Shown: positions 1 through 59,835 of the stretch, one piece after another
How the letters are laid out: every line of letters begins with the position of its first letter
Position numbering within the stretch: the stretch's first letter is position 1
Source: a virus
Virus record (IMG/VR): IMGVR_UViG_3300037963_005433
Location: 1-59,835 of that record
DNA: 59,835 nucleotides
Direction: 5' to 3' (one strand)
Notes under the pieces: generated by a model
The model's database searches: none
The model's input: only the letters and a program-made list of their open reading frames with translations
Told to the model about the DNA's origin: nothing
Position numbers and translations under genes: made by a program

Positions 1-666
1 TTTTATTGGCGGTATAACCATCCTCTAGCCATTGCAGAAAAAGCGGTTGAACAAGCAGTTCCCCAGCTGGCTGATGTAAAAAGTCCTGTAAAACGTGCGG
101 CACTGACGGGGGGAATCGGGGGAGTTACCGCAGCATCTTTAGGTACGTTTGATATAACAAACCCAGGGGAGTTGTTCCGTCCCAAAGGTTACGCTCAAAC
201 CTATGCGGAAAAGGGTTCAGAAGATCGGCGTCAGACTGCTGAACCAGGTATGGAACTGTTTGATCGACTCTTCTTAGGTCGCCGTGGACGCCCTCTGAAG
301 TATGAAACAGCAAAGGCCGATATTCCCAGCCTGACACCGGAGCGTTATGGTAAAGCAATGCGGAGCCAGTACCAGGATCGTGGAGTCCTTGGCCTGGGCC
401 TATTGAAAGCAACAGATGAAAACCTACAAGGGGAACCTGAAGTTAAAGTTGTCGGTTTTCCCGTTGGTCTACAAGCTGTCGGTGCTGGTGTAGGAGGCGC
501 AACTGCTTTACGTCAGGGTTTAAGCCGTGGGCTCAGAACTCGGGCTGCTGCTCCCGTAGCTCTTGCAGGAGCTGTTGGTGGTGCAACTGTTGGCAAACTG
601 GTTAACTTAGGTATTGCTAGCGCACGTAATAATCCTGAAAAACTTCCATCTACTCTTGAGTATTGA
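1..666 (+). CDS. Candidate internal virion protein, 5' end outside window
   Basis: The reading frame is open from base 1 to the TGA at 664-666, so the true start lies upstream and at least 221 residues are present. A TTG at 172 is only an internal codon, because the frame continues upstream as clear protein. The C-terminal third (about residues 150-205) is rich in Gly/Ala/Val (GAGVGGATA, ALAGAVGGATVG), a glycine-zipper-like membrane segment. The next gene has similar segments. Such proteins beside terminase and portal genes often belong to the set injected with the DNA; that role is inferred from position and composition. No enzymatic motif is visible. Confidence 0.7.
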   Translation, partial: FYWRYNHPLAIAEKAVEQAVPQLADVKSPVKRAALTGGIGGVTAASLGTFDITNPGELFRPKGYAQTYAEKGSEDRRQTAEPGMELFDRLFLGRRGRPLKYETAKADIPSLTPERYGKAMRSQYQDRGVLGLGLLKATDENLQGEPEVKVVGFPVGLQAVGAGVGGATALRQGLSRGLRTRAAAPVALAGAVGGATVGKLVNLGIASARNNPEKLPSTLEY

Positions 667-702
667 GGCTGATAAAATTAAAGTATTAAATAGGCGATAG
701 AA

Positions 703-1440
703 ATGGCGACCGAACGCATACCACAAGGGGGTGCCTTAGCTAGATATAATCCTGTCATGGCAGCCGCAGGATATGCGACTAATCCCGCATTTACATATCA
801 GCAGCTCCTAAACAACCAACCTGCTATTAAAGCAGCCTTAGGTAAAGCAGCCCGTGGGGGCGGTCGTTTTGCGGGAGCATATGCCCCTCTTATCGGAGGT
901 GCCATGGAGCTGGCGGAAGGAGATGTTTTAGGGGCAGTTGGAAGTACTGGAGGCGGTTATTTAGGTGCATTAGTTGGTCAAACCCTAATTCCGATTCCTG
1001 GCGTAGGTGCTGGAATTGGTGCAATTGCAGGCTCAATGCTTGGGAGCGGTCTTGCAGACGCTTCAAAAGGTTTGATGCCTGACTTAGAAATCGCTGGCAT
1101 AGCGATCGGTGAACGTGCCAAACGCCGTAAGGAATCTGCTTACCAACGAAGTGAAACAGAGAAAGATCTTAAACTTCAACAACGTTTACAAGGAGAGTAT
1201 TTAACTGGTACTCTTGCACCTTTCCTTGATCAGCAACGTCGGCAACAAGTTACTGCTCAGCAGTCATTACTGAATACACAAGGCGCTATCTACCAGAAGC
1301 TTGCACGTACCGCTGGTAATTATCAATTAGCTGGTCAGGGTATTCAGGCTAATACTCGTTTAACTGAAGCAGCTTTAACGCAAAATCCATATGCAGGCTC
1401 TGTTATTTCCGCACCTAACATTACCTTCGGGAGGGGTTGA
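703..1440 (+). CDS. Glycine-zipper protein, candidate ejection/internal virion protein
   Basis: A 245-residue protein starting at ATG 703. Residues about 75-125 form a long Gly/Ala-rich stretch with small-residue periodicity (GGGYLGALVGQ, GVGAGIGAIAGSMLGSG), like glycine-zipper membrane domains. After it comes a charged, Gln-rich region (about 135-215) likely to be helical or coiled coil. The C-terminus overlaps nothing; the next ATG is 3 bases after the stop. Location in a + strand virion block suggests a structural or membrane-penetrating role during DNA ejection. I do not recognise a named family. Confidence 0.7.
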   Translation: MATERIPQGGALARYNPVMAAAGYATNPAFTYQQLLNNQPAIKAALGKAARGGGRFAGAYAPLIGGAMELAEGDVLGAVGSTGGGYLGALVGQTLIPIPGVGAGIGAIAGSMLGSGLADASKGLMPDLEIAGIAIGERAKRRKESAYQRSETEKDLKLQQRLQGEYLTGTLAPFLDQQRRQQVTAQQSLLNTQGAIYQKLARTAGNYQLAGQGIQANTRLTEAALTQNPYAGSVISAPNITFGRG

Positions 1441-1442
1441 TT

Positions 1443-2078
1443 ATGGCGTATTCTTTTTCTGAACGTCGCGCAGCTCGCGGTTCTGGCTACTCTAGTTACA
1501 CACCACCAATCCCTGGTACGCAAACAGGAAACGCAGGTGCTGTACAGCCAACTCCTCAACAACAATTCAGGAGTCTTTTGCGGCCTGAGTTGCAAGGTGA
1601 TTTTGATCGCTTTGTTCTTCAAGGCGGCGATTTTAAAAAGTATGACATAAATGAAGCTTTAAATCGTTTTAATACTCAACGAACAGCTGATCAAACTTTT
1701 ACAGCTAATCAACCAGAGCCAGAAGTAACCACTACTCCTGAAAAATATAATGCAGACCGAGATCTTAATAACTTAATAAGAGAGCTAATTAGTCCTGAGT
1801 CACAACAACAGCGGGCTCAATCTGCTTTTGATCTTCAAAAACAGTTAATGGACTACGGCCAAGAAAAAGGCAAGGAGTCCGCCAAGCTTGCTTTCCAATA
1901 TGAAATGATGGGTCGTATCCCCGACACCATTGCGAATGCCCTGGCAGGCTCTGGGCAACTGATGAGAGAAGGTGCAAAGGATATCTCCAATACCGTAATG
2001 CGTGGTGTTGAAGCATTACCTAAGCCGAACATTCAAGCGCGTACTTATCAGAACCCTACCTTTAGGTATTTCCAATAG
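1443..2078 (+). CDS. Hypothetical virion-block protein, Gln/Pro-rich
   Basis: ATG 1443 follows a strong purine-rich site (GGGAGGGG) at the end of the previous gene and is preferred over an in-frame TTG two codons earlier. The 211-residue product starts with a basic, Gly/Ser/Pro-rich segment, then has an acidic helical centre with Gln-rich runs and a C-terminal amphipathic region. No catalytic motif is seen. It belongs to the tightly spaced row of candidate internal proteins at 1-3.6 kb and is probably cotranslated with its neighbours. Confidence 0.65.
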   Translation: MAYSFSERRAARGSGYSSYTPPIPGTQTGNAGAVQPTPQQQFRSLLRPELQGDFDRFVLQGGDFKKYDINEALNRFNTQRTADQTFTANQPEPEVTTTPEKYNADRDLNNLIRELISPESQQQRAQSAFDLQKQLMDYGQEKGKESAKLAFQYEMMGRIPDTIANALAGSGQLMREGAKDISNTVMRGVEALPKPNIQARTYQNPTFRYFQ

Positions 2079-2097
2079 GGTGCAGTAAACTAAAGCC

Positions 2098-2691
2098 ATG
2101 GCAGGAACTTCAACAATACCAATTTTTGGTTTAGCTGGCGGAGGCTATATTTCCTCAGCTGGCGAAATGGTATCTCCAGGCGGAAGTTTAGCTTCTTCAG
2201 ATAGTTCAGGAGGCGCAAGTAAAGGAATGGATCCCTTAACAGCTGGCTTAGGTTTTGCCAATCTTGGTGCAAGTATTTTCGGCGGTATGTCCGCACGGAG
2301 AACCCAGGCCAATATTGCTAACGCTCAAATGGCAGCGGCAGCGGATCAACTGAAGAATCAAATTCAGATGACCCGCGATATGTCCAAATTCCGGGAGGCC
2401 AGTAATATTGGTAACCGGGTTTTTGGTGCAACAACTGGAGCTGATCTTGAGTTCGAACGCCAAAGGAAAGGAGCGCTTTTTGAACAGGGTCCTTTGCGTG
2501 GTTTGAAGCTGGCTGGGGATATGGCTGAACGAAAAGCTATTCTTGGACTCGCTGGCTCTGAAGAAGCTAAAGCATTATCTCGTCGTCAAAATAAAGAGCA
2601 GCTAAAACGAACCCTTGCAGAGAAACAGGGAAGTATGATGGGTATGTTCGGTCGGATTGCGCCGGTTGACGTAGACAGTTTATTTGTTTGA
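2098..2691 (+). CDS. Hypothetical virion protein with alpha-helical C-terminus
   Basis: A 197-residue product starting at ATG 2098. The first 45 residues are Gly/Ser-rich. A short Gly/Ala-rich hydrophobic stretch follows (FANLGASIFGGM, about residues 49-60), and then a long Ala/Gln/Arg-rich helical region to the end (about 62-190). The layout (flexible N-terminus, membrane-active stretch, helical rod) resembles its two upstream neighbours, which supports a shared internal-virion or head-tail role. No family is recognised. Confidence 0.65.
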   Translation: MAGTSTIPIFGLAGGGYISSAGEMVSPGGSLASSDSSGGASKGMDPLTAGLGFANLGASIFGGMSARRTQANIANAQMAAAADQLKNQIQMTRDMSKFREASNIGNRVFGATTGADLEFERQRKGALFEQGPLRGLKLAGDMAERKAILGLAGSEEAKALSRRQNKEQLKRTLAEKQGSMMGMFGRIAPVDVDSLFV

Positions 2692-2701
2692 GGCATAAAC
2701 C

Positions 2702-3589
2702 ATGGGCGGCGGCACAAGCGTAAAGTACGAGGCACCGAAGATTGAAAAGGATGATAGTTTTGAAAAGTATCTGCAATATCAGATAGACCGCGATGAAAAG
2801 GCGGCAGAGCGTGCCGATGCCGAAACAAAGGCAGCTAAGGACGCAGAAGATGCCAGAAAAGCTGCAGGTGTATCTGGTTACGATGCTTATGCTTCTAACA
2901 TCCAGAGCCAACTCGGCGCTGGTTTAATTAGTTTTAACGATGCACAGAGCAGATTAGAAGGTTATCGTTCTAAATATGATATGGTCCCTGGCAAAAAGGG
3001 ACAAGAATTATCTGATTATTACGTTAATCAATTACTTCCCGGACGCCGTGAGACCGGCACAAAAGCTGCCTATGAAGAAGTTTTAGGACGCGCAGCAACT
3101 ACAGACGAGCTGGCAAAAGCTAAAGAACGTTTTGGTACGGGTTACTACAGCAGTGTCAAAGATTTAAAAGACTCTCTGTATAAAGGCCAGGAGTACCAGA
3201 AGAAGTTTAATAAGAGCTACTTAGAGAATTATTACGATACGGAGTTCGGCAAACAAACGACTGACGCAAAGGGAGAGCGTACTGGAAAACGTACGTTCCA
3301 ATTTGATAAGAGTTTGTTGCCCAAGTACAGCGGCAACCTTCAAGGACGCACAGGCATTACTACTCCAGATTTCAAGGATTCCTTTGTTGGAACTCCTGCA
3401 GAGATTAAAGAGCAATTACAGAAGGTCCGTGATACCCGTCAATATCTGTACAGCGCAGGTCTGACCAATCTGCAAGGTGAGATCAACAAAGAAACCACCA
3501 AGCTTAAGAACGAAGGTCAGAAGGAGCTTCAGAAGATTAAAGAACAAGGAGGCCTTTACAGATCCCTGGTTGGCAGCTTTAGTTTTTAA
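2702..3589 (+). CDS. Hypothetical structural protein with DUF4214-like segment
   Basis: A 295-residue product from ATG 2702. Residues about 20-60 form a highly charged, probably coiled-coil segment (repeated Ala, Lys, Asp, Glu). Around residues 123-143 a segment reading YEEVLGRAATTDELAKAKER resembles the helical repeat of DUF4214 proteins, which in phages and cyanobacteria often occurs in extracellular or structural proteins. The C-terminus is again Lys/Glu-rich helix. The similarity is by eye and weak. It is the last gene before a TATAAT site at 3602. Confidence 0.65.
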   Translation: MGGGTSVKYEAPKIEKDDSFEKYLQYQIDRDEKAAERADAETKAAKDAEDARKAAGVSGYDAYASNIQSQLGAGLISFNDAQSRLEGYRSKYDMVPGKKGQELSDYYVNQLLPGRRETGTKAAYEEVLGRAATTDELAKAKERFGTGYYSSVKDLKDSLYKGQEYQKKFNKSYLENYYDTEFGKQTTDAKGERTGKRTFQFDKSLLPKYSGNLQGRTGITTPDFKDSFVGTPAEIKEQLQKVRDTRQYLYSAGLTNLQGEINKETTKLKNEGQKELQKIKEQGGLYRSLVGSFSF

Positions 3590-3601
3590 ATATTCACTTG
3601 G

Positions 3602-3607
3602 TATAAT
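3602..3607 (+). promoter_or_regulatory. TATAAT element, probable -10 box
   Basis: A TATAAT hexamer lies in the 45-base gap before the small gene at 3635. No TTGACA-like hexamer is seen about 17 bases upstream. The same hexamer recurs in six other + strand gaps of this window, which supports a promoter role. Confidence 0.5.
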
Positions 3608-3634
3608 TAATTCAGTTCCGACTCTTATAAGGAA

Positions 3635-3808
3635 ATGACAACTCCTACAGGACAAGCCAATACCGACGATTATTTCGACATTCAAAAATTCGAGGATCTT
3701 CTGTCCCGTTTGGAAGCTTCTAAAGGCCGTCAACAGCGCCAGAAGTCTCTTGAAGGACGTCGTGACATCTTCGCCACCGGCCTGGCTGGCATGATGGGCA
3801 ACTTCTGA
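3635..3808 (+). CDS. Small protein, N-terminal motif shared with next gene
   Basis: A 57-residue product from ATG 3635 with an AAGGAA ribosome site just upstream. Its N-terminal part (TGQANTDDYFDIQKFEDLL) matches the N-terminus of the next protein (AGQTDADDWFDLDKYKKAA), so the two look like paralogues or share a docking motif. The rest is basic and helical and ends in a short hydrophobic Gly/Met segment. Function unknown; the position just before a small-terminase-like gene suggests a packaging or head role. Confidence 0.7.
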   Translation: MTTPTGQANTDDYFDIQKFEDLLSRLEASKGRQQRQKSLEGRRDIFATGLAGMMGNF

Positions 3809-3834
3809 TAATTTCTTCTAGGATTTAATAAGTC

Positions 3835-4083
3835 ATGACTAGCAGCGTACCCGCCGGACAAACCGATGCCGATGATTGGTTTGATCTAGATAAGTACAAG
3901 AAAGCTGCTGGCGTGGCTTACGAATTTTCCAAAAAGAAAATGGAGACTGCCGGTGAGCAAGAACGAGAAACCATCGGTAAAGGCGCAAGCGAAAGCCGTG
4001 AATCAGCGGCACAACAGCAGCGATTCCGCCAGGAAGACGAAAAGCGGGACTACGATCAGGCCCAACGAGCTTATCGATATTGA
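3835..4083 (+). CDS. Small charged protein, paralogue of preceding gene at N-terminus
   Basis: An 82-residue protein from ATG 3835. Residues 7-20 repeat the acidic/aromatic motif of the preceding small gene (GQ..DADDWFDLDKY against GQ..NTDDYFDIQKF). The remainder is extremely rich in Glu, Gln, Arg and Lys and is probably an extended helix. Its last 131 bases overlap the start of the next gene in another frame. Function is not recognised. Confidence 0.6.
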   Translation: MTSSVPAGQTDADDWFDLDKYKKAAGVAYEFSKKKMETAGEQERETIGKGASESRESAAQQQRFRQEDEKRDYDQAQRAYRY

Positions 4084-4570
4084 GTTATTCGACACTTGGG
4101 TCGATAACTTAGACGCCGCCACTCAGGAATCGTTTACTGCTTTTTGCTCAGATAACTATTCAGTTATTGAGATCTATTTGTATGCCAGATTTCTTGGCTA
4201 CAAAGGCAGTATTCAGCCTTGTGATCTCTGGGTCAAAGACAACTACAAGAAACCGGATCACCGGAAGAAACTTCTGTACGAAATCGACGAGATGCAGGAG
4301 GACATCCGTAAACTGCGTGAAGACGTAGAAAACGGTGTTGTCAAACGTGATGCCGGTGTTGCACGTGTTGCTTCCATGCAGAAAGAACTTCGTGGTCACA
4401 TTGACCAGGTAGAGAAGTTTACAAGCACCCGCGACAGAAAAGGGTTATTGATGGCAGGTGCAGACCGTGCTATCCGTGAACTGATGTTTATTTTTAAAGA
4501 CGACCCAATCGAGATTCCGTTGGAAGAAGCAACGATGAGCGTATGGGCAAGAATGCAACTGGAAGAATAG
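3953..4570 (+). CDS. Putative terminase small subunit-like DNA-binding protein
   Basis: A 205-residue product. GTG 3953 is chosen because GGAG sits 7 bases upstream; this makes the first 131 bases overlap the preceding gene. A GTG at 3998 is an alternative. Residues 1-40 are basic and disordered-looking. Residues about 42-95 are helical (DTWVDNLDAATQESF), compatible with an HTH bundle. Residues about 105-160 form a coiled coil (EIDEMQEDIRKLREDVEN). Basic or HTH N-terminus plus coiled coil, upstream of TerL, is the usual small-terminase design, but no family signature is certain. Confidence 0.5.
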   Translation: MSKNEKPSVKAQAKAVNQRHNSSDSARKTKSGTTIRPNELIDIELFDTWVDNLDAATQESFTAFCSDNYSVIEIYLYARFLGYKGSIQPCDLWVKDNYKKPDHRKKLLYEIDEMQEDIRKLREDVENGVVKRDAGVARVASMQKELRGHIDQVEKFTSTRDRKGLLMAGADRAIRELMFIFKDDPIEIPLEEATMSVWARMQLEE

Positions 4571-4597
4571 GTCAATTAAAATAAGTTCATACGCAGA

Positions 4598-4610
4598 GCA
4601 CTATAAGTGC
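4598..4610 (+). promoter_or_regulatory. TATA-containing palindrome upstream of small basic gene
   Basis: A perfect inverted repeat GCACT-ATA-AGTGC lies 15 bases before the ATG at 4625. It belongs to a set of palindromes with AT-rich centres in front of + strand genes in this window. Confidence 0.35.
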
Positions 4611-4624
4611 GACAGTAATTAAAA

Positions 4625-4789
4625 ATGGCTAAGAAGAAAATGCCGCCTCAGCTTCTTGAGTACTTCAAGAAGAAAGAAGCCAAAAAAGAAGACGGCTCTG
4701 AGATGAGCGACAAGGAGAAGCGTAAAGCCGCCTTGGAAAAAGCCCGTAAATATAAAGAGCAAAAAGGTAAAAAAGAAGATAAAAAGTAA
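4625..4789 (+). CDS. Small lysine-rich protein with KYK tail
   Basis: A 54-residue, highly basic product from ATG 4625 to TAA 4789; the next gene's ATG follows after two bases. It starts MAKKKMPPQLLEYFKKKEAK, has a short acidic stretch, and ends in ARKYKEQKGKK. The same kind of ending (A-[RK]-[RK]-Y-K-[DE]-x-K) is found in the small basic proteins at 9227 and 10691. A nucleic-acid-associated or packaged protein is possible; nothing in the sequence proves it. Confidence 0.7.
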   Translation: MAKKKMPPQLLEYFKKKEAKKEDGSEMSDKEKRKAALEKARKYKEQKGKKEDKK

Positions 4790-4791
4790 AA

Positions 4792-6807
4792 ATGGCTATC
4801 CAAAGTGAGCTTCTTTACCGTGAAGATTTACCCGTTAATCTTCGTATCAGTGGGTTAAGGGATAAAATCAAGACGCCTGAAGATTACAACCAGGTCTTGG
4901 ATGCTTTGTTAAAGAACACCTCTGCTGATCTTGAATACACGGCAAGAGAAGCTGAGGCTCAAAGACAGGAATATTTAGCCTCTCCCATTGGTCAAAAATA
5001 TCCAGATGCACCCCCATCCGCTAGTAGCATACAGTACCCTGAGGTTAGGGCTCAACGGGCTGCCGAATATAAAAATTACGTCACAAATCAATTAAAAGAA
5101 GCAGGTATTGATCGTCCACAGCCTTCTCCAAACAATCCGGCACGTAACCTCAAACCAGTTACTTCCCAACCGCCTCAAGTACCTTTAAAGCCTTCTTATA
5201 GTTCTATTGAGGTAGCCACTCCTAAAGAAACTAAATCCGATTCTCCACTTTTAGAGGATATTCCAGATCTTGGATTAGAGCAGATGCCTTCTCTGCTCCA
5301 AGATGATGCAAGGCCCGCCGATCCGGCATCAAAACTTACGCCACCTGAAAGTTACCTTTCAGATTACGTAGCTAATTTAGGCAAGGGGGAAACTCCTTCT
5401 GACGGGACACTGCTTGCCGGTCCCGGTTACATCGATGAAGACGATGCGTTCGATAACCCGTATTACACCAGCCCTGTACCTGATCTTGATGATGATTCTG
5501 ATTTTCCTGATTTAGGGGATTTAGACCTAGCCCAGGCAAAAGATTCAGACTTAGACCAGGCACTCGAGTACACAGAATCAAACTTCCAAAAGCTGTTAAA
5601 TCAGCAAGGTCAGCCAGGCCAGCAAGAAACTCTTATTGCATCTGCTCTTCCTTTAAATCTGTTAAATCCGTCAGGTCAGCAAGAAACTGCTCTTGCATCT
5701 GCTCCTCCTTTAATGCCCCCCGCACTTCAAGCTGCCGGTGCCAAGGACGACTCTTATCCCCCTGGTGCAAAAGATTTAGACCTAGCCCAGGTAACAGAAG
5801 CAAACTTCCAAAAGCTGTTAAATCAGCCAGGCCAGCAAGGTCAGCAAAGTCAGCAAGGCCAGCAAGAAACTGCTTTCGCACCTGCTCTTCCTTTCATACC
5901 ACCTGCAGTTAAAGCTCTCGGCGCTGCTGCTGGCGCTACAGGGTTATTAGGCGCGTCTGGAGCCTTAGATAATTTAGGACAAAATCTTCAAGATCTGGTG
6001 ACACCTAATGCAAATATTCAGGAAGCACAGCCTGCTGACAATGTCATGGGTATTTTTGGCTTAGGAAAACCAAAACCTGGCACCCCTTCAAAAGTGCGCT
6101 ATCCAACCAAAAGCCCAGAAGACAAATTACTAGAGGATCTTGATAAAGCAGATGAAGCTTTGCGAAGACAGCCTAGAGACACTGTCCCCCAAGGGGCAGA
6201 AGGTAAAAAAAGATTTCCTATAGGTGATCAAGCTTCTGCTTTCCCAGGTCCTTTAAATCAGTTCCCCGGAAAAGATGATTTCGAACAAAGGATTGCTGCT
6301 TTCCGAAAAAGTTTAGGTGACAAAAAACCTGACTTCGAAGAAAAGATTGCTACTTTCCGTGAAAGTTTTAATAACGAAGAACCAAGGGTTACTACTTTCC
6401 GGGAAAGTTTTGGCACCAGAAATCCAGAGATGGAACAAAGGCTTGCTGCTCTCCGGCAAAGAAGAGATACCGCAAAACAAGATATCGAGGGAAGGAGAGA
6501 TAGCATAAGACAAGATATCCAACAAAGGATTGCTTCTTTCCGGGACGGTTTACTTGCCCAAGCAAAAAGTGAAAGCCCTAAAACCCGACGCGGCCCCCGA
6601 GGCGAAAGAGCTACCTTCTCTCCTGTAGAAAGAAGACGTCCTGATGATAAACCTTTTGCACGGCAAGAGAGAAAACCAGCGAAGGAAGAGACACGTCAGA
6701 CTTTTGATGTTCAGGAGAAACGTCTTGCTAGAGCATCTAGGGATGACTATCGAAGAAGACAAGCTGATCCTATTGACCCCATGAGAAGAGGCGCAATATT
6801 CGGCTAG
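4792..6807 (+). CDS. Large low-complexity repeat protein of the packaging region
   Basis: A 671-residue protein from ATG 4792, between small basic genes and TerL. The N-terminal 100 residues are an ordinary charged domain. About 100-370 is Pro/Gln/Asp-rich with repeated units (NFQKLLNQ, GQQETA, PALP), and a hydrophobic Ala/Gly segment follows at about 370-390. The last third holds five or six degenerate copies of an F-[EQ]-x-[KR]-[IL]-A-x-[FL]-R-x-[SR] unit in a very basic, Arg-rich context. No known family fits. Intrinsic disorder and repeat expansion suggest a flexible structural or tethering protein. Confidence 0.7.
   Translation: MAIQSELLYREDLPVNLRISGLRDKIKTPEDYNQVLDALLKNTSADLEYTAREAEAQRQEYLASPIGQKYPDAPPSASSIQYPEVRAQRAAEYKNYVTNQLKEAGIDRPQPSPNNPARNLKPVTSQPPQVPLKPSYSSIEVATPKETKSDSPLLEDIPDLGLEQMPSLLQDDARPADPASKLTPPESYLSDYVANLGKGETPSDGTLLAGPGYIDEDDAFDNPYYTSPVPDLDDDSDFPDLGDLDLAQAKDSDLDQALEYTESNFQKLLNQQGQPGQQETLIASALPLNLLNPSGQQETALASAPPLMPPALQAAGAKDDSYPPGAKDLDLAQVTEANFQKLLNQPGQQGQQSQQGQQETAFAPALPFIPPAVKALGAAAGATGLLGASGALDNLGQNLQDLVTPNANIQEAQPADNVMGIFGLGKPKPGTPSKVRYPTKSPEDKLLEDLDKADEALRRQPRDTVPQGAEGKKRFPIGDQASAFPGPLNQFPGKDDFEQRIAAFRKSLGDKKPDFEEKIATFRESFNNEEPRVTTFRESFGTRNPEMEQRLAALRQRRDTAKQDIEGRRDSIRQDIQQRIASFRDGLLAQAKSESPKTRRGPRGERATFSPVERRRPDDKPFARQERKPAKEETRQTFDVQEKRLARASRDDYRRRQADPIDPMRRGAIFG
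5517..5895 (+). repeat. Direct DNA repeats inside the 671-aa repeat protein
   Basis: A 24-base block beginning AACTTCCAAAAGCTG occurs at 5581-5604 and again at 5803-5826. A GATTTAGACCTAGCCCAG block occurs about 65 and 30 bases before them, and (G)GCCAGCAAGAAACT-type units recur. The identity at DNA level suggests recent in-frame duplication. Confidence 0.75.
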
Positions 6808-6835
6808 TATTTAACAATACGTTGTTTTAAATACC

Positions 6836-8362
6836 GTGCCAAGTTATACCCATCTTGCTTACAGAAGGAATGCAAAGGCTGCGGCACGCAATCAACAAAT
6901 CAAGAAGCCAAAGAACGCGGAACTTTTAAAAAAAGCCCGTGAAGACTTTGGCTTTTTCTGTGAGTATGTAGCAGATAAACCGCCTGCAGAACATCATCAG
7001 CATTGGCATCGTCACTTTGTCACGGACCAAGATAGTTCCTGTCTGATTAAGATTGCTGGCCCTAACGTTGATCTTCTTGCTCCACGAGGTTCTGCCAAAT
7101 CAACGGTCTTAGGCCTTCTTACAGCCTGGGCCATAGGTATTCACACACACGAAAAATTACCTCTACAGATCCTGTATTTGTCCTATACCGTGGACATTGC
7201 AAGATCTAAGTCAGCAACAATTAAACGGATCATTGAAAGCAAGCGATACCAAGAAGTATTTCCATCTGTACGTCTTCTTAAAAACGTAACAAGTAACGAA
7301 TACTGGTCGATTGACCATAAGTTTGCAGGTATCGATACCACAGGTGAAGAACAGTTCACACTTTGCGCCGCTGGATTGAAGGGTTCAGTGACATCAAAGC
7401 GTTCTCACTTGGTAATGATTGATGACGCTATTAAATCAGCAGCGGATATTGCCAACCCTGACATCAGGAAACAGATGCAGGAAAACTGGAATGCGGTTAT
7501 TGCACCAACGATGTTTGAAGGTGCCCGGGCTATCTGCTTAGGAACGCGCTTCAGACATGACGACATCCACTCGACAACATTTAACGAACAAAACAACTGG
7601 AGTCAAATTGTTCTATCGGCCATTCTTAATGATCCTGAAACAGGAGATGAAAAGTCCTATTGGCCGGAGATGTGGTCTTTGGATTACCTAAAGGAAAAGA
7701 AACGACAGGCACCGATTGCATTCTCGTTTCAATACATGAATCAGGTCGTCAGACAGAACGAACTGTCATTGGCACCAGAACTAATTGTTAAGGCAGAGAT
7801 CTCTACCGAGTTTGACACCTTGGGTGTAGGTGTGGACCTTTCAGCAGGAACTAAAGAGAAAAACGATTACACCGTCATGGTCTTAGGCGGACGCATTGGT
7901 GATCGCATTCACATCATTGATTACAGGCGAATCAGGGTTATGGGTAATCTTGAAAAGCTTGACGCAATGAAAGAACTTCTCAATGATTGGTCGATCATCG
8001 GCATTGATGAAAACAAAAACTACTACCCAACTTTCTCGACCTGTGATATTTGGTCTGAAGCTGTGCAGTACCAGGCGTCATTAGAAGCTGACTTCAAGCG
8101 GGTCTGCCTCAATAACGAGGGTCTCTACAACCTCATTTGGCATCCCGTAAAAGGTTTCCGTGCAGATAAGCTTGCACGGTTCCGTGGCATCATGGGAATG
8201 TTTGAAGACCGGAAGATCATTTTTAACCGTTACCGGAACTTCACAAATCTCTTCGAGGAACTCACGAATTTCGGCGTTAGTAGCCATGACGATTGTGTGG
8301 ATGCGTTGGTTTGGCTTGTTAATGGTCTAGCTAGAAAAGGGCAGTTGCACCTCGATTACTAA
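6836..8362 (+). CDS. terL: Terminase large subunit (packaging ATPase/nuclease)
   Basis: A 508-residue protein from GTG 6836. Residues 81-90 (LAPRGSAKST) form a terminase-type Walker A. Residues 192-198 (LVMIDDA) form Walker B. Aligned with other TerL proteins, VGVDLSAG at 331-338 supplies the first acidic residue of the RNase H-like nuclease, and HDDCVDAL near 484-491 the last acidic cluster. Length and order fit a complete two-domain TerL. It docks on the portal encoded at 11037 to package DNA. Seven to nine small genes separate the two, which is unusual spacing but still the same transcriptional direction. Confidence 0.95.
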   Translation: MPSYTHLAYRRNAKAAARNQQIKKPKNAELLKKAREDFGFFCEYVADKPPAEHHQHWHRHFVTDQDSSCLIKIAGPNVDLLAPRGSAKSTVLGLLTAWAIGIHTHEKLPLQILYLSYTVDIARSKSATIKRIIESKRYQEVFPSVRLLKNVTSNEYWSIDHKFAGIDTTGEEQFTLCAAGLKGSVTSKRSHLVMIDDAIKSAADIANPDIRKQMQENWNAVIAPTMFEGARAICLGTRFRHDDIHSTTFNEQNNWSQIVLSAILNDPETGDEKSYWPEMWSLDYLKEKKRQAPIAFSFQYMNQVVRQNELSLAPELIVKAEISTEFDTLGVGVDLSAGTKEKNDYTVMVLGGRIGDRIHIIDYRRIRVMGNLEKLDAMKELLNDWSIIGIDENKNYYPTFSTCDIWSEAVQYQASLEADFKRVCLNNEGLYNLIWHPVKGFRADKLARFRGIMGMFEDRKIIFNRYRNFTNLFEELTNFGVSSHDDCVDALVWLVNGLARKGQLHLDY

Positions 8363-8390
8363 GCGTAGAATTAAAAAAAAGATTGGTCCA

Positions 8391-8684
8391 GTGGGTCCAG
8401 AGTATATTGCTGCGTTTGCAACCTTGATTGTATCTGCCTTTACAGGCGGTGGCTGGGTTGCAAGCAAGATTATTGATCGGCAAAAAGAGCGGATCCAACA
8501 ATCTTTCGACTACATCAGTTCACAAAAAAACAGGATCGACATGTTGGAAGATCAGGTCAATCGCATGCCGTTAGATTACGTGCTGAAGGTGGATTTTCTC
8601 AGAGAAATCCAGGACATGCACGAAAACTTTCGACAAATTAACAATAAGCTTGATAAGCTTATGGAAAAGATATTTGAGAAATGA
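8391..8684 (+). CDS. Small membrane-anchored coiled-coil protein
   Basis: A 97-residue product from GTG 8391. Residues about 5-27 form one transmembrane helix (AAFATLIVSAFTGGGWVASK). The rest is a charged coiled coil, including an N-terminal DRQKERIQQ run and a C-terminal NNKLDKLMEKI heptad. This shape fits an inner-membrane spanin-like protein, a holin-associated protein or a virion protein. No lysis partner is adjacent, so the role is open. Its last bases overlap the next start (ATGA). Confidence 0.65.
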   Translation: MGPEYIAAFATLIVSAFTGGGWVASKIIDRQKERIQQSFDYISSQKNRIDMLEDQVNRMPLDYVLKVDFLREIQDMHENFRQINNKLDKLMEKIFEK

Positions 8685-8863
8685 GTTACATTTTGGAGAT
8701 CGAAGAAGATCAGAACGGTGATCAGTACGTTACTTTCCCTGAAGACATCTTGGAAGAACTAGGTTGGTTAGAGGGCGATCTCCTCGAATGGAACATGAAA
8801 GGAGAAGGAATCACTCTTACCAAACTGAATAACCCATCGGGTTACGAAGTTATAGAAGAGTAA
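8681..8863 (+). CDS. AbrB/SpoVT-like swapped-hairpin protein
   Basis: A 60-residue protein from ATG 8681. The stretch VTFPEDILEELGW-LEGDLLEW-ITLTKL has the typical spacing of AbrB/MazE-type looped-hinge domains (strand, helix, G-D turn, two strands). Known members bind DNA as dimers, either as transition regulators or as antitoxins. No toxin-like gene is beside it, so regulation or DNA organisation during late infection is more likely than addiction. It is acidic (about 12 Glu/Asp), which is unusual for a DNA binder. Confidence 0.6.
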   Translation: MSYILEIEEDQNGDQYVTFPEDILEELGWLEGDLLEWNMKGEGITLTKLNNPSGYEVIEE

Positions 8864-8888
8864 AATAAAAAGATCGAGCGGATAGATT

Positions 8889-9227
8889 ATGTATTACGCA
8901 GGCCAGTCTGGTATTGCAGGAGCTGTAGGAAACCTGGCTGGAGTCAGCTTCCCTATTAACGAAAGTTCCAGAACTCGACAAATTCGTGGTATTCGTAATT
9001 TGCAAGAAGGTGCTGCAGGCGCAGAAAAAGAAGCCGCAGAACAGATGTTGCGTAGATTGGGCGGTCCACAACTGCCAACTGTGATGTCCCCTGGTTCCAG
9101 TAATCTGCCCGGTGCTGTAGGCAACATGCAAGGTGTCGCCAATGCAGGTCTATACGGCGGGCCTCAGTTCAACCAGCCGGGGAACGTAAGTCTTCCTAAT
9201 GGTTTCGTCAACAAGATGGTTTCCTGA
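8889..9227 (+). CDS. Hypothetical Gly/Asn-rich protein
   Basis: A 112-residue product from ATG 8889 to TGA 9227, overlapping the next ATG by one base. The motif GAVGN-[LM]-[AQ]-G-V occurs twice (about residues 11-20 and 76-86), flanking a charged helical middle (EGAAGAEKEAAEQMLRRL). The duplicated ends suggest a small internal repeat. No family is recognised. The tight junctions place it in the same operon as the neighbouring small proteins. Confidence 0.6.
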   Translation: MYYAGQSGIAGAVGNLAGVSFPINESSRTRQIRGIRNLQEGAAGAEKEAAEQMLRRLGGPQLPTVMSPGSSNLPGAVGNMQGVANAGLYGGPQFNQPGNVSLPNGFVNKMVS

Positions 9228-9514
9228 TGGCACAAGACGACTCAAAATATACAAAGCCTGGTCTGCGCGAAAGTATTAAAAAGCGCATCACGGCTGGCTC
9301 CAAGGGCGGCAAACCTGGTCAGTGGTCTGCTCGAAAAGCCCAGATGGTTGCCGCCGAATATAAAAAGAAAGGCGGTGGTTATAAAGGCGGTGAAGGTAAG
9401 AAACAGAAAGACTTGAAGAAGTGGGGTAAGGAAAAGTGGATGACAAAAGACGAATATGAAAAACGTAAAAAAGCCCGTGGTGCAGCCAAAAAGTACAAGG
9501 ACAGCAAAAAATGA
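9227..9514 (+). CDS. Small basic protein, DUF5872-like
   Basis: A 95-residue, very Lys-rich protein from ATG 9227. The segment GQWSARKAQMVAAEYKKKGG followed by a GYKGGEGKK run and KWGKEKWMT resembles the DUF5872-type motif found in large DNA viruses and phages, where function is unknown. It ends in AAKKYKDSKK, the basic tail shared with proteins at 4625 and 10691. A role in DNA compaction or in the virion is a guess from charge and position. Confidence 0.75.
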   Translation: MAQDDSKYTKPGLRESIKKRITAGSKGGKPGQWSARKAQMVAAEYKKKGGGYKGGEGKKQKDLKKWGKEKWMTKDEYEKRKKARGAAKKYKDSKK

Positions 9515-10194
9515 TTAACTTTCAGAATTTATTAAATAGCGCAAGCACCAAGGCTCAAGGCTTTGTCATGGCAGGTCAAGAAGCTCTACCTGCTCTTTTT
9601 GGAGGCTTGATTGGAAAAGACAGAGTGGATACATCTGTTGATCCACGAATGGGACAAGGTTTGATTGATGCCTACCGGAGGGCACAGAAACGTGGCTCTG
9701 ACGTTGTTGAGTATAAAGACTATGATATGTCTACCCCAGGGGGGATCGGTGCTAAATATACTTTTGGCACAGTAGGAAAAGATAATCTTAGGTTTGATCA
9801 ATCCGGTAACGTAGTGGGTATTCGGGGTGAAAGATATGATACAGATAAAACTCCGATGCAGGCATTGCAGGAAGGTAAAGCGCGTTTAGAAGGAGGTGAT
9901 ATTACCGCTGGTATTTATAAACCATTTGAAGCATTACTTTCTGCGGTGCAGGGCAGAGGACTGACCACGCATAATGTTGATTTTCAACAACCAGTTGCAC
10001 CTAAACCCGCTACTCCTGTAAATTCTTCTGCACCAAGTCTGTCACCTACACCACCAGGAGCGTACACGGTCAAATCGGGAGATACTCTGTCAGCTATTGC
10101 AAGTCGTTTAGGCACGACAGTAGAAGAACTTGCACGTAAAAACCAGATTGGCAACGTTAATCAAATTCAAATCGGACAGCAAATACGGAGGTAA
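9511..10194 (+). CDS. LysM-domain protein, likely peptidoglycan-binding virion factor
   Basis: A 227-residue protein from ATG 9511, overlapping the previous stop (ATGA). The N-terminal 150 residues are not recognised. A Pro/Ser/Thr-rich linker (about 160-180) leads to a canonical C-terminal LysM module (about 182-227): YTVKSGDTLSAIASRLGT, then VEELARKN and IQIGQQI. LysM binds N-acetylglucosamine in peptidoglycan or chitin. With the transglycosylase at 16867 and the lysozyme at 25605, it makes a third wall-directed protein, probably acting at entry or lysis. Confidence 0.8.
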   Translation: MINFQNLLNSASTKAQGFVMAGQEALPALFGGLIGKDRVDTSVDPRMGQGLIDAYRRAQKRGSDVVEYKDYDMSTPGGIGAKYTFGTVGKDNLRFDQSGNVVGIRGERYDTDKTPMQALQEGKARLEGGDITAGIYKPFEALLSAVQGRGLTTHNVDFQQPVAPKPATPVNSSAPSLSPTPPGAYTVKSGDTLSAIASRLGTTVEELARKNQIGNVNQIQIGQQIRR

Positions 10195-10199
10195 TATTA

Positions 10200-10397
10200 A
10201 TGCAATATAAACAGCAGCCTCTTGTAGATGACAATGAAATAGTGCAAGACGGTTATGGGGTGACCCAAGGGTTTATATCAAATGCAAACCCACAAGATTT
10301 CTTGGGTCAGTACATCGGGAAAGCAGGCAATACACGACCAGGGGGGATGTTAATCGGTGCAGACAAGTTTGAAAAGTACGTTATGGGGGAAAAATGA
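10200..10397 (+). CDS. Small hypothetical protein
   Basis: A 65-residue product from ATG 10200, preceded by a clear GGAGG site (ACGGAGGTAATATTA). It has no transmembrane helix and no cysteine pattern; the middle is Gly/Asn/Gln-rich. Its end overlaps the next start by four bases. It lies in a run of short genes between TerL and portal. Function is unknown. Confidence 0.65.
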   Translation: MQYKQQPLVDDNEIVQDGYGVTQGFISNANPQDFLGQYIGKAGNTRPGGMLIGADKFEKYVMGEK

Positions 10398-10516
10398 ATT
10401 TACCTGAAAGCATCAAAAAACTACCAGCCCAGCTGAAGAAAAGCAGCAAACTCCATAGTGAGCAAGCTGAAACAGTACAAAAATTCTTAGACGACTACAT
10501 CAAAAATAAAAAATGA
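10394..10516 (+). CDS. Very small basic helical protein (40 aa)
   Basis: ATG 10394 to TGA 10516, overlapping both neighbours by four bases (ATGA), which supports translation by coupling. The product (MNLPESIKKLPAQLKKSSKL..., ending DDYIKNKK) is Lys-rich and probably one or two helices. No family is recognised. Confidence 0.6.
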   Translation: MNLPESIKKLPAQLKKSSKLHSEQAETVQKFLDDYIKNKK

Positions 10517-10689
10517 TTACACCGGTTTTGCTTGCATGGTCACTTAGTTGCTCTCAATATCACGGGGCAATTAAACGACTGTACGCAGACCCATTTTTTG
10601 CAAAGCCTGAGAATCGAGAAGAAAGACTTGACTTACACTATTTCTTTAAGAGTAAAACCTGGCCTGAGTGCCTAGAGCTAGAGGTTTGA
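10513..10689 (+). CDS. Small hypothetical protein (58 aa)
   Basis: ATG 10513 overlaps the previous TGA; it ends at TGA 10689, one base before the next ATG. The product begins with a short hydrophobic stretch (ITPVLLAWSLSC) and continues with an aromatic and charged segment. The start is not long enough for a sure membrane helix. Function is not recognised; gene-to-gene coupling is the main support. Confidence 0.6.
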   Translation: MITPVLLAWSLSCSQYHGAIKRLYADPFFAKPENREERLDLHYFFKSKTWPECLELEV

Positions 10690-10690
10690 A

Positions 10691-10900
10691 ATGGCAGACA
10701 AAGCAATTCAAAAAGACGGTTCTACTAAACGCTACCTGCCTGAAAAGGCATGGGCGTCTTTATCCAAAAAAGAAAGAGAGGAAACCGATGCCAAAAAACG
10801 AGCCGGAAGCCGAAAGGGGAAACAGTTCGTTTCCAATACAGAAAAAGCAAAGAAAGCAGGGCGTGCAGCCCGCCGCTACAAAGATCAAAAGAAAAAGTAA
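10691..10900 (+). CDS. Small basic protein with RYLP...KKGK motif
   Basis: A 69-residue Lys/Arg-rich protein from ATG 10691. The pattern K-RYLPEKAWASLSKKEREET followed by KKRAGSRKGKQFVSNTEKA is a conserved short family that I recall from phages and giant viruses, with no known function. It ends in AARRYKDQKKK, the tail shared with 4625 and 9227. A chromatin-like or virion role is possible but unproven. Its second half overlaps the next gene by 113 bases in another frame. Confidence 0.75.
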   Translation: MADKAIQKDGSTKRYLPEKAWASLSKKEREETDAKKRAGSRKGKQFVSNTEKAKKAGRAARRYKDQKKK

Positions 10901-11024
10901 AAAACTTGTAAAAAAAGCCATCAAGAATGCACATCTTTATAGCCGTGCTGAAATTCTCTACTTCAAGATGTGGCTTGAATTAAAGAAGCAGGCGAAGACT
11001 GCTAAGATCAATAAAGATAAATAG
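10788..11024 (+). CDS. Small basic protein overlapping the preceding gene
   Basis: ATG 10788 has a strong ribosome site (AGAGAGGA) five bases upstream and encodes 78 residues ending at TAG 11024. The first 38 codons lie inside the previous gene in another frame. The unique part (KKLVKKAIKNAHLYSRAEIL, then YFKMWLELKKQAKT) is a convincing amphipathic helix and occupies the sequence up to the portal gene, so a real gene must cover it. A longer reading from TTG 10668 is less likely. Confidence 0.6.
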   Translation: MPKNEPEAERGNSSFPIQKKQRKQGVQPAATKIKRKSKKLVKKAIKNAHLYSRAEILYFKMWLELKKQAKTAKINKDK

Positions 11025-11036
11025 GAAAATAGTTGG

Positions 11037-13385
11037 ATGGCTGTAGACGCGAAAGCCAGACTCAAAGAAATTATTGATTCCTATCTCGATAAGGATGGGG
11101 GTTCCCATATCGATACGGGTATCGTTGCGTCTCACCTAGCCCAGATGAAACTGTTCGGCATCCGACAGGGCGTCGAATTTTTTCCTGCGCAAGACAACTT
11201 TGGAAGTCAGCGCAAAGATTTTGTTGACCGTGTAATCAAATATAACCAGCTGGATACACGCCTGGATTCTGTCTGGGATTACTTCTTGTGTGATGGACAA
11301 GGGATGTTTTACATCCGTCCTACACAAAACAACTACCGTCTTTATTATTTCCGCCGTCACGAATATCGAAGTTTCTACAACATTGACGGTGAGCTAGATG
11401 AAGTGGTCATCATCTACAGCTATAAAGTCCGCCAAGGACTTGGTTACCAGCAGGATATTGAGTCTGACACGATTTCTGGTCCAGCAGGTATGGGTCGTGG
11501 TGGCGTCAAGCGTTATATTCGTCTGTCTATTAAACGTAAAACCATCGAGGAAACACACTCAGAAGGTGAAATTTCATTCGATACTAATTACCAAGCCATA
11601 CAAGGCAAGACTAAAACATTTAAAAATTCACTTGGATTCATTCCTTGCGTTGAAATTTTTAACAACGCTAAAGGATTTTCTGCAGAAGGTGTCGGTGAAT
11701 TTGATGCGTTAGCAAACCATATTTGTACGCATGATGACATGATCCGCACAATGCGGAAGAACGTAACCTTCTTTGGGAATCCTACGCTACTTTCTTCAAG
11801 GCCAAAAACTGATTTAATGGAATCAGGTGGAGATGCTGTTGTCCAGCGTCCATCTATTGCAGCTAGTTCAGGTTTTTCTGGCCCCGGTGCTTTAAGCCAA
11901 TCTCGGTTTAAATCAGATCCCGTATCCCGTGGAGTAGATGGTCAGATCCGAGTACCGCGAGTAATCGCAAACTTGGAGCCGAATGACCGTGTTGGCTATA
12001 TCGTTCCTGACGCGATTACCGGTGACCAAAACTCTTTTGCTCGACAGTATAGGGAAGAAATTCGTACTGCTCTTGGCGGTGTGGATGAGCTGTCGATTTC
12101 TGCTGGTGTTACTGCAACTGAGTACAAATCCCTATTTGGGCGCGTCGCCGCGACATCCAAGAAAAAGAGCAGTTCAATTTACACGTACGGAATCTGTCGT
12201 TGCCTTGAACTAATTATTTTCCAGGAAGAAAAGTTATTCCGTGAAAGTCTTGCTGCTGCTGCAGGCTTAGAAAAACCTCTTGAATTACCTGAGACGGCAG
12301 GTGCAGAAGATATTGCTGCCTATGAAGAGGCAATGGAGATGTTTGAAGAGCAAGTCAAACAGTTAATGATGGCTTGTCTTGAAACACAACAAATTCCTCC
12401 AGGTGTTTTTGGTTTAATTCCTGATGGCGATGTCACCATTCAATGGCGTTGGATGGGTCCTGTCTACGAAGATTCAACCCAAGATGTATTAAATAACTCC
12501 ATTGTTGTACGAAATCTGCAAGAATTAGGTGTTGATAGCATTGAGGCACTGAAATACCTCTTCCCCTCAAAAACGGATGAGGAAAGGGCCGCGATGCTAT
12601 CGGGGTTCCCATTCAGAATGGTGAACGAATTGCAGGGTGCTTACTCTCAATTTGCCCGCCTTGTGGGGGGAATGATGCAGACCCCTCACCCGCAATCACC
12701 GGATTTACCGATGGCTGCGGATCCCCGATTGGATTTAACCCCATATCTGTATCGCACCTTAGAAGCCTTACAAAAGGAGATGAGTTATGCAGGACGCTAC
12801 CGTCCAATCGACCCCACAGACGAGCCAAGTACCGTCAGCCGTCGCTCCGAGCAGCTACGTGGCGGCAGCACCGGCGGCAGCTCCGGCACCGGCAGCGGCT
12901 CCAGTGGCTTATCAGGTGGGTACGAGCTACCCCCAAGCGGTACCTCAGGCAGCCCCCAGCTACCAATCAGCCCCTACGCAATCCGTCCCCCAATCCCAAC
13001 CGGAGACGCAGAACAGCCCCTGGGAATCGGCGTTCAACAAAGTGGTGGGTCTGCTGAGTCAACCAGTCCAATCCCCGTTCCAGGCTCAACCGTCTCAAGC
13101 GCCGACAGCATTTACCCCGGCGAACTACGGACAACAGAGCGCCCCGGCTACGCAACAATCGGCTCCGCTGACTTGGTCTCCCAGCCAGGAATCCTCTCCC
13201 AACTCTTCCCAAACCTCCTCGAATCTCTCCTTGGAGCAGGTGGCGGACCTGGTGGGGATGAGCGCAGACAGCCGTCAGGTGATGGACGCGTTCGGGATCG
13301 AGGCTCCCGCTCTTCTGAACAACTACGCCGTCCAACTCGAAGGGATGGTGGACGAGGCCGTTCAGTGGGGAAACAAGGCCGCTGA
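11037..13385 (+). CDS. Portal protein with overprinted C-terminal extension
   Basis: A 782-residue product from ATG 11037, preceded by GGA-rich sequence. Residues 1-570 have the character of a phage portal: N-terminal helical region, beta-rich wing, and a long Glu/Ala helix at about 405-450. The position before scaffold and capsid genes supports this call. Residues from about 584 on are read from DNA that also encodes the scaffold protein, and become Gly/Ser/Pro- then Arg-rich without a recognisable fold. The functional portal may therefore end near residue 600. The assignment rests on position and overall pattern rather than a signature motif. Confidence 0.75.
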   Translation: MAVDAKARLKEIIDSYLDKDGGSHIDTGIVASHLAQMKLFGIRQGVEFFPAQDNFGSQRKDFVDRVIKYNQLDTRLDSVWDYFLCDGQGMFYIRPTQNNYRLYYFRRHEYRSFYNIDGELDEVVIIYSYKVRQGLGYQQDIESDTISGPAGMGRGGVKRYIRLSIKRKTIEETHSEGEISFDTNYQAIQGKTKTFKNSLGFIPCVEIFNNAKGFSAEGVGEFDALANHICTHDDMIRTMRKNVTFFGNPTLLSSRPKTDLMESGGDAVVQRPSIAASSGFSGPGALSQSRFKSDPVSRGVDGQIRVPRVIANLEPNDRVGYIVPDAITGDQNSFARQYREEIRTALGGVDELSISAGVTATEYKSLFGRVAATSKKKSSSIYTYGICRCLELIIFQEEKLFRESLAAAAGLEKPLELPETAGAEDIAAYEEAMEMFEEQVKQLMMACLETQQIPPGVFGLIPDGDVTIQWRWMGPVYEDSTQDVLNNSIVVRNLQELGVDSIEALKYLFPSKTDEERAAMLSGFPFRMVNELQGAYSQFARLVGGMMQTPHPQSPDLPMAADPRLDLTPYLYRTLEALQKEMSYAGRYRPIDPTDEPSTVSRRSEQLRGGSTGGSSGTGSGSSGLSGGYELPPSGTSGSPQLPISPYAIRPPIPTGDAEQPLGIGVQQSGGSAESTSPIPVPGSTVSSADSIYPGELRTTERPGYATIGSADLVSQPGILSQLFPNLLESLLGAGGGPGGDERRQPSGDGRVRDRGSRSSEQLRRPTRRDGGRGRSVGKQGR

Positions 13386-13761
13386 AACCATCAAAGGTTA
13401 CGCCGACTTCGCCGTCAACGAGCACCAGGAGAACCTCGCCTATAACGAGATTCTGACCAACCCTGATGTTCTCAGCGATTACACCCTGAAGTTCTTCGGC
13501 CCTGAAGGTCCGTACCCTGTGTACGAGAACGAAGGTCAGTTGGAAACCCAAGGTTATCCAACCGCCCCCGTTGAGCAGAATGCAATGGCCCAAATCGGCC
13601 AGCAGATGCCTGCTCCCCCTCAGGCAGCAGCTCCCCAAGCCCCTGAAAACTTCTGGGGTTCTTTCAGCGAGCAAATGGCCCGTGATCCCCAGAACGCCTG
13701 GCGGACTCTGAACCAGGCTCAGCCTCAAACTGTTGCAAACAAACTGTTTGTAATGGAGTGA
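12787..13761 (+). CDS. Putative capsid scaffold protein
   Basis: A 324-residue product. ATG 12787 has AAAGGAG seven bases upstream. The first 135 residues are Ala/Pro/Gln/Ser-rich and disordered. About 150-235 are helical and acidic (SLEQVADLVGMSADSRQVMD), and a Gln/Pro-rich linker leads to a conserved-looking end (FWGSFSEQMARDPQNAW). A disordered, acidic and helical protein between portal and major capsid genes is the normal scaffold arrangement. The first 599 bases overlap the portal gene in another frame. Codons are GC-rich, as in the capsid gene. Confidence 0.75.
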   Translation: MQDATVQSTPQTSQVPSAVAPSSYVAAAPAAAPAPAAAPVAYQVGTSYPQAVPQAAPSYQSAPTQSVPQSQPETQNSPWESAFNKVVGLLSQPVQSPFQAQPSQAPTAFTPANYGQQSAPATQQSAPLTWSPSQESSPNSSQTSSNLSLEQVADLVGMSADSRQVMDAFGIEAPALLNNYAVQLEGMVDEAVQWGNKAAETIKGYADFAVNEHQENLAYNEILTNPDVLSDYTLKFFGPEGPYPVYENEGQLETQGYPTAPVEQNAMAQIGQQMPAPPQAAAPQAPENFWGSFSEQMARDPQNAWRTLNQAQPQTVANKLFVME

Positions 13762-13767
13762 TAGTTA

Positions 13768-13793
13768 GCCGGTAATTTTCTTAAATTATCGGC
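13768..13793 (+). promoter_or_regulatory. Stem-loop after scaffold gene
   Basis: An 11-base stem with one G-T wobble: GCCGGTAATTT, loop TCTT, AAATTATCGGC. It starts four bases after the scaffold stop. No T-run follows, so an RNA-processing or stabilising element is more likely than a terminator. Confidence 0.5.
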
Positions 13794-13815
13794 TGCTAAA
13801 ATTTGTGTTAGATAA

Positions 13816-13831
13816 GACATATCAATATGTC
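13816..13831 (+). promoter_or_regulatory. Palindrome in capsid gene leader
   Basis: A perfect inverted repeat, GACATAT-CA-ATATGTC, lies 51 bases before the capsid start. With the stem-loop at 13768 it makes a structured leader of about 120 bases, the longest gap in the head gene block. Confidence 0.45.
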
Positions 13832-13882
13832 TGAATCTTTCATCCGCTAAACATTCCCTGCGACACTGGAGGATAAACTAAA

Positions 13883-15046
13883 GTGTTCATTGATAACGAC
13901 TTTCCAAAGATTCTTGGTGCGGAGCTGTATCGCCCCCACCCTGCTTACATCGCGGAAATGGCGGTTGAGCCCGTGGTCGTCCACGACTTCACCCGTCAGC
14001 CCGGTCAGACCGTTCAGTTAGACCGCTACAAGTTCTGGGGTACTCCTGGTACCAAGGACAGCCGTGAGCGCATTGCTGACCAGACCATTGGCACCGCCAA
14101 CAGCCGCAACATCACCAAGGAGAAGGTGCTTGTTGTGCTTAAGGAGTACACCGGTCCTGCGGACCCGGGTGATGCAACCCAGCCCAGCACCTTCAAGATT
14201 GCTCGTGAAACCCTGGTGACCGCTCAGCGTCTCCTGCTGGATTCCGGCAACCTGAACATGTTCCACCAGAGCATCGGTTCTCTGACCCTGCTCGACGACT
14301 ATCGCCGTTGGCGTGACCGCGTCTTCATTGACGAACTGTCCAAAGCTGAAGCAAACGGTGCCGCCTCTACTTCTCAGGGTGGTTACTACTTCGCTGGTGG
14401 CAAGACCAAGGATTCCTCCGGTCGCGTTTCCTACACCGCCGATGAGTACGGCACCCAGACCCAGCAGTTCTCTGTCAAGACTGACCTGCTGACTGTTGTT
14501 AAGGACCTCCGTAAGCGTAACGTTCCTACTTACGCTGATGGCCTGTATCGCGCCATCGTGGATCCCACCTTCATGATGCACCTGCGTCGTGACAGTGACT
14601 TCCGCGAGATCGCCCGTTACGCTGGCAATCCTGGTCAAGGCATGTACATGGGCAACCCCATGATGCCTAACAACTCCAGCTTCTACATGGGTCCTCAGGC
14701 TGGTCAGGCCTACTTCCTGGCTGGTGAGCCTGTGATGCCTACTGGCGTCCAGTTTGAAGGTGTGAAGTTCTTCGAGTCCACCAACTTCCCGACCAAGAAC
14801 GTCACCTCTTCTTTCGATGGTGGTAGCAACTACTCTTCCAGAGAAGTCGCCCAAGGTTACTTCTTCGGTCCTCAGTCCATCGGTGTTGGTATCGGCGGCC
14901 CGAACGCTCAGGTGCTGATCAACAACAACGATGACTTCAGCCGCTTCATCATCCTCATCTGGCAACTGTACGCTGGCTTCGAGATCCTGAACAAGGACTT
15001 CGTGACCACTGGCTTCAGCTTCGTCGAGGACGACGGCTCTATCTGA
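13883..15046 (+). CDS. Major capsid protein
   Basis: A 387-residue protein from GTG 13883 with GGAGG upstream (CTGGAGGATAAACTAAA). It lies after portal and scaffold, has strongly biased C-ending codons of a highly expressed gene, and has a composition of capsid type: a Gly/Pro-rich N-arm, a long helix region near 125-160, beta-rich centre and aromatic C-terminus (FIILIWQLYAGFEI). The overall pattern resembles N4 gp56-type HK97-fold capsid proteins; I base this on order and appearance, not on a diagnostic motif. The product forms the shell around the packaged DNA. Confidence 0.85.
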   Translation: MFIDNDFPKILGAELYRPHPAYIAEMAVEPVVVHDFTRQPGQTVQLDRYKFWGTPGTKDSRERIADQTIGTANSRNITKEKVLVVLKEYTGPADPGDATQPSTFKIARETLVTAQRLLLDSGNLNMFHQSIGSLTLLDDYRRWRDRVFIDELSKAEANGAASTSQGGYYFAGGKTKDSSGRVSYTADEYGTQTQQFSVKTDLLTVVKDLRKRNVPTYADGLYRAIVDPTFMMHLRRDSDFREIARYAGNPGQGMYMGNPMMPNNSSFYMGPQAGQAYFLAGEPVMPTGVQFEGVKFFESTNFPTKNVTSSFDGGSNYSSREVAQGYFFGPQSIGVGIGGPNAQVLINNNDDFSRFIILIWQLYAGFEILNKDFVTTGFSFVEDDGSI

Positions 15047-15050
15047 TCCT

Positions 15051-15058
15051 TATAAATA
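15051..15058 (+). promoter_or_regulatory. TATAAATA element, late-promoter-like
   Basis: TATAAATA lies 24 bases before the ATG at 15082, just after the capsid stop. This octamer equals the T4-type late promoter core; it also precedes genes at 32949, 36118 and, on the minus strand, 43368. No phage late sigma gene is visible in this window. Confidence 0.4.
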
Positions 15059-15081
15059 GATAACTCATCTAGGAGAAATAA

Positions 15082-15882
15082 ATGTCTTATTTGTCGGCTA
15101 AGAAAATCTACCCAGGTAACTGGGCAGAACCCCTGAACGGTTGGTACAAAAACATTGATACCAACGACAGCGGTAGCAACGACAAAACCAAGGGCGGCCC
15201 CACTTCGGTGCTGGCCGTTCCTGGTTATCGTTACTTCCAACAACGCGGTTATGTGGCAGTTCCTTCTGCCTCCGGCACCGCCGTTACCGCTACCGGCGAC
15301 GTGATCGTTCCTTCCCCCTATCGGAATGACGACACCCGCACCGATATCACCGGCATGGTGATTTCTGGCAGCAGCACCATCCCTGCTTACGTTTATCGCG
15401 CCACCGTTTCTGTGGCTTCTGGCTGGGGTGATGGCCGCGTTGCTTCTGGCGTCTACGCCGCTACCGGCAACGTGATTTCCTTCTGCCGTGACAGCAGCGG
15501 CCCTGTGTCCGCTAATGGCGCTGGTGAAGGTGTTGCTCAGGCCAACCTGACCTCCACCGCTGCTGGTGTCCGTGCCGGTGAAATCTACTTCGCTGGTGCC
15601 TCCGCTGCTTACAGCTCTCAGCCCTTCCCCACCGCTACCGGTGCTGCTGGTCTTGCTACCGGTGTGATCCACAAGCAGATCACCGCTGCTACCACCTTCA
15701 AGGTGTTTGCTCGCGCCACCGTGACTGGTACCTCCACCTCCGGCGGTTTCTACATCTCCGATGCAGATGCTGATGCAAACCGTAAGGGCTACCTGGTGAC
15801 TGAAGTCTGCTACCTGCAGCCTGATGAAGCACCTGGCTACGAGGATATTGAAGCTTATATCCCCGCCCGCACTGTTAGCTGA
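15082..15882 (+). CDS. Probable head decoration or abundant virion protein
   Basis: A 266-residue protein from ATG 15082 with AGGAG site (CTAGGAGAAATAA). It is rich in Gly, Ala, Ser, Thr and Val, consistent with beta structure, and shares the GC-rich, C-ending codon use of the capsid gene, a sign of high expression. Directly following the capsid gene, it is the best candidate for a decoration or cement protein. No signature was recognised. A nine-base hairpin follows it. Confidence 0.65.
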   Translation: MSYLSAKKIYPGNWAEPLNGWYKNIDTNDSGSNDKTKGGPTSVLAVPGYRYFQQRGYVAVPSASGTAVTATGDVIVPSPYRNDDTRTDITGMVISGSSTIPAYVYRATVSVASGWGDGRVASGVYAATGNVISFCRDSSGPVSANGAGEGVAQANLTSTAAGVRAGEIYFAGASAAYSSQPFPTATGAAGLATGVIHKQITAATTFKVFARATVTGTSTSGGFYISDADADANRKGYLVTEVCYLQPDEAPGYEDIEAYIPARTVS

Positions 15883-15894
15883 TTGAGGTAAACT

Positions 15895-15919
15895 AGGACC
15901 AGAAATAAAATCTGGTCCT
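15895..15919 (+). promoter_or_regulatory. Perfect nine-base hairpin one base before a start codon
   Basis: AGGACCAGA, loop AATAAAA, TCTGGTCCT; the ATG of the next gene begins at 15921. No T-run follows and no separate ribosome site is visible, so the stem may end the capsid-block mRNA by processing or control initiation of the next gene. Confidence 0.6.
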
Positions 15920-15920
15920 T

Positions 15921-16331
15921 ATGCTTTATCAGCACAAAAAGACGGGAACTCGTGTAAAGATTGTCAGTGAGTTTGATAATGGCGATTGGTTCATGGTCCA
16001 AGACCAAGACGATCGCATTTTCACCGCTTACAAAAGCGAGTTAACACCTGACGAGCCCGCTACCAAAAAGGTAAAAACTCTTCAGGTAAAAGATAAAGCA
16101 GCAAAGGAAGAACCCCGTAACTTCCCGCCTGATACTCGCCTCAATATTAACGGGGCGACTGCACAGATGATCGCAGATCATATTAAGGGCATCGGCCTTA
16201 AAACAGCCAGGGAGATCAAAGATCTCCAGATGTCCTTATCGGGTGAAAGATTCAATAATCTCGAACAACTAAAGCAAATCAAGCGTGTTGATTGGGATTC
16301 TGTTATTGCTGCTGATTTGATTAGAGTGTAA
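15921..16331 (+). CDS. Helix-hairpin-helix protein, probable head-completion factor
   Basis: A 136-residue protein from ATG 15921. The N-terminal 40 residues look like a small beta barrel (GTRVKIVSEFDNGDWFMV). A basic linker follows. Residues about 75-135 (RLNINGATAQMIADHIKGIG, then LKTAREI and FNNLEQLKQIKRV) closely match tandem HhH motifs of the ComEA type, which bind DNA backbone without sequence specificity. Between decoration-like and connector genes it may act at the head-tail vertex. A strong terminator follows eight bases after its stop. Confidence 0.75.
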   Translation: MLYQHKKTGTRVKIVSEFDNGDWFMVQDQDDRIFTAYKSELTPDEPATKKVKTLQVKDKAAKEEPRNFPPDTRLNINGATAQMIADHIKGIGLKTAREIKDLQMSLSGERFNNLEQLKQIKRVDWDSVIAADLIRV

Positions 16332-16339
16332 GGCTTCTT

Positions 16340-16361
16340 CCCCGGGCAACCGGGGTTTTTT
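16340..16361 (+). terminator. Rho-independent terminator after head gene block
   Basis: Stem CCCCGG, loop GCAA, CCGGGG, followed by six T (16356-16361). It lies eight bases after the stop of the HhH gene. It separates the head block from a new unit that starts at the TATAAT at 16378. Confidence 0.9.
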
Positions 16362-16377
16362 ATTGATTACATCAATT

Positions 16378-16383
16378 TATAAT
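16378..16383 (+). promoter_or_regulatory. TATAAT element after terminator
   Basis: TATAAT lies 17 bases after the terminator and 22 bases before the GTG at 16406, with a GGAGG ribosome site between. The small inverted repeat TTGAT-TAC-ATCAA is immediately upstream (16363-16375). This is the best-supported promoter in the window because a terminator precedes it. Confidence 0.6.
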
Positions 16384-16405
16384 TGAATGACGCGGAGGCT
16401 TTGTA

Positions 16406-16867
16406 GTGCAGCTATCTGACTTTGATAAAAGTAGGGTCAGGTATCACCTGGGCTACTTTACAACTTCTGTCCCAGCGGGTGATTATGCCCGTTTGGAAGA
16501 AGCTATGAATACCATTCCGGATTCATTCTTCTACGACAAAATTACCATTCAGATTGGCCGCTGCGACACTGCAGAAAAGAAAACTGAAGTCGCTGATTCC
16601 CCTTCTACCAGAATTGAAACGATCCTGGGCGACGTGGATCGTACGATTAAGTCCAGCAATGCCAAGGAGGCGTTGAAGGTATGGGATGAGATTTACCTGT
16701 ACGAAACAAATCGTTTAGCAGGTATTCTTTACGTTCCTAATTACAAAGATCCTTTCCAGGCACGTTATCGCTACGAACGTTCTGGTGCGGAGTTTATTCA
16801 AGCATTACCTGGCCCAGCAGACACTGCTGTTGGTTCCAGGATTTATTTAAATGAGGTGTGGAGATAA
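16406..16867 (+). CDS. Putative head-tail connector/neck protein
   Basis: A 153-residue protein from GTG 16406 with a GGAGG site 11 bases upstream. It is helical with conserved-looking aromatic and Arg residues (SRVRYHLGYF near the start, LPGPADTAVGSRI near the end). I recall similar short proteins in cyanophages beside head and tail genes without assigned function. Its place as first gene after the head block, before a wall-degrading virion enzyme, suggests a connector. The stop overlaps the next ATG. Confidence 0.6.
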   Translation: MQLSDFDKSRVRYHLGYFTTSVPAGDYARLEEAMNTIPDSFFYDKITIQIGRCDTAEKKTEVADSPSTRIETILGDVDRTIKSSNAKEALKVWDEIYLYETNRLAGILYVPNYKDPFQARYRYERSGAEFIQALPGPADTAVGSRIYLNEVWR

Positions 16868-17541
16868 TGGCACAAATAGGTCAGTTATCGCCCACAGATC
16901 GGGCTGCTTTTTTACAAACCTCTAAAAACTTAGGTCTAAGCCCTTATGAATTTGGAGGTCTAGTCCAGTTGGAATCTAGGTTTCAACCAAACATCATAGG
17001 AGGAGCAGGAGATAATTATCGGGGCTTGATTCAGTTTGGTCCTGGAGCTAGGCAGGAAGTAGGGCTTCCTTCCAAGGACATGACTATTGCTGAGCAACTT
17101 CCGTATGTTGAACGTTATTTTCAACAACGGGGCTACCAACCAGGCATGGGAATTCAAAAAGCATATGCAACTGTTTTAGGCGGTAATCCGGACGCAAACA
17201 TCCATTACAAGGATGCGTTTGGAACCAGTGTTGCAAGTGCTGTTCCTCGGATGCAAGAAGGCGGAGATCTTTATAAAACAGCGCAACAAGTCTTAGGACC
17301 ATTAGAAGCCCAAAACTATGGAGGAGCAAGTGCTGCCGCTGGCGGCCTTGACATGAAAAGTGATGAAAGACAATCTAAGCCTGTTCGATCCTCTGTTGCT
17401 AGGGCTCTTCTTGGTCAATCTCTTGGTTTGGAAACTAAGCCGGAACTTACTAAGAAAAATTCGTTAGCAAACTCCTTACGGGACTCTGTACTTCAGTCAG
17501 TTCTTTCTAACGCCATGAATCCGTTTGGAGGAATGCTCTGA
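16867..17541 (+). CDS. Lytic transglycosylase-like virion enzyme
   Basis: A 224-residue protein. ATG 16867 overlaps the preceding stop (TAATG); GTG 16858 is an alternative. The segment LVQLESRFQPNIIGG (catalytic Glu about 36), then YRGLIQFGPGARQEVG, matches the goose-type/SLT lysozyme-like fold, in which the Glu cleaves the glycan and the GLxQF strand follows. The C-terminal 80 residues are a Ser/Lys-rich tail. Presence among tail genes suggests local wall opening during entry, distinct from the endolysin at 25605. Confidence 0.75.
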   Translation: MAQIGQLSPTDRAAFLQTSKNLGLSPYEFGGLVQLESRFQPNIIGGAGDNYRGLIQFGPGARQEVGLPSKDMTIAEQLPYVERYFQQRGYQPGMGIQKAYATVLGGNPDANIHYKDAFGTSVASAVPRMQEGGDLYKTAQQVLGPLEAQNYGGASAAAGGLDMKSDERQSKPVRSSVARALLGQSLGLETKPELTKKNSLANSLRDSVLQSVLSNAMNPFGGML

Positions 17542-17810
17542 TGTCTAAAACTCAAGACTTCTTAAACGAATACATGGAAGAATATATTTCTTCTATTCAA
17601 GGCCCTGGAGAAGCCATTAAAACGCAGATATCCAGTCCTGCCAGTATGAGTAAGGTTTTTAATTCTGTAAGCGAATTTAAAACCCAAAAAGCACCTAATG
17701 CTTTTGAAGACTTCTTGGTCCTACAAAAAAATCCTGAGGCATTAACGCAAAACATAGTGATGCAAAATTCACCAGGATTTGTTAATGCGATGGCTATGTT
17801 TGGTGGCTAA
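17541..17810 (+). CDS. Small hypothetical virion-block protein
   Basis: An 89-residue protein; ATG 17541 overlaps the previous TGA by one base. It is mostly helical with a Met/Phe-rich hydrophobic end (GFVNAMAMFGG) like that of the 57-residue protein at 3635 (LAGMMGNF). No family is recognised. A TATAAT site follows four bases after its stop. Confidence 0.6.
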   Translation: MSKTQDFLNEYMEEYISSIQGPGEAIKTQISSPASMSKVFNSVSEFKTQKAPNAFEDFLVLQKNPEALTQNIVMQNSPGFVNAMAMFGG

Positions 17811-17813
17811 CGC

Positions 17814-17819
17814 TATAAT
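17814..17819 (+). promoter_or_regulatory. TATAAT element before tail gene unit
   Basis: TATAAT occupies the 33-base gap between 17810 and the GTG at 17844. No clear -35 is visible. It matches the other isolated TATAAT sites in + strand gaps. Confidence 0.5.
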
Positions 17820-17843
17820 TAGAAAAAAGCAGCATAGTTAGAA

Positions 17844-18623
17844 GTGTCTAGTACCTCCACCAATAAACAGCCGCTTCTTGTTGACCGGCCTTTATTTGAT
17901 TCAGTTCGCGTAACTACACAGACTGTCGGCAGTGCATCTACCAACACGGTATTTGTACAGGGTGGTCAGGCACCGTCCATCCTGGTGGATATGGACGCTG
18001 CTTTAAGCGAAGATAACAATAACGGCGGTGTTGTTGAATCCATCACGATTACGCGCAACGATTATTATCGCGATGCAGACTACGTTGTTTCTAGTGGCAC
18101 ATCTGGCACTGTAGTTTCTGTACAAAGCGGACAGATCGTTCTTTTATTTGATACGGATGTGTTGACCAACGGCACTGCCAGTGGCTTTGGTTATTACACC
18201 TATACCGGAGCCGCAACACTTACCGGTGTAAACACCGCACTTAATTATTCAGGTGGCATTGCTTCAGGATTTACTTACCAAGGCGTTGGTTACGGTTATC
18301 AACCAGAAGTAACCTTTGTGTTCTACCACACCCGTGGAACCACTACACCGATTCCCGCATCCGGTGACTATAAAGTACTCTTCACCAAGCAAGTACCTGC
18401 TAACACGACGTCTGTTAATTGTTCAGATGTTATGCCTGAACTAGCTGTCCCAGTGGTATCAGCAGGTAACACCACTGGTCTGGGAAGCACTGCACCTCTC
18501 CGTAACAAAGGCATTTATTTAGAACGGGGTGATCGTATTTACGTTGGTGTTTTCCCTGACGGTCCCAATCCTTCTGGCTATACCCCTGGTGCTCACATCA
18601 GTGCGCAAGGCGGGTTCTTCTAA
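17844..18623 (+). CDS. Probable tail or virion beta-structured protein
   Basis: A 259-residue protein from GTG 17844. It is rich in Thr, Ser, Gly, Val and Tyr with alternating hydrophobic patterns typical of beta sandwiches. There are almost no helices or cysteines (one Cys, near residue 193). It is followed after two bases by another large virion protein. A tail-tube, nozzle or adaptor role is possible. Nothing more specific can be read. Confidence 0.6.
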   Translation: MSSTSTNKQPLLVDRPLFDSVRVTTQTVGSASTNTVFVQGGQAPSILVDMDAALSEDNNNGGVVESITITRNDYYRDADYVVSSGTSGTVVSVQSGQIVLLFDTDVLTNGTASGFGYYTYTGAATLTGVNTALNYSGGIASGFTYQGVGYGYQPEVTFVFYHTRGTTTPIPASGDYKVLFTKQVPANTTSVNCSDVMPELAVPVVSAGNTTGLGSTAPLRNKGIYLERGDRIYVGVFPDGPNPSGYTPGAHISAQGGFF

Positions 18624-18625
18624 AC

Positions 18626-20221
18626 ATGGCTAAAAGAAGCGGAAGTTCTTTCGGTTCTTTCAATAAAACACAAGACTTCAGTACAAATAGAGTACTGCCT
18701 ATCCGGACTGAGTTTTCTCAAGGCTCTGTTCCGGACTCTATTTATAGCGCCAACAGAGAATCTGCTTGGTCTAGATGGCGTAGAGGTTTTGAAATCTATG
18801 CCAATAGCCTGTATGACGAAGCGTATTCATATACCTTTAACTACCTTATTCCACTACCACCAGGAACAGTTTTACCTCCAGGTGTGAACCCGCCGCAAGT
18901 CCCCGGTATTTGCCAAGGATTTCCAACGAAAAACAAAGAACTTGGCATGCATTGGGCAGGTGTGCGTGTTGGTGGAAGCCTTAGGTTTGACAACTTACGA
19001 GGTGGTGGTGGCGTCACTGCTTCCATTAAAGCCGTGACGGAAGATGAAGATTTCTGGTATGTAGAACTGAACGGTGGTTGGGATGAAGATACACCATTGC
19101 CACCTCCTTTGTTTATTCCTCCTGTCGTTGTAGGAGGCAGAGAGATTGTTCCAAAACAATACCCAATCAACGGCGAAATCTTAGAAGATCGTGTTGTTGA
19201 GGTTGGTGGTGCTCCTATAACAGCAGCAACTATTGACCCCGCCACACAAAAACGATACGGCTATATTCAGGCAGTTTTAGTCGAAACAGACGAAGTAAAG
19301 GGAATTTTAAAGCTCCAAAAGCTTGGTTCTGTTGAAGCTACTCCGGACGGTGTGTTCCAAACACCAGCACGTGAAGACCCTCATGTTGGAAGATTTTTAA
19401 TTACAGGGACAAGATACTGTTGCTCTTGCCAAGATTTTTCAAGACGTGATTACTATTTCATGTCTCAGCTTGGTGCAACAAACAAAAAAGCTTTCCCTCG
19501 AACTAATGTTGCGACGCTGCGCCCTGGCCGGTTTGAAATCATGACCGGTACAGAAGGTAATGCAAACGCGGTTAACAATAATGCAATGACTAGCGCACAG
19601 CTGGATCGACAGATGGAAATTCGCGCACCATCTGCACAATACAATATCCCTCCACAAGTTACACCGAACAGCTCAACTGTCCGTGGAACTACCCGTGACA
19701 ACCCGGGGGTATTCCGGTCGTTTGGTGGACGTTACCTTCGCAATAACCCGTTGCCTTCATTGGAGGGAGCTGTTGCAGAAGGACCTCCTCTATACAGGGA
19801 TTATAAAACTGTCAAAAACGAAGACGGAAGTTTTACGATCACGGAGCTAACTGACTTCTGGACACCTTTGCTGGATGAGATGCGTTATTGCAAACACATC
19901 TATGCAATGAAGTTTGCTGAAAAAGTTTTTCCACCAGAACCTTCAGATCTTCCTGTCGCCATGGGAAGTATTGTTGAATGGGAACGTGATCTTGTTGAAA
20001 AAACAAACCGAGAGAACCAAACGGCTGCGTACGAATTGTCAGTTCGCGGTTTATCCAAAATGGATGTACCTCCATACAATTGCCAGGCACCAATGATGAT
20101 GCCAATGTTCCAAAAATTATTCAACGTTCCATCTACGTTTATTTTGATGGAGGGTTTTAGAATGTATGACAAGAATGGTAAAGAATACAATCCATCTGAA
20201 AACGAAGGACCGGCGACTTAA
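18626..20221 (+). CDS. Large putative tail/virion protein with CCxC motif
   Basis: A 531-residue protein from ATG 18626. The N-terminus is basic and aromatic (ESAWSRWRRGFEIYANS). A beta-rich middle carries Pro-rich loops. Around residue 265-275 there is a cysteine cluster (YCCSCQDFSRRDYYF) which could bind metal or make disulfides. C-terminal helices include KMDVPPYNCQAPMMM. No known family is recognised. Size and position suggest a main tail component such as a nozzle or hub. Confidence 0.65.
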   Translation: MAKRSGSSFGSFNKTQDFSTNRVLPIRTEFSQGSVPDSIYSANRESAWSRWRRGFEIYANSLYDEAYSYTFNYLIPLPPGTVLPPGVNPPQVPGICQGFPTKNKELGMHWAGVRVGGSLRFDNLRGGGGVTASIKAVTEDEDFWYVELNGGWDEDTPLPPPLFIPPVVVGGREIVPKQYPINGEILEDRVVEVGGAPITAATIDPATQKRYGYIQAVLVETDEVKGILKLQKLGSVEATPDGVFQTPAREDPHVGRFLITGTRYCCSCQDFSRRDYYFMSQLGATNKKAFPRTNVATLRPGRFEIMTGTEGNANAVNNNAMTSAQLDRQMEIRAPSAQYNIPPQVTPNSSTVRGTTRDNPGVFRSFGGRYLRNNPLPSLEGAVAEGPPLYRDYKTVKNEDGSFTITELTDFWTPLLDEMRYCKHIYAMKFAEKVFPPEPSDLPVAMGSIVEWERDLVEKTNRENQTAAYELSVRGLSKMDVPPYNCQAPMMMPMFQKLFNVPSTFILMEGFRMYDKNGKEYNPSENEGPAT

Positions 20222-20443
20222 ATGGCTGATTTTGGTGAGATTGTAGACGGTACGTTTGTACTTTCTCCAGAGCAAGTTGAAACACGTAAGTATGGCTTTA
20301 GTGATATTAAAGCCAGCGGTATCCCAACGATTTATCATGCTGGTGATGTTGTAAATCTTCCTTATACAACAGGGGAAACCTCAACCATTGAAGCGATTGG
20401 CTTGGCTTGGTCAGCTTTTTCAAGCGGGATAGGACCTGCTTAA
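20222..20443 (+). CDS. Small hypothetical tail-region protein
   Basis: A 73-residue protein whose ATG directly follows the TAA of the large gene, so translation is probably coupled. It looks like a small beta protein with a Gly/Thr-rich centre. No motif is recognised. The following 64 bases hold no gene and only AT-rich sequence. Confidence 0.6.
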   Translation: MADFGEIVDGTFVLSPEQVETRKYGFSDIKASGIPTIYHAGDVVNLPYTTGETSTIEAIGLAWSAFSSGIGPA

Positions 20444-20507
20444 AACTATTTTTGCGGATGAAGATCAAAGTTGATACGATTCAACTAAGACATCTTTAAT
20501 CATCTAC

Positions 20508-21167
20508 GTGAAAAAATTTCTTGCATCCGTTTTAGCAGTTGCTGCATTAACGACACCTGTTTTTGCTGGAGAAGAGAAAGTTAAAAGGTGGCGCAGCTTT
20601 GATTCTGTGGGCTGCATGATGCTGCGGGAATGCACTGAGGATGTAGAGCGGATAAAAACCTGGTCAGACCTAGGCCCAGAATACGCACTTGCAGGATCCG
20701 AACTAGACGGAATTATTGCAGCACTAGACAAAATCGGCGCAGGAATTTTTGTAGCCGATGAAAAATATTTTGCAATGAGGATGCGCGGTGTTTATGACGT
20801 TCGTTTAAACAACATCTTTTTGAACAAGTTCTACTTGGATCAGCCCACCAAGATGATTCAGGTCATTCGCCATGAAGCATGGCATACCGCACAAGACTGC
20901 ATGGCGGGAACTTTAGACAACACGTTTACAGCTTTGATTTTCCCCGAGGAAGATGTCCCTGACTGGATTCGTAGAGGAGCAGAGCGGACGTATCCAAAAA
21001 ACGTATTGCCTTTTGAAGCCGAGGCAATGTGGGCAATGTATGTAGAAGAGAAGACCAAAGACGCCTTAGAGGTTTGTGCGGGACCCCTGAAAATGTGGGA
21101 GCACTACACCCCTACCCCTTTAACAGGCGAGTGGCTGAAAGACAAGGGATTTATGAAGGAAGGTTAA
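20508..21167 (+). CDS. Exported HEXXH protein, possible zinc metallopeptidase
   Basis: A 219-residue protein from GTG 20508. Residues 1-20 are a typical signal peptide (KK, hydrophobic core, cleavage VFA|GEE), so the product would be exported to the periplasm. H122-E-A-W-H126 is an HEXXH zinc motif inside a helix (IRHEAWHTAQD). Four to five cysteines (36, 42, 131 and a later one) could form disulfides. A third zinc ligand may be among the downstream Glu residues (EAEAMWAMY). Possible roles are host envelope protein cleavage at lysis or exclusion. A virion location is also possible. Confidence 0.7.
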   Translation: MKKFLASVLAVAALTTPVFAGEEKVKRWRSFDSVGCMMLRECTEDVERIKTWSDLGPEYALAGSELDGIIAALDKIGAGIFVADEKYFAMRMRGVYDVRLNNIFLNKFYLDQPTKMIQVIRHEAWHTAQDCMAGTLDNTFTALIFPEEDVPDWIRRGAERTYPKNVLPFEAEAMWAMYVEEKTKDALEVCAGPLKMWEHYTPTPLTGEWLKDKGFMKEG

Positions 21168-21190
21168 AACAAAAGATTTGTTACTGATTG

Positions 21191-21224
21191 TATAATCTTA
21201 TTAAGTCTCATGGGACTTATTAAG
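21191..21224 (+). promoter_or_regulatory. TATAAT plus direct repeat upstream of recombinase-like gene
   Basis: TATAAT at 21191-21196 is followed by two copies of CTTATTAAG (21197-21205 and 21216-21224), 19 bases apart, i.e. nearly two helical turns. Between them a short hairpin is possible. The arrangement looks like a promoter with an operator. Confidence 0.5.
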
Positions 21225-21292
21225 GACTTCTGTACTCGCTCGCGGTTCCTGCTCCGGATGACTATTGTTCTGGGACACTAACCAATACAGTC

Positions 21293-21715
21293 ATGACACA
21301 TACCCCTCCCAACGACCAAACCATCGTTGATGAGTATTTTAAACTACGAACGAATCGAAGACGCAGCCGACTAGCTTGGCTGTTTGGTATGATTGCGACC
21401 TATGGCCTTACTCCAGACGCCCTAGAAGGCTTCTCTTGGGGGCCTGAGGCCTCGATCCACATACAAGGCAAACGCCGCCCTGTAAGCCCTGTACACCCTC
21501 AATGGGCTATAATTTTCAGGCTAAAAGAAGAGCAGCCCCGCAACTGGCAGGACTGCTTGCAATCTCTGTCTGAACAGTTGTACTGCGCAATGGCGTATCA
21601 AAAGGTAGGCGTAAACATCACCGACCTTCTGCTATCGCATCAACTGCGGAAACGTTTGTATCGATCCGTCAAGCGGCCTCGGAAAGTACTCCGACATCTT
21701 GCAAGTGTTTCTTGA
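21293..21715 (+). CDS. Short tyrosine-recombinase-like protein lacking catalytic residues
   Basis: A 140-residue protein from ATG 21293. The segment RLAWLFGMIATYGLTPDALEG, then HIQGKRRPVSPVHPQWAIIF, follows the start of the catalytic domain of cyanobacterial integrases (there: ATYGLRPHE, then a KTG-R-x-x-P-x-x-P-x-W strand). The usual first catalytic Arg is Thr40 here. SHQLRKR at 115-121 resembles the H-x-x-R box. No C-terminal nucleophilic Tyr is present. It is therefore a truncated or catalytically dead relative, perhaps a DNA-binding remnant. Its end overlaps the Xis-like gene. Confidence 0.5.
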   Translation: MTHTPPNDQTIVDEYFKLRTNRRRSRLAWLFGMIATYGLTPDALEGFSWGPEASIHIQGKRRPVSPVHPQWAIIFRLKEEQPRNWQDCLQSLSEQLYCAMAYQKVGVNITDLLLSHQLRKRLYRSVKRPRKVLRHLASVS

Positions 21716-21887
21716 CAGCAACAACGTTCCAGCGGTAGCTGTCACGCGAAAACGTGTTTGAAAAAGCTGCAAAGTGCGGCCCGAGCTTCAGTGTGCCGTC
21801 GTCGCGGTACTGAAAAAGAGTTTTGCGATCAAGGCCCAGGATTTCACCTGCCTTATTGGCAGATACCCATGAAGACTTGGAAGCCAT
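21669..21887 (-). CDS. Excisionase/MerR-like HTH protein
   Basis: A 72-residue protein read from ATG 21887 on the minus strand. Residues 8-33 (VSANKAGEILGLDRKTLFQY, then RDDGTL) form a winged HTH of the excisionase/HTH_17 kind: an N-terminal helix, recognition helix and wing. The C-terminal YRWNVVAVKKHL is also typical. It is the only minus-strand gene in the first 26 kb and overlaps the recombinase-like gene by 47 bases tail to tail. Together they look like an integration or excision control pair. Confidence 0.65.
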   Translation of the reverse strand: MASKSSWVSANKAGEILGLDRKTLFQYRDDGTLKLGPHFAAFSNTFSRDSYRWNVVAVKKHLQDVGVLSEAA

Positions 21888-22021
21888 GCTGTGTGAGGCG
21901 TGGATACTTCATCACGGTATAAACCCTTACTGAGGTGTCAAGCGACTTCAGAAAGTCTTTATCTGTTTGTTTTGAAGTGTAAATATCTACTCGTAGAATT
22001 AATTAACGGCAACTAAAGAGT

Positions 22022-22393
22022 ATGTTCAATTGTGAACAGGATCCCCTTTCCCTGCTCATTGAAATCACTCCAAAGTTAGCGAAACGACGTTATCGACAAT
22101 CAATATACGAAGCCTGGGACCACTGCTGTGGATACTGTGGCGAAGAAGCAACAAGTTTAGATCACATCGTACCAAGGTTTAAATCCGGCTCAAACAACAG
22201 GAACAATCTGGTTCCGGCCTGTCGTCGCTGTAACCAGAACAAAGCTTCCCACGATATGGAGGAATGGTACCGGAAACAGGCTTATTTCTGTCCTGACCGA
22301 CTAGCCAAAATCGTTACATGGCAAGAACAGGAGGTTATCGACATCTTTGTTTATAATAATGAGATTGAGTCGATAAACCTGGCGGCAGGATAG
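22022..22393 (+). CDS. HNH endonuclease
   Basis: A 123-residue protein from ATG 22022. C36-G-Y-C39, TSLDHIVPRFKSG (D47-H48), NNLVPACRRCNQNK (C67, C70, N71, K74) give a complete zinc-ribbon HNH core. It could be a homing endonuclease or a packaging-associated HNH. It lies between the recombinase/Xis pair and the large internal protein, which points to a mobile insertion. Its stop overlaps the next GTG. The gap 21888-22021 before it holds a small inverted repeat (TCTAC-TC-GTAGA, 21986-21997) and no gene. Confidence 0.85.
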   Translation: MFNCEQDPLSLLIEITPKLAKRRYRQSIYEAWDHCCGYCGEEATSLDHIVPRFKSGSNNRNNLVPACRRCNQNKASHDMEEWYRKQAYFCPDRLAKIVTWQEQEVIDIFVYNNEIESINLAAG

Positions 22394-24987
22394 TGGGTCT
22401 TTATTACGATAGCTCCAAAGGATGGAAGCTTAAAAACGAAAAAACCAACTACAAAACCGACTATCGGACTAATTATCCTACGGACCTAACAAAAAAAGAA
22501 AAATATAAAGTAGAAAAGTGTAGTGGATGGTGGATTTTCAAGCGTTGCTGGAAAGAAACAAGAACCAGAACGGTTCCCGATACGAAGAAAAACCGGGAAA
22601 ACACAATAAAAAACAGTACAAACAAAAAAAATAATAAAGAGAATAAAGCGTTAAATAAAAAAAATACTGCACTTAACGATGCCTATAAAACTACTTTGTC
22701 AGCTGCCAATAGCACGAAAGGTGGTGACTATGTAAAAAAACGGGCGCTAATTCGTAAGGTTGGAGGGGTCGATAAAAAAGTCCTCAACAAACTAGAAGAT
22801 AGCTATAAAGATTTTTACCGAAAAGAAAAGCTAAAAACTTGGGATGTCAGTAAAGGAGCAAAACCTCCTTATGGAACTTTTGATCCAAAATATTATGGGA
22901 AAACAAACCCCACTGTTGCAGAAGCTTGGAAAGCCGCAGTTGCAGACGATGACATTGATATCACCGAACGGTATGGAAGCAGTGGTGGGTACTATTTAGG
23001 CCATTACACAAATCAAGGCAAAGCTGCGGGCAATCGTGGCAATGCTGCAGAAGAACTTACCGCTGCCAATATTTATTCCGAAAAGCCGACTGATAAAGAT
23101 TTTGAAGACATCCGTACACTTCAGCTTGGTGTAGACACTGGTTCGCAAACTGATCGTCTGTTGCGCGTGCCCGAAGTTGCCGCTCAATGGGAAAAAGCAA
23201 AACGAGATGATCCTTATTGGGAAAAGCTAGCGAAAGAAAACTTTTTAGATGTTACTAAAAAGGATGATTTTGTTGCGTTATTCCGCTTGTCCCAACGCCA
23301 AGAAGATAAAGACGTTAAGTTTAAATATGCGATGGAGGCCGGTCAACCTACTGGCATTACTGACTTAGAAGACGCGATATCCACTGCCGTCGGCTCTAAA
23401 GCCATAGTTGATGTTAAAAAGTTTGGTGCGTTAACTCAAGATGTTTTAAAACAGACAATTGCGGAAATGAATAAAGCACGCCAGCAAGAACAAATGCTGG
23501 ATCTCTATAAAGGTTTTAGTGGCTTTAGTGAAATTACCGGTATCAATCAAACACTAACTGAAAGTATCTTGGGGGATACAGGCGTTGGCGGTATCCTGTC
23601 TTTCACTGGCGGCGGCAAGGCAGAGGAATCCTTGGAGAAAAGTCTGCAAAACATTACTGGTGTAAAGAACGAAGCTACATATAACTGGCAACAGTGGTTT
23701 GATAACACCTTAAAAGAACGTTATCAAGATGACCTAGAACTTGGATATACAGTAGATAATGCAGAAGAAAAAATTAAAATTGAAGGTGATTTTGCACGTC
23801 AATTTATTGATGATTATTTGAATCCTCGTTTTAATACTTCCCGTTCTATGGACGAGTTTGTTGAGTATCTCGACGTTCGTCAAGAAGAACAGAATCCTTT
23901 CCAAACACAAGATATTGTCAACGCTACTTCTCAGGTTGCAGATATTCGTGCCCGTAAATATCTTGATGACCTCCGTGGAGAAAGCGCACGTGGCTTTGAT
24001 CCAACGTTCTATTTTAATCCCACAGGGGATGCTGGTAGAGCTACACGATATGCAGAACAGTCAAAAATTGTTAATGAGGATTGGGAAAAGTTCCAGAAAA
24101 AAGATCCATATTGGACACAGCAAGCTTATCGCTTTGGTGTTGGACCTAATGATAAAGAAGGATTTGCCAGAATGCATTTCCAACTGGTAGGACAGAACTT
24201 TAAAGATAAGGACGGAGATCCAGCTCCATTCGATCCCGCAGAAGATATTGTGAACGCTTCGAAGGTCAAGGATGAAATCTATAAAAATATTCTTCCTGCT
24301 TTGGAAAAAGAAGCTCTTGAACAAGGATCAGTCTTTGGGCAATTTGTCACTCCAGAAGAATTTGCTGACGAAGTTATAAAAGGATTAGACCCAGAAAATC
24401 AGGAGGAGTATGAAAAGGTACTGAAGCAATACGGACTTGACGACTTCGCTGGAAGTATTGAGGAACTAAAAGATTACATTGTCGAAACTTTACGCACCGG
24501 TTCTGCTCAACAGATCCGTGAAAATATTAAATATCTAAACGAAAAACGACAGGACCCAACACAAGCAAAACTTGGCATTACTTACATTGATCGTCCCGAA
24601 GATTTCAAAAATGAACAAGCTAAGCCTGACACTGAATTATATAAAGTTTTTCAGAAGGCAGGCTACCAGGGCACAGAAGATGACTTCTATACCAAGTTTT
24701 TCCCTGATTTAGAACGTTCAGAGCAAAAACTGTTAACCGTAGGAGGCCGTGATGAAGCCTTGAAAACCACTAACCTTGACTTCAGTGACCCGTTTGCATC
24801 CCTTGGCACAATTCAAAGTTTCTTTGATGCAGACGAAGCGGATCAACAAGACTCCGATAGGGATACAACTAAAAAAGATAAAAGTTACTTCAACTTAAAC
24901 TTAGATGATGACGATGATGAGGATTACAAGTCCAAGCGTGGACAAGAGATCCTCGGAGAATTTACCTCGATGTTTAAAGGTTTCTGA
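22393..24987 (+). CDS. Large internal virion protein candidate (864 aa)
   Basis: GTG 22393 overlaps the HNH stop. The N-terminal 130 residues are extremely basic (Lys/Asn/Thr) with one Cys-Trp-rich patch (CSGWWIFKRCW). The rest is a long, mainly helical, charged protein in which a module recurs: YYFNPTGD/KYYGKTNP, WEKAKRDDPYW/WEKFQKKDPYW, and a VAD/IVN segment, suggesting an internal duplication of about 320 residues (about 165-300 and 530-640). The C-terminus is acidic (DDDDDED). Such large helical proteins are common ejection proteins of short-tailed phages. No enzymatic motif is seen. Confidence 0.7.
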   Translation: MGLYYDSSKGWKLKNEKTNYKTDYRTNYPTDLTKKEKYKVEKCSGWWIFKRCWKETRTRTVPDTKKNRENTIKNSTNKKNNKENKALNKKNTALNDAYKTTLSAANSTKGGDYVKKRALIRKVGGVDKKVLNKLEDSYKDFYRKEKLKTWDVSKGAKPPYGTFDPKYYGKTNPTVAEAWKAAVADDDIDITERYGSSGGYYLGHYTNQGKAAGNRGNAAEELTAANIYSEKPTDKDFEDIRTLQLGVDTGSQTDRLLRVPEVAAQWEKAKRDDPYWEKLAKENFLDVTKKDDFVALFRLSQRQEDKDVKFKYAMEAGQPTGITDLEDAISTAVGSKAIVDVKKFGALTQDVLKQTIAEMNKARQQEQMLDLYKGFSGFSEITGINQTLTESILGDTGVGGILSFTGGGKAEESLEKSLQNITGVKNEATYNWQQWFDNTLKERYQDDLELGYTVDNAEEKIKIEGDFARQFIDDYLNPRFNTSRSMDEFVEYLDVRQEEQNPFQTQDIVNATSQVADIRARKYLDDLRGESARGFDPTFYFNPTGDAGRATRYAEQSKIVNEDWEKFQKKDPYWTQQAYRFGVGPNDKEGFARMHFQLVGQNFKDKDGDPAPFDPAEDIVNASKVKDEIYKNILPALEKEALEQGSVFGQFVTPEEFADEVIKGLDPENQEEYEKVLKQYGLDDFAGSIEELKDYIVETLRTGSAQQIRENIKYLNEKRQDPTQAKLGITYIDRPEDFKNEQAKPDTELYKVFQKAGYQGTEDDFYTKFFPDLERSEQKLLTVGGRDEALKTTNLDFSDPFASLGTIQSFFDADEADQQDSDRDTTKKDKSYFNLNLDDDDDEDYKSKRGQEILGEFTSMFKGF

Positions 24988-25286
24988 TGGCTGATAAACG
25001 CAAAAAAGCAGCAAAAGCAGCCAAGCTTGCCAAGGACAAGATGGCTTGCAATAAACCTAAAAAGACTCCGGGACATCCAACGAAGTCACACGTCGTAAAA
25101 GCTTGTAAAGACGGAGAAGAAAAAATCGTCCGCTTTGGTCAGCAGGGTGTAAAAGGCGCTGGCAAGAATCCGAAGACAGCCAAAGAGAAAGCACGTAGGA
25201 AGTCATATTATGCTCGACATAATGCACAGGATAGTAAACCTGACAAGTTTTCTGCCCGTTATTGGAGTCACAAAGTCAAATGGTAA
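24987..25286 (+). CDS. Small basic conserved phage protein
   Basis: A 99-residue, very Lys-rich protein; ATG 24987 overlaps the preceding TGA. The part KSHVVKACKDGEEKIVRFGQ followed by KARRKSYYARH and FSARYWSHKVKW is a pattern I recall in many marine phages, with no assigned function. Two cysteines (about 21 and 41) flank the conserved centre. High charge and a late position suggest nucleic-acid contact in the virion. Confidence 0.8.
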   Translation: MADKRKKAAKAAKLAKDKMACNKPKKTPGHPTKSHVVKACKDGEEKIVRFGQQGVKGAGKNPKTAKEKARRKSYYARHNAQDSKPDKFSARYWSHKVKW

Positions 25287-25459
25287 GCGTTGAGATGGAA
25301 ATGTCCATCGAAGATTGTCAGGTTTTATACCAGGCAGTCTGTGATGCTCTTCAACACTGGCCGGGTTCTCCTGCCAGGCCTAAAGAACAACAGGAAAAAT
25401 TTAGGCAAATGAAGTTCTTCCTGTTTAGCATTATGTGCGAAGCTTCTTTGGATTCATGA
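25280..25459 (+). CDS. Small hypothetical protein (59 aa)
   Basis: ATG 25280 lies seven bases inside the end of the preceding gene and is preferred to TTG 25262. The acidic helical product (VEMEMSIEDCQVLYQAV and FFLFSIMCEASLDS) has two cysteines and no known family. It overlaps the next start by four bases. Confidence 0.6.
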   Translation: MVSVEMEMSIEDCQVLYQAVCDALQHWPGSPARPKEQQEKFRQMKFFLFSIMCEASLDS

Positions 25460-25569
25460 AAAAAGCCGACGGTTACATTCAGGCACGTCCCAAAAAAACA
25501 CGTCAGGGTCAAGGAAAGCATTCAAAACCTACAGGTAACAAGAAAAAGTATCGCGGTCAAGGTAAATAA
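25456..25569 (+). CDS. Tiny basic protein (37 aa) with GQGK repeat
   Basis: ATG 25456 overlaps the previous TGA (ATGA). The product is Lys/Gly-rich with two similar parts, KTRQGQGKHSK and KKYRGQGK. It resembles other tiny basic proteins in phage late operons. Coupled translation and composition support a real gene; function is unknown. Confidence 0.6.
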   Translation: MKKADGYIQARPKKTRQGQGKHSKPTGNKKKYRGQGK

Positions 25570-25582
25570 TTTGTGTATGATT

Positions 25583-25604
25583 GGAGGTAATGCTTATTAC
25601 CTCC
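25583..25604 (+). promoter_or_regulatory. Perfect nine-base hairpin flush with endolysin start codon
   Basis: GGAGGTAAT, loop GCTT, ATTACCTCC; ATG 25605 follows directly. The only GGAGG near the start is inside the 5' arm, so pairing would hide it. This suggests control of lysozyme translation. Confidence 0.65.
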
Positions 25605-26264
25605 ATGGCGGATTATTCGCTAGCTGTAGAACTTATTCGTAAGTATGAAGGGTATAGCGAAAAAGCATACCCTGATCCTTCTACTGGAGAAGAGCCGTAC
25701 ACCCTTGGCTTTGGCACGCAGTTTTATCCGGATGGTTCTCCGGTAAGACAAGGCCAGCGATGTACGTACGAAAAGGCAGTCGAGTATTTATTCAACGAAA
25801 TTACTGTTATTGAAGCGCAATTACGCAAGCTGAATCTGGGTTTAGATCCCTACATGACCCAGGCTTTGGTGTCGTTTATACATTCAGTTGGCTGGGAATC
25901 TTTCCTGTACAGCGAAGTTATTGACAATATTGAACGCGAAGATTTTCATGGAGCAACCCTGGTCATGTCCGACTGGGTCTTCGATGCAGAGCACAAAGTT
26001 ATTGGGGGTTTAATTGATCGACGACGTGAAGAAGCCGAGCTTTTTCTCACTGAAATTGATCCCGAAGAAGATTATGGCACCGATATTTTACTTCGTGCTT
26101 TCCGCTATTACTCAGCTTCCAGGCATCAAGTAGGTGCGATTAGGCAGCTGGAAACCCAGATCAGTCCTTATGTCTTGGCTGAGTTTGCAAACTCATTCCG
26201 TGTCCAAGAAGACCCTTGGGCAGCGCTAACCGACTCGGAGTTGAATGCTATCTTTGACGTGTAG
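25605..26264 (+). CDS. Endolysin, T4-type lysozyme (GH24)
   Basis: A 219-residue protein using ATG 25605 (in-frame TTG 25581 and ATG 25590 are alternatives). Catalytic Glu15 lies in IRKYEGYSEKAYPDPSTGEE, followed by Asp24 and Thr33 in the E-D-T order of T4 lysozyme; GLIDRRREEAELF is the conserved C-terminal signature. It cleaves the glycan of host peptidoglycan at lysis. No signal peptide is seen, so a holin or other release route is needed. A C-terminal extension of about 70 residues has no recognised domain. Confidence 0.9.
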   Translation: MADYSLAVELIRKYEGYSEKAYPDPSTGEEPYTLGFGTQFYPDGSPVRQGQRCTYEKAVEYLFNEITVIEAQLRKLNLGLDPYMTQALVSFIHSVGWESFLYSEVIDNIEREDFHGATLVMSDWVFDAEHKVIGGLIDRRREEAELFLTEIDPEEDYGTDILLRAFRYYSASRHQVGAIRQLETQISPYVLAEFANSFRVQEDPWAALTDSELNAIFDV

Positions 26265-26295
26265 CCTTAGAATAACGGAAGCAAAAGAAATCGAA

Positions 26296-26583
26296 ATGGA
26301 ACGTTCTGTGGAGCCTAGAGAATTTCATTTACCACTTGAACTTCAATTTTCGATGCGGAAAGCAGAAATATGTGCCCAGGAAATGACTTGGGAGCAGCTA
26401 CATGCAGCCCTATTGAACTTGTACCACCAAAGATTAATGGAATGGTATGCAATTAAGTCCCTCATGGAAGATGAAAATATCCAAATTGACTTCGATGTGC
26501 CCACCGAATTGGAATTGGCCGAGTTGGCTGTAAGTCAGATGTTCGACGCTGACGAAGATGAAGACGATGTAACTCCTTTTTGA
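26296..26583 (+). CDS. nblA: NblA-like phycobilisome degradation adaptor
   Basis: A 95-residue protein from ATG 26296 (an in-frame TTG at 26245 lies inside the endolysin gene). Residues 14-58 align without gaps to cyanobacterial NblA (from memory of Anabaena NblA): LE-x-QFS-x-R at 14-21, Met30, LY-x-Q at 42-45. NblA links phycobiliproteins to the Clp protease and starts phycobilisome breakdown. Unlike cellular NblA (about 60 residues), this one has an acidic tail of about 35 residues (ending DADEDEDDVTPF), and the C-terminal Lys of the LLKH segment is Glu58. It lies between endolysin and a late gene, so expression is probably late or shared with lysis. Confidence 0.85.
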   Translation: MERSVEPREFHLPLELQFSMRKAEICAQEMTWEQLHAALLNLYHQRLMEWYAIKSLMEDENIQIDFDVPTELELAELAVSQMFDADEDEDDVTPF

Positions 26584-26597
26584 GCGGATAAACAGAC

Positions 26598-26915
26598 ATG
26601 CTGTCTACTGAGTACCGCAAGCGGCTTGAATTCATTTGTTCACGTATTGCCGAGAAACAAGAGGTTTTGTTAGAAGACATGATCTGGGCCGAAAAATTAG
26701 CCAAGGCGAATCGTTCGGCAGCCGAGATCTTACGTCGTGCCAGGCGTTTGTCCCGAAATCCAGAGATGAAAGCAGATAGCTTGGACGGATTTATGAACGC
26801 TATGGATTTAGGAGATCCTGATCCAACAAATCACCGGACCACATTTAAGGATCCGGATGACATTGTCGAATGGTTTAGCCAAGAGAAAACAGATGACTGG
26901 CGTCAAAGAGACTGA
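26598..26915 (+). CDS. Hypothetical conserved cyanophage-type protein
   Basis: A 105-residue protein from ATG 26598, 14 bases after nblA. The N-terminal 70 residues are helical (EFICSRIAEKQEVLLEDMIW, AAEILRRARR). The acidic C-terminal part has a short DPDDIVEWF segment. I recall similar proteins in cyanophage late regions but no function. It ends the + strand virion block; a hairpin spans its stop and that of the convergent gene. Confidence 0.65.
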   Translation: MLSTEYRKRLEFICSRIAEKQEVLLEDMIWAEKLAKANRSAAEILRRARRLSRNPEMKADSLDGFMNAMDLGDPDPTNHRTTFKDPDDIVEWFSQEKTDDWRQRD

Positions 26916-26926
26916 TGTGATCAGTC
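26910..26926. terminator. Hairpin covering two convergent stop codons
   Basis: GACTGAT-GTG-ATCAGTC: a perfect seven-base stem containing the TGA of the + gene and the TGA of the - gene. No T-run follows on either strand, so it may stabilise RNA 3' ends rather than terminate alone. Confidence 0.45.
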
Positions 26927-27490
26927 ACCAAGTTCAATCAAGCGCTCAAGATACCACTGCGCTTTCTGTAAGCTCTCAATACCCCCTTTCTGCCGTTCTC
27001 GCCAAACGTACTTTGCCGCGCATCCTTTTAGGTACCCTCTATATTCTTCACGTGTTAATTGTGCTTCGATCGCTTCAATGCATTCAATGGATCCGGAAGT
27101 GTAGTGAGCGGGGTGGTTAACCGGATCGGAAGTTAGATCGATATCTTCTTCCCAAATTTCTTTGTGTTTTGCAAGGTAAGTGTCCCAAGGGGTTTCACGC
27201 TTTTCCTTGGCACTACGCTTCTCTTCTTCATTATCTTTTGCCCAGGGCACAGGACAAATACCCCCTGGGCAGTCAGAGATTTCTTCGTTTCCTACCGGCT
27301 CAAACCACGCCTTTTCTTCGACTGGGCCATCATTTCCTCCGACGGTGCTCCCAGATCCATCAGAATCATCTTTGACTTCGGTGAGGCTCCAGCTTCCGCT
27401 CCTTCCTCCATCGACGGAATGTATCCGGTCAATCCCGGACGCTCCATCGGTTCTGTCCCTAGATTCTTTCTTTCCATTCCCTCTTGACAC
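26921..27490 (-). CDS. DUF3310 protein
   Basis: A 189-residue frame from 27490. The C-terminal 70 residues (DPVNHPAHYTSGSIECIEAI, then YLKGCAAKYVWRERQKGG and QKAQWYLERLIEL) are a textbook DUF3310 domain, common in phages and often annotated loosely as nucleotide kinase-like; its biochemical role is not established. The first 65 residues are Gly/Ser/Asp-rich and read from DNA that also encodes the upstream gene, so the real start may be internal (for example a GTG within the CPVPW segment). It closes a minus-strand operon. Confidence 0.75.
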   Translation of the reverse strand: MSRGNGKKESRDRTDGASGIDRIHSVDGGRSGSWSLTEVKDDSDGSGSTVGGNDGPVEEKAWFEPVGNEEISDCPGGICPVPWAKDNEEEKRSAKEKRETPWDTYLAKHKEIWEEDIDLTSDPVNHPAHYTSGSIECIEAIEAQLTREEYRGYLKGCAAKYVWRERQKGGIESLQKAQWYLERLIELGD

Positions 27491-27636
27491 AATGACAATC
27501 CTCTGTTCTGGTTGTCATATAAGGGTACATCATTTTCTTCATTAGCGATTGGCTGACCGAAATCCATTTCGGAAACCATACGACATTTAACTTCGTCTTC
27601 GACGAAAGAATCTAAGAAGCCGACTGCGTCGAGCAT
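27292..27636 (-). CDS. Hypothetical protein overlapping DUF3310 gene
   Basis: A 114-residue protein from ATG 27636. The first 50 residues (FVEDEVKCRMVSEMDFGQPI) look like an ordinary folded start; the rest is Met/Gly/Lys-rich. Its last 199 bases are shared with the DUF3310 reading frame. It starts 41 bases from the divergent + gene at 27678, so a bidirectional promoter must lie between. No family is recognised. Confidence 0.55.
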   Translation of the reverse strand: MLDAVGFLDSFVEDEVKCRMVSEMDFGQPIANEENDVPLYDNQNRGLSLCQEGMERKNLGTEPMERPGLTGYIPSMEEGAEAGASPKSKMILMDLGAPSEEMMAQSKKRRGLSR

Positions 27637-27677
27637 GACTATAACCCGCGTTGATTTATTGCTTTTACAATAATACT

Positions 27678-28052
27678 ATGGCAAGTTTCTTTGATCCCAC
27701 CTACGATCCAAGCCGCGACTCGGCGTCGTCAGGTGTTGAAGTATCTGATCTTAATCCTGAAAAGATTTACGATACGGACTTACGTCGTTTTGAAGAAGAT
27801 AAGCGTTCAAACATTGAGAGCCTGAACAATAAACAAGAACGTATTGGTAAGTTTTTTAGGGCCGCCAAGAGTGCTGGTGCCTACAGACAAAGAGCTGGCA
27901 TTGCAGAGCCCACAATCCGGGGCAAAACCCCCAGAAACCCAGCGATTATCGCTGGTTCAGAGTTGCCCAGCATGGGGGATACTTACGGGCCTGTGGGGAG
28001 CACTAACTACCCCAACAAGCCCCAACCGTACGCAGGTCGTCCTTACGGCTAA
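27678..28052 (+). CDS. Hypothetical Pro/Gly-rich protein
   Basis: A 124-residue protein from ATG 27678 (a TTG at 27651 is unlikely). It begins MASFFDPTYDPSRDSASSGV, has a helical middle and ends in Pro/Tyr/Gly-rich sequence (NKPQPYAGRPYG). It is an isolated + gene inside a minus-strand operon. Its TAA abuts the stop codon of dcd exactly (TAATTA). The composition resembles small virion proteins. Function is unknown. Confidence 0.6.
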   Translation: MASFFDPTYDPSRDSASSGVEVSDLNPEKIYDTDLRRFEEDKRSNIESLNNKQERIGKFFRAAKSAGAYRQRAGIAEPTIRGKTPRNPAIIAGSELPSMGDTYGPVGSTNYPNKPQPYAGRPYG

Positions 28053-28640
28053 TTAGACCTGAGAAAACACGACATTCGGGGGTTGGTGTTGATACTTACC
28101 CTTCCGATCTTGGTAGCTAGTTTGGCACGGCTCACCCCGATAGAAGAGAAGCTGTGTAATGCCTTCGTTGGCATAAATGCGATTAAAGAGCGGAGTACAG
28201 TTACTGATTTCCAATGTCAAATATCCTTCCCAACCACTTTCAGCTGGTGTGATGTTCACCAAAATACCTGACCGTGCATAAGTAGATTTACCGACTGCTA
28301 CTACAGTTACATCACGAGGCAGTTTGAGACGTTCCATGGCAACGCCCAAGCAATAACCAAAGGGAGGCAGCAGAAAATATTGGCCCTTTTCATCTTCTAA
28401 AAGCTCTGTAGGACGGAGAATTTCAGGGTTGAAATCCTTAGGATCCGATTCGCCAATATCAATACGTCCAAAAACTAAGCATTGCTCAGGGGACAAACGG
28501 ATGTCGTACCCATAAGAACCCAAGCCGTAACTAAGTAACTTCTTACCGTCTTCTTCGCTAACCAACTTATCAGCGAAAGGAGCAATCATCTCCTTTTCTT
28601 CAGCCAACTGCTTGATTTCCCAGTCTGCAAGTACGCTCAT
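28053..28640 (-). CDS. dcd: dCTP deaminase
   Basis: A 195-residue protein from ATG 28640. The active-site strand VGKSTYARSGI (Lys118-Ser-Thr, Arg123) and TPAESGWEGYLTLEISN with Glu138 match dCTP deaminases, which convert dCTP to dUTP in the pyrimidine supply for dTTP; the length is typical. Phages use it to shift nucleotide pools toward thymidine. No thymidylate synthase or dUTPase is present in this window. A bifunctional dCTP deaminase/dUTPase cannot be excluded from the sequence alone. Confidence 0.93.
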   Translation of the reverse strand: MSVLADWEIKQLAEEKEMIAPFADKLVSEEDGKKLLSYGLGSYGYDIRLSPEQCLVFGRIDIGESDPKDFNPEILRPTELLEDEKGQYFLLPPFGYCLGVAMERLKLPRDVTVVAVGKSTYARSGILVNITPAESGWEGYLTLEISNCTPLFNRIYANEGITQLLFYRGEPCQTSYQDRKGKYQHQPPNVVFSQV

Positions 28641-28673
28641 CGCAACAATTAATCGTACTTCAGTATAGGTAAC

Positions 28674-29261
28674 TCAACAAAGAATACGTCCTTTTTCTGA
28701 GTAGATATCAATGAAATTTTCGGTAGCTTTTGTTGAGTCACCGATAGGTGGCAGATAGACCAAAAAGGATGTACACGTTTTCTTTTTACTGATGCCTTCA
28801 CTTGTGTTCCGTACAAGAATCGGCGCAGTTTTTAAGATACACATTGGAAAATCAAATATCTTTTGTTCGTAACGAAACATGTCAGGACAGTTTGTAAAAT
28901 ACAAGCCTTCTTTTATTTCCCTTGCCAACCAGCAGCGGTACATCTTTCTAAACCAAACTGCATGGGAAGAAACCAAAGTAGGAGACGATGCACGTGTCAT
29001 CTTCCAACGATCATTTTTTTTATCCCAAAAGTAAGTGCCTCTTGGTGGAAATAAGTATGCACTCCCGTGCCATTGTTGTGCATTCAACCCATCATCAGAC
29101 GGTGTGAAATATTGAGCAGCTTCGACGTAAGTATTGGCAGTTTTGGAACTAGCCACGTCAAGGTCAATGCCATCCATCAAAGCGTGGGCAGCAGTGACCA
29201 AGTCGTAATTAGTAATTAATTCAATATCTTCTACACGCTTTCGAATATCTTGGATTGCCAT
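28674..29261 (-). CDS. Dam-like phage DNA N6-adenine methyltransferase homologue, altered motif
   Basis: A 195-residue protein from ATG 29261, one base overlapping the upstream stop. GIDLDVASSKTANTYVEA, then YFTPSDDGL and W-HGSAYLFPPRG, follow the phage N6A-methyltransferase family (there: DPAS, DDGL, NPPY). The catalytic NPP-[YF] motif reads FPPR here (71-74), and DPAS reads DVAS. Both changes question activity. It may be a degenerate enzyme or a divergent binding protein. The rest (KMYRCWLAREIKEG) fits the family's helical C-terminus. Confidence 0.65.
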   Translation of the reverse strand: MAIQDIRKRVEDIELITNYDLVTAAHALMDGIDLDVASSKTANTYVEAAQYFTPSDDGLNAQQWHGSAYLFPPRGTYFWDKKNDRWKMTRASSPTLVSSHAVWFRKMYRCWLAREIKEGLYFTNCPDMFRYEQKIFDFPMCILKTAPILVRNTSEGISKKKTCTSFLVYLPPIGDSTKATENFIDIYSEKGRILC

Positions 29262-29647
29262 CAGGAATCAGTAACCAAGTTATAGTCAATTTCAAAATAA
29301 CGCATTCCGTCAGCATCGTTGATGATATAACCCGCTTTTTCAGTAGGGTCTATCTTCTGTGCAGCGGCCAGAATACGACGAAAGCTTTCTGCAACATCAC
29401 CGTCATTCTTGCCTTCGCATTCTTCTTGCGCTGCATGAATTTCTTTCAGCGTCAAAAAGAACATTGAGCGTTCTTTGTTTTGTGGTTGGAACACCATCAC
29501 CCCTGGACCTTCGTATTCCCACATCTTCATATACTGCTGACCCATGTCACCAAGAATAAACTTGATTGTGGTGTCCAGCATTTGTGCTTTTTCTGTATCC
29601 ATATCGGGTCCGATGATGGATGCAAGCAATTTTTCGCGACGGCTCAT
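29261..29647 (-). CDS. Hypothetical conserved protein (128 aa)
   Basis: Read from ATG 29647, overlapping the upstream stop (ATGA), and sharing its last base with the next gene. It is a compact alpha/beta-looking protein with a Met-rich first helix (TTIKFILGDMGQQYMKMW) and a beta end (GMRYFEIDYNLV). No family is recognised. It sits between an HTH-linked gene and the Dam-like gene in one operon. Confidence 0.65.
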   Translation of the reverse strand: MSRREKLLASIIGPDMDTEKAQMLDTTIKFILGDMGQQYMKMWEYEGPGVMVFQPQNKERSMFFLTLKEIHAAQEECEGKNDGDVAESFRRILAAAQKIDPTEKAGYIINDADGMRYFEIDYNLVTDS

Positions 29648-30102
29648 TTTTCTAAAAGTCCTTGACGGTGCAGTGATTCCAATAACTTAGGCATCGGCTG
29701 ATATAAGACAACCATTTTACCTAGAACGCCTCTTCTCTTTACTAATTTTCCTTCGGCATCCCGAACCTTATCAAATTCACCTGAGCGAATCAAATATTCA
29801 GCCACACAACGTAATCTACGTTTCAAGGGAAGTTCTGCTTGAGGAAATTTCCCACAGATAGTGTCTGGTTGCATGTCTTGAAACGCCAGACGAAGACGAT
29901 TTGCCAGTGTCATTCCGGAATTTGCGTCTTCCTCCTCATAATTTTTTAAGTTTTCTAGGTAACGACGCAGGCAATCGTCGTCAAATGACCCCATCGGCGG
30001 TAAAAAATCCGCGATTTGCAGAACAATAGACTCAGGAAGAACCTGAGTATGGTTCTCTATAGTCACTTCTGCAATATTCACGTTTTTAAAGCGATGGGCC
30101 AT
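29644..30102 (-). CDS. Hypothetical protein, possible winged-helix C-terminus
   Basis: ATG 30102 lies one base after the stop of the HTH gene and gives 152 residues; a longer frame to 30342 would overlap the HTH gene and lacks sensible sequence. Helical centre with LENLKNYEEEDANSGMTLAN and a C-terminal RRLRCVAEYLIRSGEFDKV...KMVVLYQP pattern that may be a small winged helix. It is possibly a replication or regulatory accessory. Function is not recognised. Confidence 0.6.
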   Translation of the reverse strand: MAHRFKNVNIAEVTIENHTQVLPESIVLQIADFLPPMGSFDDDCLRRYLENLKNYEEEDANSGMTLANRLRLAFQDMQPDTICGKFPQAELPLKRRLRCVAEYLIRSGEFDKVRDAEGKLVKRRGVLGKMVVLYQPMPKLLESLHRQGLLEK

Positions 30103-30103
30103 A

Positions 30104-30517
30104 TCACAACTTGTCGGGACCGCTGGATTGGTACATAGGTGCGTAGCCTGTTCGGTAATCCTGCGGGGTAAATTCCCTGTTTTTGGCGAAAGATTCCACC
30201 AATTGGTTCCAGGGGATACGGATAACGGCCTTTTTCCCTGGATCAGGGCACGCATTAACGTAATGAATACCTTCAACCCAGCCTTTGCTCGGGTCTTTTC
30301 GACCCAACGCCATCCAATTTCGTAGAGTTTGGTCCGAAACATTTAATCGTCTAGCGCATTCCTCGGTTGACAGGTATTCGTCAGCGTAAGCCTGTGGGTT
30401 TAAGTAATCGGTTTCTCCGGTGGAGTAACGACTATGCCACATAGAAGCCAGAATATTACGGATCCCCTTAAGTTCCCAAGCAATATCTTCGAATCCCTTA
30501 CGGATACCGTATTTCAT
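30104..30517 (-). CDS. Helix-turn-helix protein (excisionase/HTH_17 type)
   Basis: A 137-residue protein from ATG 30517. YLSTEECARRLNVSDQTLRN followed by WMALGR is a classical HTH_17 helix pair, and GIHYVN...KAVIRIPWNQLVE supplies the usual beta wing and closing helix. This domain occurs in excisionases and small regulators. As first gene of a six-gene minus operon it may regulate that operon. The HTH gene at 21669 is of similar type. Confidence 0.75.
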   Translation of the reverse strand: MKYGIRKGFEDIAWELKGIRNILASMWHSRYSTGETDYLNPQAYADEYLSTEECARRLNVSDQTLRNWMALGRKDPSKGWVEGIHYVNACPDPGKKAVIRIPWNQLVESFAKNREFTPQDYRTGYAPMYQSSGPDKL

Positions 30518-30571
30518 AACAACAAAACCTTTTACTGAATGCTAGCCTTTGGGAAAAGAATTCGCTTTAAA

Positions 30572-30856
30572 ATGGAAGAACAAGTTTCTCCTAGCCAACA
30601 ACCAGACTTTCCACAAATTTCTCCTGAGCAGCTTGCTGAAATGAAGCGTATTGCCAGAGAAAGGGCGATGCAGCAGACTTTGGCAGAAAAAATGGCTACC
30701 CAACAACCCCAAAAAGTTGTTTATGTCCGTCGTAATCTTACTGTTGCTGAGCTTGTTCTTGTTGTTTTGCTTGCCTGTGGATTAGTCACTGGCGTGCAAT
30801 TCAGTTGGAACATCGCAACCAATGTCTTACCACGGATTGAAATCCGGATGAAGTAA
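30572..30856 (+). CDS. Small single-pass membrane protein
   Basis: A 94-residue protein from ATG 30572 (ATG 30539 would add 11 residues). Residues 1-58 are Gln/Met/Lys-rich and cytoplasmic in character. A transmembrane helix follows (NLTVAELVLVVLLACGLVTGV), with a short C-terminal segment. The orientation (long charged N-terminus, late TM) resembles some pinholin- or virion-membrane proteins. No lysis assignment can be made. It lies just before the tail-fibre promoter. Confidence 0.65.
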   Translation: MEEQVSPSQQPDFPQISPEQLAEMKRIARERAMQQTLAEKMATQQPQKVVYVRRNLTVAELVLVVLLACGLVTGVQFSWNIATNVLPRIEIRMK

Positions 30857-30875
30857 GGTATTGGACTAACGCAAC

Positions 30876-30881
30876 TATAAT
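30876..30881 (+). promoter_or_regulatory. TATAAT element before tail-fibre unit
   Basis: TATAAT lies 30 bases before the GTG at 30911, with AAGGGAA as a possible ribosome site. No consensus -35 at 17 bases. It is one of seven isolated + strand TATAAT sites. Confidence 0.5.
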
Positions 30882-30910
30882 TGATTTAAGGGAATTTATG
30901 TGAATAGGTA

Positions 30911-32905
30911 GTGGCTAATCGCAGGATCAGCGAATTACAAGAGATCGCAGGTATTGACCTAGCGGAAGCCGACCTATTTACGGTGGTACAGGTCGCTGAA
31001 GCCGACCCGGCTATTAAGAATAAAAAGCTAACAATCTCTGGGACCAAGGCGTATTTAGATATTTTCTATTTACCGAGGACTGGTGGCACGGTCAGTGGGT
31101 CCGTAACGATCCAAGAAGACCTTACTGTCAGTGGTCTTTCTACCTTATCGAGTGGTCTTAACGTCACTCAAACAGGAAATATTGAGACATTATTTGTCTC
31201 TGGTAATGCAACTATTACCGGCACGACATCAGGTACCACTTTTACTGGTACGACGATTAACGCAACAAATATTACTGCAAATGAGCTGACTGCAACAACA
31301 TTCAGCATTACAACCCTGTCAGGCGTCTCTGGTATCTTCACAGACACCGTGATTGCAACCACGGGTACGATTACCGGCGCAACGGGTGCATTTACTCGAA
31401 TTGTTGGTCAAAGTGGCGTTGTTAGTAATACCTTAGAAGTTGGAACAATTACTGGTGATTTCGGTGCTTTTGGTACCGTCACCGGCGTCAATATCCTTGG
31501 CACGACTCAGGTTTCTGGTGCTACCGTCACGGGTCAGGAAGCGGAGTTTACATCAGGCACCTTCCAAACCTTGCTTACTGATGGGTTTGTTACCCAAGGT
31601 GATTTAACAGTTTCGGGTACCTTTATCGCAGAGGGGTCGGGCTTCTTCTCTTCCGGTGTCAATATAACTGGCACGTTGAGTGGAACAACCGTCACCGGAA
31701 CCAACGCTCAGTTTACAAACGTCACTGGCGTTAATGTTATTGGAACCACACAAGTTTCTGGTGGAACCGTTACTGGTGGATTGGCTCAGTTCACGACCTT
31801 AACCGGTGGTACTGCAGGGTTTACAACAGTTACTGGTAATACAGTCACAGGCAATACCGGTAACTTCACTTCGATCAATGCGATCACCGCTAACTTCACC
31901 ACGGGTGTTATCCGTGAAGAATTAACGGTTACCGGAGACGCAGACGTCAAAGGCACATTTATTGCCGAAGGTTCCGGCTTCTTTTCCTCAGGTGTTCACA
32001 TCACGGGTGAGGTCAGTGGTGTCACCTTTACAGGCACGGCTGCAGGCTTTACGACTGTCACTGGAACTACAGTTACCGGCACCACAGTCAACGCTGTTAC
32101 TGGTGTTTACACCACCCTGCTGTCTGGCGCGACCGTTACCGGCAACACCCTGCAAGCCACCACTATCACCGGCGGCACTGCTGGCGTCACCACCCTTACT
32201 GGTGCAACCGTTACAGGTACTAACGCAAATTTTGCTACAGGTACCTTCGGAAACCTTTTCGTCAATGTTCATACAATTACTGGCAGCCTTACCGTTTCCG
32301 GTGATTTAGAGGTTGATGGGGACGCTAGCTTCGCGTCAGGCGTCAACGTTACAGGAACTCTAAGCGGAACAACCGTCACTGGAACCAATGCGCAGTTCAC
32401 CAATATCACTGGTGTCACTGTTGTTGGTACCACCACTGTTTCCGGGGCAACTGTCACTGGTAATACAGGCCAGTTTACCAATGTCACTGGTGGAGCAGCA
32501 GGTTTTACGACTGTTACAGGTACCACTGTTACCGGTACATCTGCACAGTTTGTCGGTGGTAACTTTGCGACCAGTGTTACGGGCACCACGATTACAGGTA
32601 CGACAGTCAATGCAGTAACTGGCGTTTATACAACCTTACTTTCCGGAGCCACCGTCACTGGTAATACGGGCCAATTCACAACACTTACGGGTGGTACCGC
32701 AGGCTTTACCACCGTCACAGGAACGACTGTTACAGGAACAACCGCAAACTTTGCCAGTGGTGTCTTCTCTGTACAAGCGTCAGGCGTGACAATTACTGGA
32801 ACAAGCGGTCTTTTTGGGACCACGCTGCAGATTAGTGGTGCCAATGTTGCTACTACTGCAATCTCAGAAGAGAACTCAATTGTGTTTGCAATTGCCCTTG
32901 GTTAA
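30911..32905 (+). CDS. Repeat-rich tail fibre protein (TVTGTT repeats)
   Basis: A 664-residue protein from GTG 30911. The N-terminus (RRISELQEIAGIDLAEADLF, KKLTISGTKAYLD, YLPRTGGTVSGS) is the attachment domain seen in cyanophage fibres. Residues about 100-640 are made almost wholly of Thr/Gly/Val-rich units of the form [FV]T-x-[VL]TG-[GTV]-x-A-x-F-T, which fits a long trimeric beta-helix shaft. The C-terminal 20 residues end in an Ala-rich hydrophobic tip (SIVFAIALG). It probably forms an elongated receptor-contacting fibre with the accessory genes that follow. Confidence 0.85.
   Translation: MANRRISELQEIAGIDLAEADLFTVVQVAEADPAIKNKKLTISGTKAYLDIFYLPRTGGTVSGSVTIQEDLTVSGLSTLSSGLNVTQTGNIETLFVSGNATITGTTSGTTFTGTTINATNITANELTATTFSITTLSGVSGIFTDTVIATTGTITGATGAFTRIVGQSGVVSNTLEVGTITGDFGAFGTVTGVNILGTTQVSGATVTGQEAEFTSGTFQTLLTDGFVTQGDLTVSGTFIAEGSGFFSSGVNITGTLSGTTVTGTNAQFTNVTGVNVIGTTQVSGGTVTGGLAQFTTLTGGTAGFTTVTGNTVTGNTGNFTSINAITANFTTGVIREELTVTGDADVKGTFIAEGSGFFSSGVHITGEVSGVTFTGTAAGFTTVTGTTVTGTTVNAVTGVYTTLLSGATVTGNTLQATTITGGTAGVTTLTGATVTGTNANFATGTFGNLFVNVHTITGSLTVSGDLEVDGDASFASGVNVTGTLSGTTVTGTNAQFTNITGVTVVGTTTVSGATVTGNTGQFTNVTGGAAGFTTVTGTTVTGTSAQFVGGNFATSVTGTTITGTTVNAVTGVYTTLLSGATVTGNTGQFTTLTGGTAGFTTVTGTTVTGTTANFASGVFSVQASGVTITGTSGLFGTTLQISGANVATTAISEENSIVFAIALG
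31200..32780 (+). repeat. Tandem degenerate repeats coding the fibre shaft
   Basis: Units such as GTCACTGG, ACCGGTAC/ACAGGTACC and longer blocks recur through the shaft. For example, a block coding GSGFFSSGVNITG occurs near 31637 and 31975, and one coding GVYTTLLSGATVTGN near 32100 and 32620. This repeat structure favours recombination and length change. Confidence 0.8.
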
Positions 32906-32908
32906 AAG

Positions 32909-32947
32909 CCTTATAATTAAGGAAACTGTGATCTGTATCTATAAATA
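32909..32947 (+). promoter_or_regulatory. Palindromic TATAAT plus TATAAATA before small tail gene
   Basis: CCTTA-TAAT-TAAGG (32909-32922) is a perfect palindrome containing TATAAT at 32912. TATAAATA lies at 32940-32947, one base before the ATG at 32949. If the octamer acts as a -10, transcription would start at or inside the gene; the upstream TATAAT is a better promoter candidate. Confidence 0.45.
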
Positions 32948-32948
32948 A

Positions 32949-33320
32949 ATGGCCCGTTTCATTTCGGTTGTTAGGCAGAGTATCGGTAGCGGGTCAGGCA
33001 ATGTCACTCCCGTTATTACCGGCACTACAAACTCAAGTGGTGTCCCTGCCAATACCTATGGTGTTTTGTTAAGTGTTTTGGCTTCTAACACCAGTGCCAA
33101 CGCACAGAACGTAACTGTTGAATTGGTTAAGTCCGGTGCCAGTGTTACTGGTTCCTTGGTGACATCTGGTGTCGTTCCCAATCAATCTTCGCTTGAATTT
33201 TTGACTGGCAATAAAGTAATTGTCGAGTCAGAAGATGTCATCCGAGCATATGCCGGTACCGGTAACGCCGTTGATGTCACCGTTTCATACATGCTGAATT
33301 CCCAAGACAACAACATCTGA
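32949..33320 (+). CDS. Small beta-rich tail-associated protein
   Basis: A 123-residue protein from ATG 32949, rich in Val, Ser, Thr, Asn and Gly (SIGSGSGNVTPVITGTTNSS). It shows alternating beta patterns throughout and no cysteines. It lies between two fibre genes and probably forms part of the fibre or its attachment. No family is recognised beyond this. Confidence 0.65.
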   Translation: MARFISVVRQSIGSGSGNVTPVITGTTNSSGVPANTYGVLLSVLASNTSANAQNVTVELVKSGASVTGSLVTSGVVPNQSSLEFLTGNKVIVESEDVIRAYAGTGNAVDVTVSYMLNSQDNNI

Positions 33321-33322
33321 TC

Positions 33323-35272
33323 ATGCCTTATATCGGTAACGTCATCAATTCTTTTGCTGTTGAAACTGGTAATATTAATGACCAGGCTGTAACAGCATCG
33401 AAGCTTAGTGCCACCGGTGGAACCAATGGTCAGGTTCTTGCGCTTGATTCTAATTTAAACCTTGAATGGGTAGCTGATCCTGCAGGTCAGTGGGTAACGG
33501 GAGACTCCAATGTTCTCACCTATTCAGAAGGCAATGTTGGCATTGGTGTAACGGCACCAACGTCTATCTTGGATGTGCGAGATAACCAAGATGGTGATGC
33601 AGCTGAAATTAAACTTTTTAACCTTGATCAAGGTAATACAACGACTCAAACTGCTGCTTTAGTCATGACGCCCGACGTTCGGGCAAATGGAGCAGAAATT
33701 TCTGTTGTTAAAGAAAACGCAGACTTTACGGCAAATGCTGATAAGGACGTAGCAATAACTTTCGCTCCTGTTTTGAATAACGCGGCAGCTGAGCGGATGC
33801 GTATCGATAGCTCGGGGCGGTTGTTGATTGGAACGACTGCCGCAGCTACCGCAGTACCCCCATCAGAATCTACTGCTTCTCTGCTGCAAGTATCAGCAAC
33901 AAACAACCCTGTTTCTATTGGATTAGTTAGATCTGATACTTCTATAACTAACGGTAACATTTTTGGCGGCATTCATTGGTACGGCACAGATACAACGTCT
34001 AACACTCCAACAATTCATGCTTCTATACAAGCTGCTGCAGATGGTGATCATGCAGCTGGAGATAATCCAAGCCGTCTTACATTTAGTACCACAGCAGACG
34101 GTGCAGCGACAGTAACCGAGCAACTGCGTATCAGTAGTGATGGAACTGTTGCTGTTACTGATAACTTAACAGTTAATGGGGTCCAGTATCCAGATGCTGG
34201 TCCGTTGAGCAATCGCAACCTGATCATCAATGGTGCGATGAACGTAGCGCAGCGTGGGACAACTCAAGCAAACGTTGCTGATAGTGCGAGCGAAGGCTAC
34301 AACACTATTGATCGCTTTGGAATACATTTTGCTAACTCTGCTGGAGGTGTTTGTACAATCAACCAAAGTACTACAACACCTACTCTTACTCAAGGTAGTT
34401 TCAGTCATTCTTATCACGTAGATGTAACAACAGCTGATACTTCACTTGCTGCTAATCATTACATTGTTGTTTTTCAGTTTATTGAAGCACAGGACATAAG
34501 AAATAGCGGGTGGGACTTTACAAATACAAATAGCCGTTTGACTTTATCGTTCTGGGCAAGATCGTCATTAGCTGGAACTTACTGTTGTCACTTAAGACAA
34601 GAGGACGTTACTAGCAGATACTATACTTTTGAATATACACTTGAAGCAGACACTTGGTTACACGTCACTCATTCTGTTCCAGGGGACGCAAGCGCTGAAT
34701 TTGATGACAACGCTAATGCAGGTTTAAGAGTCGGGTGGATGCTTGCGGCAGGTACAGATAGGGATAATGCTACAGCTAACCAATGGGCGACAAACATTGG
34801 AAACCCGGCAACATCTAATCAAGTCAATTTCTTTAATAACACTGCTAATGATTTCTTTTTGACGGGCGTCCAGCTGGAGGTCGGTGATCAGGCAACACCG
34901 TTTGAGCACAGAACTTTCGGTGATGATTTAGATAAGTGCAAGCGTTACTTCCAACGATATACCAATACTACTGGTTCTGCTTTTACAACAGGGATAAACG
35001 GAATTTTCAACAGTGACACACAATGTGCTCATGCATTCCCCTTCCAAAAAACAATGAGAGCCGCACCATCGTTTGCTATTAGCCAAACGAGTGATTTTGA
35101 CCTTGAACCTTTTGATGAACAACCAGATTCCGCTCCAACTCTTTTTGGCACTCCGAGCACAGACATAGCTATCATTGAAGCTACTTCACCAACGTCTCGC
35201 ACAAAAGGATTTGCCAGTATGTTAACAATAGATGTTGCCAATGGCTTCTTTGAATTCGATGCAGAACTTTAA
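33323..35272 (+). CDS. Tail fibre protein with SSGRLLIG module
   Basis: A 649-residue protein from ATG 33323, two bases after the previous stop. The N-terminus (MPYIGNVINSFAVETGNIND) is the typical attachment part of cyanophage fibres. Around 150-175 the unit AAERMRIDSSGRLLIGTTAA occurs, shared with the fibres at 36118 and 56696. From about residue 292, NRNLIINGAMNVAQRGT starts a large C-terminal beta domain found at fibre ends (putative carbohydrate-contacting part), including VQLEVGDQATPFEHR. No chaperone domain follows in the same gene. Confidence 0.85.
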   Translation: MPYIGNVINSFAVETGNINDQAVTASKLSATGGTNGQVLALDSNLNLEWVADPAGQWVTGDSNVLTYSEGNVGIGVTAPTSILDVRDNQDGDAAEIKLFNLDQGNTTTQTAALVMTPDVRANGAEISVVKENADFTANADKDVAITFAPVLNNAAAERMRIDSSGRLLIGTTAAATAVPPSESTASLLQVSATNNPVSIGLVRSDTSITNGNIFGGIHWYGTDTTSNTPTIHASIQAAADGDHAAGDNPSRLTFSTTADGAATVTEQLRISSDGTVAVTDNLTVNGVQYPDAGPLSNRNLIINGAMNVAQRGTTQANVADSASEGYNTIDRFGIHFANSAGGVCTINQSTTTPTLTQGSFSHSYHVDVTTADTSLAANHYIVVFQFIEAQDIRNSGWDFTNTNSRLTLSFWARSSLAGTYCCHLRQEDVTSRYYTFEYTLEADTWLHVTHSVPGDASAEFDDNANAGLRVGWMLAAGTDRDNATANQWATNIGNPATSNQVNFFNNTANDFFLTGVQLEVGDQATPFEHRTFGDDLDKCKRYFQRYTNTTGSAFTTGINGIFNSDTQCAHAFPFQKTMRAAPSFAISQTSDFDLEPFDEQPDSAPTLFGTPSTDIAIIEATSPTSRTKGFASMLTIDVANGFFEFDAEL

Positions 35273-35274
35273 TT

Positions 35275-35436
35275 ATGACTAAGCCTTACAAACTGGTTGT
35301 TAACTATCGCGGTGAAAATGCCTGCATTTTTCGGGTACATGACAACACTTCTATTCCATATTGCGAAGACAATAGGGATTATCAAGAGTATCTTGATTGG
35401 GTTGCTGAAGGCAACACACCTGATCCTGCTGACTGA
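35275..35436 (+). CDS. Small fibre-linked protein (53 aa)
   Basis: ATG 35275 lies two bases after the fibre stop, and the gene ends at TGA 35436. The product ends in CEDNRDYQEYLDWVAEGNTP plus DPAD. The DYQEYL-W-AEGNTP motif is one I recall after or at the end of many phage fibre proteins. A fibre-tip or assembly role is therefore likely, but no mechanism is known to me. Confidence 0.7.
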   Translation: MTKPYKLVVNYRGENACIFRVHDNTSIPYCEDNRDYQEYLDWVAEGNTPDPAD

Positions 35437-35495
35437 AACCGAATAATTGAATTTGGAATCAGTGCTTGATAAAATAAAAACAAAAGGATTTTAAA

Positions 35496-35846
35496 ATGGC
35501 TGTAACCACCACCTGGAACGTTGGGACTTTAGATTCCGCGCCAACAGAAGGTTCTCTCACTGATGTAGTGAAAACTGTACATTGGACTGTTTCTGCTGAA
35601 GAAACTGTCACCGTTGATGGTGTTGAAACCACCTACACCGCTTCCTCTTATGGTTCCGTCGGTCTGGAAGCTCCAGATGCTTCTGACTACACTGCTTTTG
35701 CAGACATCACTCTTTCTGGTGCTATCGATTGGGCCAAGGGTGCTATTGGAACTGATGAAGTAACAGCTCTCGAAAGCGGCTTGGCGAACAACATCGCTAA
35801 GCAAAAAAATCCCCCTATCGAATCAAAGCCCTTACCCTGGGCTTGA
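35496..35846 (+). CDS. Small beta-rich protein of fibre region
   Basis: A 116-residue protein from ATG 35496 with an AAAGGA site upstream. It starts MAVTTTWNVGTLDSAPTEGS, with further VVKTVHWTVSAEE. It is a common type of small protein next to fibres in marine phages, probably structural. Its last 12 residues are Pro-rich (NPPIESKPLPWA). A TATAAT site follows. Confidence 0.7.
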   Translation: MAVTTTWNVGTLDSAPTEGSLTDVVKTVHWTVSAEETVTVDGVETTYTASSYGSVGLEAPDASDYTAFADITLSGAIDWAKGAIGTDEVTALESGLANNIAKQKNPPIESKPLPWA

Positions 35847-35855
35847 TAATTAATC

Positions 35856-35861
35856 TATAAT
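35856..35861 (+). promoter_or_regulatory. TATAAT element before coiled-coil gene
   Basis: TATAAT lies 24 bases before ATG 35885, in a 38-base gap. It has the same form as the other gap sites. Confidence 0.45.
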
Positions 35862-35884
35862 TTGTTTAGTCCTTATCCACTACC

Positions 35885-36079
35885 ATGGCCTCTGTTCAGG
35901 AAAAGTTTGACTCCACTGTTGCAGAATTGCAAGCAACCGTTGATGAGTACAACAATGCTGCCAAAGTGATGGAAGCAGCCAAAGAAAAAGCCATTGCCCT
36001 TCAAGGTGCTGCACAAACTCTTCGGGAACTTCTTGATGATGAAGCAGCCCCTGAAGTAGTCACCCCGGAAGCCGAGTGA
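35885..36079 (+). CDS. Small coiled-coil protein (64 aa)
   Basis: ATG 35885 to TGA 36079. Nearly the whole product is one helix with heptad spacing (FDSTVAELQATVDEYNNAAK, then VMEAAKEKAIALQGAAQTL), ending in an acidic, Pro-rich tail. It could be a trimerisation or assembly chaperone for the adjacent fibre. Function is inferred only from position and shape. Confidence 0.65.
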   Translation: MASVQEKFDSTVAELQATVDEYNNAAKVMEAAKEKAIALQGAAQTLRELLDDEAAPEVVTPEAE

Positions 36080-36085
36080 AGTAAA

Positions 36086-36111
36086 ATAGGAACATATAAA
36101 TAAGTTCCTAT
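36086..36111 (+). promoter_or_regulatory. Eight-base palindrome enclosing TATAAATA before fibre gene
   Basis: ATAGGAAC, loop ATATAAATAA (TATAAATA at 36095-36102), GTTCCTAT; ATG 36118 follows six bases later. Either an operator-flanked promoter or an mRNA hairpin before the start. Confidence 0.55.
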
Positions 36112-36117
36112 ATCTAA

Positions 36118-38718
36118 ATGGCCTACATTGGACAGCAACCGGTAGTCGGTCGTTATATCCTCCTGGATCAAATTTCAGGAGGGTTTAATGGGACGACCAG
36201 TGGATTCACAATGTCCACCGCTGGTGGTGTTCAAGGCGTAAACCCAGGCCTTGCCCAAAACGTTTTATTGTCACTAGGTGGCGTTATCCAGCAGCCCGGA
36301 GTGGATTACACCATCTCGGGCTCTGGTATTACGTTTACAACCCCACCAGTTTCTGGTACAACCTTCTTTGCTACTGTCCTTGGTGATGCGCAGTCCGTTG
36401 GGACCCCAAGTGACGGTACCGTAACTCCTGCATCAATTGCGAGCGGGTTTGATTTTGGTTTCCCTAATGTCAATGTCACTGGTGTAATCACCATTGCATC
36501 AGGCAGTGCCGCTACGCCCTCACTGTCTATAACCGGGGATGTAGATACAGGCCTATACAGCCCCGCTGCTAACGCTATTGCCGTTACAACATCCGGTAAT
36601 GAGCGGATGCGTATCGACAGCTCGGGGCGGTTGTTGGTTGGAACGACCAGCGCAGTTGATTCGGGAGCCACTTCAAGCCTTCAAGTAGTAAACACCAGTA
36701 CAGCCATCATTGCTCTTGGGCGCGATGACTCGTCTATCAGCGCAGGAAACGATCTTGGAGCAATAAGGTTTTACGGCAATGACGGCGGTTCGTATCAAAT
36801 GTGCGCCGAAGTTATTGCAGAAGCAGATGGAGACCACGCGAATGACGATAAACCTTCACGGCTTGTATTTTCTACCACGGCAGATTCTGGTAGCAGCCCG
36901 GCGGAGCGAATGCGCGTCGGGAGCGATGGTAAAGTATTTTTTGGCAATTTTACTTCAGTTGGAGCTACTGCTTACATCGAGAAAGCAACAAGTGGTAGTT
37001 TTGAGCTAGATATTGTTGCAAGCCGGTCCACAACTACGAACCGAGATATTCGATTTTTCTCAAGATCGGATACAGAGTCGATGAGAATCGACACCTCGGG
37101 GCGGTTGCTGATTGGGACGTCTTCTGCAATCAATAGTGACAATTCTCCAAGTTTAGAAATAGTAGACACATCAACCGCTGTTTTAAGCTTTGGGCGAAAC
37201 GACACAACGATCAGTGCAGGAAATGCTCTTGGCTCTATAAAGTTTTTTGGAAATGACGGCGGCTCTTATCAACAATGTGCAGAGATTACTGCAACTGCCG
37301 ACCTTGATCACGCCAACAATGACAAACCAACCCGCCTAGTGTTCTCGACTACTGCAGACGCTGGTAGTAGCCCGACAGAGCGCATGCGTATCGACAGCTC
37401 AGGCAACGTTGGTATTGGTGTTTCGTCGCCCTCAAAAAGACTCCACGTTTCCAGCAGTAGCGCTGGAGTAGAAGAAGTTCAATGGCTAAATAATGCTCAA
37501 GCAGTTGGCGCTAATGTTGGAGCAGGTTTAGTTTTTACTGGCACAACAAGCAATAACGGTCTTGCGAGAATCGTAGGTGCATTCCAAGGCAGCGGAACTG
37601 GTGACGGTGGTTACTTGAAATTTGACACCAGGGCTGAGACCAGTGGCACATTAACCGAGCGGATGCGTATTGATAGGGCTGGGCGGTTGTTACTTGGTAC
37701 GACTTCTGCACGCGCACACCTTAATGATGGCAGCGACTCAGGACATTTCTTTTTAGAAGGAACTACGCAAGATACAACCACCTTAGCTATTGTTAGAAAC
37801 TCAGATAACGACGGTCCAGCTCACCTTGTTTTAGGTAAATCTAGAGGAGGATCAGCGAATTCGACGACTCGTGTCAACAATGGTGACACTATTGGGCACA
37901 TCAATTTTGAAGGTGCTGATGGCACTCATCTAATTAGGGCGGCACAAATTTCTTGTTTGGTGGCCGGAGACCCAGGTGCAAACGATATGCCTGGGTTATT
38001 AAAGTTTTCGACTACCCCTGACGGGTCAAATGCCCTGTCGGAGCGGATGCGAATTGATCGCGACGGACGGTTGATGGTTGGGAAATCAAGCGCCGGTGTA
38101 TCTAGTAGAGGCCCTGAATTTAGAACCGGAAATAATGATTATGCCGTAGTTTGTACGTCAGAAGATCATATTCCACAGGTCGTAAATCGCCTTGGTGATG
38201 AAGGGCAACTAATTCAATTCCGTCACGCTAATAGTACTGAAGGGGATATCTCTGTTTCTGGTAGTACTGTTTCATACAACGGTGGTCACTTGTCCCGTTG
38301 GTCACAACTTGCAGGAGGTGCAGCACGCATTGAAATTTTACGTGGCTCTGTGCTGAGCAACCTTAATGAGATGTGCGAGTGGGGAGAAGAAAACAACGAG
38401 CAGCTGAACCGCATGAAAGTCAGCGATGTCGAAGGTGATGCCAATGTTTCTGGCGTTTTCCAAGGATGGGACGATGACGATGACACCTACACCAACGACT
38501 TTTACTGCGCAATGACGGGTGATTTTGTTATCCGTATCGCTCAGGGCACCACCGTTGCACGCGGTGATCTGTTGATGTCAGCCGGTGATGGAACAGCAAA
38601 ACCGCAGGATGATGACATCGTACGTTCTAAAACCATCGCCAAAGTGACGAGCACTACTGTCTCAACAACTTATTCCGATGGCAGCTATTGCGTGCCGTGT
38701 GTTCTCATGGCTTGTTAA
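36118..38718 (+). CDS. Large modular tail fibre protein
   Basis: An 866-residue protein from ATG 36118. The N-terminal 130 residues (MAYIGQQPVVGRYILLDQIS, then GGVIQQPGVDYTISGSGITF) are a cyanophage fibre attachment domain. The shaft has at least six copies of a module with ERMRIDSSGRLLVGT, DDSSISAGN-LG-IRFYGNDGGSY and DH-DDKP-RLVFSTTADSGSS. The C-terminal 130 residues contain NEMCEWGEENNEQLNRMKVSD and a Cys-containing tip (YCVPCVLMAC). It is the largest fibre and probably the main host-recognition part. The fibre at 56696 shares its modules. Confidence 0.88.
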   Translation: MAYIGQQPVVGRYILLDQISGGFNGTTSGFTMSTAGGVQGVNPGLAQNVLLSLGGVIQQPGVDYTISGSGITFTTPPVSGTTFFATVLGDAQSVGTPSDGTVTPASIASGFDFGFPNVNVTGVITIASGSAATPSLSITGDVDTGLYSPAANAIAVTTSGNERMRIDSSGRLLVGTTSAVDSGATSSLQVVNTSTAIIALGRDDSSISAGNDLGAIRFYGNDGGSYQMCAEVIAEADGDHANDDKPSRLVFSTTADSGSSPAERMRVGSDGKVFFGNFTSVGATAYIEKATSGSFELDIVASRSTTTNRDIRFFSRSDTESMRIDTSGRLLIGTSSAINSDNSPSLEIVDTSTAVLSFGRNDTTISAGNALGSIKFFGNDGGSYQQCAEITATADLDHANNDKPTRLVFSTTADAGSSPTERMRIDSSGNVGIGVSSPSKRLHVSSSSAGVEEVQWLNNAQAVGANVGAGLVFTGTTSNNGLARIVGAFQGSGTGDGGYLKFDTRAETSGTLTERMRIDRAGRLLLGTTSARAHLNDGSDSGHFFLEGTTQDTTTLAIVRNSDNDGPAHLVLGKSRGGSANSTTRVNNGDTIGHINFEGADGTHLIRAAQISCLVAGDPGANDMPGLLKFSTTPDGSNALSERMRIDRDGRLMVGKSSAGVSSRGPEFRTGNNDYAVVCTSEDHIPQVVNRLGDEGQLIQFRHANSTEGDISVSGSTVSYNGGHLSRWSQLAGGAARIEILRGSVLSNLNEMCEWGEENNEQLNRMKVSDVEGDANVSGVFQGWDDDDDTYTNDFYCAMTGDFVIRIAQGTTVARGDLLMSAGDGTAKPQDDDIVRSKTIAKVTSTTVSTTYSDGSYCVPCVLMAC

Positions 38719-38734
38719 GTATTTATTTAAAACC

Positions 38735-39022
38735 ATGGTTTTTAAAATCCTAATTACCGTCCTTGCCTTGGCACCCAACGCCTTGATTGGTTACGTTTAC
38801 TTCAATCGTGATGCAATCATTCAGCAACAGAAAGACGCTCTAATGAAAACATTGAGTGGTCAAATGACTGAACAACTCAGCAAACAAACCAAAGCTCTTA
38901 CAGGCAACATGGACTCTTTGTTTACTGATAAAATCAAACCAGAAATGGACACCCAACATCAAGGACAACTTGATGCGCTGCCCAAGGAAACCGGCCCTGC
39001 GATTCCTTTCACAACACCGTGA
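38735..39022 (+). CDS. Small membrane protein with helical tail
   Basis: A 95-residue protein from ATG 38735 (an earlier frame start lies inside the fibre gene). Residues 1-20 form a hydrophobic helix (VFKILITVLALAPNALIGYV) that could be a signal anchor. The rest is Gln/Lys/Thr-rich helix. Its stop overlaps the next GTG (GTGA). A holin or spanin-like accessory is possible; there is no clear proof. Confidence 0.65.
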   Translation: MVFKILITVLALAPNALIGYVYFNRDAIIQQQKDALMKTLSGQMTEQLSKQTKALTGNMDSLFTDKIKPEMDTQHQGQLDALPKETGPAIPFTTP

Positions 39023-39756
39023 TCAATATTCCGGACATTGGGATACGATCCATACGGATTGTGCAAATTCCTGATGTCCACTCTTGGACACAAATTGCAC
39101 CGTTAAATATTCCTCATGCACCACCAGTAACTCTAGAGATCGGCCTACCGATTATCAATATACCTGGTTGTGTTGAAGCACATGAACAGAACAATAAGTC
39201 ATCCACGATCTTTAAAGATGACAGCAACGGTGTAAAAGTATTTTGTGATGCAGGAGTACCTTCATACAATCCAATCGACTACAACCCAGAGCAATTAATA
39301 TACACAACCATCCCTGGCGTCCCCAATACACCAACATCTCCTCCTACCGAAACACCTGCGGTCCCTAGCCAACTACCTAGTCCTGGAGCGGGTTTTAAGC
39401 CCCCTGCACCCAGTAACGACGAAGAGGAATGCACGGAAAACTGCGAGGAGCAACCAAAAAAAGTTGAAGAAATTAAGCCGAAAGAAAAGTTAGAACTTAC
39501 CGATTATTTACCTGACTTACCTACAACAACTACTACAGCAGCTATTGCGATTGTTGCGACTTCCTCTGCTCTATTAGCAAAGCCGCTTGCCGACTTGCTT
39601 CTAAAACTGATAAAGCCGACTGTGAAGAAGGCCCAGAAGAAATTGCTTGACGCACTTGGGAAGAAGACGAAGACTGAATCGGTGCGTGAACGTGTTCTTG
39701 CTCAACGTGATCGGAACCGTGCGATTCTTGCTTTACGGCGGGCTCTGAAGAAATAG
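39019..39756 (+). CDS. Proline-rich protein with C-terminal membrane helix
   Basis: A 245-residue protein from GTG 39019. The N-terminal 85 residues are Ile/Pro-rich beta (IPDIGIRSIRIVQIPDVHSW). The middle is a Pro/Thr linker and an acidic patch with two cysteines (EEECTENCEEQPKK). A Thr/Ala-rich hydrophobic segment (TTTTTAAIAIVATSSALLA) is followed by a very basic end. I recall similar proteins in cyanophages without function. The last 215 bases are antisense to the C-terminus of the next minus gene. Confidence 0.65.
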   Translation: MINIPDIGIRSIRIVQIPDVHSWTQIAPLNIPHAPPVTLEIGLPIINIPGCVEAHEQNNKSSTIFKDDSNGVKVFCDAGVPSYNPIDYNPEQLIYTTIPGVPNTPTSPPTETPAVPSQLPSPGAGFKPPAPSNDEEECTENCEEQPKKVEEIKPKEKLELTDYLPDLPTTTTTAAIAIVATSSALLAKPLADLLLKLIKPTVKKAQKKLLDALGKKTKTESVRERVLAQRDRNRAILALRRALKK

Positions 39757-40546
39757 GAATTGAATGTGTATGCTGTGGAAGATGTCCTGGTGGATTAACC
39801 AGGATTACATCCTCACACACCTTGAAATACCGTGATTTGGGATGAAACATAATACCTTCCTTCATTAAATTTCCACAATGTTTTAATCTTCCGATCTCAA
39901 AATCTAATCTTTTTGTAGCCAATATTTGTTGCTGTATTGCAGTCTGAGTATCCACTGCTGTCTTACAACGCTCCTGTAATCCACCATCCAAAGGAATAGA
40001 TAGCGTGGCAGACAGGCCAAAATTAACGTTATTCGAATTCTTTTGCCCAGTGCGCACAGGGACTTGGTACAAAACATCTCCCGGATTTAGCAGATTTCCA
40101 TCATCATCTGCCCGCATGTCATACACATTATCCATATAGTGTGATTCATATGGAACTTGCCAAGAACTACCTGCTGTTACAAAGGGAGTAACGTTCAGCG
40201 TTGGTCCCTGGCAGCTGATTCCATTTGAATAAGTGTTGGTGATGTAGGGTCCTTGTAAAACCTGGATTGCCTGGTTTGTAACTGAACCGCTACTGTTAGC
40301 AATAGGATTAGCAGTTGCACTAACACCACCGACAGTATTGCTGTAAGCCGGAGAAGAAAATAAGGTGGCACAACCTATTGCGTAAAGATAGACGTGGTTT
40401 CTGTGACGCTTTGAATCTCGGTGGTTCTTTCGATCACCGTGTGGTTCGATAGACCTGCACCTTGGTAGGTCTCTGTGAACGTGAAAGCGCCACCAGGTGT
40501 TTGCAACGACCAGTTGGGCTTGTTTTGTAAATCCAAACCAGTCCAT
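39542..40546 (-). CDS. Probable exported protein; start codon uncertain
   Basis: The frame is open from ATG 40546, but the first 52 residues lie inside the upstream gene and look like a shadow. Convincing sequence begins near 40395 with a signal-peptide-like stretch (VYLYAIGCATLFSSPAYS), where no ATG, GTG or TTG exists in frame; an ATA overlaps the upstream TAG. The mature part is beta/coil with PYITNTYSNGISCQGPTLNV and a helical Cys-containing section. The C-terminus is Ser/Gln-rich and antisense to the + gene. Probably a secreted or virion protein of the three-gene exported cluster. Confidence 0.6.
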   Translation of the reverse strand: MDWFGFTKQAQLVVANTWWRFHVHRDLPRCRSIEPHGDRKNHRDSKRHRNHVYLYAIGCATLFSSPAYSNTVGGVSATANPIANSSGSVTNQAIQVLQGPYITNTYSNGISCQGPTLNVTPFVTAGSSWQVPYESHYMDNVYDMRADDDGNLLNPGDVLYQVPVRTGQKNSNNVNFGLSATLSIPLDGGLQERCKTAVDTQTAIQQQILATKRLDFEIGRLKHCGNLMKEGIMFHPKSRYFKVCEDVILVNPPGHLPQHTHSIPISSEPAVKQESHGSDHVEQEHVHAPIQSSSSSQVRQAISSGPSSQSALSVLEASRQAALLIEQRKSQQSQ

Positions 40547-40830
40547 GTGCTAGTGACTCCGTTCACCGTATTGCTGTTTCCAGTAACAGCCCTTGGTGAA
40601 ATACTAGCTCCTGAATGTTTAATATTGGTACCAGTCACAGAATACTGAAAACCCGTGTTGTAGTCCATTGAGTTAATAACTTCAGAAACTTTTGTCGTTG
40701 TTTCTGTCCTGGACGTCATCGACCCCTGCTGGAAGTTGGGAACCACCGGAACGCTATACGCTGACTGAAATAATCCATGAAGAATCCCCAGGATTAAACC
40801 TAGTCCGATACCTTCTTGTAATCGTGTCAT
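40375..40830 (-). CDS. Exported hypothetical protein (151 aa)
   Basis: ATG 40830 directly follows the stop of the upstream gene. The N-terminus (RLQEGIGLGLILGILHGLFQSAYS|VPVV) is a plausible signal peptide. The mature protein is Thr/Ser/Asn-rich beta (TSRTETTTKVSEVINSM; TGNSNTVNGVTSTWTG). I recall related exported proteins in cyanophages and picocyanobacteria, always unassigned. It is likely cotranslated with 40831 and 39542 as one unit. Confidence 0.65.
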   Translation of the reverse strand: MTRLQEGIGLGLILGILHGLFQSAYSVPVVPNFQQGSMTSRTETTTKVSEVINSMDYNTGFQYSVTGTNIKHSGASISPRAVTGNSNTVNGVTSTWTGLDLQNKPNWSLQTPGGAFTFTETYQGAGLSNHTVIERTTEIQSVTETTSIFTQ

Positions 40831-41331
40831 TTATCGCACAGTCACTTCGGTCACAAATTGACCGATCGCAGTTGTACCTGCGCCACCAGGATTGATCGTA
40901 GTAATACCAGCCGAATTGATTACGCCACTTAGGGTACCAGCCACACCGCCTGCAGTGGTAGTCACCGTTCCGTAAGCAGGTAAATTAGACACAGTGCCAG
41001 TGGAAACAGAGACACCTGTAGGAATAGCATCACCATAGGTAAACGACTCAGACAGGCTGAAAGCAGATCCTGAGGTAGAAATTCCATAGCTACCAGCTCT
41101 TAAAGTTGCGGCGGCGGTAACACTTGCGGGTGCGGTCAAGCCACCCATGGTCGAAACACTTGCGTTATTTCCTGCAACAGAATAAGTACTACCAATGCGC
41201 GTTGCTTGTGTAGCAGCAGCATCAACAGTGAGCTGCACCGATGAACTCATTCGATGGATAATATCCGCTTGTGCAGCGCCAGGAGCCAAACTTAATACTG
41301 CAGCTGTAGCCAAGATAGTTTGGGTTTTCAT
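40831..41331 (-). CDS. Exported Ser/Thr/Gly-rich protein (166 aa)
   Basis: A protein from ATG 41331. The signal peptide is clear: MKTQTILATAAVLSLAPGAAQA|D. The mature part is low-complexity beta (Ala, Thr, Ser, Gly, Val) with no cysteine, as in surface or virion proteins. First gene of a minus-strand set of three exported products. The 68 bases between it and the divergent gene at 41400 must hold promoters in both directions; no clear consensus is seen there. Confidence 0.7.
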   Translation of the reverse strand: MKTQTILATAAVLSLAPGAAQADIIHRMSSSVQLTVDAAATQATRIGSTYSVAGNNASVSTMGGLTAPASVTAAATLRAGSYGISTSGSAFSLSESFTYGDAIPTGVSVSTGTVSNLPAYGTVTTTAGGVAGTLSGVINSAGITTINPGGAGTTAIGQFVTEVTVR

Positions 41332-41399
41332 TACTTATAGGTTACTTATACCCCAAGTTTACCATTGGGTAAAATTAGGATTGGGGATTATATCTAACA

Positions 41400-41720
41400 A
41401 TGAAACTAGGACCTAACCCAAAAGAATTGACTGAATACTTAGGTAGTTTAGTTCCAGTAGGTGTCCTCACTTGGGCTTTGGCAGTTTTGACTGCAAGCTA
41501 CCTTGGCATTGCGACCAAGATCGATGCAGCTTTTATTTCGTCTTTGGTAACAAGTGTTCTTGCTGTGTACGGCATCTCTAAAAAAGATGACAGTAAAAAA
41601 GGCACTACAATAAAGAAAGTTACCCCAACCGAAGGCAAGGGTAAAGAAACGTCTCCAGACCAGAAATTCACTGCTCCAAAGATCCCATCGCCGGATACCG
41701 GAAATGAAAAACAAAGCTAG
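41400..41720 (+). CDS. Small two-helix membrane protein, holin candidate
   Basis: A 106-residue protein from ATG 41400. Two hydrophobic helices (about 15-33 SLVPVGVLTWALAVLTASYL, and about 42-58 AAFISSLVTSVLAVYGI) are followed by a charged Lys/Thr/Pro-rich tail. Size and topology fit a class II holin, which would release the endolysin encoded at 25605. Similar topology is also seen in other small phage membrane proteins, so the call is tentative. Confidence 0.55.
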   Translation: MKLGPNPKELTEYLGSLVPVGVLTWALAVLTASYLGIATKIDAAFISSLVTSVLAVYGISKKDDSKKGTTIKKVTPTEGKGKETSPDQKFTAPKIPSPDTGNEKQS

Positions 41721-41865
41721 AGACAAACAAATTAAGGTGAATGTTTGTTGGGAAACAGCAGACGAACGCAAGTGCCACACGTTTAATAAGGACGAAGCCT
41801 ATGCATTAAAAACCGCCATCGAAAATGACGGCGGCACAGTGTGGTGGTTTAGCCCTGTCGAGTGA
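41704..41865 (+). CDS. Small hypothetical protein (53 aa)
   Basis: ATG 41704 lies 17 bases inside the end of the holin-like gene. The product is a compact alpha/beta mini-protein (QIKVNVCWETADERKCHTFN, then EAYALKTAIENDGG and VWWFSPVE). Its TGA directly abuts the TCA (stop) of the convergent minus gene. No family is known to me. Confidence 0.65.
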   Translation: MKNKARDKQIKVNVCWETADERKCHTFNKDEAYALKTAIENDGGTVWWFSPVE

Positions 41866-42027
41866 TCACTCTTTAGGGAATAAGCCGTTCTTGATAAATA
41901 ACACGGCTTGGTCGTCGATGGTGTTGTCCGTACTTTCCGCCAGCTTGGTGAGAAGATCTACGATCAGCTTCTTGACTTGTGCGGAGTTTAGAAAAGCAAA
42001 CAGGACGGGACGAATTAAAGCAATCAT
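41866..42027 (-). CDS. Small conserved cyanophage-type protein (53 aa)
   Basis: Read from ATG 42027 to TGA 41866. The product (IRPVLFAFLNSAQVKKLIVD, then LLTKLAESTDNTIDDQAV and LFPKE) is an amphipathic helical protein that I recall next to lysis-type genes in cyanobacterial phages and genomes. Function is unassigned. Hydrophobicity is moderate, so membrane association is possible. Confidence 0.65.
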   Translation of the reverse strand: MIALIRPVLFAFLNSAQVKKLIVDLLTKLAESTDNTIDDQAVLFIKNGLFPKE

Positions 42028-42049
42028 TTTGTTACCGGTATAGTCTCAC

Positions 42050-42280
42050 TTATTCTACGTATATAGGACGATAAATAAGAATAGATTTTGAAGAGTCAAT
42101 AGCACTGACCTCCAAATCTTCATGTTTAGCAAACCATTTCTTCCAAACTCGATACTGTTTATCAGCCGCAGTTGATTCACAGCAGATAAGAATGGCATCC
42201 CCTGGGGGAATTTCGGTCATCCATTTACGAACCAGGCGGATAGCAATAGCTTGCGTCTTATTGCAATCCTTACCTGTCAA
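42050..42280 (-). CDS. Small hypothetical protein (76 aa)
   Basis: The frame is open to 42499, but the upstream part overlaps another gene. TTG 42280 overlaps the stop of that gene and begins convincing protein (TGKDCNKTQAIAIRLVRKWM, then GDAILICCESTAADKQYRVW). This looks like a small alpha/beta fold with a central hydrophobic strand. No family is recognised. Confidence 0.5.
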   Translation of the reverse strand: MTGKDCNKTQAIAIRLVRKWMTEIPPGDAILICCESTAADKQYRVWKKWFAKHEDLEVSAIDSSKSILIYRPIYVE

Positions 42281-42506
42281 ATTCGTATTCAGGCGTAATA
42301 CGGATCTCCTCCTGTTCTTTTTGTTCAGCCAATCGTTGATCTGACGATGTGACTTGCCGATTGCCATGCTGGCAAGCCAGACGCACCTTCCCTGCGTAAA
42401 AGTCCACGGGAGCAAGCGCACCTTCAAGATCTGGTTCTGGGCTAAAAAAGTCGTCGAAATCTTCCTGGTCCGTCGTATACGCCCAGGTTTCTTCTTCACT
42501 TGCCAT
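42270..42506 (-). CDS. Small acidic protein (78 aa)
   Basis: ATG 42506 shares one base with the stop of the upstream gene. The N-terminal half is acidic and aromatic (SEEETWAYTTDQEDFDDFFS); the second half is basic, with RLACQHGNRQVTSSDQRLAE. No motif is recognised. Coupled start and stop codons link it to the cysteine-rich gene before it. Confidence 0.55.
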   Translation of the reverse strand: MASEEETWAYTTDQEDFDDFFSPEPDLEGALAPVDFYAGKVRLACQHGNRQVTSSDQRLAEQKEQEEIRITPEYEFDR

Positions 42507-42646
42507 CAAACGTCGTAAACTTTACACATTGGAGCAGAAGGATTGTGCTCGCAGTAACACTCTACACAAGTTACTTCGCCTCTATCACATGGACAAGAAG
42601 ACTTTTTACCGAAGAGATTCTTAAACGTTTTAAAGACTTTTTTCAT
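42506..42646 (-). CDS. Tiny cysteine-rich protein (46 aa), possible zinc binder
   Basis: ATG 42646 overlaps the stop of the upstream gene (ATGA). The first 15 residues are basic helix (KKVFKTFKNLFGKK). Then six cysteines in SCPCDRGEVTCVECYCEHNP and APMC could bind a metal. Size and pattern recall small zinc-ribbon host-interaction proteins of phages. Function is unknown. Confidence 0.6.
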   Translation of the reverse strand: MKKVFKTFKNLFGKKSSCPCDRGEVTCVECYCEHNPSAPMCKVYDV

Positions 42647-43368
42647 GGTCTTGTTGCAAGTGGTACAAGAACTTGAGGGAAGGGGTTGTCGGGTGTGTGT
42701 TCCCGATCCCAGGCAGTTTGCCATTCCGACAAGGAGTGTTCGTGTTCAGTCGCCCCAGTAAAGTCTGGGCCTAAGTCACATTGTATTGCACTTACTTCAA
42801 CCGTGTCTTCATAAAGAATCCTGGAAAAATCCTCAAGCAGAAGTAACGGAATCGGATCCGCAATCTCGATAACTATACCAACAGCATAATCAATTAATTC
42901 ATTACGTGTATTTGAAATACACAACATATAGTCGCCAGGATTTAACGTGAAATACAACTCATTCCCACGGTCAATACGAGCAGCATTAAAGGTGTTATAG
43001 AAATCTGAAGTAGCTCCCATGAAGGAACCTGCGTAAGGATATGCAACGTTACCGTCACTATCCCTGGTAGCAATACTGTCTTCTTGAAATATGTTTCTTG
43101 CTTGTATTGGATTGCGATTTAAATCATATGCAGACAGGTTTATATGTTTCGATCTATCACCGCCTTTAGCTGTAATAATCCAGCCAGGTGTATTTAAAGT
43201 AAATTTAAACCAGTGGTTATAAGTATTGCCGCCATAGCCACCCTGGACTACCTGGTTGGTTGGCCCAAGCTTTCCACGGAGATATCGAACCGAGGTCTGT
43301 GCAAATGAGCCAATTGGAAACGGATCACGGGATGTCCGCTGTCTTTGGCTCAATTGGTTACGGGCCAT
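42643..43368 (-). CDS. Hypothetical protein (241 aa), beta-sandwich-like
   Basis: Read from ATG 43368. The region NHWFKFTLNTPGWIITAKGG ... LYFTLNPGDYMLCISNTRNE has the look of a C-terminal prepeptidase (PPC)-type or carbohydrate-binding beta sandwich. The C-terminal 60 residues are acidic helix and loop with a His/Glu cluster (ATEHEHSLSEWQTAWDREHT). TATAAATA lies directly before the ATG on this strand. A virion or cell-surface role is possible. Confidence 0.6.
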   Translation of the reverse strand: MARNQLSQRQRTSRDPFPIGSFAQTSVRYLRGKLGPTNQVVQGGYGGNTYNHWFKFTLNTPGWIITAKGGDRSKHINLSAYDLNRNPIQARNIFQEDSIATRDSDGNVAYPYAGSFMGATSDFYNTFNAARIDRGNELYFTLNPGDYMLCISNTRNELIDYAVGIVIEIADPIPLLLLEDFSRILYEDTVEVSAIQCDLGPDFTGATEHEHSLSEWQTAWDREHTPDNPFPQVLVPLATRP

Positions 43369-43376
43369 TATTTATA
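43369..43376 (-). promoter_or_regulatory. TATAAATA directly before a start codon (minus strand)
   Basis: Reads TATAAATA-ATGGCC on the minus strand, nearly identical to TATAAATAA-ATGGCC at 32940 on the plus strand. Too close to the ATG for a normal promoter with a leader. Confidence 0.3.
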
Positions 43377-43385
43377 ATTATTTGT

Positions 43386-44048
43386 CTATCCTTCATCATA
43401 ATCTGGGGCATCTTTAACACAAAGAGGATGTGCAATAGTCGGTTTGTATTGATTTTGCACTACTTCCTGTGTCTTGCCGAGGAGTCGGGCACGACTCATA
43501 AGCATTAGTTTCTCCGCTTCATATTTTGTACAGAACGGATGAATACGTTTGGGTGGCATGCCTGCGTTCCAAGTAGACACCATATGTAGTGGGTTGCCAC
43601 ACCAAGGGTTTCCGCACACCCTGGTAACCAACATGTTTCCGATATCTCCCCAGGCGGCCTGATAAATCGCTTTGTGGACGGTTATATTTTCTGATTTCTG
43701 CCTGCTATAAATCGCTCGATATGAAGGAAAGCAAATGCGGCGAGGAGTTTTAGTACCCGGTAGATCCAATTTCCAGCACTCATTTATATCAGATACCCCA
43801 ATTCGCTTCCAAAGTTTTTCATATTTAACTTTGTATTCAGGATCCATGTAATTGATATCGAATCCGCAAATGTTGGAGCGAATCTTAAGGACGCAGTGAT
43901 AGCACCAGTGATGCTCCCTGTCTCGAATGGTATGCCCATGAGGACAGACAAATCCTCTGTAGTAACCATGTTCTCGAAGTTCTTGGTCACTGCAAAGATG
44001 TATGTCCCGCACGTAGCGGAACACGGGGACGTTTGTTCTATTTGCCAT
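43386..44048 (-). CDS. Zinc-rich HNH-like endonuclease
   Basis: A 220-residue protein from ATG 44048. The N-terminal half has several Cys/His pairs (FVCPHGHTIRDREHHWCYHC), a zinc-ribbon-like pattern. The C-terminal half has VTRVCGNPWCGNPLHMVSTW, which fits the second half of an HNH motif (C-x-NP-x-C-x-NP-x-H). Many phages carry such free-standing HNH genes beside each other, as here. A missing first His of the motif is possible (HKAIYQAAWG may supply it). Confidence 0.65.
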   Translation of the reverse strand: MANRTNVPVFRYVRDIHLCSDQELREHGYYRGFVCPHGHTIRDREHHWCYHCVLKIRSNICGFDINYMDPEYKVKYEKLWKRIGVSDINECWKLDLPGTKTPRRICFPSYRAIYSRQKSENITVHKAIYQAAWGDIGNMLVTRVCGNPWCGNPLHMVSTWNAGMPPKRIHPFCTKYEAEKLMLMSRARLLGKTQEVVQNQYKPTIAHPLCVKDAPDYDEG

Positions 44049-44049
44049 G

Positions 44050-44376
44050 TCAGCTCCAGGGGTCCAGATAGTGTCGTTGTGGTCTCATTCTGTGACTGAC
44101 TAGCAGCCGCAGACGGTTGTCTTTTTCGGTGTTTAGTACGTCATGAACGACTGCGTGATTGTCTGGACACTCCTTGGTGCGTAGGTAATAGACAATCCGA
44201 TGGGCCAGAAAAATTTCATTGTCGATTGAGACCATGTAATACCCAGTGGGCTTGTCTCGTCTTGTTACAAATTTATCTTTTTCAACCCATTTCAAACCAC
44301 TGGGATGTTCGTCGGTGAGTTCCAAAAGCTCTTGCAATCTCCAAATGGAGGGAAGCTCCTTGTAGACCCGCGACAT
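44050..44376 (-). CDS. HNH homing endonuclease-like protein
   Basis: ATG 44376 gives 108 residues; a GTG 12 bases earlier is an alternative. GYYMVSIDNEIFLAHRIVYY, then CPDNHAVVHDVLNTEKDNRL, follows the pattern of phage HNH enzymes with an AP2/NUMOD-like DNA-binding part (there: G-Y-x-x-V, L-A-H-R, H-x-D-x-x-x-x-x-N-R). One base separates it from the next HNH-like gene. It is the first gene of the minus operon behind the repeat-rich promoter region. Confidence 0.7.
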   Translation of the reverse strand: MSRVYKELPSIWRLQELLELTDEHPSGLKWVEKDKFVTRRDKPTGYYMVSIDNEIFLAHRIVYYLRTKECPDNHAVVHDVLNTEKDNRLRLLVSHRMRPQRHYLDPWS

Positions 44377-44604
44377 AGAAACACACAATGAGAGAGAATT
44401 TTTCTATATCTAGTATAGATGACATCTTGAGCAAGATGTAATGGTTCATTGTGTGTTTTTGTGTGTCTCACGAGAAGCGCAATGAACACGTACATCTTGC
44501 CCAAATTGTCATCTGCTTTACCTATAAAAGAAAATACGTTCATTGTGTGTTTCTCTGCACCGCAGGATTCTTGGTTTGGTCTCAATCTAAGACTTATAGA
44601 CCAT
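44377..44604 (-). promoter_or_regulatory. Repeat-rich non-coding region upstream of HNH operon
   Basis: A gap of about 230 bases. GTTCATTGTGTGTTT occurs at 44444-44458 and 44538-44552, and its inverse (13 bases) at 44379-44391; a partial inverse CAATGAAC lies at 44480-44487. CATCTTG-AG-CAAGATG (44423-44438) is a perfect palindrome with another CATCTTG at 44493-44499; CTATA-TCTAG-TATAG is at 44404-44418. The array looks like repressor or iteron sites. No gene or tRNA is seen. Confidence 0.65.
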
Positions 44605-44633
44605 AAAAAAGCCTCTCGCGGGGGACGAGAGGC
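44605..44633 (-). terminator. Rho-independent terminator after glycosyltransferase gene
   Basis: On the minus strand: GCCTCTCG, seven-base loop, CGAGAGGC, then six T (44605-44610). It ends the minus operon of glycosyltransferase, speD and primase. Confidence 0.9.
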
Positions 44634-44658
44634 TCGGGCAGCTCAACTACGCTCGGGC

Positions 44659-45930
44659 TCAGCTTACCTCAGCCAGGTCCTTTTTCGTGCGCTTTGTCTT
44701 TTTCTTTTTCCTTTTCGATACTGTCTCCAGTTCCACGCCGTGATCGACCTCCTGTAGGACATCCTCAAAAATCCCACCAAATTGCGACGCGACTGTCTCC
44801 CACGCAAATTGCGTATCCGTAGCTCTCTGATAACAGAGTTCCGCAACCGCCTCACGTTTACCGGGGCTTTCGTAAAGTTCCGTAAGGAGTTCAGCCAGGT
44901 GGTCCCCCGACGGGCACGGCATTTCTCGGGCATAGTTCGTGTCTACATCGATGTGGTCACATCGGATCAGCTTGCCATAACCTTCAAAGATTTCTTTGCA
45001 AGATGTGTGGTTCGGGACGATTTGGGCGACCTTACATGCTGCATGTTCAAAGTTGACCAGTCCCCAGCCCTCACCCTTGCAGGTATTTACACCTACGTCA
45101 CAGGCGTTATAGATGCAGTTCAGCATGTCCACCTCGACGTTGGGCGGGTGATCCCCTTGGGATGTACGGATGATTCGACCGTTTGGATCGAGTCCCTGCT
45201 TCTTCATTTCCCGTGCGAAGACCGGCATGATGTCCCAGCCTTGGTCCTTGCCACCCATGTGTAAATACAGCTGAGCGTCCGGTTTGTCCTTGGCAAACTT
45301 GGCAAAAGCTTCGATTGTGATGTCGATACGCTTGCGGAACTGGTTCCGGTTACCGTTGAAAACGATGAAAATATCAGGATCTAGACCCAGTTGCTTTCGG
45401 GCTTCCTTCTTATCCATCGGATAGAACTGATCCGGCGTCATGCCATGAGGAATCACGGCAACAGGCTTGGTGATACCACCGGCAATAAATTCGTGTGCGC
45501 CGAACTCGGTGTAGGAGATGACGGCATCCCACTTGTTGGCTGTGTCGGACAGGCCACCGATCCAGTTGTAGGAGTCCATGGGGGCATAGCCCACGAACTT
45601 AAACTTCTTCTGCTCATGCAGGTCAGCAATCTGTTGGTATTGCTGGTTGATGATCCAAATATCGTTGATGGTGAAGACGATGTCGGGCTTCTCTCGCTCT
45701 ACGATCTCTCGAATCCGTTGCACGCCAAAGGGTTCCGTCTGATATCGGTTGGATGACGGGAACATTTTGTACCGGTCTTGTAACGGTGTTGGATCACCCC
45801 ACCAGTTATGACCGAGGACACAGATTTCGAATTTATCGTCAAGATGTTTGAGCACATTCTCAGTGACACGGGCAAACCCGGTCATGGCGACAATATCCCC
45901 ACACCACAAAAGCTTCGGTTTCTTACTCAT
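44659..45930 (-). CDS. Glycosyltransferase, GT-B fold (GT4-like)
   Basis: A 423-residue protein from ATG 45930. The N-terminal Rossmann half includes LLWCGDIVAMTGFARVTENV and VGYAPMDSYNWIGG. The C-terminal half has FNGNRNQFRKRIDITIEAFA (phosphate-binding Arg/Lys) and CKGEGWGLVNFEHAACKV, the E-x7-E type donor-binding motif of GT4 enzymes. It transfers a sugar from a nucleotide-sugar to an unknown acceptor. The basic tail (KRKKKKTKRTKK) is odd for the family. It lies near the GDP-sugar genes at 51-53 kb. Confidence 0.88.
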   Translation of the reverse strand: MSKKPKLLWCGDIVAMTGFARVTENVLKHLDDKFEICVLGHNWWGDPTPLQDRYKMFPSSNRYQTEPFGVQRIREIVEREKPDIVFTINDIWIINQQYQQIADLHEQKKFKFVGYAPMDSYNWIGGLSDTANKWDAVISYTEFGAHEFIAGGITKPVAVIPHGMTPDQFYPMDKKEARKQLGLDPDIFIVFNGNRNQFRKRIDITIEAFAKFAKDKPDAQLYLHMGGKDQGWDIMPVFAREMKKQGLDPNGRIIRTSQGDHPPNVEVDMLNCIYNACDVGVNTCKGEGWGLVNFEHAACKVAQIVPNHTSCKEIFEGYGKLIRCDHIDVDTNYAREMPCPSGDHLAELLTELYESPGKREAVAELCYQRATDTQFAWETVASQFGGIFEDVLQEVDHGVELETVSKRKKKKTKRTKKDLAEVS

Positions 45931-45954
45931 TTAGCGGTAATATTCTCCACCCAA

Positions 45955-46314
45955 CTATACACAGTTTGAAGGAGTTATCGACCTTACAAGTTCTTTCTCC
46001 TCTACATTTTCAGCGGCAAGTCTATTTTTTAAATATTGTGCAGCTGCGTGAGTATCTGTTTCTTCTCCGCAGGTATAAAGATCGATAGCGCAGTAGCCGA
46101 TCTCAGGCCAGGTGTGGATTGAAGCGTGGGATTCGGCAAGGAGTGCCAAGACGGTCACCCCTTGTGGTTCGAATTTATTACTGATAATCCGCAAAACGTT
46201 AGCTTTTGCCATCCGTAATGCGGCTTCCAGTGCTTGCACCAGTAGCTGACGGTCATCCAGCACAATTTTGCTGCATCCGTACATGTCCAGAATCAGGTGC
46301 CGACCGTCGCTCAT
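45955..46314 (-). CDS. speD: S-adenosylmethionine decarboxylase proenzyme
   Basis: A 119-residue protein from ATG 46314, overlapping the primase stop by four bases. LLAESHASIHTWPE carries the Glu61-Ser62 self-cleavage site that creates the pyruvoyl group, plus His67; Cys82 in DLYTCGEE completes the catalytic set. It makes decarboxylated AdoMet for spermidine synthesis. speD is a known auxiliary metabolic gene of marine cyanophages, thought to change host polyamine levels during infection. The length matches bacterial-type SpeD. Confidence 0.95.
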   Translation of the reverse strand: MSDGRHLILDMYGCSKIVLDDRQLLVQALEAALRMAKANVLRIISNKFEPQGVTVLALLAESHASIHTWPEIGYCAIDLYTCGEETDTHAAAQYLKNRLAAENVEEKELVRSITPSNCV

Positions 46315-48938
46315 TCCTCTTCTCCTGAGTTGGGGTCGTGGTTTTTATCGATGATGTCGCCGTAGTGAACACGCCATTCATCTTTGTTTAGACCCACCTC
46401 GACGATAGAGGGAAACTTCTCATATTTCTGGTCAGATGAGCGGCAAGCCACGTTGACCACCCGCATTCCCCTACGATTCTTGAACTTGTAGACGTTGAGT
46501 TGAAGCTGGTGAACACAGATGTCCATCAGCAGGGATTCAAAACGACTGCGGCCCAGGATGTTGCTGTTGGACGATCGAGCAAATTCGCAGTAGCTGGCAT
46601 AGAGCCACTTGTCCCAATTGACGTAAATATTGGACGTACCCCCTGGGGAGTGCTTAGCCAATCCAATAGGAGTGGAGATGCCCGGATCAAAGATGAGGCA
46701 GTGCTCCATCCAGTCCATGATTTGGTTGGATTTCAGGATCTGTTCTCGGTGATGCTTGGCAAAGAAGTCAACTTTCTTGTTGGTTTCCATCAGGTATTCC
46801 CGCATCTCTGCCTCCGAGAGATCGAGGACCCAGTTCACCAATCCGGGAAGGAGTTCCGAAAAGTCACCGAAAGGATGACCTCTGTCATCCATATCAATAA
46901 GCGTACGCTGTTCTGCAGAGCTGCCGGTGAAAGGGCGATCGAAAGGAATGGTAAGCCGACGGCGAGCAAGACCAGAAGTGGGATCTGTCGTTTGAATCGG
47001 TTCATTGGCCGTGATCATGACCAGCCCGTTGAACTTAAACGGTTTCTGGGAACCTGACTGAAACTTGCGTTCGTTACGTATCAAATCCCGTCCGGTCAGT
47101 GCTTTCAGCACGGAGACTGATCCGCCGTAACGCTCCACATCATTGAAGAGCAGAAGCTTTTTCTTGTAGAGGTTTGCAGTTTCAAAACGGTTTTTCTCCA
47201 GGTGCTCCAGGGAGGAGATCATGGCGTTGTCATCACCCACCAAAGCGTGAGCGAGGTTGGAGTAGGTGGACTTACCTGACTTACCAGGACCAACAATTTC
47301 AACGAACTTTTGGACCTCGGAGTTACCCATTAGCACGGCACGGAGCCATGCACGAAGGACCTGCACACGGCCCCAGTTGCCGTCTTGAGCGTTCTTAAGC
47401 CACTTAATGATGGGTTCACAAGTAGCACTAGGATCGTACTCATAGGGGAGCTGCTGGGTCATATACATCTCCCGATCGAACGGCAGAAGCTCCTTGGATT
47501 CAACGTCCAAGATCCCGTTCGTGAAGAGAAGTTGGTCGTTACCTTCGTACCAATCTTCGAAAATAACACTGATGCGCAGCTGCTCCATCACGTCGTTGAT
47601 GAGGTTCATGCTGTAGCCATTCGGCAGCAGATCCTCTTTCACCATCTCAAATTTATTTTTGATCTCACCTTTGATTTCGATGTCCGAAAGCTGAGTCCAA
47701 AGACCTTTGCCTTTGTATTCGTAAAGGTAGAAGCAGCCTTGCGTTTGGCAGTAGCGCAGATTTCCTTTCCAAAGCTGAAGGACAACATCAGTTACGGCAT
47801 CCGATGAGGGGTTGCGCTTCTTGCTGTCCTTACCTTTCTTGTCGTTAATTATCGGTTGTGTCCAACCACCACGACTCATCGAGGGGAAAGGGAGATCTGT
47901 TGTGCTGACTGTTTTTTTCTTAGGACGTGTCTCTTGGCTTTCGATTTCAGCAAGCAGTTGTGCTGCATGTTCCAGCGTTACGTCATCAACGCCGAGTGCT
48001 TTGTAATCCTGGGATGGTTTCCACCCATGTTCTTGGGCGACATGGATCAGAGAACCGATGCCACGTCCACCTTCTTTGCTGAAGGAACGCCAACGACGAG
48101 CGCATTCACCATCCTTGTATTTTTCGGATTGATGAGACCAAGAATCCCACTGATCTAACAGCGATTCGTCCAGTGAATGGAGCGACTGACCAACGGTGAT
48201 CCAGATGTCGTAGTCATCGGCTGCCTCTGGGGGCATTGCCCACATGGCTTCAGCGGCCAGTTGGATGTCCCGTTCCAGGGAGATCTCAGCGTTAATCGCA
48301 AAGCCAGGGCCGACAATCCGAGTGGTTTCACTTGCCGGTACGCCTTGCTTGACGTTTTTATTGATGATGGCATTCAGCAGCCAATCCGGAAGTTCAGGTA
48401 GGTTGTCAACCCACTCGAAACCTTGGTTCTCAGCGGTGTAGTATCCTTCCGTCTCAGGGTGAAGGCCCATCACCACCCCTTGGTGGCGTTTCCACAGAAC
48501 CTCTAGTTTTTCCTTGTTCTCTTCTGCGTGCCAGGTGTATTTGTTCCTAACGAAATGCTTATGCTTTTCGCGGTCTAACTTGTATAGTTTCTTCTCGCGC
48601 CCCTCTTTACCACTAAGGACTGTCAGGGTGTTGGGCAGTGCAGTTGCGAAGTCTGTTCCAGCAACTTCTGCGATGAGTTTGTAAACACTTGGGCCATCGA
48701 TATCGACCCAAACCAAGCCATAAGGATGATTGTAGACAGGCCCACCCAGTACTCCGACGGCTTTACAGTGCCCGGTGAGCGTCTCCTCCTCAATTTCTCG
48801 TACGCTATAGGGGTTGTTCTGCCATCCCGAAATGTACGGGTCCTTATTGGCACCGAGCGGCGTGAGCGGCCAGTCGATCGGTAAATAGTCAAGGCGGATT
48901 TCTCCTGGTCGTAAGGACTGTGGTTGCTTATTTGCCAT
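46311..48938 (-). CDS. Primase-helicase (Prim-Pol plus SF3/D5-type helicase)
   Basis: An 875-residue protein from ATG 48938. The N-terminal Prim-Pol-like domain has GLVWVDIDG (acidic pair at 79 and 81). A PriCT-like helical linker follows near 230-310 (YDIWITVGQSLHSLDESLLD). The C-terminal D5/SF3 helicase has Walker A VGPGKSGKSTY (about 548-558), KKLLLFNDVERYGG as Walker B region, and the sensor MITANEPIQTTDPTSGLARR. It would prime and unwind phage DNA. No DNA polymerase gene is in this window. Confidence 0.88.
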   Translation of the reverse strand: MANKQPQSLRPGEIRLDYLPIDWPLTPLGANKDPYISGWQNNPYSVREIEEETLTGHCKAVGVLGGPVYNHPYGLVWVDIDGPSVYKLIAEVAGTDFATALPNTLTVLSGKEGREKKLYKLDREKHKHFVRNKYTWHAEENKEKLEVLWKRHQGVVMGLHPETEGYYTAENQGFEWVDNLPELPDWLLNAIINKNVKQGVPASETTRIVGPGFAINAEISLERDIQLAAEAMWAMPPEAADDYDIWITVGQSLHSLDESLLDQWDSWSHQSEKYKDGECARRWRSFSKEGGRGIGSLIHVAQEHGWKPSQDYKALGVDDVTLEHAAQLLAEIESQETRPKKKTVSTTDLPFPSMSRGGWTQPIINDKKGKDSKKRNPSSDAVTDVVLQLWKGNLRYCQTQGCFYLYEYKGKGLWTQLSDIEIKGEIKNKFEMVKEDLLPNGYSMNLINDVMEQLRISVIFEDWYEGNDQLLFTNGILDVESKELLPFDREMYMTQQLPYEYDPSATCEPIIKWLKNAQDGNWGRVQVLRAWLRAVLMGNSEVQKFVEIVGPGKSGKSTYSNLAHALVGDDNAMISSLEHLEKNRFETANLYKKKLLLFNDVERYGGSVSVLKALTGRDLIRNERKFQSGSQKPFKFNGLVMITANEPIQTTDPTSGLARRRLTIPFDRPFTGSSAEQRTLIDMDDRGHPFGDFSELLPGLVNWVLDLSEAEMREYLMETNKKVDFFAKHHREQILKSNQIMDWMEHCLIFDPGISTPIGLAKHSPGGTSNIYVNWDKWLYASYCEFARSSNSNILGRSRFESLLMDICVHQLQLNVYKFKNRRGMRVVNVACRSSDQKYEKFPSIVEVGLNKDEWRVHYGDIIDKNHDPNSGEEE

Positions 48939-48943
48939 TATTT

Positions 48944-49117
48944 TTATTCGTTAACTTCTACTTTAAAGTGCTTGTTTGCGAAACGTTCGTCGTTCAGCAA
49001 CATAAATGCATGCAAATGCATGGCTGTTGGAAGATGGAAACAGTCGCCTTCATTGGCCGCCTCCATATAATTTTTGAGCGCAGAAAGCCACTCACCCATA
49101 TGCACATGGATGTCCAT
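48944..49117 (-). CDS. Small hypothetical protein (57 aa)
   Basis: ATG 49117 has GGGGA upstream; an in-frame TTG at 49159 would add 14 residues. The helical product (DIHVHMGEWLSALKNYMEAA, then FHLPTAMHLHAFMLLNDERF) is His/Met-rich. It immediately precedes the primase gene and may be an accessory of it. The 120 bases upstream (49118-49239) hold no gene, only a short AAGTT-AACTT inverted repeat at 49223-49236. Confidence 0.6.
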   Translation of the reverse strand: MDIHVHMGEWLSALKNYMEAANEGDCFHLPTAMHLHAFMLLNDERFANKHFKVEVNE

Positions 49118-49239
49118 GAGGGTCCCCAGTTGAGCGTCTCTATATCCTAGGCTGGTCAATCCTGGGTGAGATTAGGCATTTATTTAGATAACAAAGTCTC
49201 ATAAGTCTTGTGATAAGTATTTAAGTTTTGTAACTTTTC

Positions 49240-50094
49240 TTAGATCAAGTCGGGGTCATATACATTGCAGTTCTCGATTTGCTTGTAGTATTCCTCGACG
49301 ATTTTGTACCAATCTTCCCGCAGGATGTCCAAGAACCTCCGCGAGATCTTAAAAATCTGAGTGCGGACAGGCGTTGAGACCAGGATGGCAGCCTGCTGCA
49401 CCTTCATGTCCAGGGTCTGTTCGATGGCGATGTCGTATGCAGCCAGTTGCTTACAGGTTTTTTTGAACTTCATATGGCCGCCCAACAGGTCACGCCATTC
49501 TGGTGACCCCTTTTCCAAGTCTTTCGGCCAGCGTCGGCTGTAGGGTTTCACGCTGGTTTTCAAGTCAGCAAGCGTAAGTTTGCCATTGGCAACAGCAATG
49601 ATGTCAGGGGCACCGGCCCAGGCTCTCCCTTCGCTATCACTACCCCAAACCCGGGCAACTTCATCGGCACCCATCGTGAAGTCGAACTTATCTAGTACAG
49701 GGGATTCAGCCCAGAGAACTTCTTCGAATTGATCCAGGATTGGCGGCATACCTGCCCAGAAATCTTTGTATTCATCAGCGATCTCAGGGTTTTTATTTCC
49801 TTTGAGGTAGCACTCCATTCCGTAGTGAATGGCAGTACCACGCTCGGCAGCCTTCTCTTTTACACCTGGGTTGTTTTTAGACCACATCTCCAGCTTCCGT
49901 TTGTTTGCTTCGGATGCTGTCTCACCAATGATTGTTGTCACTGACGGAGCAGGGCCAGTGGGCAGTGGCGTGGTGTAGTGCCGCTTGCCATTAAGGGATA
50001 TTCGTGCGGCAGTCTTATTCAGACCACGCATACGAGTTTGTTTTTCCTCCTCGGATAGATTCCAGGGATCGTTGATATCTACCTGTTCAATCAT
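49240..50094 (-). CDS. PD-(D/E)XK nuclease, RecB/Cas4-type
   Basis: A 284-residue protein from ATG 50094. H90 in RGTAIHYGMECYL, Glu130, GAPDIIAVANGKLTLADLKTS (D164, then D177-L-K179) and QLAAYDIAIEQ make the complete RecB-family nuclease core (H, E, D, DxK, QxxxY). Phages use such nucleases for recombination, host DNA degradation or end processing. No four-Cys iron-sulfur cluster of Cas4 is evident. First gene of the replication-side minus operon. Confidence 0.85.
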   Translation of the reverse strand: MIEQVDINDPWNLSEEEKQTRMRGLNKTAARISLNGKRHYTTPLPTGPAPSVTTIIGETASEANKRKLEMWSKNNPGVKEKAAERGTAIHYGMECYLKGNKNPEIADEYKDFWAGMPPILDQFEEVLWAESPVLDKFDFTMGADEVARVWGSDSEGRAWAGAPDIIAVANGKLTLADLKTSVKPYSRRWPKDLEKGSPEWRDLLGGHMKFKKTCKQLAAYDIAIEQTLDMKVQQAAILVSTPVRTQIFKISRRFLDILREDWYKIVEEYYKQIENCNVYDPDLI

Positions 50095-50143
50095 TAGGTT
50101 ATGAAAACCTTTGTTAGATTATTGTAGGGGCAAACTAACAACA

Positions 50144-50254
50144 ATGAAAGGTTTTTACTTTGCCATATTTGGCATCTTAGGCGCGATTCTGCTCCTTGCA
50201 GGGGTTGACTTCTATTATTTGCTGCAGGATACCAATTCGATCTACCACAAATAA
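50144..50254 (+). CDS. Tiny single-pass membrane protein (36 aa)
   Basis: ATG 50144 to TAA 50254. The product is one transmembrane helix (GFYFAIFGILGAILLLAGVD) with short ends. It is divergent from the nuclease gene, with a 49-base gap. It resembles many short phage membrane peptides. Function is unknown. Confidence 0.55.
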   Translation: MKGFYFAIFGILGAILLLAGVDFYYLLQDTNSIYHK

Positions 50255-50256
50255 CG

Positions 50257-50415
50257 ATGGTCAATTTAGTTAGATTTTATTTTGAAACAGACGAGGATTG
50301 CAGAACGGGCTGCTTTGACGGAAAGCCAGTTGAAGATGTGGAAGCAGATGCGGCAGATGATTTCGAACGTTATTTGATCGATCAGAATATTGACTATATT
50401 CGGATTGATCTGTAA
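50257..50415 (+). CDS. Small acidic protein (52 aa)
   Basis: ATG 50257, two bases after the previous stop, to TAA 50415. It is an alpha/beta mini-protein with many Asp/Glu (FYFETDEDCRTGCFDGKPVE, then ADDFERYLIDQNI). No motif known to me. Tight spacing links it to the glycosyltransferase gene that follows. Confidence 0.6.
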   Translation: MVNLVRFYFETDEDCRTGCFDGKPVEDVEADAADDFERYLIDQNIDYIRIDL

Positions 50416-50424
50416 GACCAAGCC

Positions 50425-51270
50425 GTGACCAAGACGATTGCATTTCTTACCTTATGGCGTGATAACGAGAAGATTTTAGATCGTTCTTTGTCTCAACTTG
50501 AGACTATGGAAGACGAGCTAATCCCCAAGGGGTACCGTTTTACCTACGCTTTTCTTGAGAATGACTCGAAAGATGAGACTGCAATAAGACTGTATAAGTG
50601 GTTGCGTGAGCGGCGCGGCTTCTTGATCTCAGAGCAGATTGATGCACCTAAATGGGGTAGTGTTGCACTAACCGAACGGACCCGATGGCTTGCCCGATAT
50701 CGCAACGTATGTTTAGCGGCGTTGGATTTCTGGAAGTATGACTACCTTGTTGTGGCTGATAGTGATGTTCACTTCAAGCCAGATCTACTGACACAGATGG
50801 TAGATCATCTTGATCAGAATCCTGACTGGGGAATGATCACGCCGAATACTGTGCAGAATGTTGCGGATCACGTTGGTGAAACTGATCTGCCTTCCTACTT
50901 CGACAGCTGGACGTTAATTGATAAACAGCAAATGCAAGGTATGACCTTTGCTGCCAATCCGTTCTTGTCTTCGCATGATCGTGAGGACTGGGAGAAAGGT
51001 CACCCGATCTCTGTGTATAGCGCCTTCGGTTCAATCGCCATGATTCGTGGTGAGATTCCTCAAGAATATGAGGTGCATTGGAACGCTGAAGTTGGCTGTG
51101 AACACACGGGTTTGTGTGAAGACATCACCAAAATCGGCTACGAAATTATCGTTGACCCCAAGTTACATGCAGAAATTATCCACGAGGAGCCGGTGATTCC
51201 CGACCCCGCCGTGGTGAAGATGCATCAGGATCGACTGAAGTTAGCCGAGGCCTCCACTTTGCTCGAGTAA
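50425..51270 (+). CDS. GT-A-type glycosyltransferase-like protein (CAP59/Anp1-like)
   Basis: A 281-residue protein from GTG 50425. LENDSKDETAIRLYKWL (45-61), then WLARYRNVCLAALDFWKYDY and VVADSDVHF (D112-S-D114), follow the order found in CAP59/Anp1-type mannosyltransferases: END-S motif, RN helix and a metal-binding D-x-D. The protein at 53529 shares the same order. It probably uses a GDP-sugar made locally. The acceptor is unknown. The last 30 bases overlap gmd tail to tail. Confidence 0.75.
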   Translation: MTKTIAFLTLWRDNEKILDRSLSQLETMEDELIPKGYRFTYAFLENDSKDETAIRLYKWLRERRGFLISEQIDAPKWGSVALTERTRWLARYRNVCLAALDFWKYDYLVVADSDVHFKPDLLTQMVDHLDQNPDWGMITPNTVQNVADHVGETDLPSYFDSWTLIDKQQMQGMTFAANPFLSSHDREDWEKGHPISVYSAFGSIAMIRGEIPQEYEVHWNAEVGCEHTGLCEDITKIGYEIIVDPKLHAEIIHEEPVIPDPAVVKMHQDRLKLAEASTLLE

Positions 51271-52281
51271 ATCGTGGTCGATCATCTCCTGGACAAGAGT
51301 TTCGAAGGTGTATTTGGGCAACCAACGCAGTTGTTTCAGTGCTTTTCGAGGATCACCCAGGAGAGTTTCGACTTCAGCGGGACGATAATACTGAGGACTT
51401 ACTCGGATAATTGCCTGTCCTAGTGTCCTGCTGTAACCTACTTCGTGCTCACGTTCACCTTGCCATTCAAGGTTTAAGTTGAGTCGATCCGCTGCAACTT
51501 CGCAGAATTGTCGCACACTGTGCTGCATACCCGTGGCGATCACATAATCTTCAGGCTTTTCTTGCTGCATCATGCGCCACATGGCATCCACATAATCGGA
51601 AGCATGCCCCCAATCTCGCTTGGCTTCTAGGTTTCCAAGTTCAATAAACTCTTTTTTCCCTTTTAAAATTTGCGCTAGACCCTGTGTGATCTTCTTCGTT
51701 ACGAAATTTTCACCACGAATTGGGCTTTCATGGTTGAAAAGGATGCCGTTACAACCAAATAAGTCGTAGCTTTCCCGGTAGTTGACGGTCAGCCAGTAGG
51801 AAAAAAGCTTGGCAACACCGTAAGGACTGCGTGGATAGAAGGGTGTCGCTTCATTTTGGGGACATTCTTGTACCTTACCGAACATTTCGGAGGTTGAAGC
51901 CTGGTAAAAACGAGGTGCATCACTACCCATTGACCGGCATGCTTCAAGGACATTCATCGGTCCAAGTGCATTTGCAGCCGCAGTGCTGACAGGGGATTGA
52001 AAACTGATCCCCACATGGCTTTGCGCTGCCAAGTTGTAGACCTCATCTGGCACGAAGTCGTGAACAATGCGTGTCAGTGACGGGGCGTCCGTTAGATCTG
52101 AATAGAAAAGTTCAATGCTTTCAGGGATTTTGCCACCGAAAACCCACTCTAATTTTTTTAATTGTCCAGGAACAGACGTACGTCTCAGAATACCGGCGAC
52201 GGTATAACCAATGTCGTAAAGCCTTTTTGCAAGATATGCGCCATCTTGTCCAGTGATTCCTGTGATTAAAGCTCGCGTCAT
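51241..52281 (-). CDS. gmd: GDP-mannose 4,6-dehydratase
   Basis: ATG 52281 has GGGGG upstream and gives 346 residues (ATG 52320 would add 13). GITGQDGAYLA is the Rossmann cofactor-binding loop. TSEMFGKVQECPQNEATPF and RSPYGVAKLFSYW (Tyr154, Lys158) are the characteristic active-site segments of Gmd. It converts GDP-mannose to GDP-4-keto-6-deoxymannose, the branch point to fucose, perosamine, rhamnose and colitose. The next + gene fits the colitose branch. No fucose synthase is seen here. Confidence 0.95.
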   Translation of the reverse strand: MTRALITGITGQDGAYLAKRLYDIGYTVAGILRRTSVPGQLKKLEWVFGGKIPESIELFYSDLTDAPSLTRIVHDFVPDEVYNLAAQSHVGISFQSPVSTAAANALGPMNVLEACRSMGSDAPRFYQASTSEMFGKVQECPQNEATPFYPRSPYGVAKLFSYWLTVNYRESYDLFGCNGILFNHESPIRGENFVTKKITQGLAQILKGKKEFIELGNLEAKRDWGHASDYVDAMWRMMQQEKPEDYVIATGMQHSVRQFCEVAADRLNLNLEWQGEREHEVGYSRTLGQAIIRVSPQYYRPAEVETLLGDPRKALKQLRWLPKYTFETLVQEMIDHDLLEQSGGLG

Positions 52282-52368
52282 TGGCCCCCTATAGCGATAT
52301 TCTGTTGGCACATAATTCATACCAACTCACTTTTACAGCTAAAGTATAGCCGTAAGTGATAACGAGAC

Positions 52369-53541
52369 ATGAGATCTTTCAAGTGGCCTTTACAGCGCAA
52401 TACGATTGGGCTGCAAGAGCGTCTATCACAGATTAAATTTTGGGCAACTGCTGATCGTTTTACGAACGGACCTGAGGTACGTGCGTTTGAAAAAGAGTGG
52501 TCAGATTGGCAAGGATGTGAATACTCTCTTTATGTAGGCAACGGATCTGTTGCAAACTTTCTGCTGTTAGATGCGGTCAAAGAAAAATTTTTCCCCAAAC
52601 ACGAGAAGCTAACGATTTTTGCCCCAGCAATCAACTGGGCGACTAATATCTCGACGTTCTTTCAGCAACGTCATAACGTTTATTTCTACGACATTGACTA
52701 CAACAGTTATAGCCCGACCATCGAGTCAGCCACTGCCTTGGCAGAAAAAGGTATTAAGCCTGATGTGATTTATCTGACCCATGTCCTGGGCATTTCGAAT
52801 GATATGCAGCGTGTAAAAGATCTATGGCCTGGAGTCATGATCATTGAAGATTGCTGTGAGTCACACGGTGCTGTAGACCCTGGGACTGGAGCGAAAGTTG
52901 GAACAACAGGCATTGGTTCTACTTTTTCGTTTTACTTCGGCCATCACATGAACACGGTCGAAGGCGGAATGATCAGTGTCAATGACCGTGATTTGTATAA
53001 CCTGATGCGTGCCAAGCGGTCCCATGGTTTATCCCGTGAGATGTTGCCGCATCAACGCAACCTTGTTGAGCATGAATACAGCGATATCGATCCATCATTC
53101 CTGTTCCCCACTAAGGGTTACAACTTCCGAAACACTGAAAGCGGTGCAGTTCTTGGTCGAGTGCAGCTCAAAAAACTTGATGCGTGGAATAAGAAAAGGT
53201 CTGAGAACTACTACGCCTTCTGTATGCAGATGGCACCACAGCATTGGATTGAGCATGTAGCAACACCTGAGGGTAACTCTGCGATGACTTTGCCGTTTCA
53301 TTGTTGTACGGAACGACAGGCATCTCATCTGAAAAAAGAATTAAAGAAGTGTGGTGTTGAAACCAGGCCATTCTTGGTTGGAAATCTTTTGCTGCAACCG
53401 TTTATGAAGGGCTATACATCTCCGATTAAGTTGCCAAATACAGAAAGAATGCATACACATTCGTTCTACATTGGTAATAATCAGTTTGTTACACCCGCCG
53501 ATATTCGGGCATTGGCGCAGGAGTTGAAATGCGTATTCTGA
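52369..53541 (+). CDS. ColD-like GDP-4-keto-6-deoxymannose 3-dehydratase
   Basis: A 390-residue PLP-fold enzyme from ATG 52369. IIEDCCESHGA holds the cofactor-ring Asp161. STFSFYFGHHMNTVEGG has His192 where sugar aminotransferases have the Schiff-base Lys; this Lys-to-His change marks the PMP-dependent 3-dehydratases such as ColD. TRPFLVGN, and SFYIGNNQ near the end, also match ColD as I remember it. It would remove the 3-hydroxyl of the Gmd product to give GDP-4-keto-3,6-dideoxymannose. The final ColC-like step is missing here. Confidence 0.85.
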   Translation: MRSFKWPLQRNTIGLQERLSQIKFWATADRFTNGPEVRAFEKEWSDWQGCEYSLYVGNGSVANFLLLDAVKEKFFPKHEKLTIFAPAINWATNISTFFQQRHNVYFYDIDYNSYSPTIESATALAEKGIKPDVIYLTHVLGISNDMQRVKDLWPGVMIIEDCCESHGAVDPGTGAKVGTTGIGSTFSFYFGHHMNTVEGGMISVNDRDLYNLMRAKRSHGLSREMLPHQRNLVEHEYSDIDPSFLFPTKGYNFRNTESGAVLGRVQLKKLDAWNKKRSENYYAFCMQMAPQHWIEHVATPEGNSAMTLPFHCCTERQASHLKKELKKCGVETRPFLVGNLLLQPFMKGYTSPIKLPNTERMHTHSFYIGNNQFVTPADIRALAQELKCVF

Positions 53542-54254
53542 TTTGCAGCATCATCCGTAACCGTCGTCCTTATCTTTTTAATTGGAAGGACCTGATCCTC
53601 TGCTTGGCAGATGAGAACCCTGATATTTTCTTTGACCTGTCTGTTTACGAGAATGATTCAACCGATGGTACCGCCGAGTACTTGCACAGCATTCTTCCTG
53701 AGCTGCAGAAGGAACTTTATCAAGTAAGTATCACCTGTGAGAAGAATGATAAGCCGTACTTCCCCTCGGTGAAAGATGAAGATCGTGTAACGCTTTTAGC
53801 TGAAGCACGTAATCGGACCCTGGATCAGATGGATCTCGATGTGTACGACAAGATTGTTTTCATTGAACCGGACGTTGATTATGACCCGGATCTAATTAGT
53901 GAACTGTTCTACATGACGTCGGACATCTGTTCACCTTACAGTCTGCAGCCTGAGAATTACCCAAGTTTCCCGTGGATTTATGACTGCTGGGCAACCAGAG
54001 TCAAGATGACGGACGAAGAGTTTACTGGTCCCACGTTGTATGAAATGCCTCCTTGCTTAGAGGTCGATTCGACCTTCAATTGTTTCTGTGTGTATAAGGC
54101 TAAACCGTTCCAAGAAGGTGCCCGATTTTCAGGAATTAACCCTACAACCGGCACCTGGGACTGTGACACCACCAATATCTGTGCTGAGTTTGCGCAACGG
54201 GGATACGATCAAATCCATTTATACCGTATAGCTCTGACGCATAATGCCAACTGA
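53529..54254 (+). CDS. Glycosyltransferase-like protein (CAP59-type), paralogue of 50425
   Basis: A 241-residue protein; ATG 53529 overlaps the ColD-like gene by 13 bases, implying coupling. VYENDSTDGTAEYLHSI (END at 41-43), RVTLLAEARNRTLDQM and YDKIVFIEPDVDYD follow CAP59-type mannosyltransferases. Here the metal-binding site reads E-P-D (113-115) rather than D-x-D. The C-terminal half has several cysteines (DICSPYS, CLEVDSTFNCFCVY). With the 50425 gene it probably acts in one glycan pathway. Confidence 0.75.
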   Translation: MRILICSIIRNRRPYLFNWKDLILCLADENPDIFFDLSVYENDSTDGTAEYLHSILPELQKELYQVSITCEKNDKPYFPSVKDEDRVTLLAEARNRTLDQMDLDVYDKIVFIEPDVDYDPDLISELFYMTSDICSPYSLQPENYPSFPWIYDCWATRVKMTDEEFTGPTLYEMPPCLEVDSTFNCFCVYKAKPFQEGARFSGINPTTGTWDCDTTNICAEFAQRGYDQIHLYRIALTHNAN

Positions 54255-54393
54255 AGAAGAACGCTGGGCAGAATTCAACCGAAAGCTGGCTCAGTTGATA
54301 CCAAATCCCCCTGCAAATTGGCGGGAGAAAGCTAAACCCTGCAAATATCAAGCCATTCTTGATGAAAGAAAGGCAAAGAAAACGTTAGAATGA
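54244..54393 (+). CDS. Small hypothetical protein (49 aa)
   Basis: ATG 54244 overlaps the previous gene by 11 bases; ends at TGA 54393. The helical, basic product (TEEERWAEFNRKLAQLIPNP) has no known motif. A 16-codon frame follows and runs into the terminator; I do not call it a gene. Confidence 0.55.
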   Translation: MPTEEERWAEFNRKLAQLIPNPPANWREKAKPCKYQAILDERKAKKTLE

Positions 54394-54439
54394 AGACGCT
54401 CAAATGCAAACGTTTCCGAAAGCGGTTTAAGGAACTATG

Positions 54440-54467
54440 ATCCCGGCATGAGCACCCGGGATTTTTT
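54440..54467 (+). terminator. Terminator whose T-run ends at the next start codon
   Basis: ATCCCGG, nine-base loop, CCGGGAT with six T (54462-54467); GTG 54468 begins on the next base. It ends the sugar operon. The gene at 54468 then needs read-through or processing, or its own start downstream. Confidence 0.8.
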
Positions 54468-55226
54468 GTGAGCACTCTTGTTGCCAACCTGCCGCCTGTC
54501 AAAGTTTGGGTTCGGCGTGAGTATCTACGTGATCTTCGTGACGGGCATGGAGAATATACACCTGGTTATTGGGTAACTTGTAAGTCGCTATCTGGTCGTG
54601 CCCTTTATTTTGAAACATATCTGACTGAATATGGTGCGTTATATGACAAGCTTCCTATCAGTGCTTTTCTTGCTTGGGATTCTGATCATCCCGACGAGCC
54701 CGTGGCTCCTACTCCTGATCTCCCGCTAACTGACCTTCAGTTCTGGAATGGATTTGACACTGGTCTTGTGGTGGTCGAAAAGAATCTGATCTTCAACATG
54801 GAGTTTGAAGTGATGACGCGGGATGCAGGTATTCAACGTGGATCTTATCTATTCACGATCGACAACTATCATCCGCACCGCAATGAGCCTGATTTTTACT
54901 TTGCGGAGATGCCCGATGAGCATAAGTCCCACAACATTGTGGAGCTAGAGAACGGTCAGATTGGTGCCTACCCAAACAATCGGTGTCGCATGGTTGATCC
55001 TTCGCTCACAAACCATGACCTGAAAACACCTGACTTCAAAGTTTCGACGCGCTATTTTAATGTAGAGCACGCTCCTAAGTGGGGCAGGCTTGGTGAGACA
55101 GATGATTATTTCTGGAAGACACCAAATGAAACCCCTACACCAACAGAGGAACCCACTGATACTACTTCTGACGCTCTCGGTGCTGAGTTTTATAAGTCAG
55201 CCCGGAATAAGCAAACCAAAGCATAG
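54468..55226 (+). CDS. Hypothetical protein conserved in cyanophages (252 aa)
   Basis: Translation from GTG 54468 gives STLVANLPPVKVWVRREYLR, then DGHGEYTPGYWVTCKSLSGR and YFETYLTEYGALYDKLPISA. I recall this start from marine cyanophage proteins of unknown function, so GTG is supported although it touches the terminator. The fold seems alpha/beta with conserved aromatic residues (FTIDNYHPHRNEPDFYFAEM). The C-terminal 40 residues are Thr/Pro-rich and disordered. Confidence 0.75.
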   Translation: MSTLVANLPPVKVWVRREYLRDLRDGHGEYTPGYWVTCKSLSGRALYFETYLTEYGALYDKLPISAFLAWDSDHPDEPVAPTPDLPLTDLQFWNGFDTGLVVVEKNLIFNMEFEVMTRDAGIQRGSYLFTIDNYHPHRNEPDFYFAEMPDEHKSHNIVELENGQIGAYPNNRCRMVDPSLTNHDLKTPDFKVSTRYFNVEHAPKWGRLGETDDYFWKTPNETPTPTEEPTDTTSDALGAEFYKSARNKQTKA

Positions 55227-55227
55227 T

Positions 55228-55362
55228 TTGCGTTGTGTTCATGCTCAAGAGATTATTGAGGTTCTAAAAGAGGACCGAAGTTTATCTGAAACAGCGAAGG
55301 CAAACATCATTGAAGGGGTGTTTGCCAACTCTCCTTCCACTTGCAAATTCAAACATGGATGA
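55228..55362 (+). CDS. Tiny hypothetical protein (44 aa)
   Basis: TTG 55228, one base after the previous stop, to TGA 55362. The product (RCVHAQEIIEVLKEDRSLSE, then TAKANIIEGVFANSPSTCKF) looks like a two-helix mini-protein with two cysteines. A longer frame from 55090 would lie inside the preceding gene and is doubtful. It overlaps the next start by eight bases. Confidence 0.45.
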   Translation: MRCVHAQEIIEVLKEDRSLSETAKANIIEGVFANSPSTCKFKHG

Positions 55363-55525
55363 TCACACTTTTGAAAACTGGATCAGAGTCAAAGATGCTC
55401 TAGAAGAGGCAGGAAAAACTGACTGTTTGTTCTATCGAAGAGCCACAACAATTGTAAATGGAGGTAAACTAACCAAAGATCCTTTCGAGTTACCTACTCT
55501 TGAGTTGTCGGAGGAGAAAGAATAG
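55355..55525 (+). CDS. Small hypothetical protein (56 aa)
   Basis: ATG 55355 to TAG 55525. The product (DDHTFENWIRVKDALEEAGK, then FYRRATTIVNGGKLT) is charged with a likely helix-strand layout and an acidic end. No family is recognised. The end overlaps the HNH gene by 26 bases. Confidence 0.55.
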   Translation: MDDHTFENWIRVKDALEEAGKTDCLFYRRATTIVNGGKLTKDPFELPTLELSEEKE

Positions 55526-55784
55526 CCAAATACGGTTAGCTTTTTATAAACGGAAGCAGGAATGTTGCCGTTGTGGATGTAGCGATCACCGTGTCCTTGA
55601 GTTTCATCATGTCGATGAAAAGAGCTACAACATTGCCGACATGGCATCTCGGGGATACGCTTGGTCCAGAATTGAAGACGAATTAAAAAAATGCGAGACA
55701 GTCTGTGCAAACTGCCATCGCATTCTTCATCATGAACAGAAGTTACTCAGCGAAGACTTGCCTTCACCATCCATGCAGCCTTGA
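55500..55784 (+). CDS. HNH endonuclease, small
   Basis: A 94-residue frame from TTG 55500. ECCRCGCSDHRVLEFHHVDE, then ETVCANCHRILHHE, is a zinc-bound HNH core (two CxxC pairs, HH, and C-x-x-C-H-R). About 40 residues with a YAWSRIEDELKKC helix lie between, as in phage HNH enzymes of this type. No better start exists downstream. The last 38 bases overlap the convergent Dps-like gene. Confidence 0.75.
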   Translation: MSCRRRKNSQIRLAFYKRKQECCRCGCSDHRVLEFHHVDEKSYNIADMASRGYAWSRIEDELKKCETVCANCHRILHHEQKLLSEDLPSPSMQP

Positions 55785-56232
55785 AGGCATCACCTGTTAG
55801 ATCAGCCAAGAAGTTAGCGATGTCGATGGCACCGATCTTGGTGGCAACAGGCTCAAGCTTTTTACACTTCATGCCAAGTGTTTCAAGGTTCTTGGAGTAC
55901 ACATAGAGTTGTGTACCGCCTTGATAGCTATCGACATGATCAAACTTGGAGGCAGCACCCCGTAAGCCTTTACCGCACATTGGCATTAGGTAGTCCATAC
56001 TGCGGATGTACTCAGACATCTTGTCGAACTGTTTGAGATGCGCTTTGTACTGATCCTTAAGGAAAGCATGCACTGCCAGAAAATTTGTCCCCTCGTAGTT
56101 GAGGTGGATCAAGTGTGACTGCGTTTCCAGTTCCTTCAAATATGCAGAGATTTCAATGCATTGTTTGATGAACTTACCGATTGCAGACTTTGAATCCTGC
56201 GGTTCGGGCTCTTGTCGTGTTGGAGTTTCCAT
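55747..56232 (-). CDS. Dps/ferritin-like protein
   Basis: A 161-residue protein from ATG 56232. SHLIHLNYEGTNFLAVHAFL and DQYKAHLKQFDKMSEYIRSM keep the spacing of the Dps signature (H-W-N-x-x-G-x-x-F, L-H, then D-x-x-x-E). One iron ligand of the first helix pair (Asp after LH) seems to be Lys. It could protect or condense DNA, or store iron, or be a non-enzymatic relative. Its length is typical of Dps (about 160). It is directly coupled to the upstream gene. Confidence 0.65.
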   Translation of the reverse strand: METPTRQEPEPQDSKSAIGKFIKQCIEISAYLKELETQSHLIHLNYEGTNFLAVHAFLKDQYKAHLKQFDKMSEYIRSMDYLMPMCGKGLRGAASKFDHVDSYQGGTQLYVYSKNLETLGMKCKKLEPVATKIGAIDIANFLADLTGDAFKAAWMVKASLR

Positions 56233-56465
56233 CAGGCTTGCGGTAGGTTTCCTGCTTCGTACTGAGCAATTGCGTCCATCATTTCAAAGAAGCGATCACG
56301 CATTGCATAACCAGCTTCTTTGATGCAGAACTCTTCCCAAAGCCCGGTGTAAACGCCGTGCATTGGATGATCTTTATTATCTCTTCCGTAGACTTTGTAG
56401 CAATGGTCCATGAAGATCACACGTTTCTGCTGCTCTTCAAGGTCCCAACCTTCAAGATTGTTCAT
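56232..56465 (-). CDS. Small hypothetical protein (77 aa)
   Basis: ATG 56465 (a start at 56501 would lie inside the preceding gene). The product is helical with many aromatic residues (VIFMDHCYKVYGRDNKDHPM, then GLWEEFCIKEAGYAMRDRFF). It is coupled to the Dps-like gene by one shared base and to the upstream gene by a 14-base overlap. Function is unknown. Confidence 0.65.
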   Translation of the reverse strand: MNNLEGWDLEEQQKRVIFMDHCYKVYGRDNKDHPMHGVYTGLWEEFCIKEAGYAMRDRFFEMMDAIAQYEAGNLPQA

Positions 56466-56655
56466 ACGCTTGGATGCCTGTGATGCTAGTGAACACAGCA
56501 CCTATTTTAGGGCTGATTTCAAAGGTTAGATCACTGAGATCGGCTTCTAAAGATTCTGCAACTTCCCGTGGGGTCTTACCTGAAAACGAGTCGTAATCAA
56601 GATCAACGTCAACGGAAAAAGAAACAGTGAGCGATTGCGTTTGAACGGGTTCCAT
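56452..56655 (-). CDS. Small hypothetical protein (67 aa)
   Basis: Read from ATG 56655. It has a beta start (SLTVSFSVDVDLDYDSFSGK), then a helix (TPREVAESLEADLSDLTFEI) and a beta end; the layout is a compact alpha/beta mini-domain. First gene of a three-gene minus unit with the Dps-like gene. No family is recognised. Confidence 0.6.
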   Translation of the reverse strand: MEPVQTQSLTVSFSVDVDLDYDSFSGKTPREVAESLEADLSDLTFEISPKIGAVFTSITGIQAYEQS

Positions 56656-56695
56656 TAAAGGATTGTAGGGATGAAATAATGTTAACAGTATTTAA

Positions 56696-58987
56696 TTATT
56701 CAGCCTCAAGGGCTGCAACTTTGGTCTCTAAGGTTTCAATTTTGGCGATTGCTTCTTGTAATGCTGCTGTTAGCAGTGGAACAAGTTTGGACTTGTCTAT
56801 CTGCTGCATGACGGGGTTGCCGTCATCATCAACCTCGTTATGCGTTCCAGTAACAGCTTGTGGTACGACAGCTTGTGCTTCGTGAGCGATAAAACCATCA
56901 ACCGTATTCTCGGGATCTACAATAAAGTTAAAGCGCCTAGGTTGCAGTTGCTTAAGGCGAGTAATACCATCAGTAATATCAACAATGTTTTCTTTTAGGC
57001 GATAGTCAGAATTTTCGTTAAAAGAAGTGGCGCTTGAGGAAACAGTAATACTTCCTACGAGGCTTCCACTTCTTCTACAGTGCATAATAGCGCCATCATT
57101 ATTTCTGTTGATATGGCCTCCATCGGCAGAACAACTAATAAAATATTTGCCGTTTGCATTAAAAGAAGTTCCTGCAGTAGTATTTCCATCACCAGGGTTA
57201 TCGGTAGTTGTACCGACTGAAAGATGCCCATTGCTCGAAATTCGCATCCGCTCGGTATTAGCGGTTGCAAATGTCATGATGTTTCCATCAAACAGTGTAA
57301 TCTTGCAATGTGGTGTATTATCATCGCCACCATTGACAAGGACTAAATCACCGGCAGAGTTTGAAATCCAAGCTTCACGAGTATCTGTGCCATCTTTTAG
57401 ACGAATAGAAGGCGTTGAAGCATCATCTGAGTCTCCTTTAATGACTAGCAAGCCGTCCATGGTTGTTTCGCCAATGCCGATGCGACCCGAGCTGTCGATA
57501 CGCATTTTTTCAGCGTCAGCTACATTAAATCTGATATTGCCACTGGCTTTGTTAATTACATATACATCTGAACCAGACTGACCAAATATACCAACGTTAG
57601 TAGAACTTCCATTTGTCCGGCAATAAAGAGCACCGCCGCCGCTGCCGTTAATGTCAACTATTCGAGTAAAGCTGTTGTGATCAGTTGGTGACGTCGTTCC
57701 AATGCCAACAAAGCCTGAGCTGTCGATTCGCATCCGCTCGCCTGCGTCTGTAGAAAAACGCATGGCATTTGAGCCATTCAGGTATTCAATAATTCCAGGA
57801 TTAACGTCATCTTTGTCGCCAAAATTGATTATTGAACTTGCGTTAGTTCCCGAAACAATAGAAACAGCGCAATCTTGTGCGCCGTTAAAGTTTCTTTGAA
57901 AAATACCAACTTCAGCGCCGGTAAATGACGGAGTGCCTTGGGTGGCGTCATGAACTGCATGGATTCCACCTGTTTGACACCCAGGCGACGTCGTTCCAAT
58001 GCCAACATTGCCATCAGCTTCGATTCTTAATTTCTCGACAAGAGCATCCGTACTGGTGTTAGAAGGATGTGTCCAAAAAGCCAAACCAGTTTGATTTGGG
58101 TCTACATCTGTTTGTACGATTGAAATAGCACAATGCTTGTTCTCTTGGTTTAGTGTGTCCGAATCACAGCTGCCAAAAGCTAAAGCAGGTCCATAGTTGC
58201 CATTACTAGATGTTCCGTTGCCTCTAATGAAAAGACCAACGCCATCGTAATCATTGTAAGTAGCGTTGAAGTTGCCCGATGCTGGATCAGTTGTTAATAC
58301 TGCGTTGGGCGACGATGTTCCAATGCCAACTCGCCCAGAGCTGTCGATGCGTAGACGCTCCGCGTTGTTAGCAAAAAACAGCATTGCATCATCGTTATTT
58401 GCATACTGGATTTGACCGATATTGTTATCATCACTATCGCCCATTTGAATTACAGACGTTCCAGACGTTGATGCATTGAGCATCAAGATCGGATTCCCTG
58501 AGCCTGTACCAATTTTTACGGTGCCATCAGATTGGATACGCATCCGCTCGGTCGGGCTGTCTCCGCCGTCCGCTGTGGTGGAAAATACTAAACGGGTTGG
58601 CTTATCATCATCCCCATGATCACCATCGGCAAAAGCACGAATTGTTGCGCACTCTTGATGAGTTGTAGCTGTTGAATCATTGCCATACCAACTGATTGCA
58701 CCAAGTTCGTTGCCAGAAGATACGGAAGTGTCGTTACGCAATAGCGCAATAGCGCCGCCACCATTACGGGCAACTTGCAGCATTTCGTTGTTTCCGCCGA
58801 ATGCACTAGTCGTACCAATCATCACTCGACCAGAGCCATCAACTGTTAAGCGTGCGATTGATTGGGTTGCTACTGCTACTTCATTTTCAGCACCACAAAA
58901 CACGCCGGTTTGCGGTGCATCGGAGGTGCTTGCAAAGGCAAGAGCCTGAACCAGATCACTAATAAGTTGTGCTCTTGTCTGTGACAT
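56696..58987 (-). CDS. Tail fibre with C-terminal S74 intramolecular chaperone
   Basis: A 763-residue protein from ATG 58987. The N-terminus starts MSQTRAQLISDLVQALAFAS. The shaft has about eight modules around ERMRIDSSG-[FR]-VGIGT-[ST]-SP, as in the fibres at 33323 and 36118. SDYRLKENIVDITDGITRLK followed by VDGFIAHEAQAVVPQAVTG and a coiled-coil end (AIAKIETLETKVAALEAE) is a complete peptidase S74/endosialidase-chaperone domain, which trimerises the fibre and then cleaves itself off. It is on the minus strand, far from the other fibres. Confidence 0.92.
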   Translation of the reverse strand: MSQTRAQLISDLVQALAFASTSDAPQTGVFCGAENEVAVATQSIARLTVDGSGRVMIGTTSAFGGNNEMLQVARNGGGAIALLRNDTSVSSGNELGAISWYGNDSTATTHQECATIRAFADGDHGDDDKPTRLVFSTTADGGDSPTERMRIQSDGTVKIGTGSGNPILMLNASTSGTSVIQMGDSDDNNIGQIQYANNDDAMLFFANNAERLRIDSSGRVGIGTSSPNAVLTTDPASGNFNATYNDYDGVGLFIRGNGTSSNGNYGPALAFGSCDSDTLNQENKHCAISIVQTDVDPNQTGLAFWTHPSNTSTDALVEKLRIEADGNVGIGTTSPGCQTGGIHAVHDATQGTPSFTGAEVGIFQRNFNGAQDCAVSIVSGTNASSIINFGDKDDVNPGIIEYLNGSNAMRFSTDAGERMRIDSSGFVGIGTTSPTDHNSFTRIVDINGSGGGALYCRTNGSSTNVGIFGQSGSDVYVINKASGNIRFNVADAEKMRIDSSGRIGIGETTMDGLLVIKGDSDDASTPSIRLKDGTDTREAWISNSAGDLVLVNGGDDNTPHCKITLFDGNIMTFATANTERMRISSNGHLSVGTTTDNPGDGNTTAGTSFNANGKYFISCSADGGHINRNNDGAIMHCRRSGSLVGSITVSSSATSFNENSDYRLKENIVDITDGITRLKQLQPRRFNFIVDPENTVDGFIAHEAQAVVPQAVTGTHNEVDDDGNPVMQQIDKSKLVPLLTAALQEAIAKIETLETKVAALEAE

Positions 58988-59039
58988 CTTTTTAAAACTA
59001 TTTCCGTCTTTCTATTTTACGACTTGTAGTCTGGGCAAT

Positions 59040-59064
59040 AAAAAAGCCCGCTTGGTGCGGGCTT
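59040..59064 (-). terminator. Rho-independent terminator after membrane-protein gene
   Basis: Minus strand: AAGCCCGC, loop ACCAA, GCGGGCTT followed by T-run (59040-59045). It ends the gene at 59085 and precedes the fibre gene at 58987. Confidence 0.9.
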
Positions 59065-59084
59065 GTCAGTATGTAATTAAAAAA

Positions 59085-59450
59085 TCAGAAGTTCCACTTC
59101 AGGCCTGCTTTGGAGCCATAGGAGGCATCATCAGCAAAGACACCAGACAGTTCACCGTAGACTGACAGTGATTCGGTAGCCGCCACAGAGAAACCAGTCT
59201 TGGCGCTGAGGTCAGTGCTGTTGCTGCCGGTGGCAGGGTTCGAGAGGTAAGGACCACCCTGGAGATACCATCCAAGTGCACCGGTGGTGCCTTCAATACC
59301 AACATGGATGTCTGTACCGTGACCAGCACCCTTACCTTTCTTGTCCCAACCTGCGTTGTTCTCAATGTTTAAGTAAGGTCCAGCCAGGACGGGGCTTGCA
59401 ATCAGACAGGAGATGCAAGCAACTGAGAATGCTTTAATTGCTTTAAGCAC
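59085..59450 (-). CDS. Small outer-membrane beta-barrel-like protein
   Basis: A 121-residue protein from ATG 59450. Residues 1-23 are a signal peptide (AIKAFSVACISCLIASPVLA|G). The mature part has alternating beta strands (VGIEGTTGALGWYLQGGPYL; SLSVYGELSGVFADD) and ends in GLKWNF, with a terminal aromatic residue as in outer-membrane barrels (C-terminal Phe). It may insert into the host outer membrane and alter adsorption or permeability. It has its own terminator, so it is probably expressed alone. Confidence 0.75.
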   Translation of the reverse strand: MLKAIKAFSVACISCLIASPVLAGPYLNIENNAGWDKKGKGAGHGTDIHVGIEGTTGALGWYLQGGPYLSNPATGSNSTDLSAKTGFSVAATESLSVYGELSGVFADDASYGSKAGLKWNF

Positions 59451-59503
59451 AGTAAGTAAGCGAAATTGCCTACGAATCTTAGTATTAAAAAACAGTTTGT
59501 CTA

Positions 59504-59770
59504 CTACTGTTCGTACAGTTTTTCAAGTGAATTCGTCTTGGTTTTCTCGTAGTAACCAATACGTTCTTGGATAATGTTGTAGTAGCTGATGGCTGCATCA
59601 ACCATTTCTTCAGCATTCATTTGTGCTGCAAGGCTTTCATTTGCCAGCATTGCAGCGGTCAAGATCGTGACGCCCCACTCATTCTTGGAGCCAGCAATAG
59701 CAGAAAGCGGTGTCCCTTCCTGCGTAAACCCCGCAATCAAGTTAGTTAATTGATCAGGATTTTGCGCCAT
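59504..59770 (-). CDS. Hypothetical helical protein (88 aa)
   Basis: Read from ATG 59770 to TAG 59504. The product is all helical (LTAAMLANESLAAQMNAEEM, then YYNIIQERIGYYEKT) with one hydrophobic central helix. No family is recognised. The 65 bases upstream to the window edge contain a GATACAATT stretch that could be a -10 box on this strand; no other feature is seen. Confidence 0.6.
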   Translation of the reverse strand: MAQNPDQLTNLIAGFTQEGTPLSAIAGSKNEWGVTILTAAMLANESLAAQMNAEEMVDAAISYYNIIQERIGYYEKTKTNSLEKLYEQ

Positions 59771-59835
59771 GGGAACACCGCCGTTTCATTTAATTGTATC
59801 GGCCCTAGTTTTCGTGCCGAGCAATCCAATACCAA

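Follow-up and report, generated by a model that had tools for sequence, protein, structure and literature searches.

The window analysed here is a stretch of 59,835 nucleotides that belongs to a 78,172-base virus record (IMG/VR record IMGVR_UViG_3300037963_005433). Located directly downstream of an endolysin gene in this window is an ORF that encodes a protein of 95 amino acids, in which an NblA domain is followed by a C-terminal tail. The features of the locus are listed below.

25581-26264, plus strand: endolysin gene (Phage_lysozyme, Pfam E = 1.2e-17), directly upstream of the gene studied
26296-26583, plus strand: CDS of the tailed NblA-family protein, 95 amino acids, stop codon included (ORF reading, Pfam and alignments)
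26329-26466, plus strand: NblA domain, residues 12-57 (Pfam and profile matches, AlphaFold2 model)
26473-26505, plus strand: conserved linker ENIQIDFDVPT, residues 60-70 (two alignments)
26506-26541, plus strand: predicted third helix, residues 71-82, extending to 85 in a second model (structure models)
26545-26580, plus strand: acidic tail DADEDEDDVTPF, residues 84-95, predicted to be disordered (low pLDDT; acidic composition conserved)
26575-26580, plus strand: Pro94-Phe95 terminus, resembling the tip of SSB (PF end in 82 of 116 distinct relatives, with synonymous codons mixed)

Position 26296 is the conserved start of the 95-residue protein, as M1 is invariant in the family alignment, and an in-frame extension up to 26245 is absent from the more distant relatives. 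A scan for promoters and terminators gave signal no better than that of shuffles, and Rfam had no match across 24900-27700.

The distribution of the protein was assessed in viral and cellular collections. Scanning IMG/VR with the window protein returned 83 relatives, and a scan with the family alignment found at least 559 stretches that encode the tailed form. The closest relative from an isolate is AHV82245.1 of S-EIV1 (KJ410740), a relative of the window phage whose host is Synechococcus; it is 62% identical across residues 1-79 and is annotated as hypothetical. AHV82245.1 lies in the same place after a lysozyme gene and carries an acidic tail ending APF, but its tail is longer than that of the window protein and it scored 17.4 bits against Pfam NblA, which is under the cut-off. 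A survey of photosynthesis genes listed hli and ptoX for the S-EIV1 group but not nblA (PMC5332604). The single match in GTDB was L161 (PAZU01000015.1, 4904-11197), a 15.8-kb contig from a MAG labelled Euryarchaeota archaeon SP67. On it lie the lysozyme gene, the NblA-family gene and the adjacent genes known from S-EIV1-type phages; as these adjacent ORFs resemble genes of the window phage, the contig is probably of phage origin and misbinned. The tailed NblA family is apparently confined to phages, those of the S-EIV1 type; GTDB was covered by one scan with family-specific peptides, which leaves room for a tailed NblA in cells.

An earlier note on this DNA had proposed that the ORF encodes an NblA, with an HMM search against the NblA family as the check. 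The Pfam NblA model (PF04485) matched residues 12-57 without gaps (E = 2.5e-5) at 25.0 bits, a borderline score that lies exactly at the curated cut-off of 25, and a search of the phage's own genome with the same model gave 25.6 bits, above the cut-off. Among 30 diverse relatives of the tailed protein, 28 matched Pfam NblA at E<=1. When the profile of the protein was compared with one of cellular and phage NblAs, residues 8-59 aligned without gaps (probability 87, E = 3.9e-6). The profile score obtained with 116 distinct relatives was 31.9, compared to 16.2 for the reversed NblA alignment and 19.9 for the best of 60 column shuffles. These searches and their shuffle controls bore out the proposed relationship: by sequence comparison, the product of 26296-26583 is an NblA homologue, and the homology is real but distant. 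A sequence search of the PDB returned NblA (1ojh) as its sole match, which is supportive but weak (E = 0.27), and a PHROGs search with the 95-residue protein gave nothing useful (best E = 0.31). A tblastn search of phages with Anabaena NblA was insensitive, as even the NblA of Ma-LMM01 was missed.

All of the motifs named from the sequence beforehand were found (L14-E-x-Q-F-S-x-R21, M30 and L42-Y-x-Q45), and they are shared with cellular NblA (PF04485; Anabaena, PDB 1ojh) within the gapless residues 8-59. The N-terminal motif, reported to bind ClpC in NblA (PMC4103541), falls where the alignments of the tailed family show the strongest conservation; L14 and R21 are invariant in the 116 distinct proteins and Q17 is present in 115. 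The NblAs of Ma-LMM01, PaV-LD and nine viral contigs (L277-L285) are likewise phage-borne and belong to the same family as the tailed protein. They differ in that their frames are of about 53-79 residues, none has an acidic tail, and their Pfam scores, where measured, are above that of the tailed protein.

Leu51 and Lys53 of Anabaena NblA reportedly contact phycobiliproteins or the phycobilisome (Bienert 2006). The tailed family departs from cellular NblA at the position aligned with Lys53, which holds Lys in 1 of 116 distinct proteins, and keeps L, I or M at the Leu51 position. It had been claimed that Glu58 replaces a conserved C-terminal Lys. The residue is correct for this protein, but its use as a diagnostic replacement was rejected: position 58 is most commonly Ala (72 of 116; Glu 16, Lys 1), and the Lys is likewise missing from L279 and L283, two ordinary viral NblAs. 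For these reasons position 58 says little, and the Lys53 position is no firm criterion for NblA.

The placement of the gene next to the endolysin, also remarked on before, proved to be a property of the family, with the endolysin directly upstream in 104 of the 105 loci that had enough sequence. Judged from gene order, this conserved adjacency fits with late expression. The same adjacency, together with the borderline Pfam scores and the unconserved Lys53-aligned residue, would also suit a former NblA whose scaffold now serves some other purpose, late in infection or in lysis, and no longer takes part in antenna breakdown. We consider such reuse unlikely. Conservation is high in the half that reportedly binds ClpC, the two ordinary viral NblAs are likewise without Lys, and the sequence has, by eye, no membrane-spanning or lysis-type feature.

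AlphaFold2 predicted two helices in the NblA part, at residues 14-28 and 32-59, with a mean pLDDT of about 75. Foldseek searches of PDB and viral libraries, with a second look by VIA-align, gave no meaningful match and did not list 1ojh, a result that is uninformative because the query is a small helical monomer. Beyond the NblA part, the tailed protein has 37 residues that cellular NblA lacks, made up of the linker, the predicted third helix and the acidic tail. The earlier note had described about 35 added acidic residues. A tail is indeed present, but only 14 of its 37 residues are Asp or Glu, it starts as a linker and a predicted helix, and the dense acidic run is confined to residues 84-91.

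Because the tail is kept in a set of 116 distinct proteins, it is not junk. In the family the linker consensus ENI.IDFD.PT is followed by a predicted helix and then by an acidic run, predicted to be disordered, that varies in length and sequence. The protein ends in PF in 82 of the 116 distinct proteins, and in 113 the last twelve residues include an acidic residue a short way ahead of PF. Synonymous codons are mixed at the terminal Pro and Phe, the pattern that selection to keep these residues would be expected to produce. The variable acidic run and the predicted disorder could mean that the tail serves solubility or turnover only, for example as an entry point for the Clp protease, with no specific partner. 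However, the penultimate residue is Pro in 100 of 116 and the last is Phe in 84 of 116 despite free synonymous change, and we regard a tail of that kind as quite improbable.

The terminal Phe is absent from a well-supported clade of 28 of the 116 proteins (support 99/99), which end in DPFxPA/V or similar. Since the tree of tailed proteins was built on 80 columns and midpoint-rooted, the status of this clade as derived is one that we infer. A small clade (L254, L255, L257 and L258) ends in LTPFFG, two residues beyond the PF tip. The SSB of the L255 phage ends in SKEPF.

The C-terminal tip of bacterial and phage SSB (SSB-Ct) consists of an acidic stretch with a Pro-Phe end, and its binding depends on the terminal Phe, the anchored carboxylate and the acidic residues (PMC10164576). 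An acidic stretch with a terminal Pro-Phe and its free carboxylate is found in the window protein (DADEDEDDVTPF) and in 82 of 116 relatives, and not in the 28-member clade. As in SSB-Ct, the acidic stretch is predicted to be disordered; unlike SSB-Ct, the tip sits on an NblA-type domain rather than a ssDNA-binding domain. The SSB of the window phage, which is encoded outside the window, ends in TDDENAPF, and all 14 SSBs that were read end in PF. Only two of the 112 S-EIV1 CDSs checked end in PF, the SSB and the NblA-family protein.

The PF tip suggests, at the level of sequence, a docking peptide like the SSB tip. If the tail acted in this manner, its acidic residues and terminal Phe would dock into SSB-tip pockets on replication or repair proteins of the phage or the host, and the adaptor would be aimed at or tethered to DNA metabolism rather than only to the antenna. 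The PF ends, their restriction to two S-EIV1 proteins and the residues on which SSB tip binding depends speak for such a role, yet Phe is missing from the end of the 28 proteins in the supported clade, and four more proteins add FG after PF. Moreover, the SSBs of L183, a member of the Phe-less clade, and of L236, a probable member whose tail was not read, still end in DPF, and the residue before the terminal Pro is hydrophobic in SSB but mostly Gln in the tailed NblA family. Retention of Phe in the SSBs while the 28-member clade is without it argues against an SSB-type interaction across the family, and identity with the SSB tip was rejected as a family-wide rule. The SSB tip is a resemblance and a testable rival, not the main reading, and we judge it distinctly unlikely to explain the tail. 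A combined scheme seems more doubtful still. Here a lineage-wide NblA-type adaptor with an SSB-tip-like peptide would connect replication or repair proteins with the Clp protease of the host, by delivering SSB-binding host proteins for degradation or by tethering the adaptor near replicating phage DNA, and one clade would later have lost the terminal Phe. The conserved PF tip, its likeness to the phage SSB tip and the lineage-wide family are additions to what the first reading of this DNA contained.

The most likely reading is that the protein is an NblA-type Clp adaptor that probably acts late in infection and bears a docking tail specific to the lineage. Stated in full, as a proteolysis adaptor of the NblA family that keeps a conserved docking tail and is turned against the phycobilisome, we give it about an even chance of being correct. 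It is supported by the NblA homology, the conserved half with the ClpC motif, the kept tail, the Synechococcus host of S-EIV1 and the position after the endolysin, and weakened by the borderline Pfam scores, the single Lys among 116 at the Lys53 position and the lack of a fold match. The helix-loop-helix part would dimerise, and the N-terminal motif LPLELQFSMR would recruit the host ClpC chaperone, as reported for cellular NblA. The adaptor would then promote degradation of phycobilisome proteins, probably at a late stage of infection. The rest of the protein, from the linker through the third helix to the acidic tail and its hydrophobic end, may serve as a docking peptide and so bring in an additional partner or change an existing one; the earlier note had proposed that the tail could alter the protease partner, the phycobiliprotein target or stability. 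Also in favour of the adaptor reading, NblAs from phages of other lineages reportedly caused phycobilin loss in cyanobacteria that expressed them (PMC9602691).

A widespread group of cyanophages carries an unannotated relative of NblA, which in the host sets off the dismantling of the light-harvesting antenna. The viral protein has an additional acidic tail, conserved in evolution, whose end usually resembles that of the group's own SSB. At the scale of the ocean, viral NblA reportedly lowers the light captured for photosynthesis (Nadel et al. 2025, as cited in PMC12892361). If the tailed form acts on the antenna, such estimates may overlook a widespread cyanophage lineage. The tail also makes it possible to ask cleanly to which targets an NblA adaptor can be directed.

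Several other ORFs of the window were noted. Upstream, ORFs at 18626-20221 (plus strand, 531 amino acids) and 22393-24987 (plus strand, 864 amino acids) matched nothing in Pfam or PHROGs at the thresholds applied. The next gene after the NblA-family gene, at 26598-26915 (plus strand), matches phrog_507, a group of unknown function (E = 1.7e-47), and no gene of this type is annotated at the corresponding place in S-EIV1. Further downstream, ORFs at 26921-27490 and 27292-27636 (both minus strand) overlap in different frames; the former carries a DUF3310 domain in its last third and the latter has a clear relative in L161. Because the domain occupies only the last third and the overlapping ORF has this relative, the DUF3310 gene probably has its actual start within the 26921-27490 ORF.
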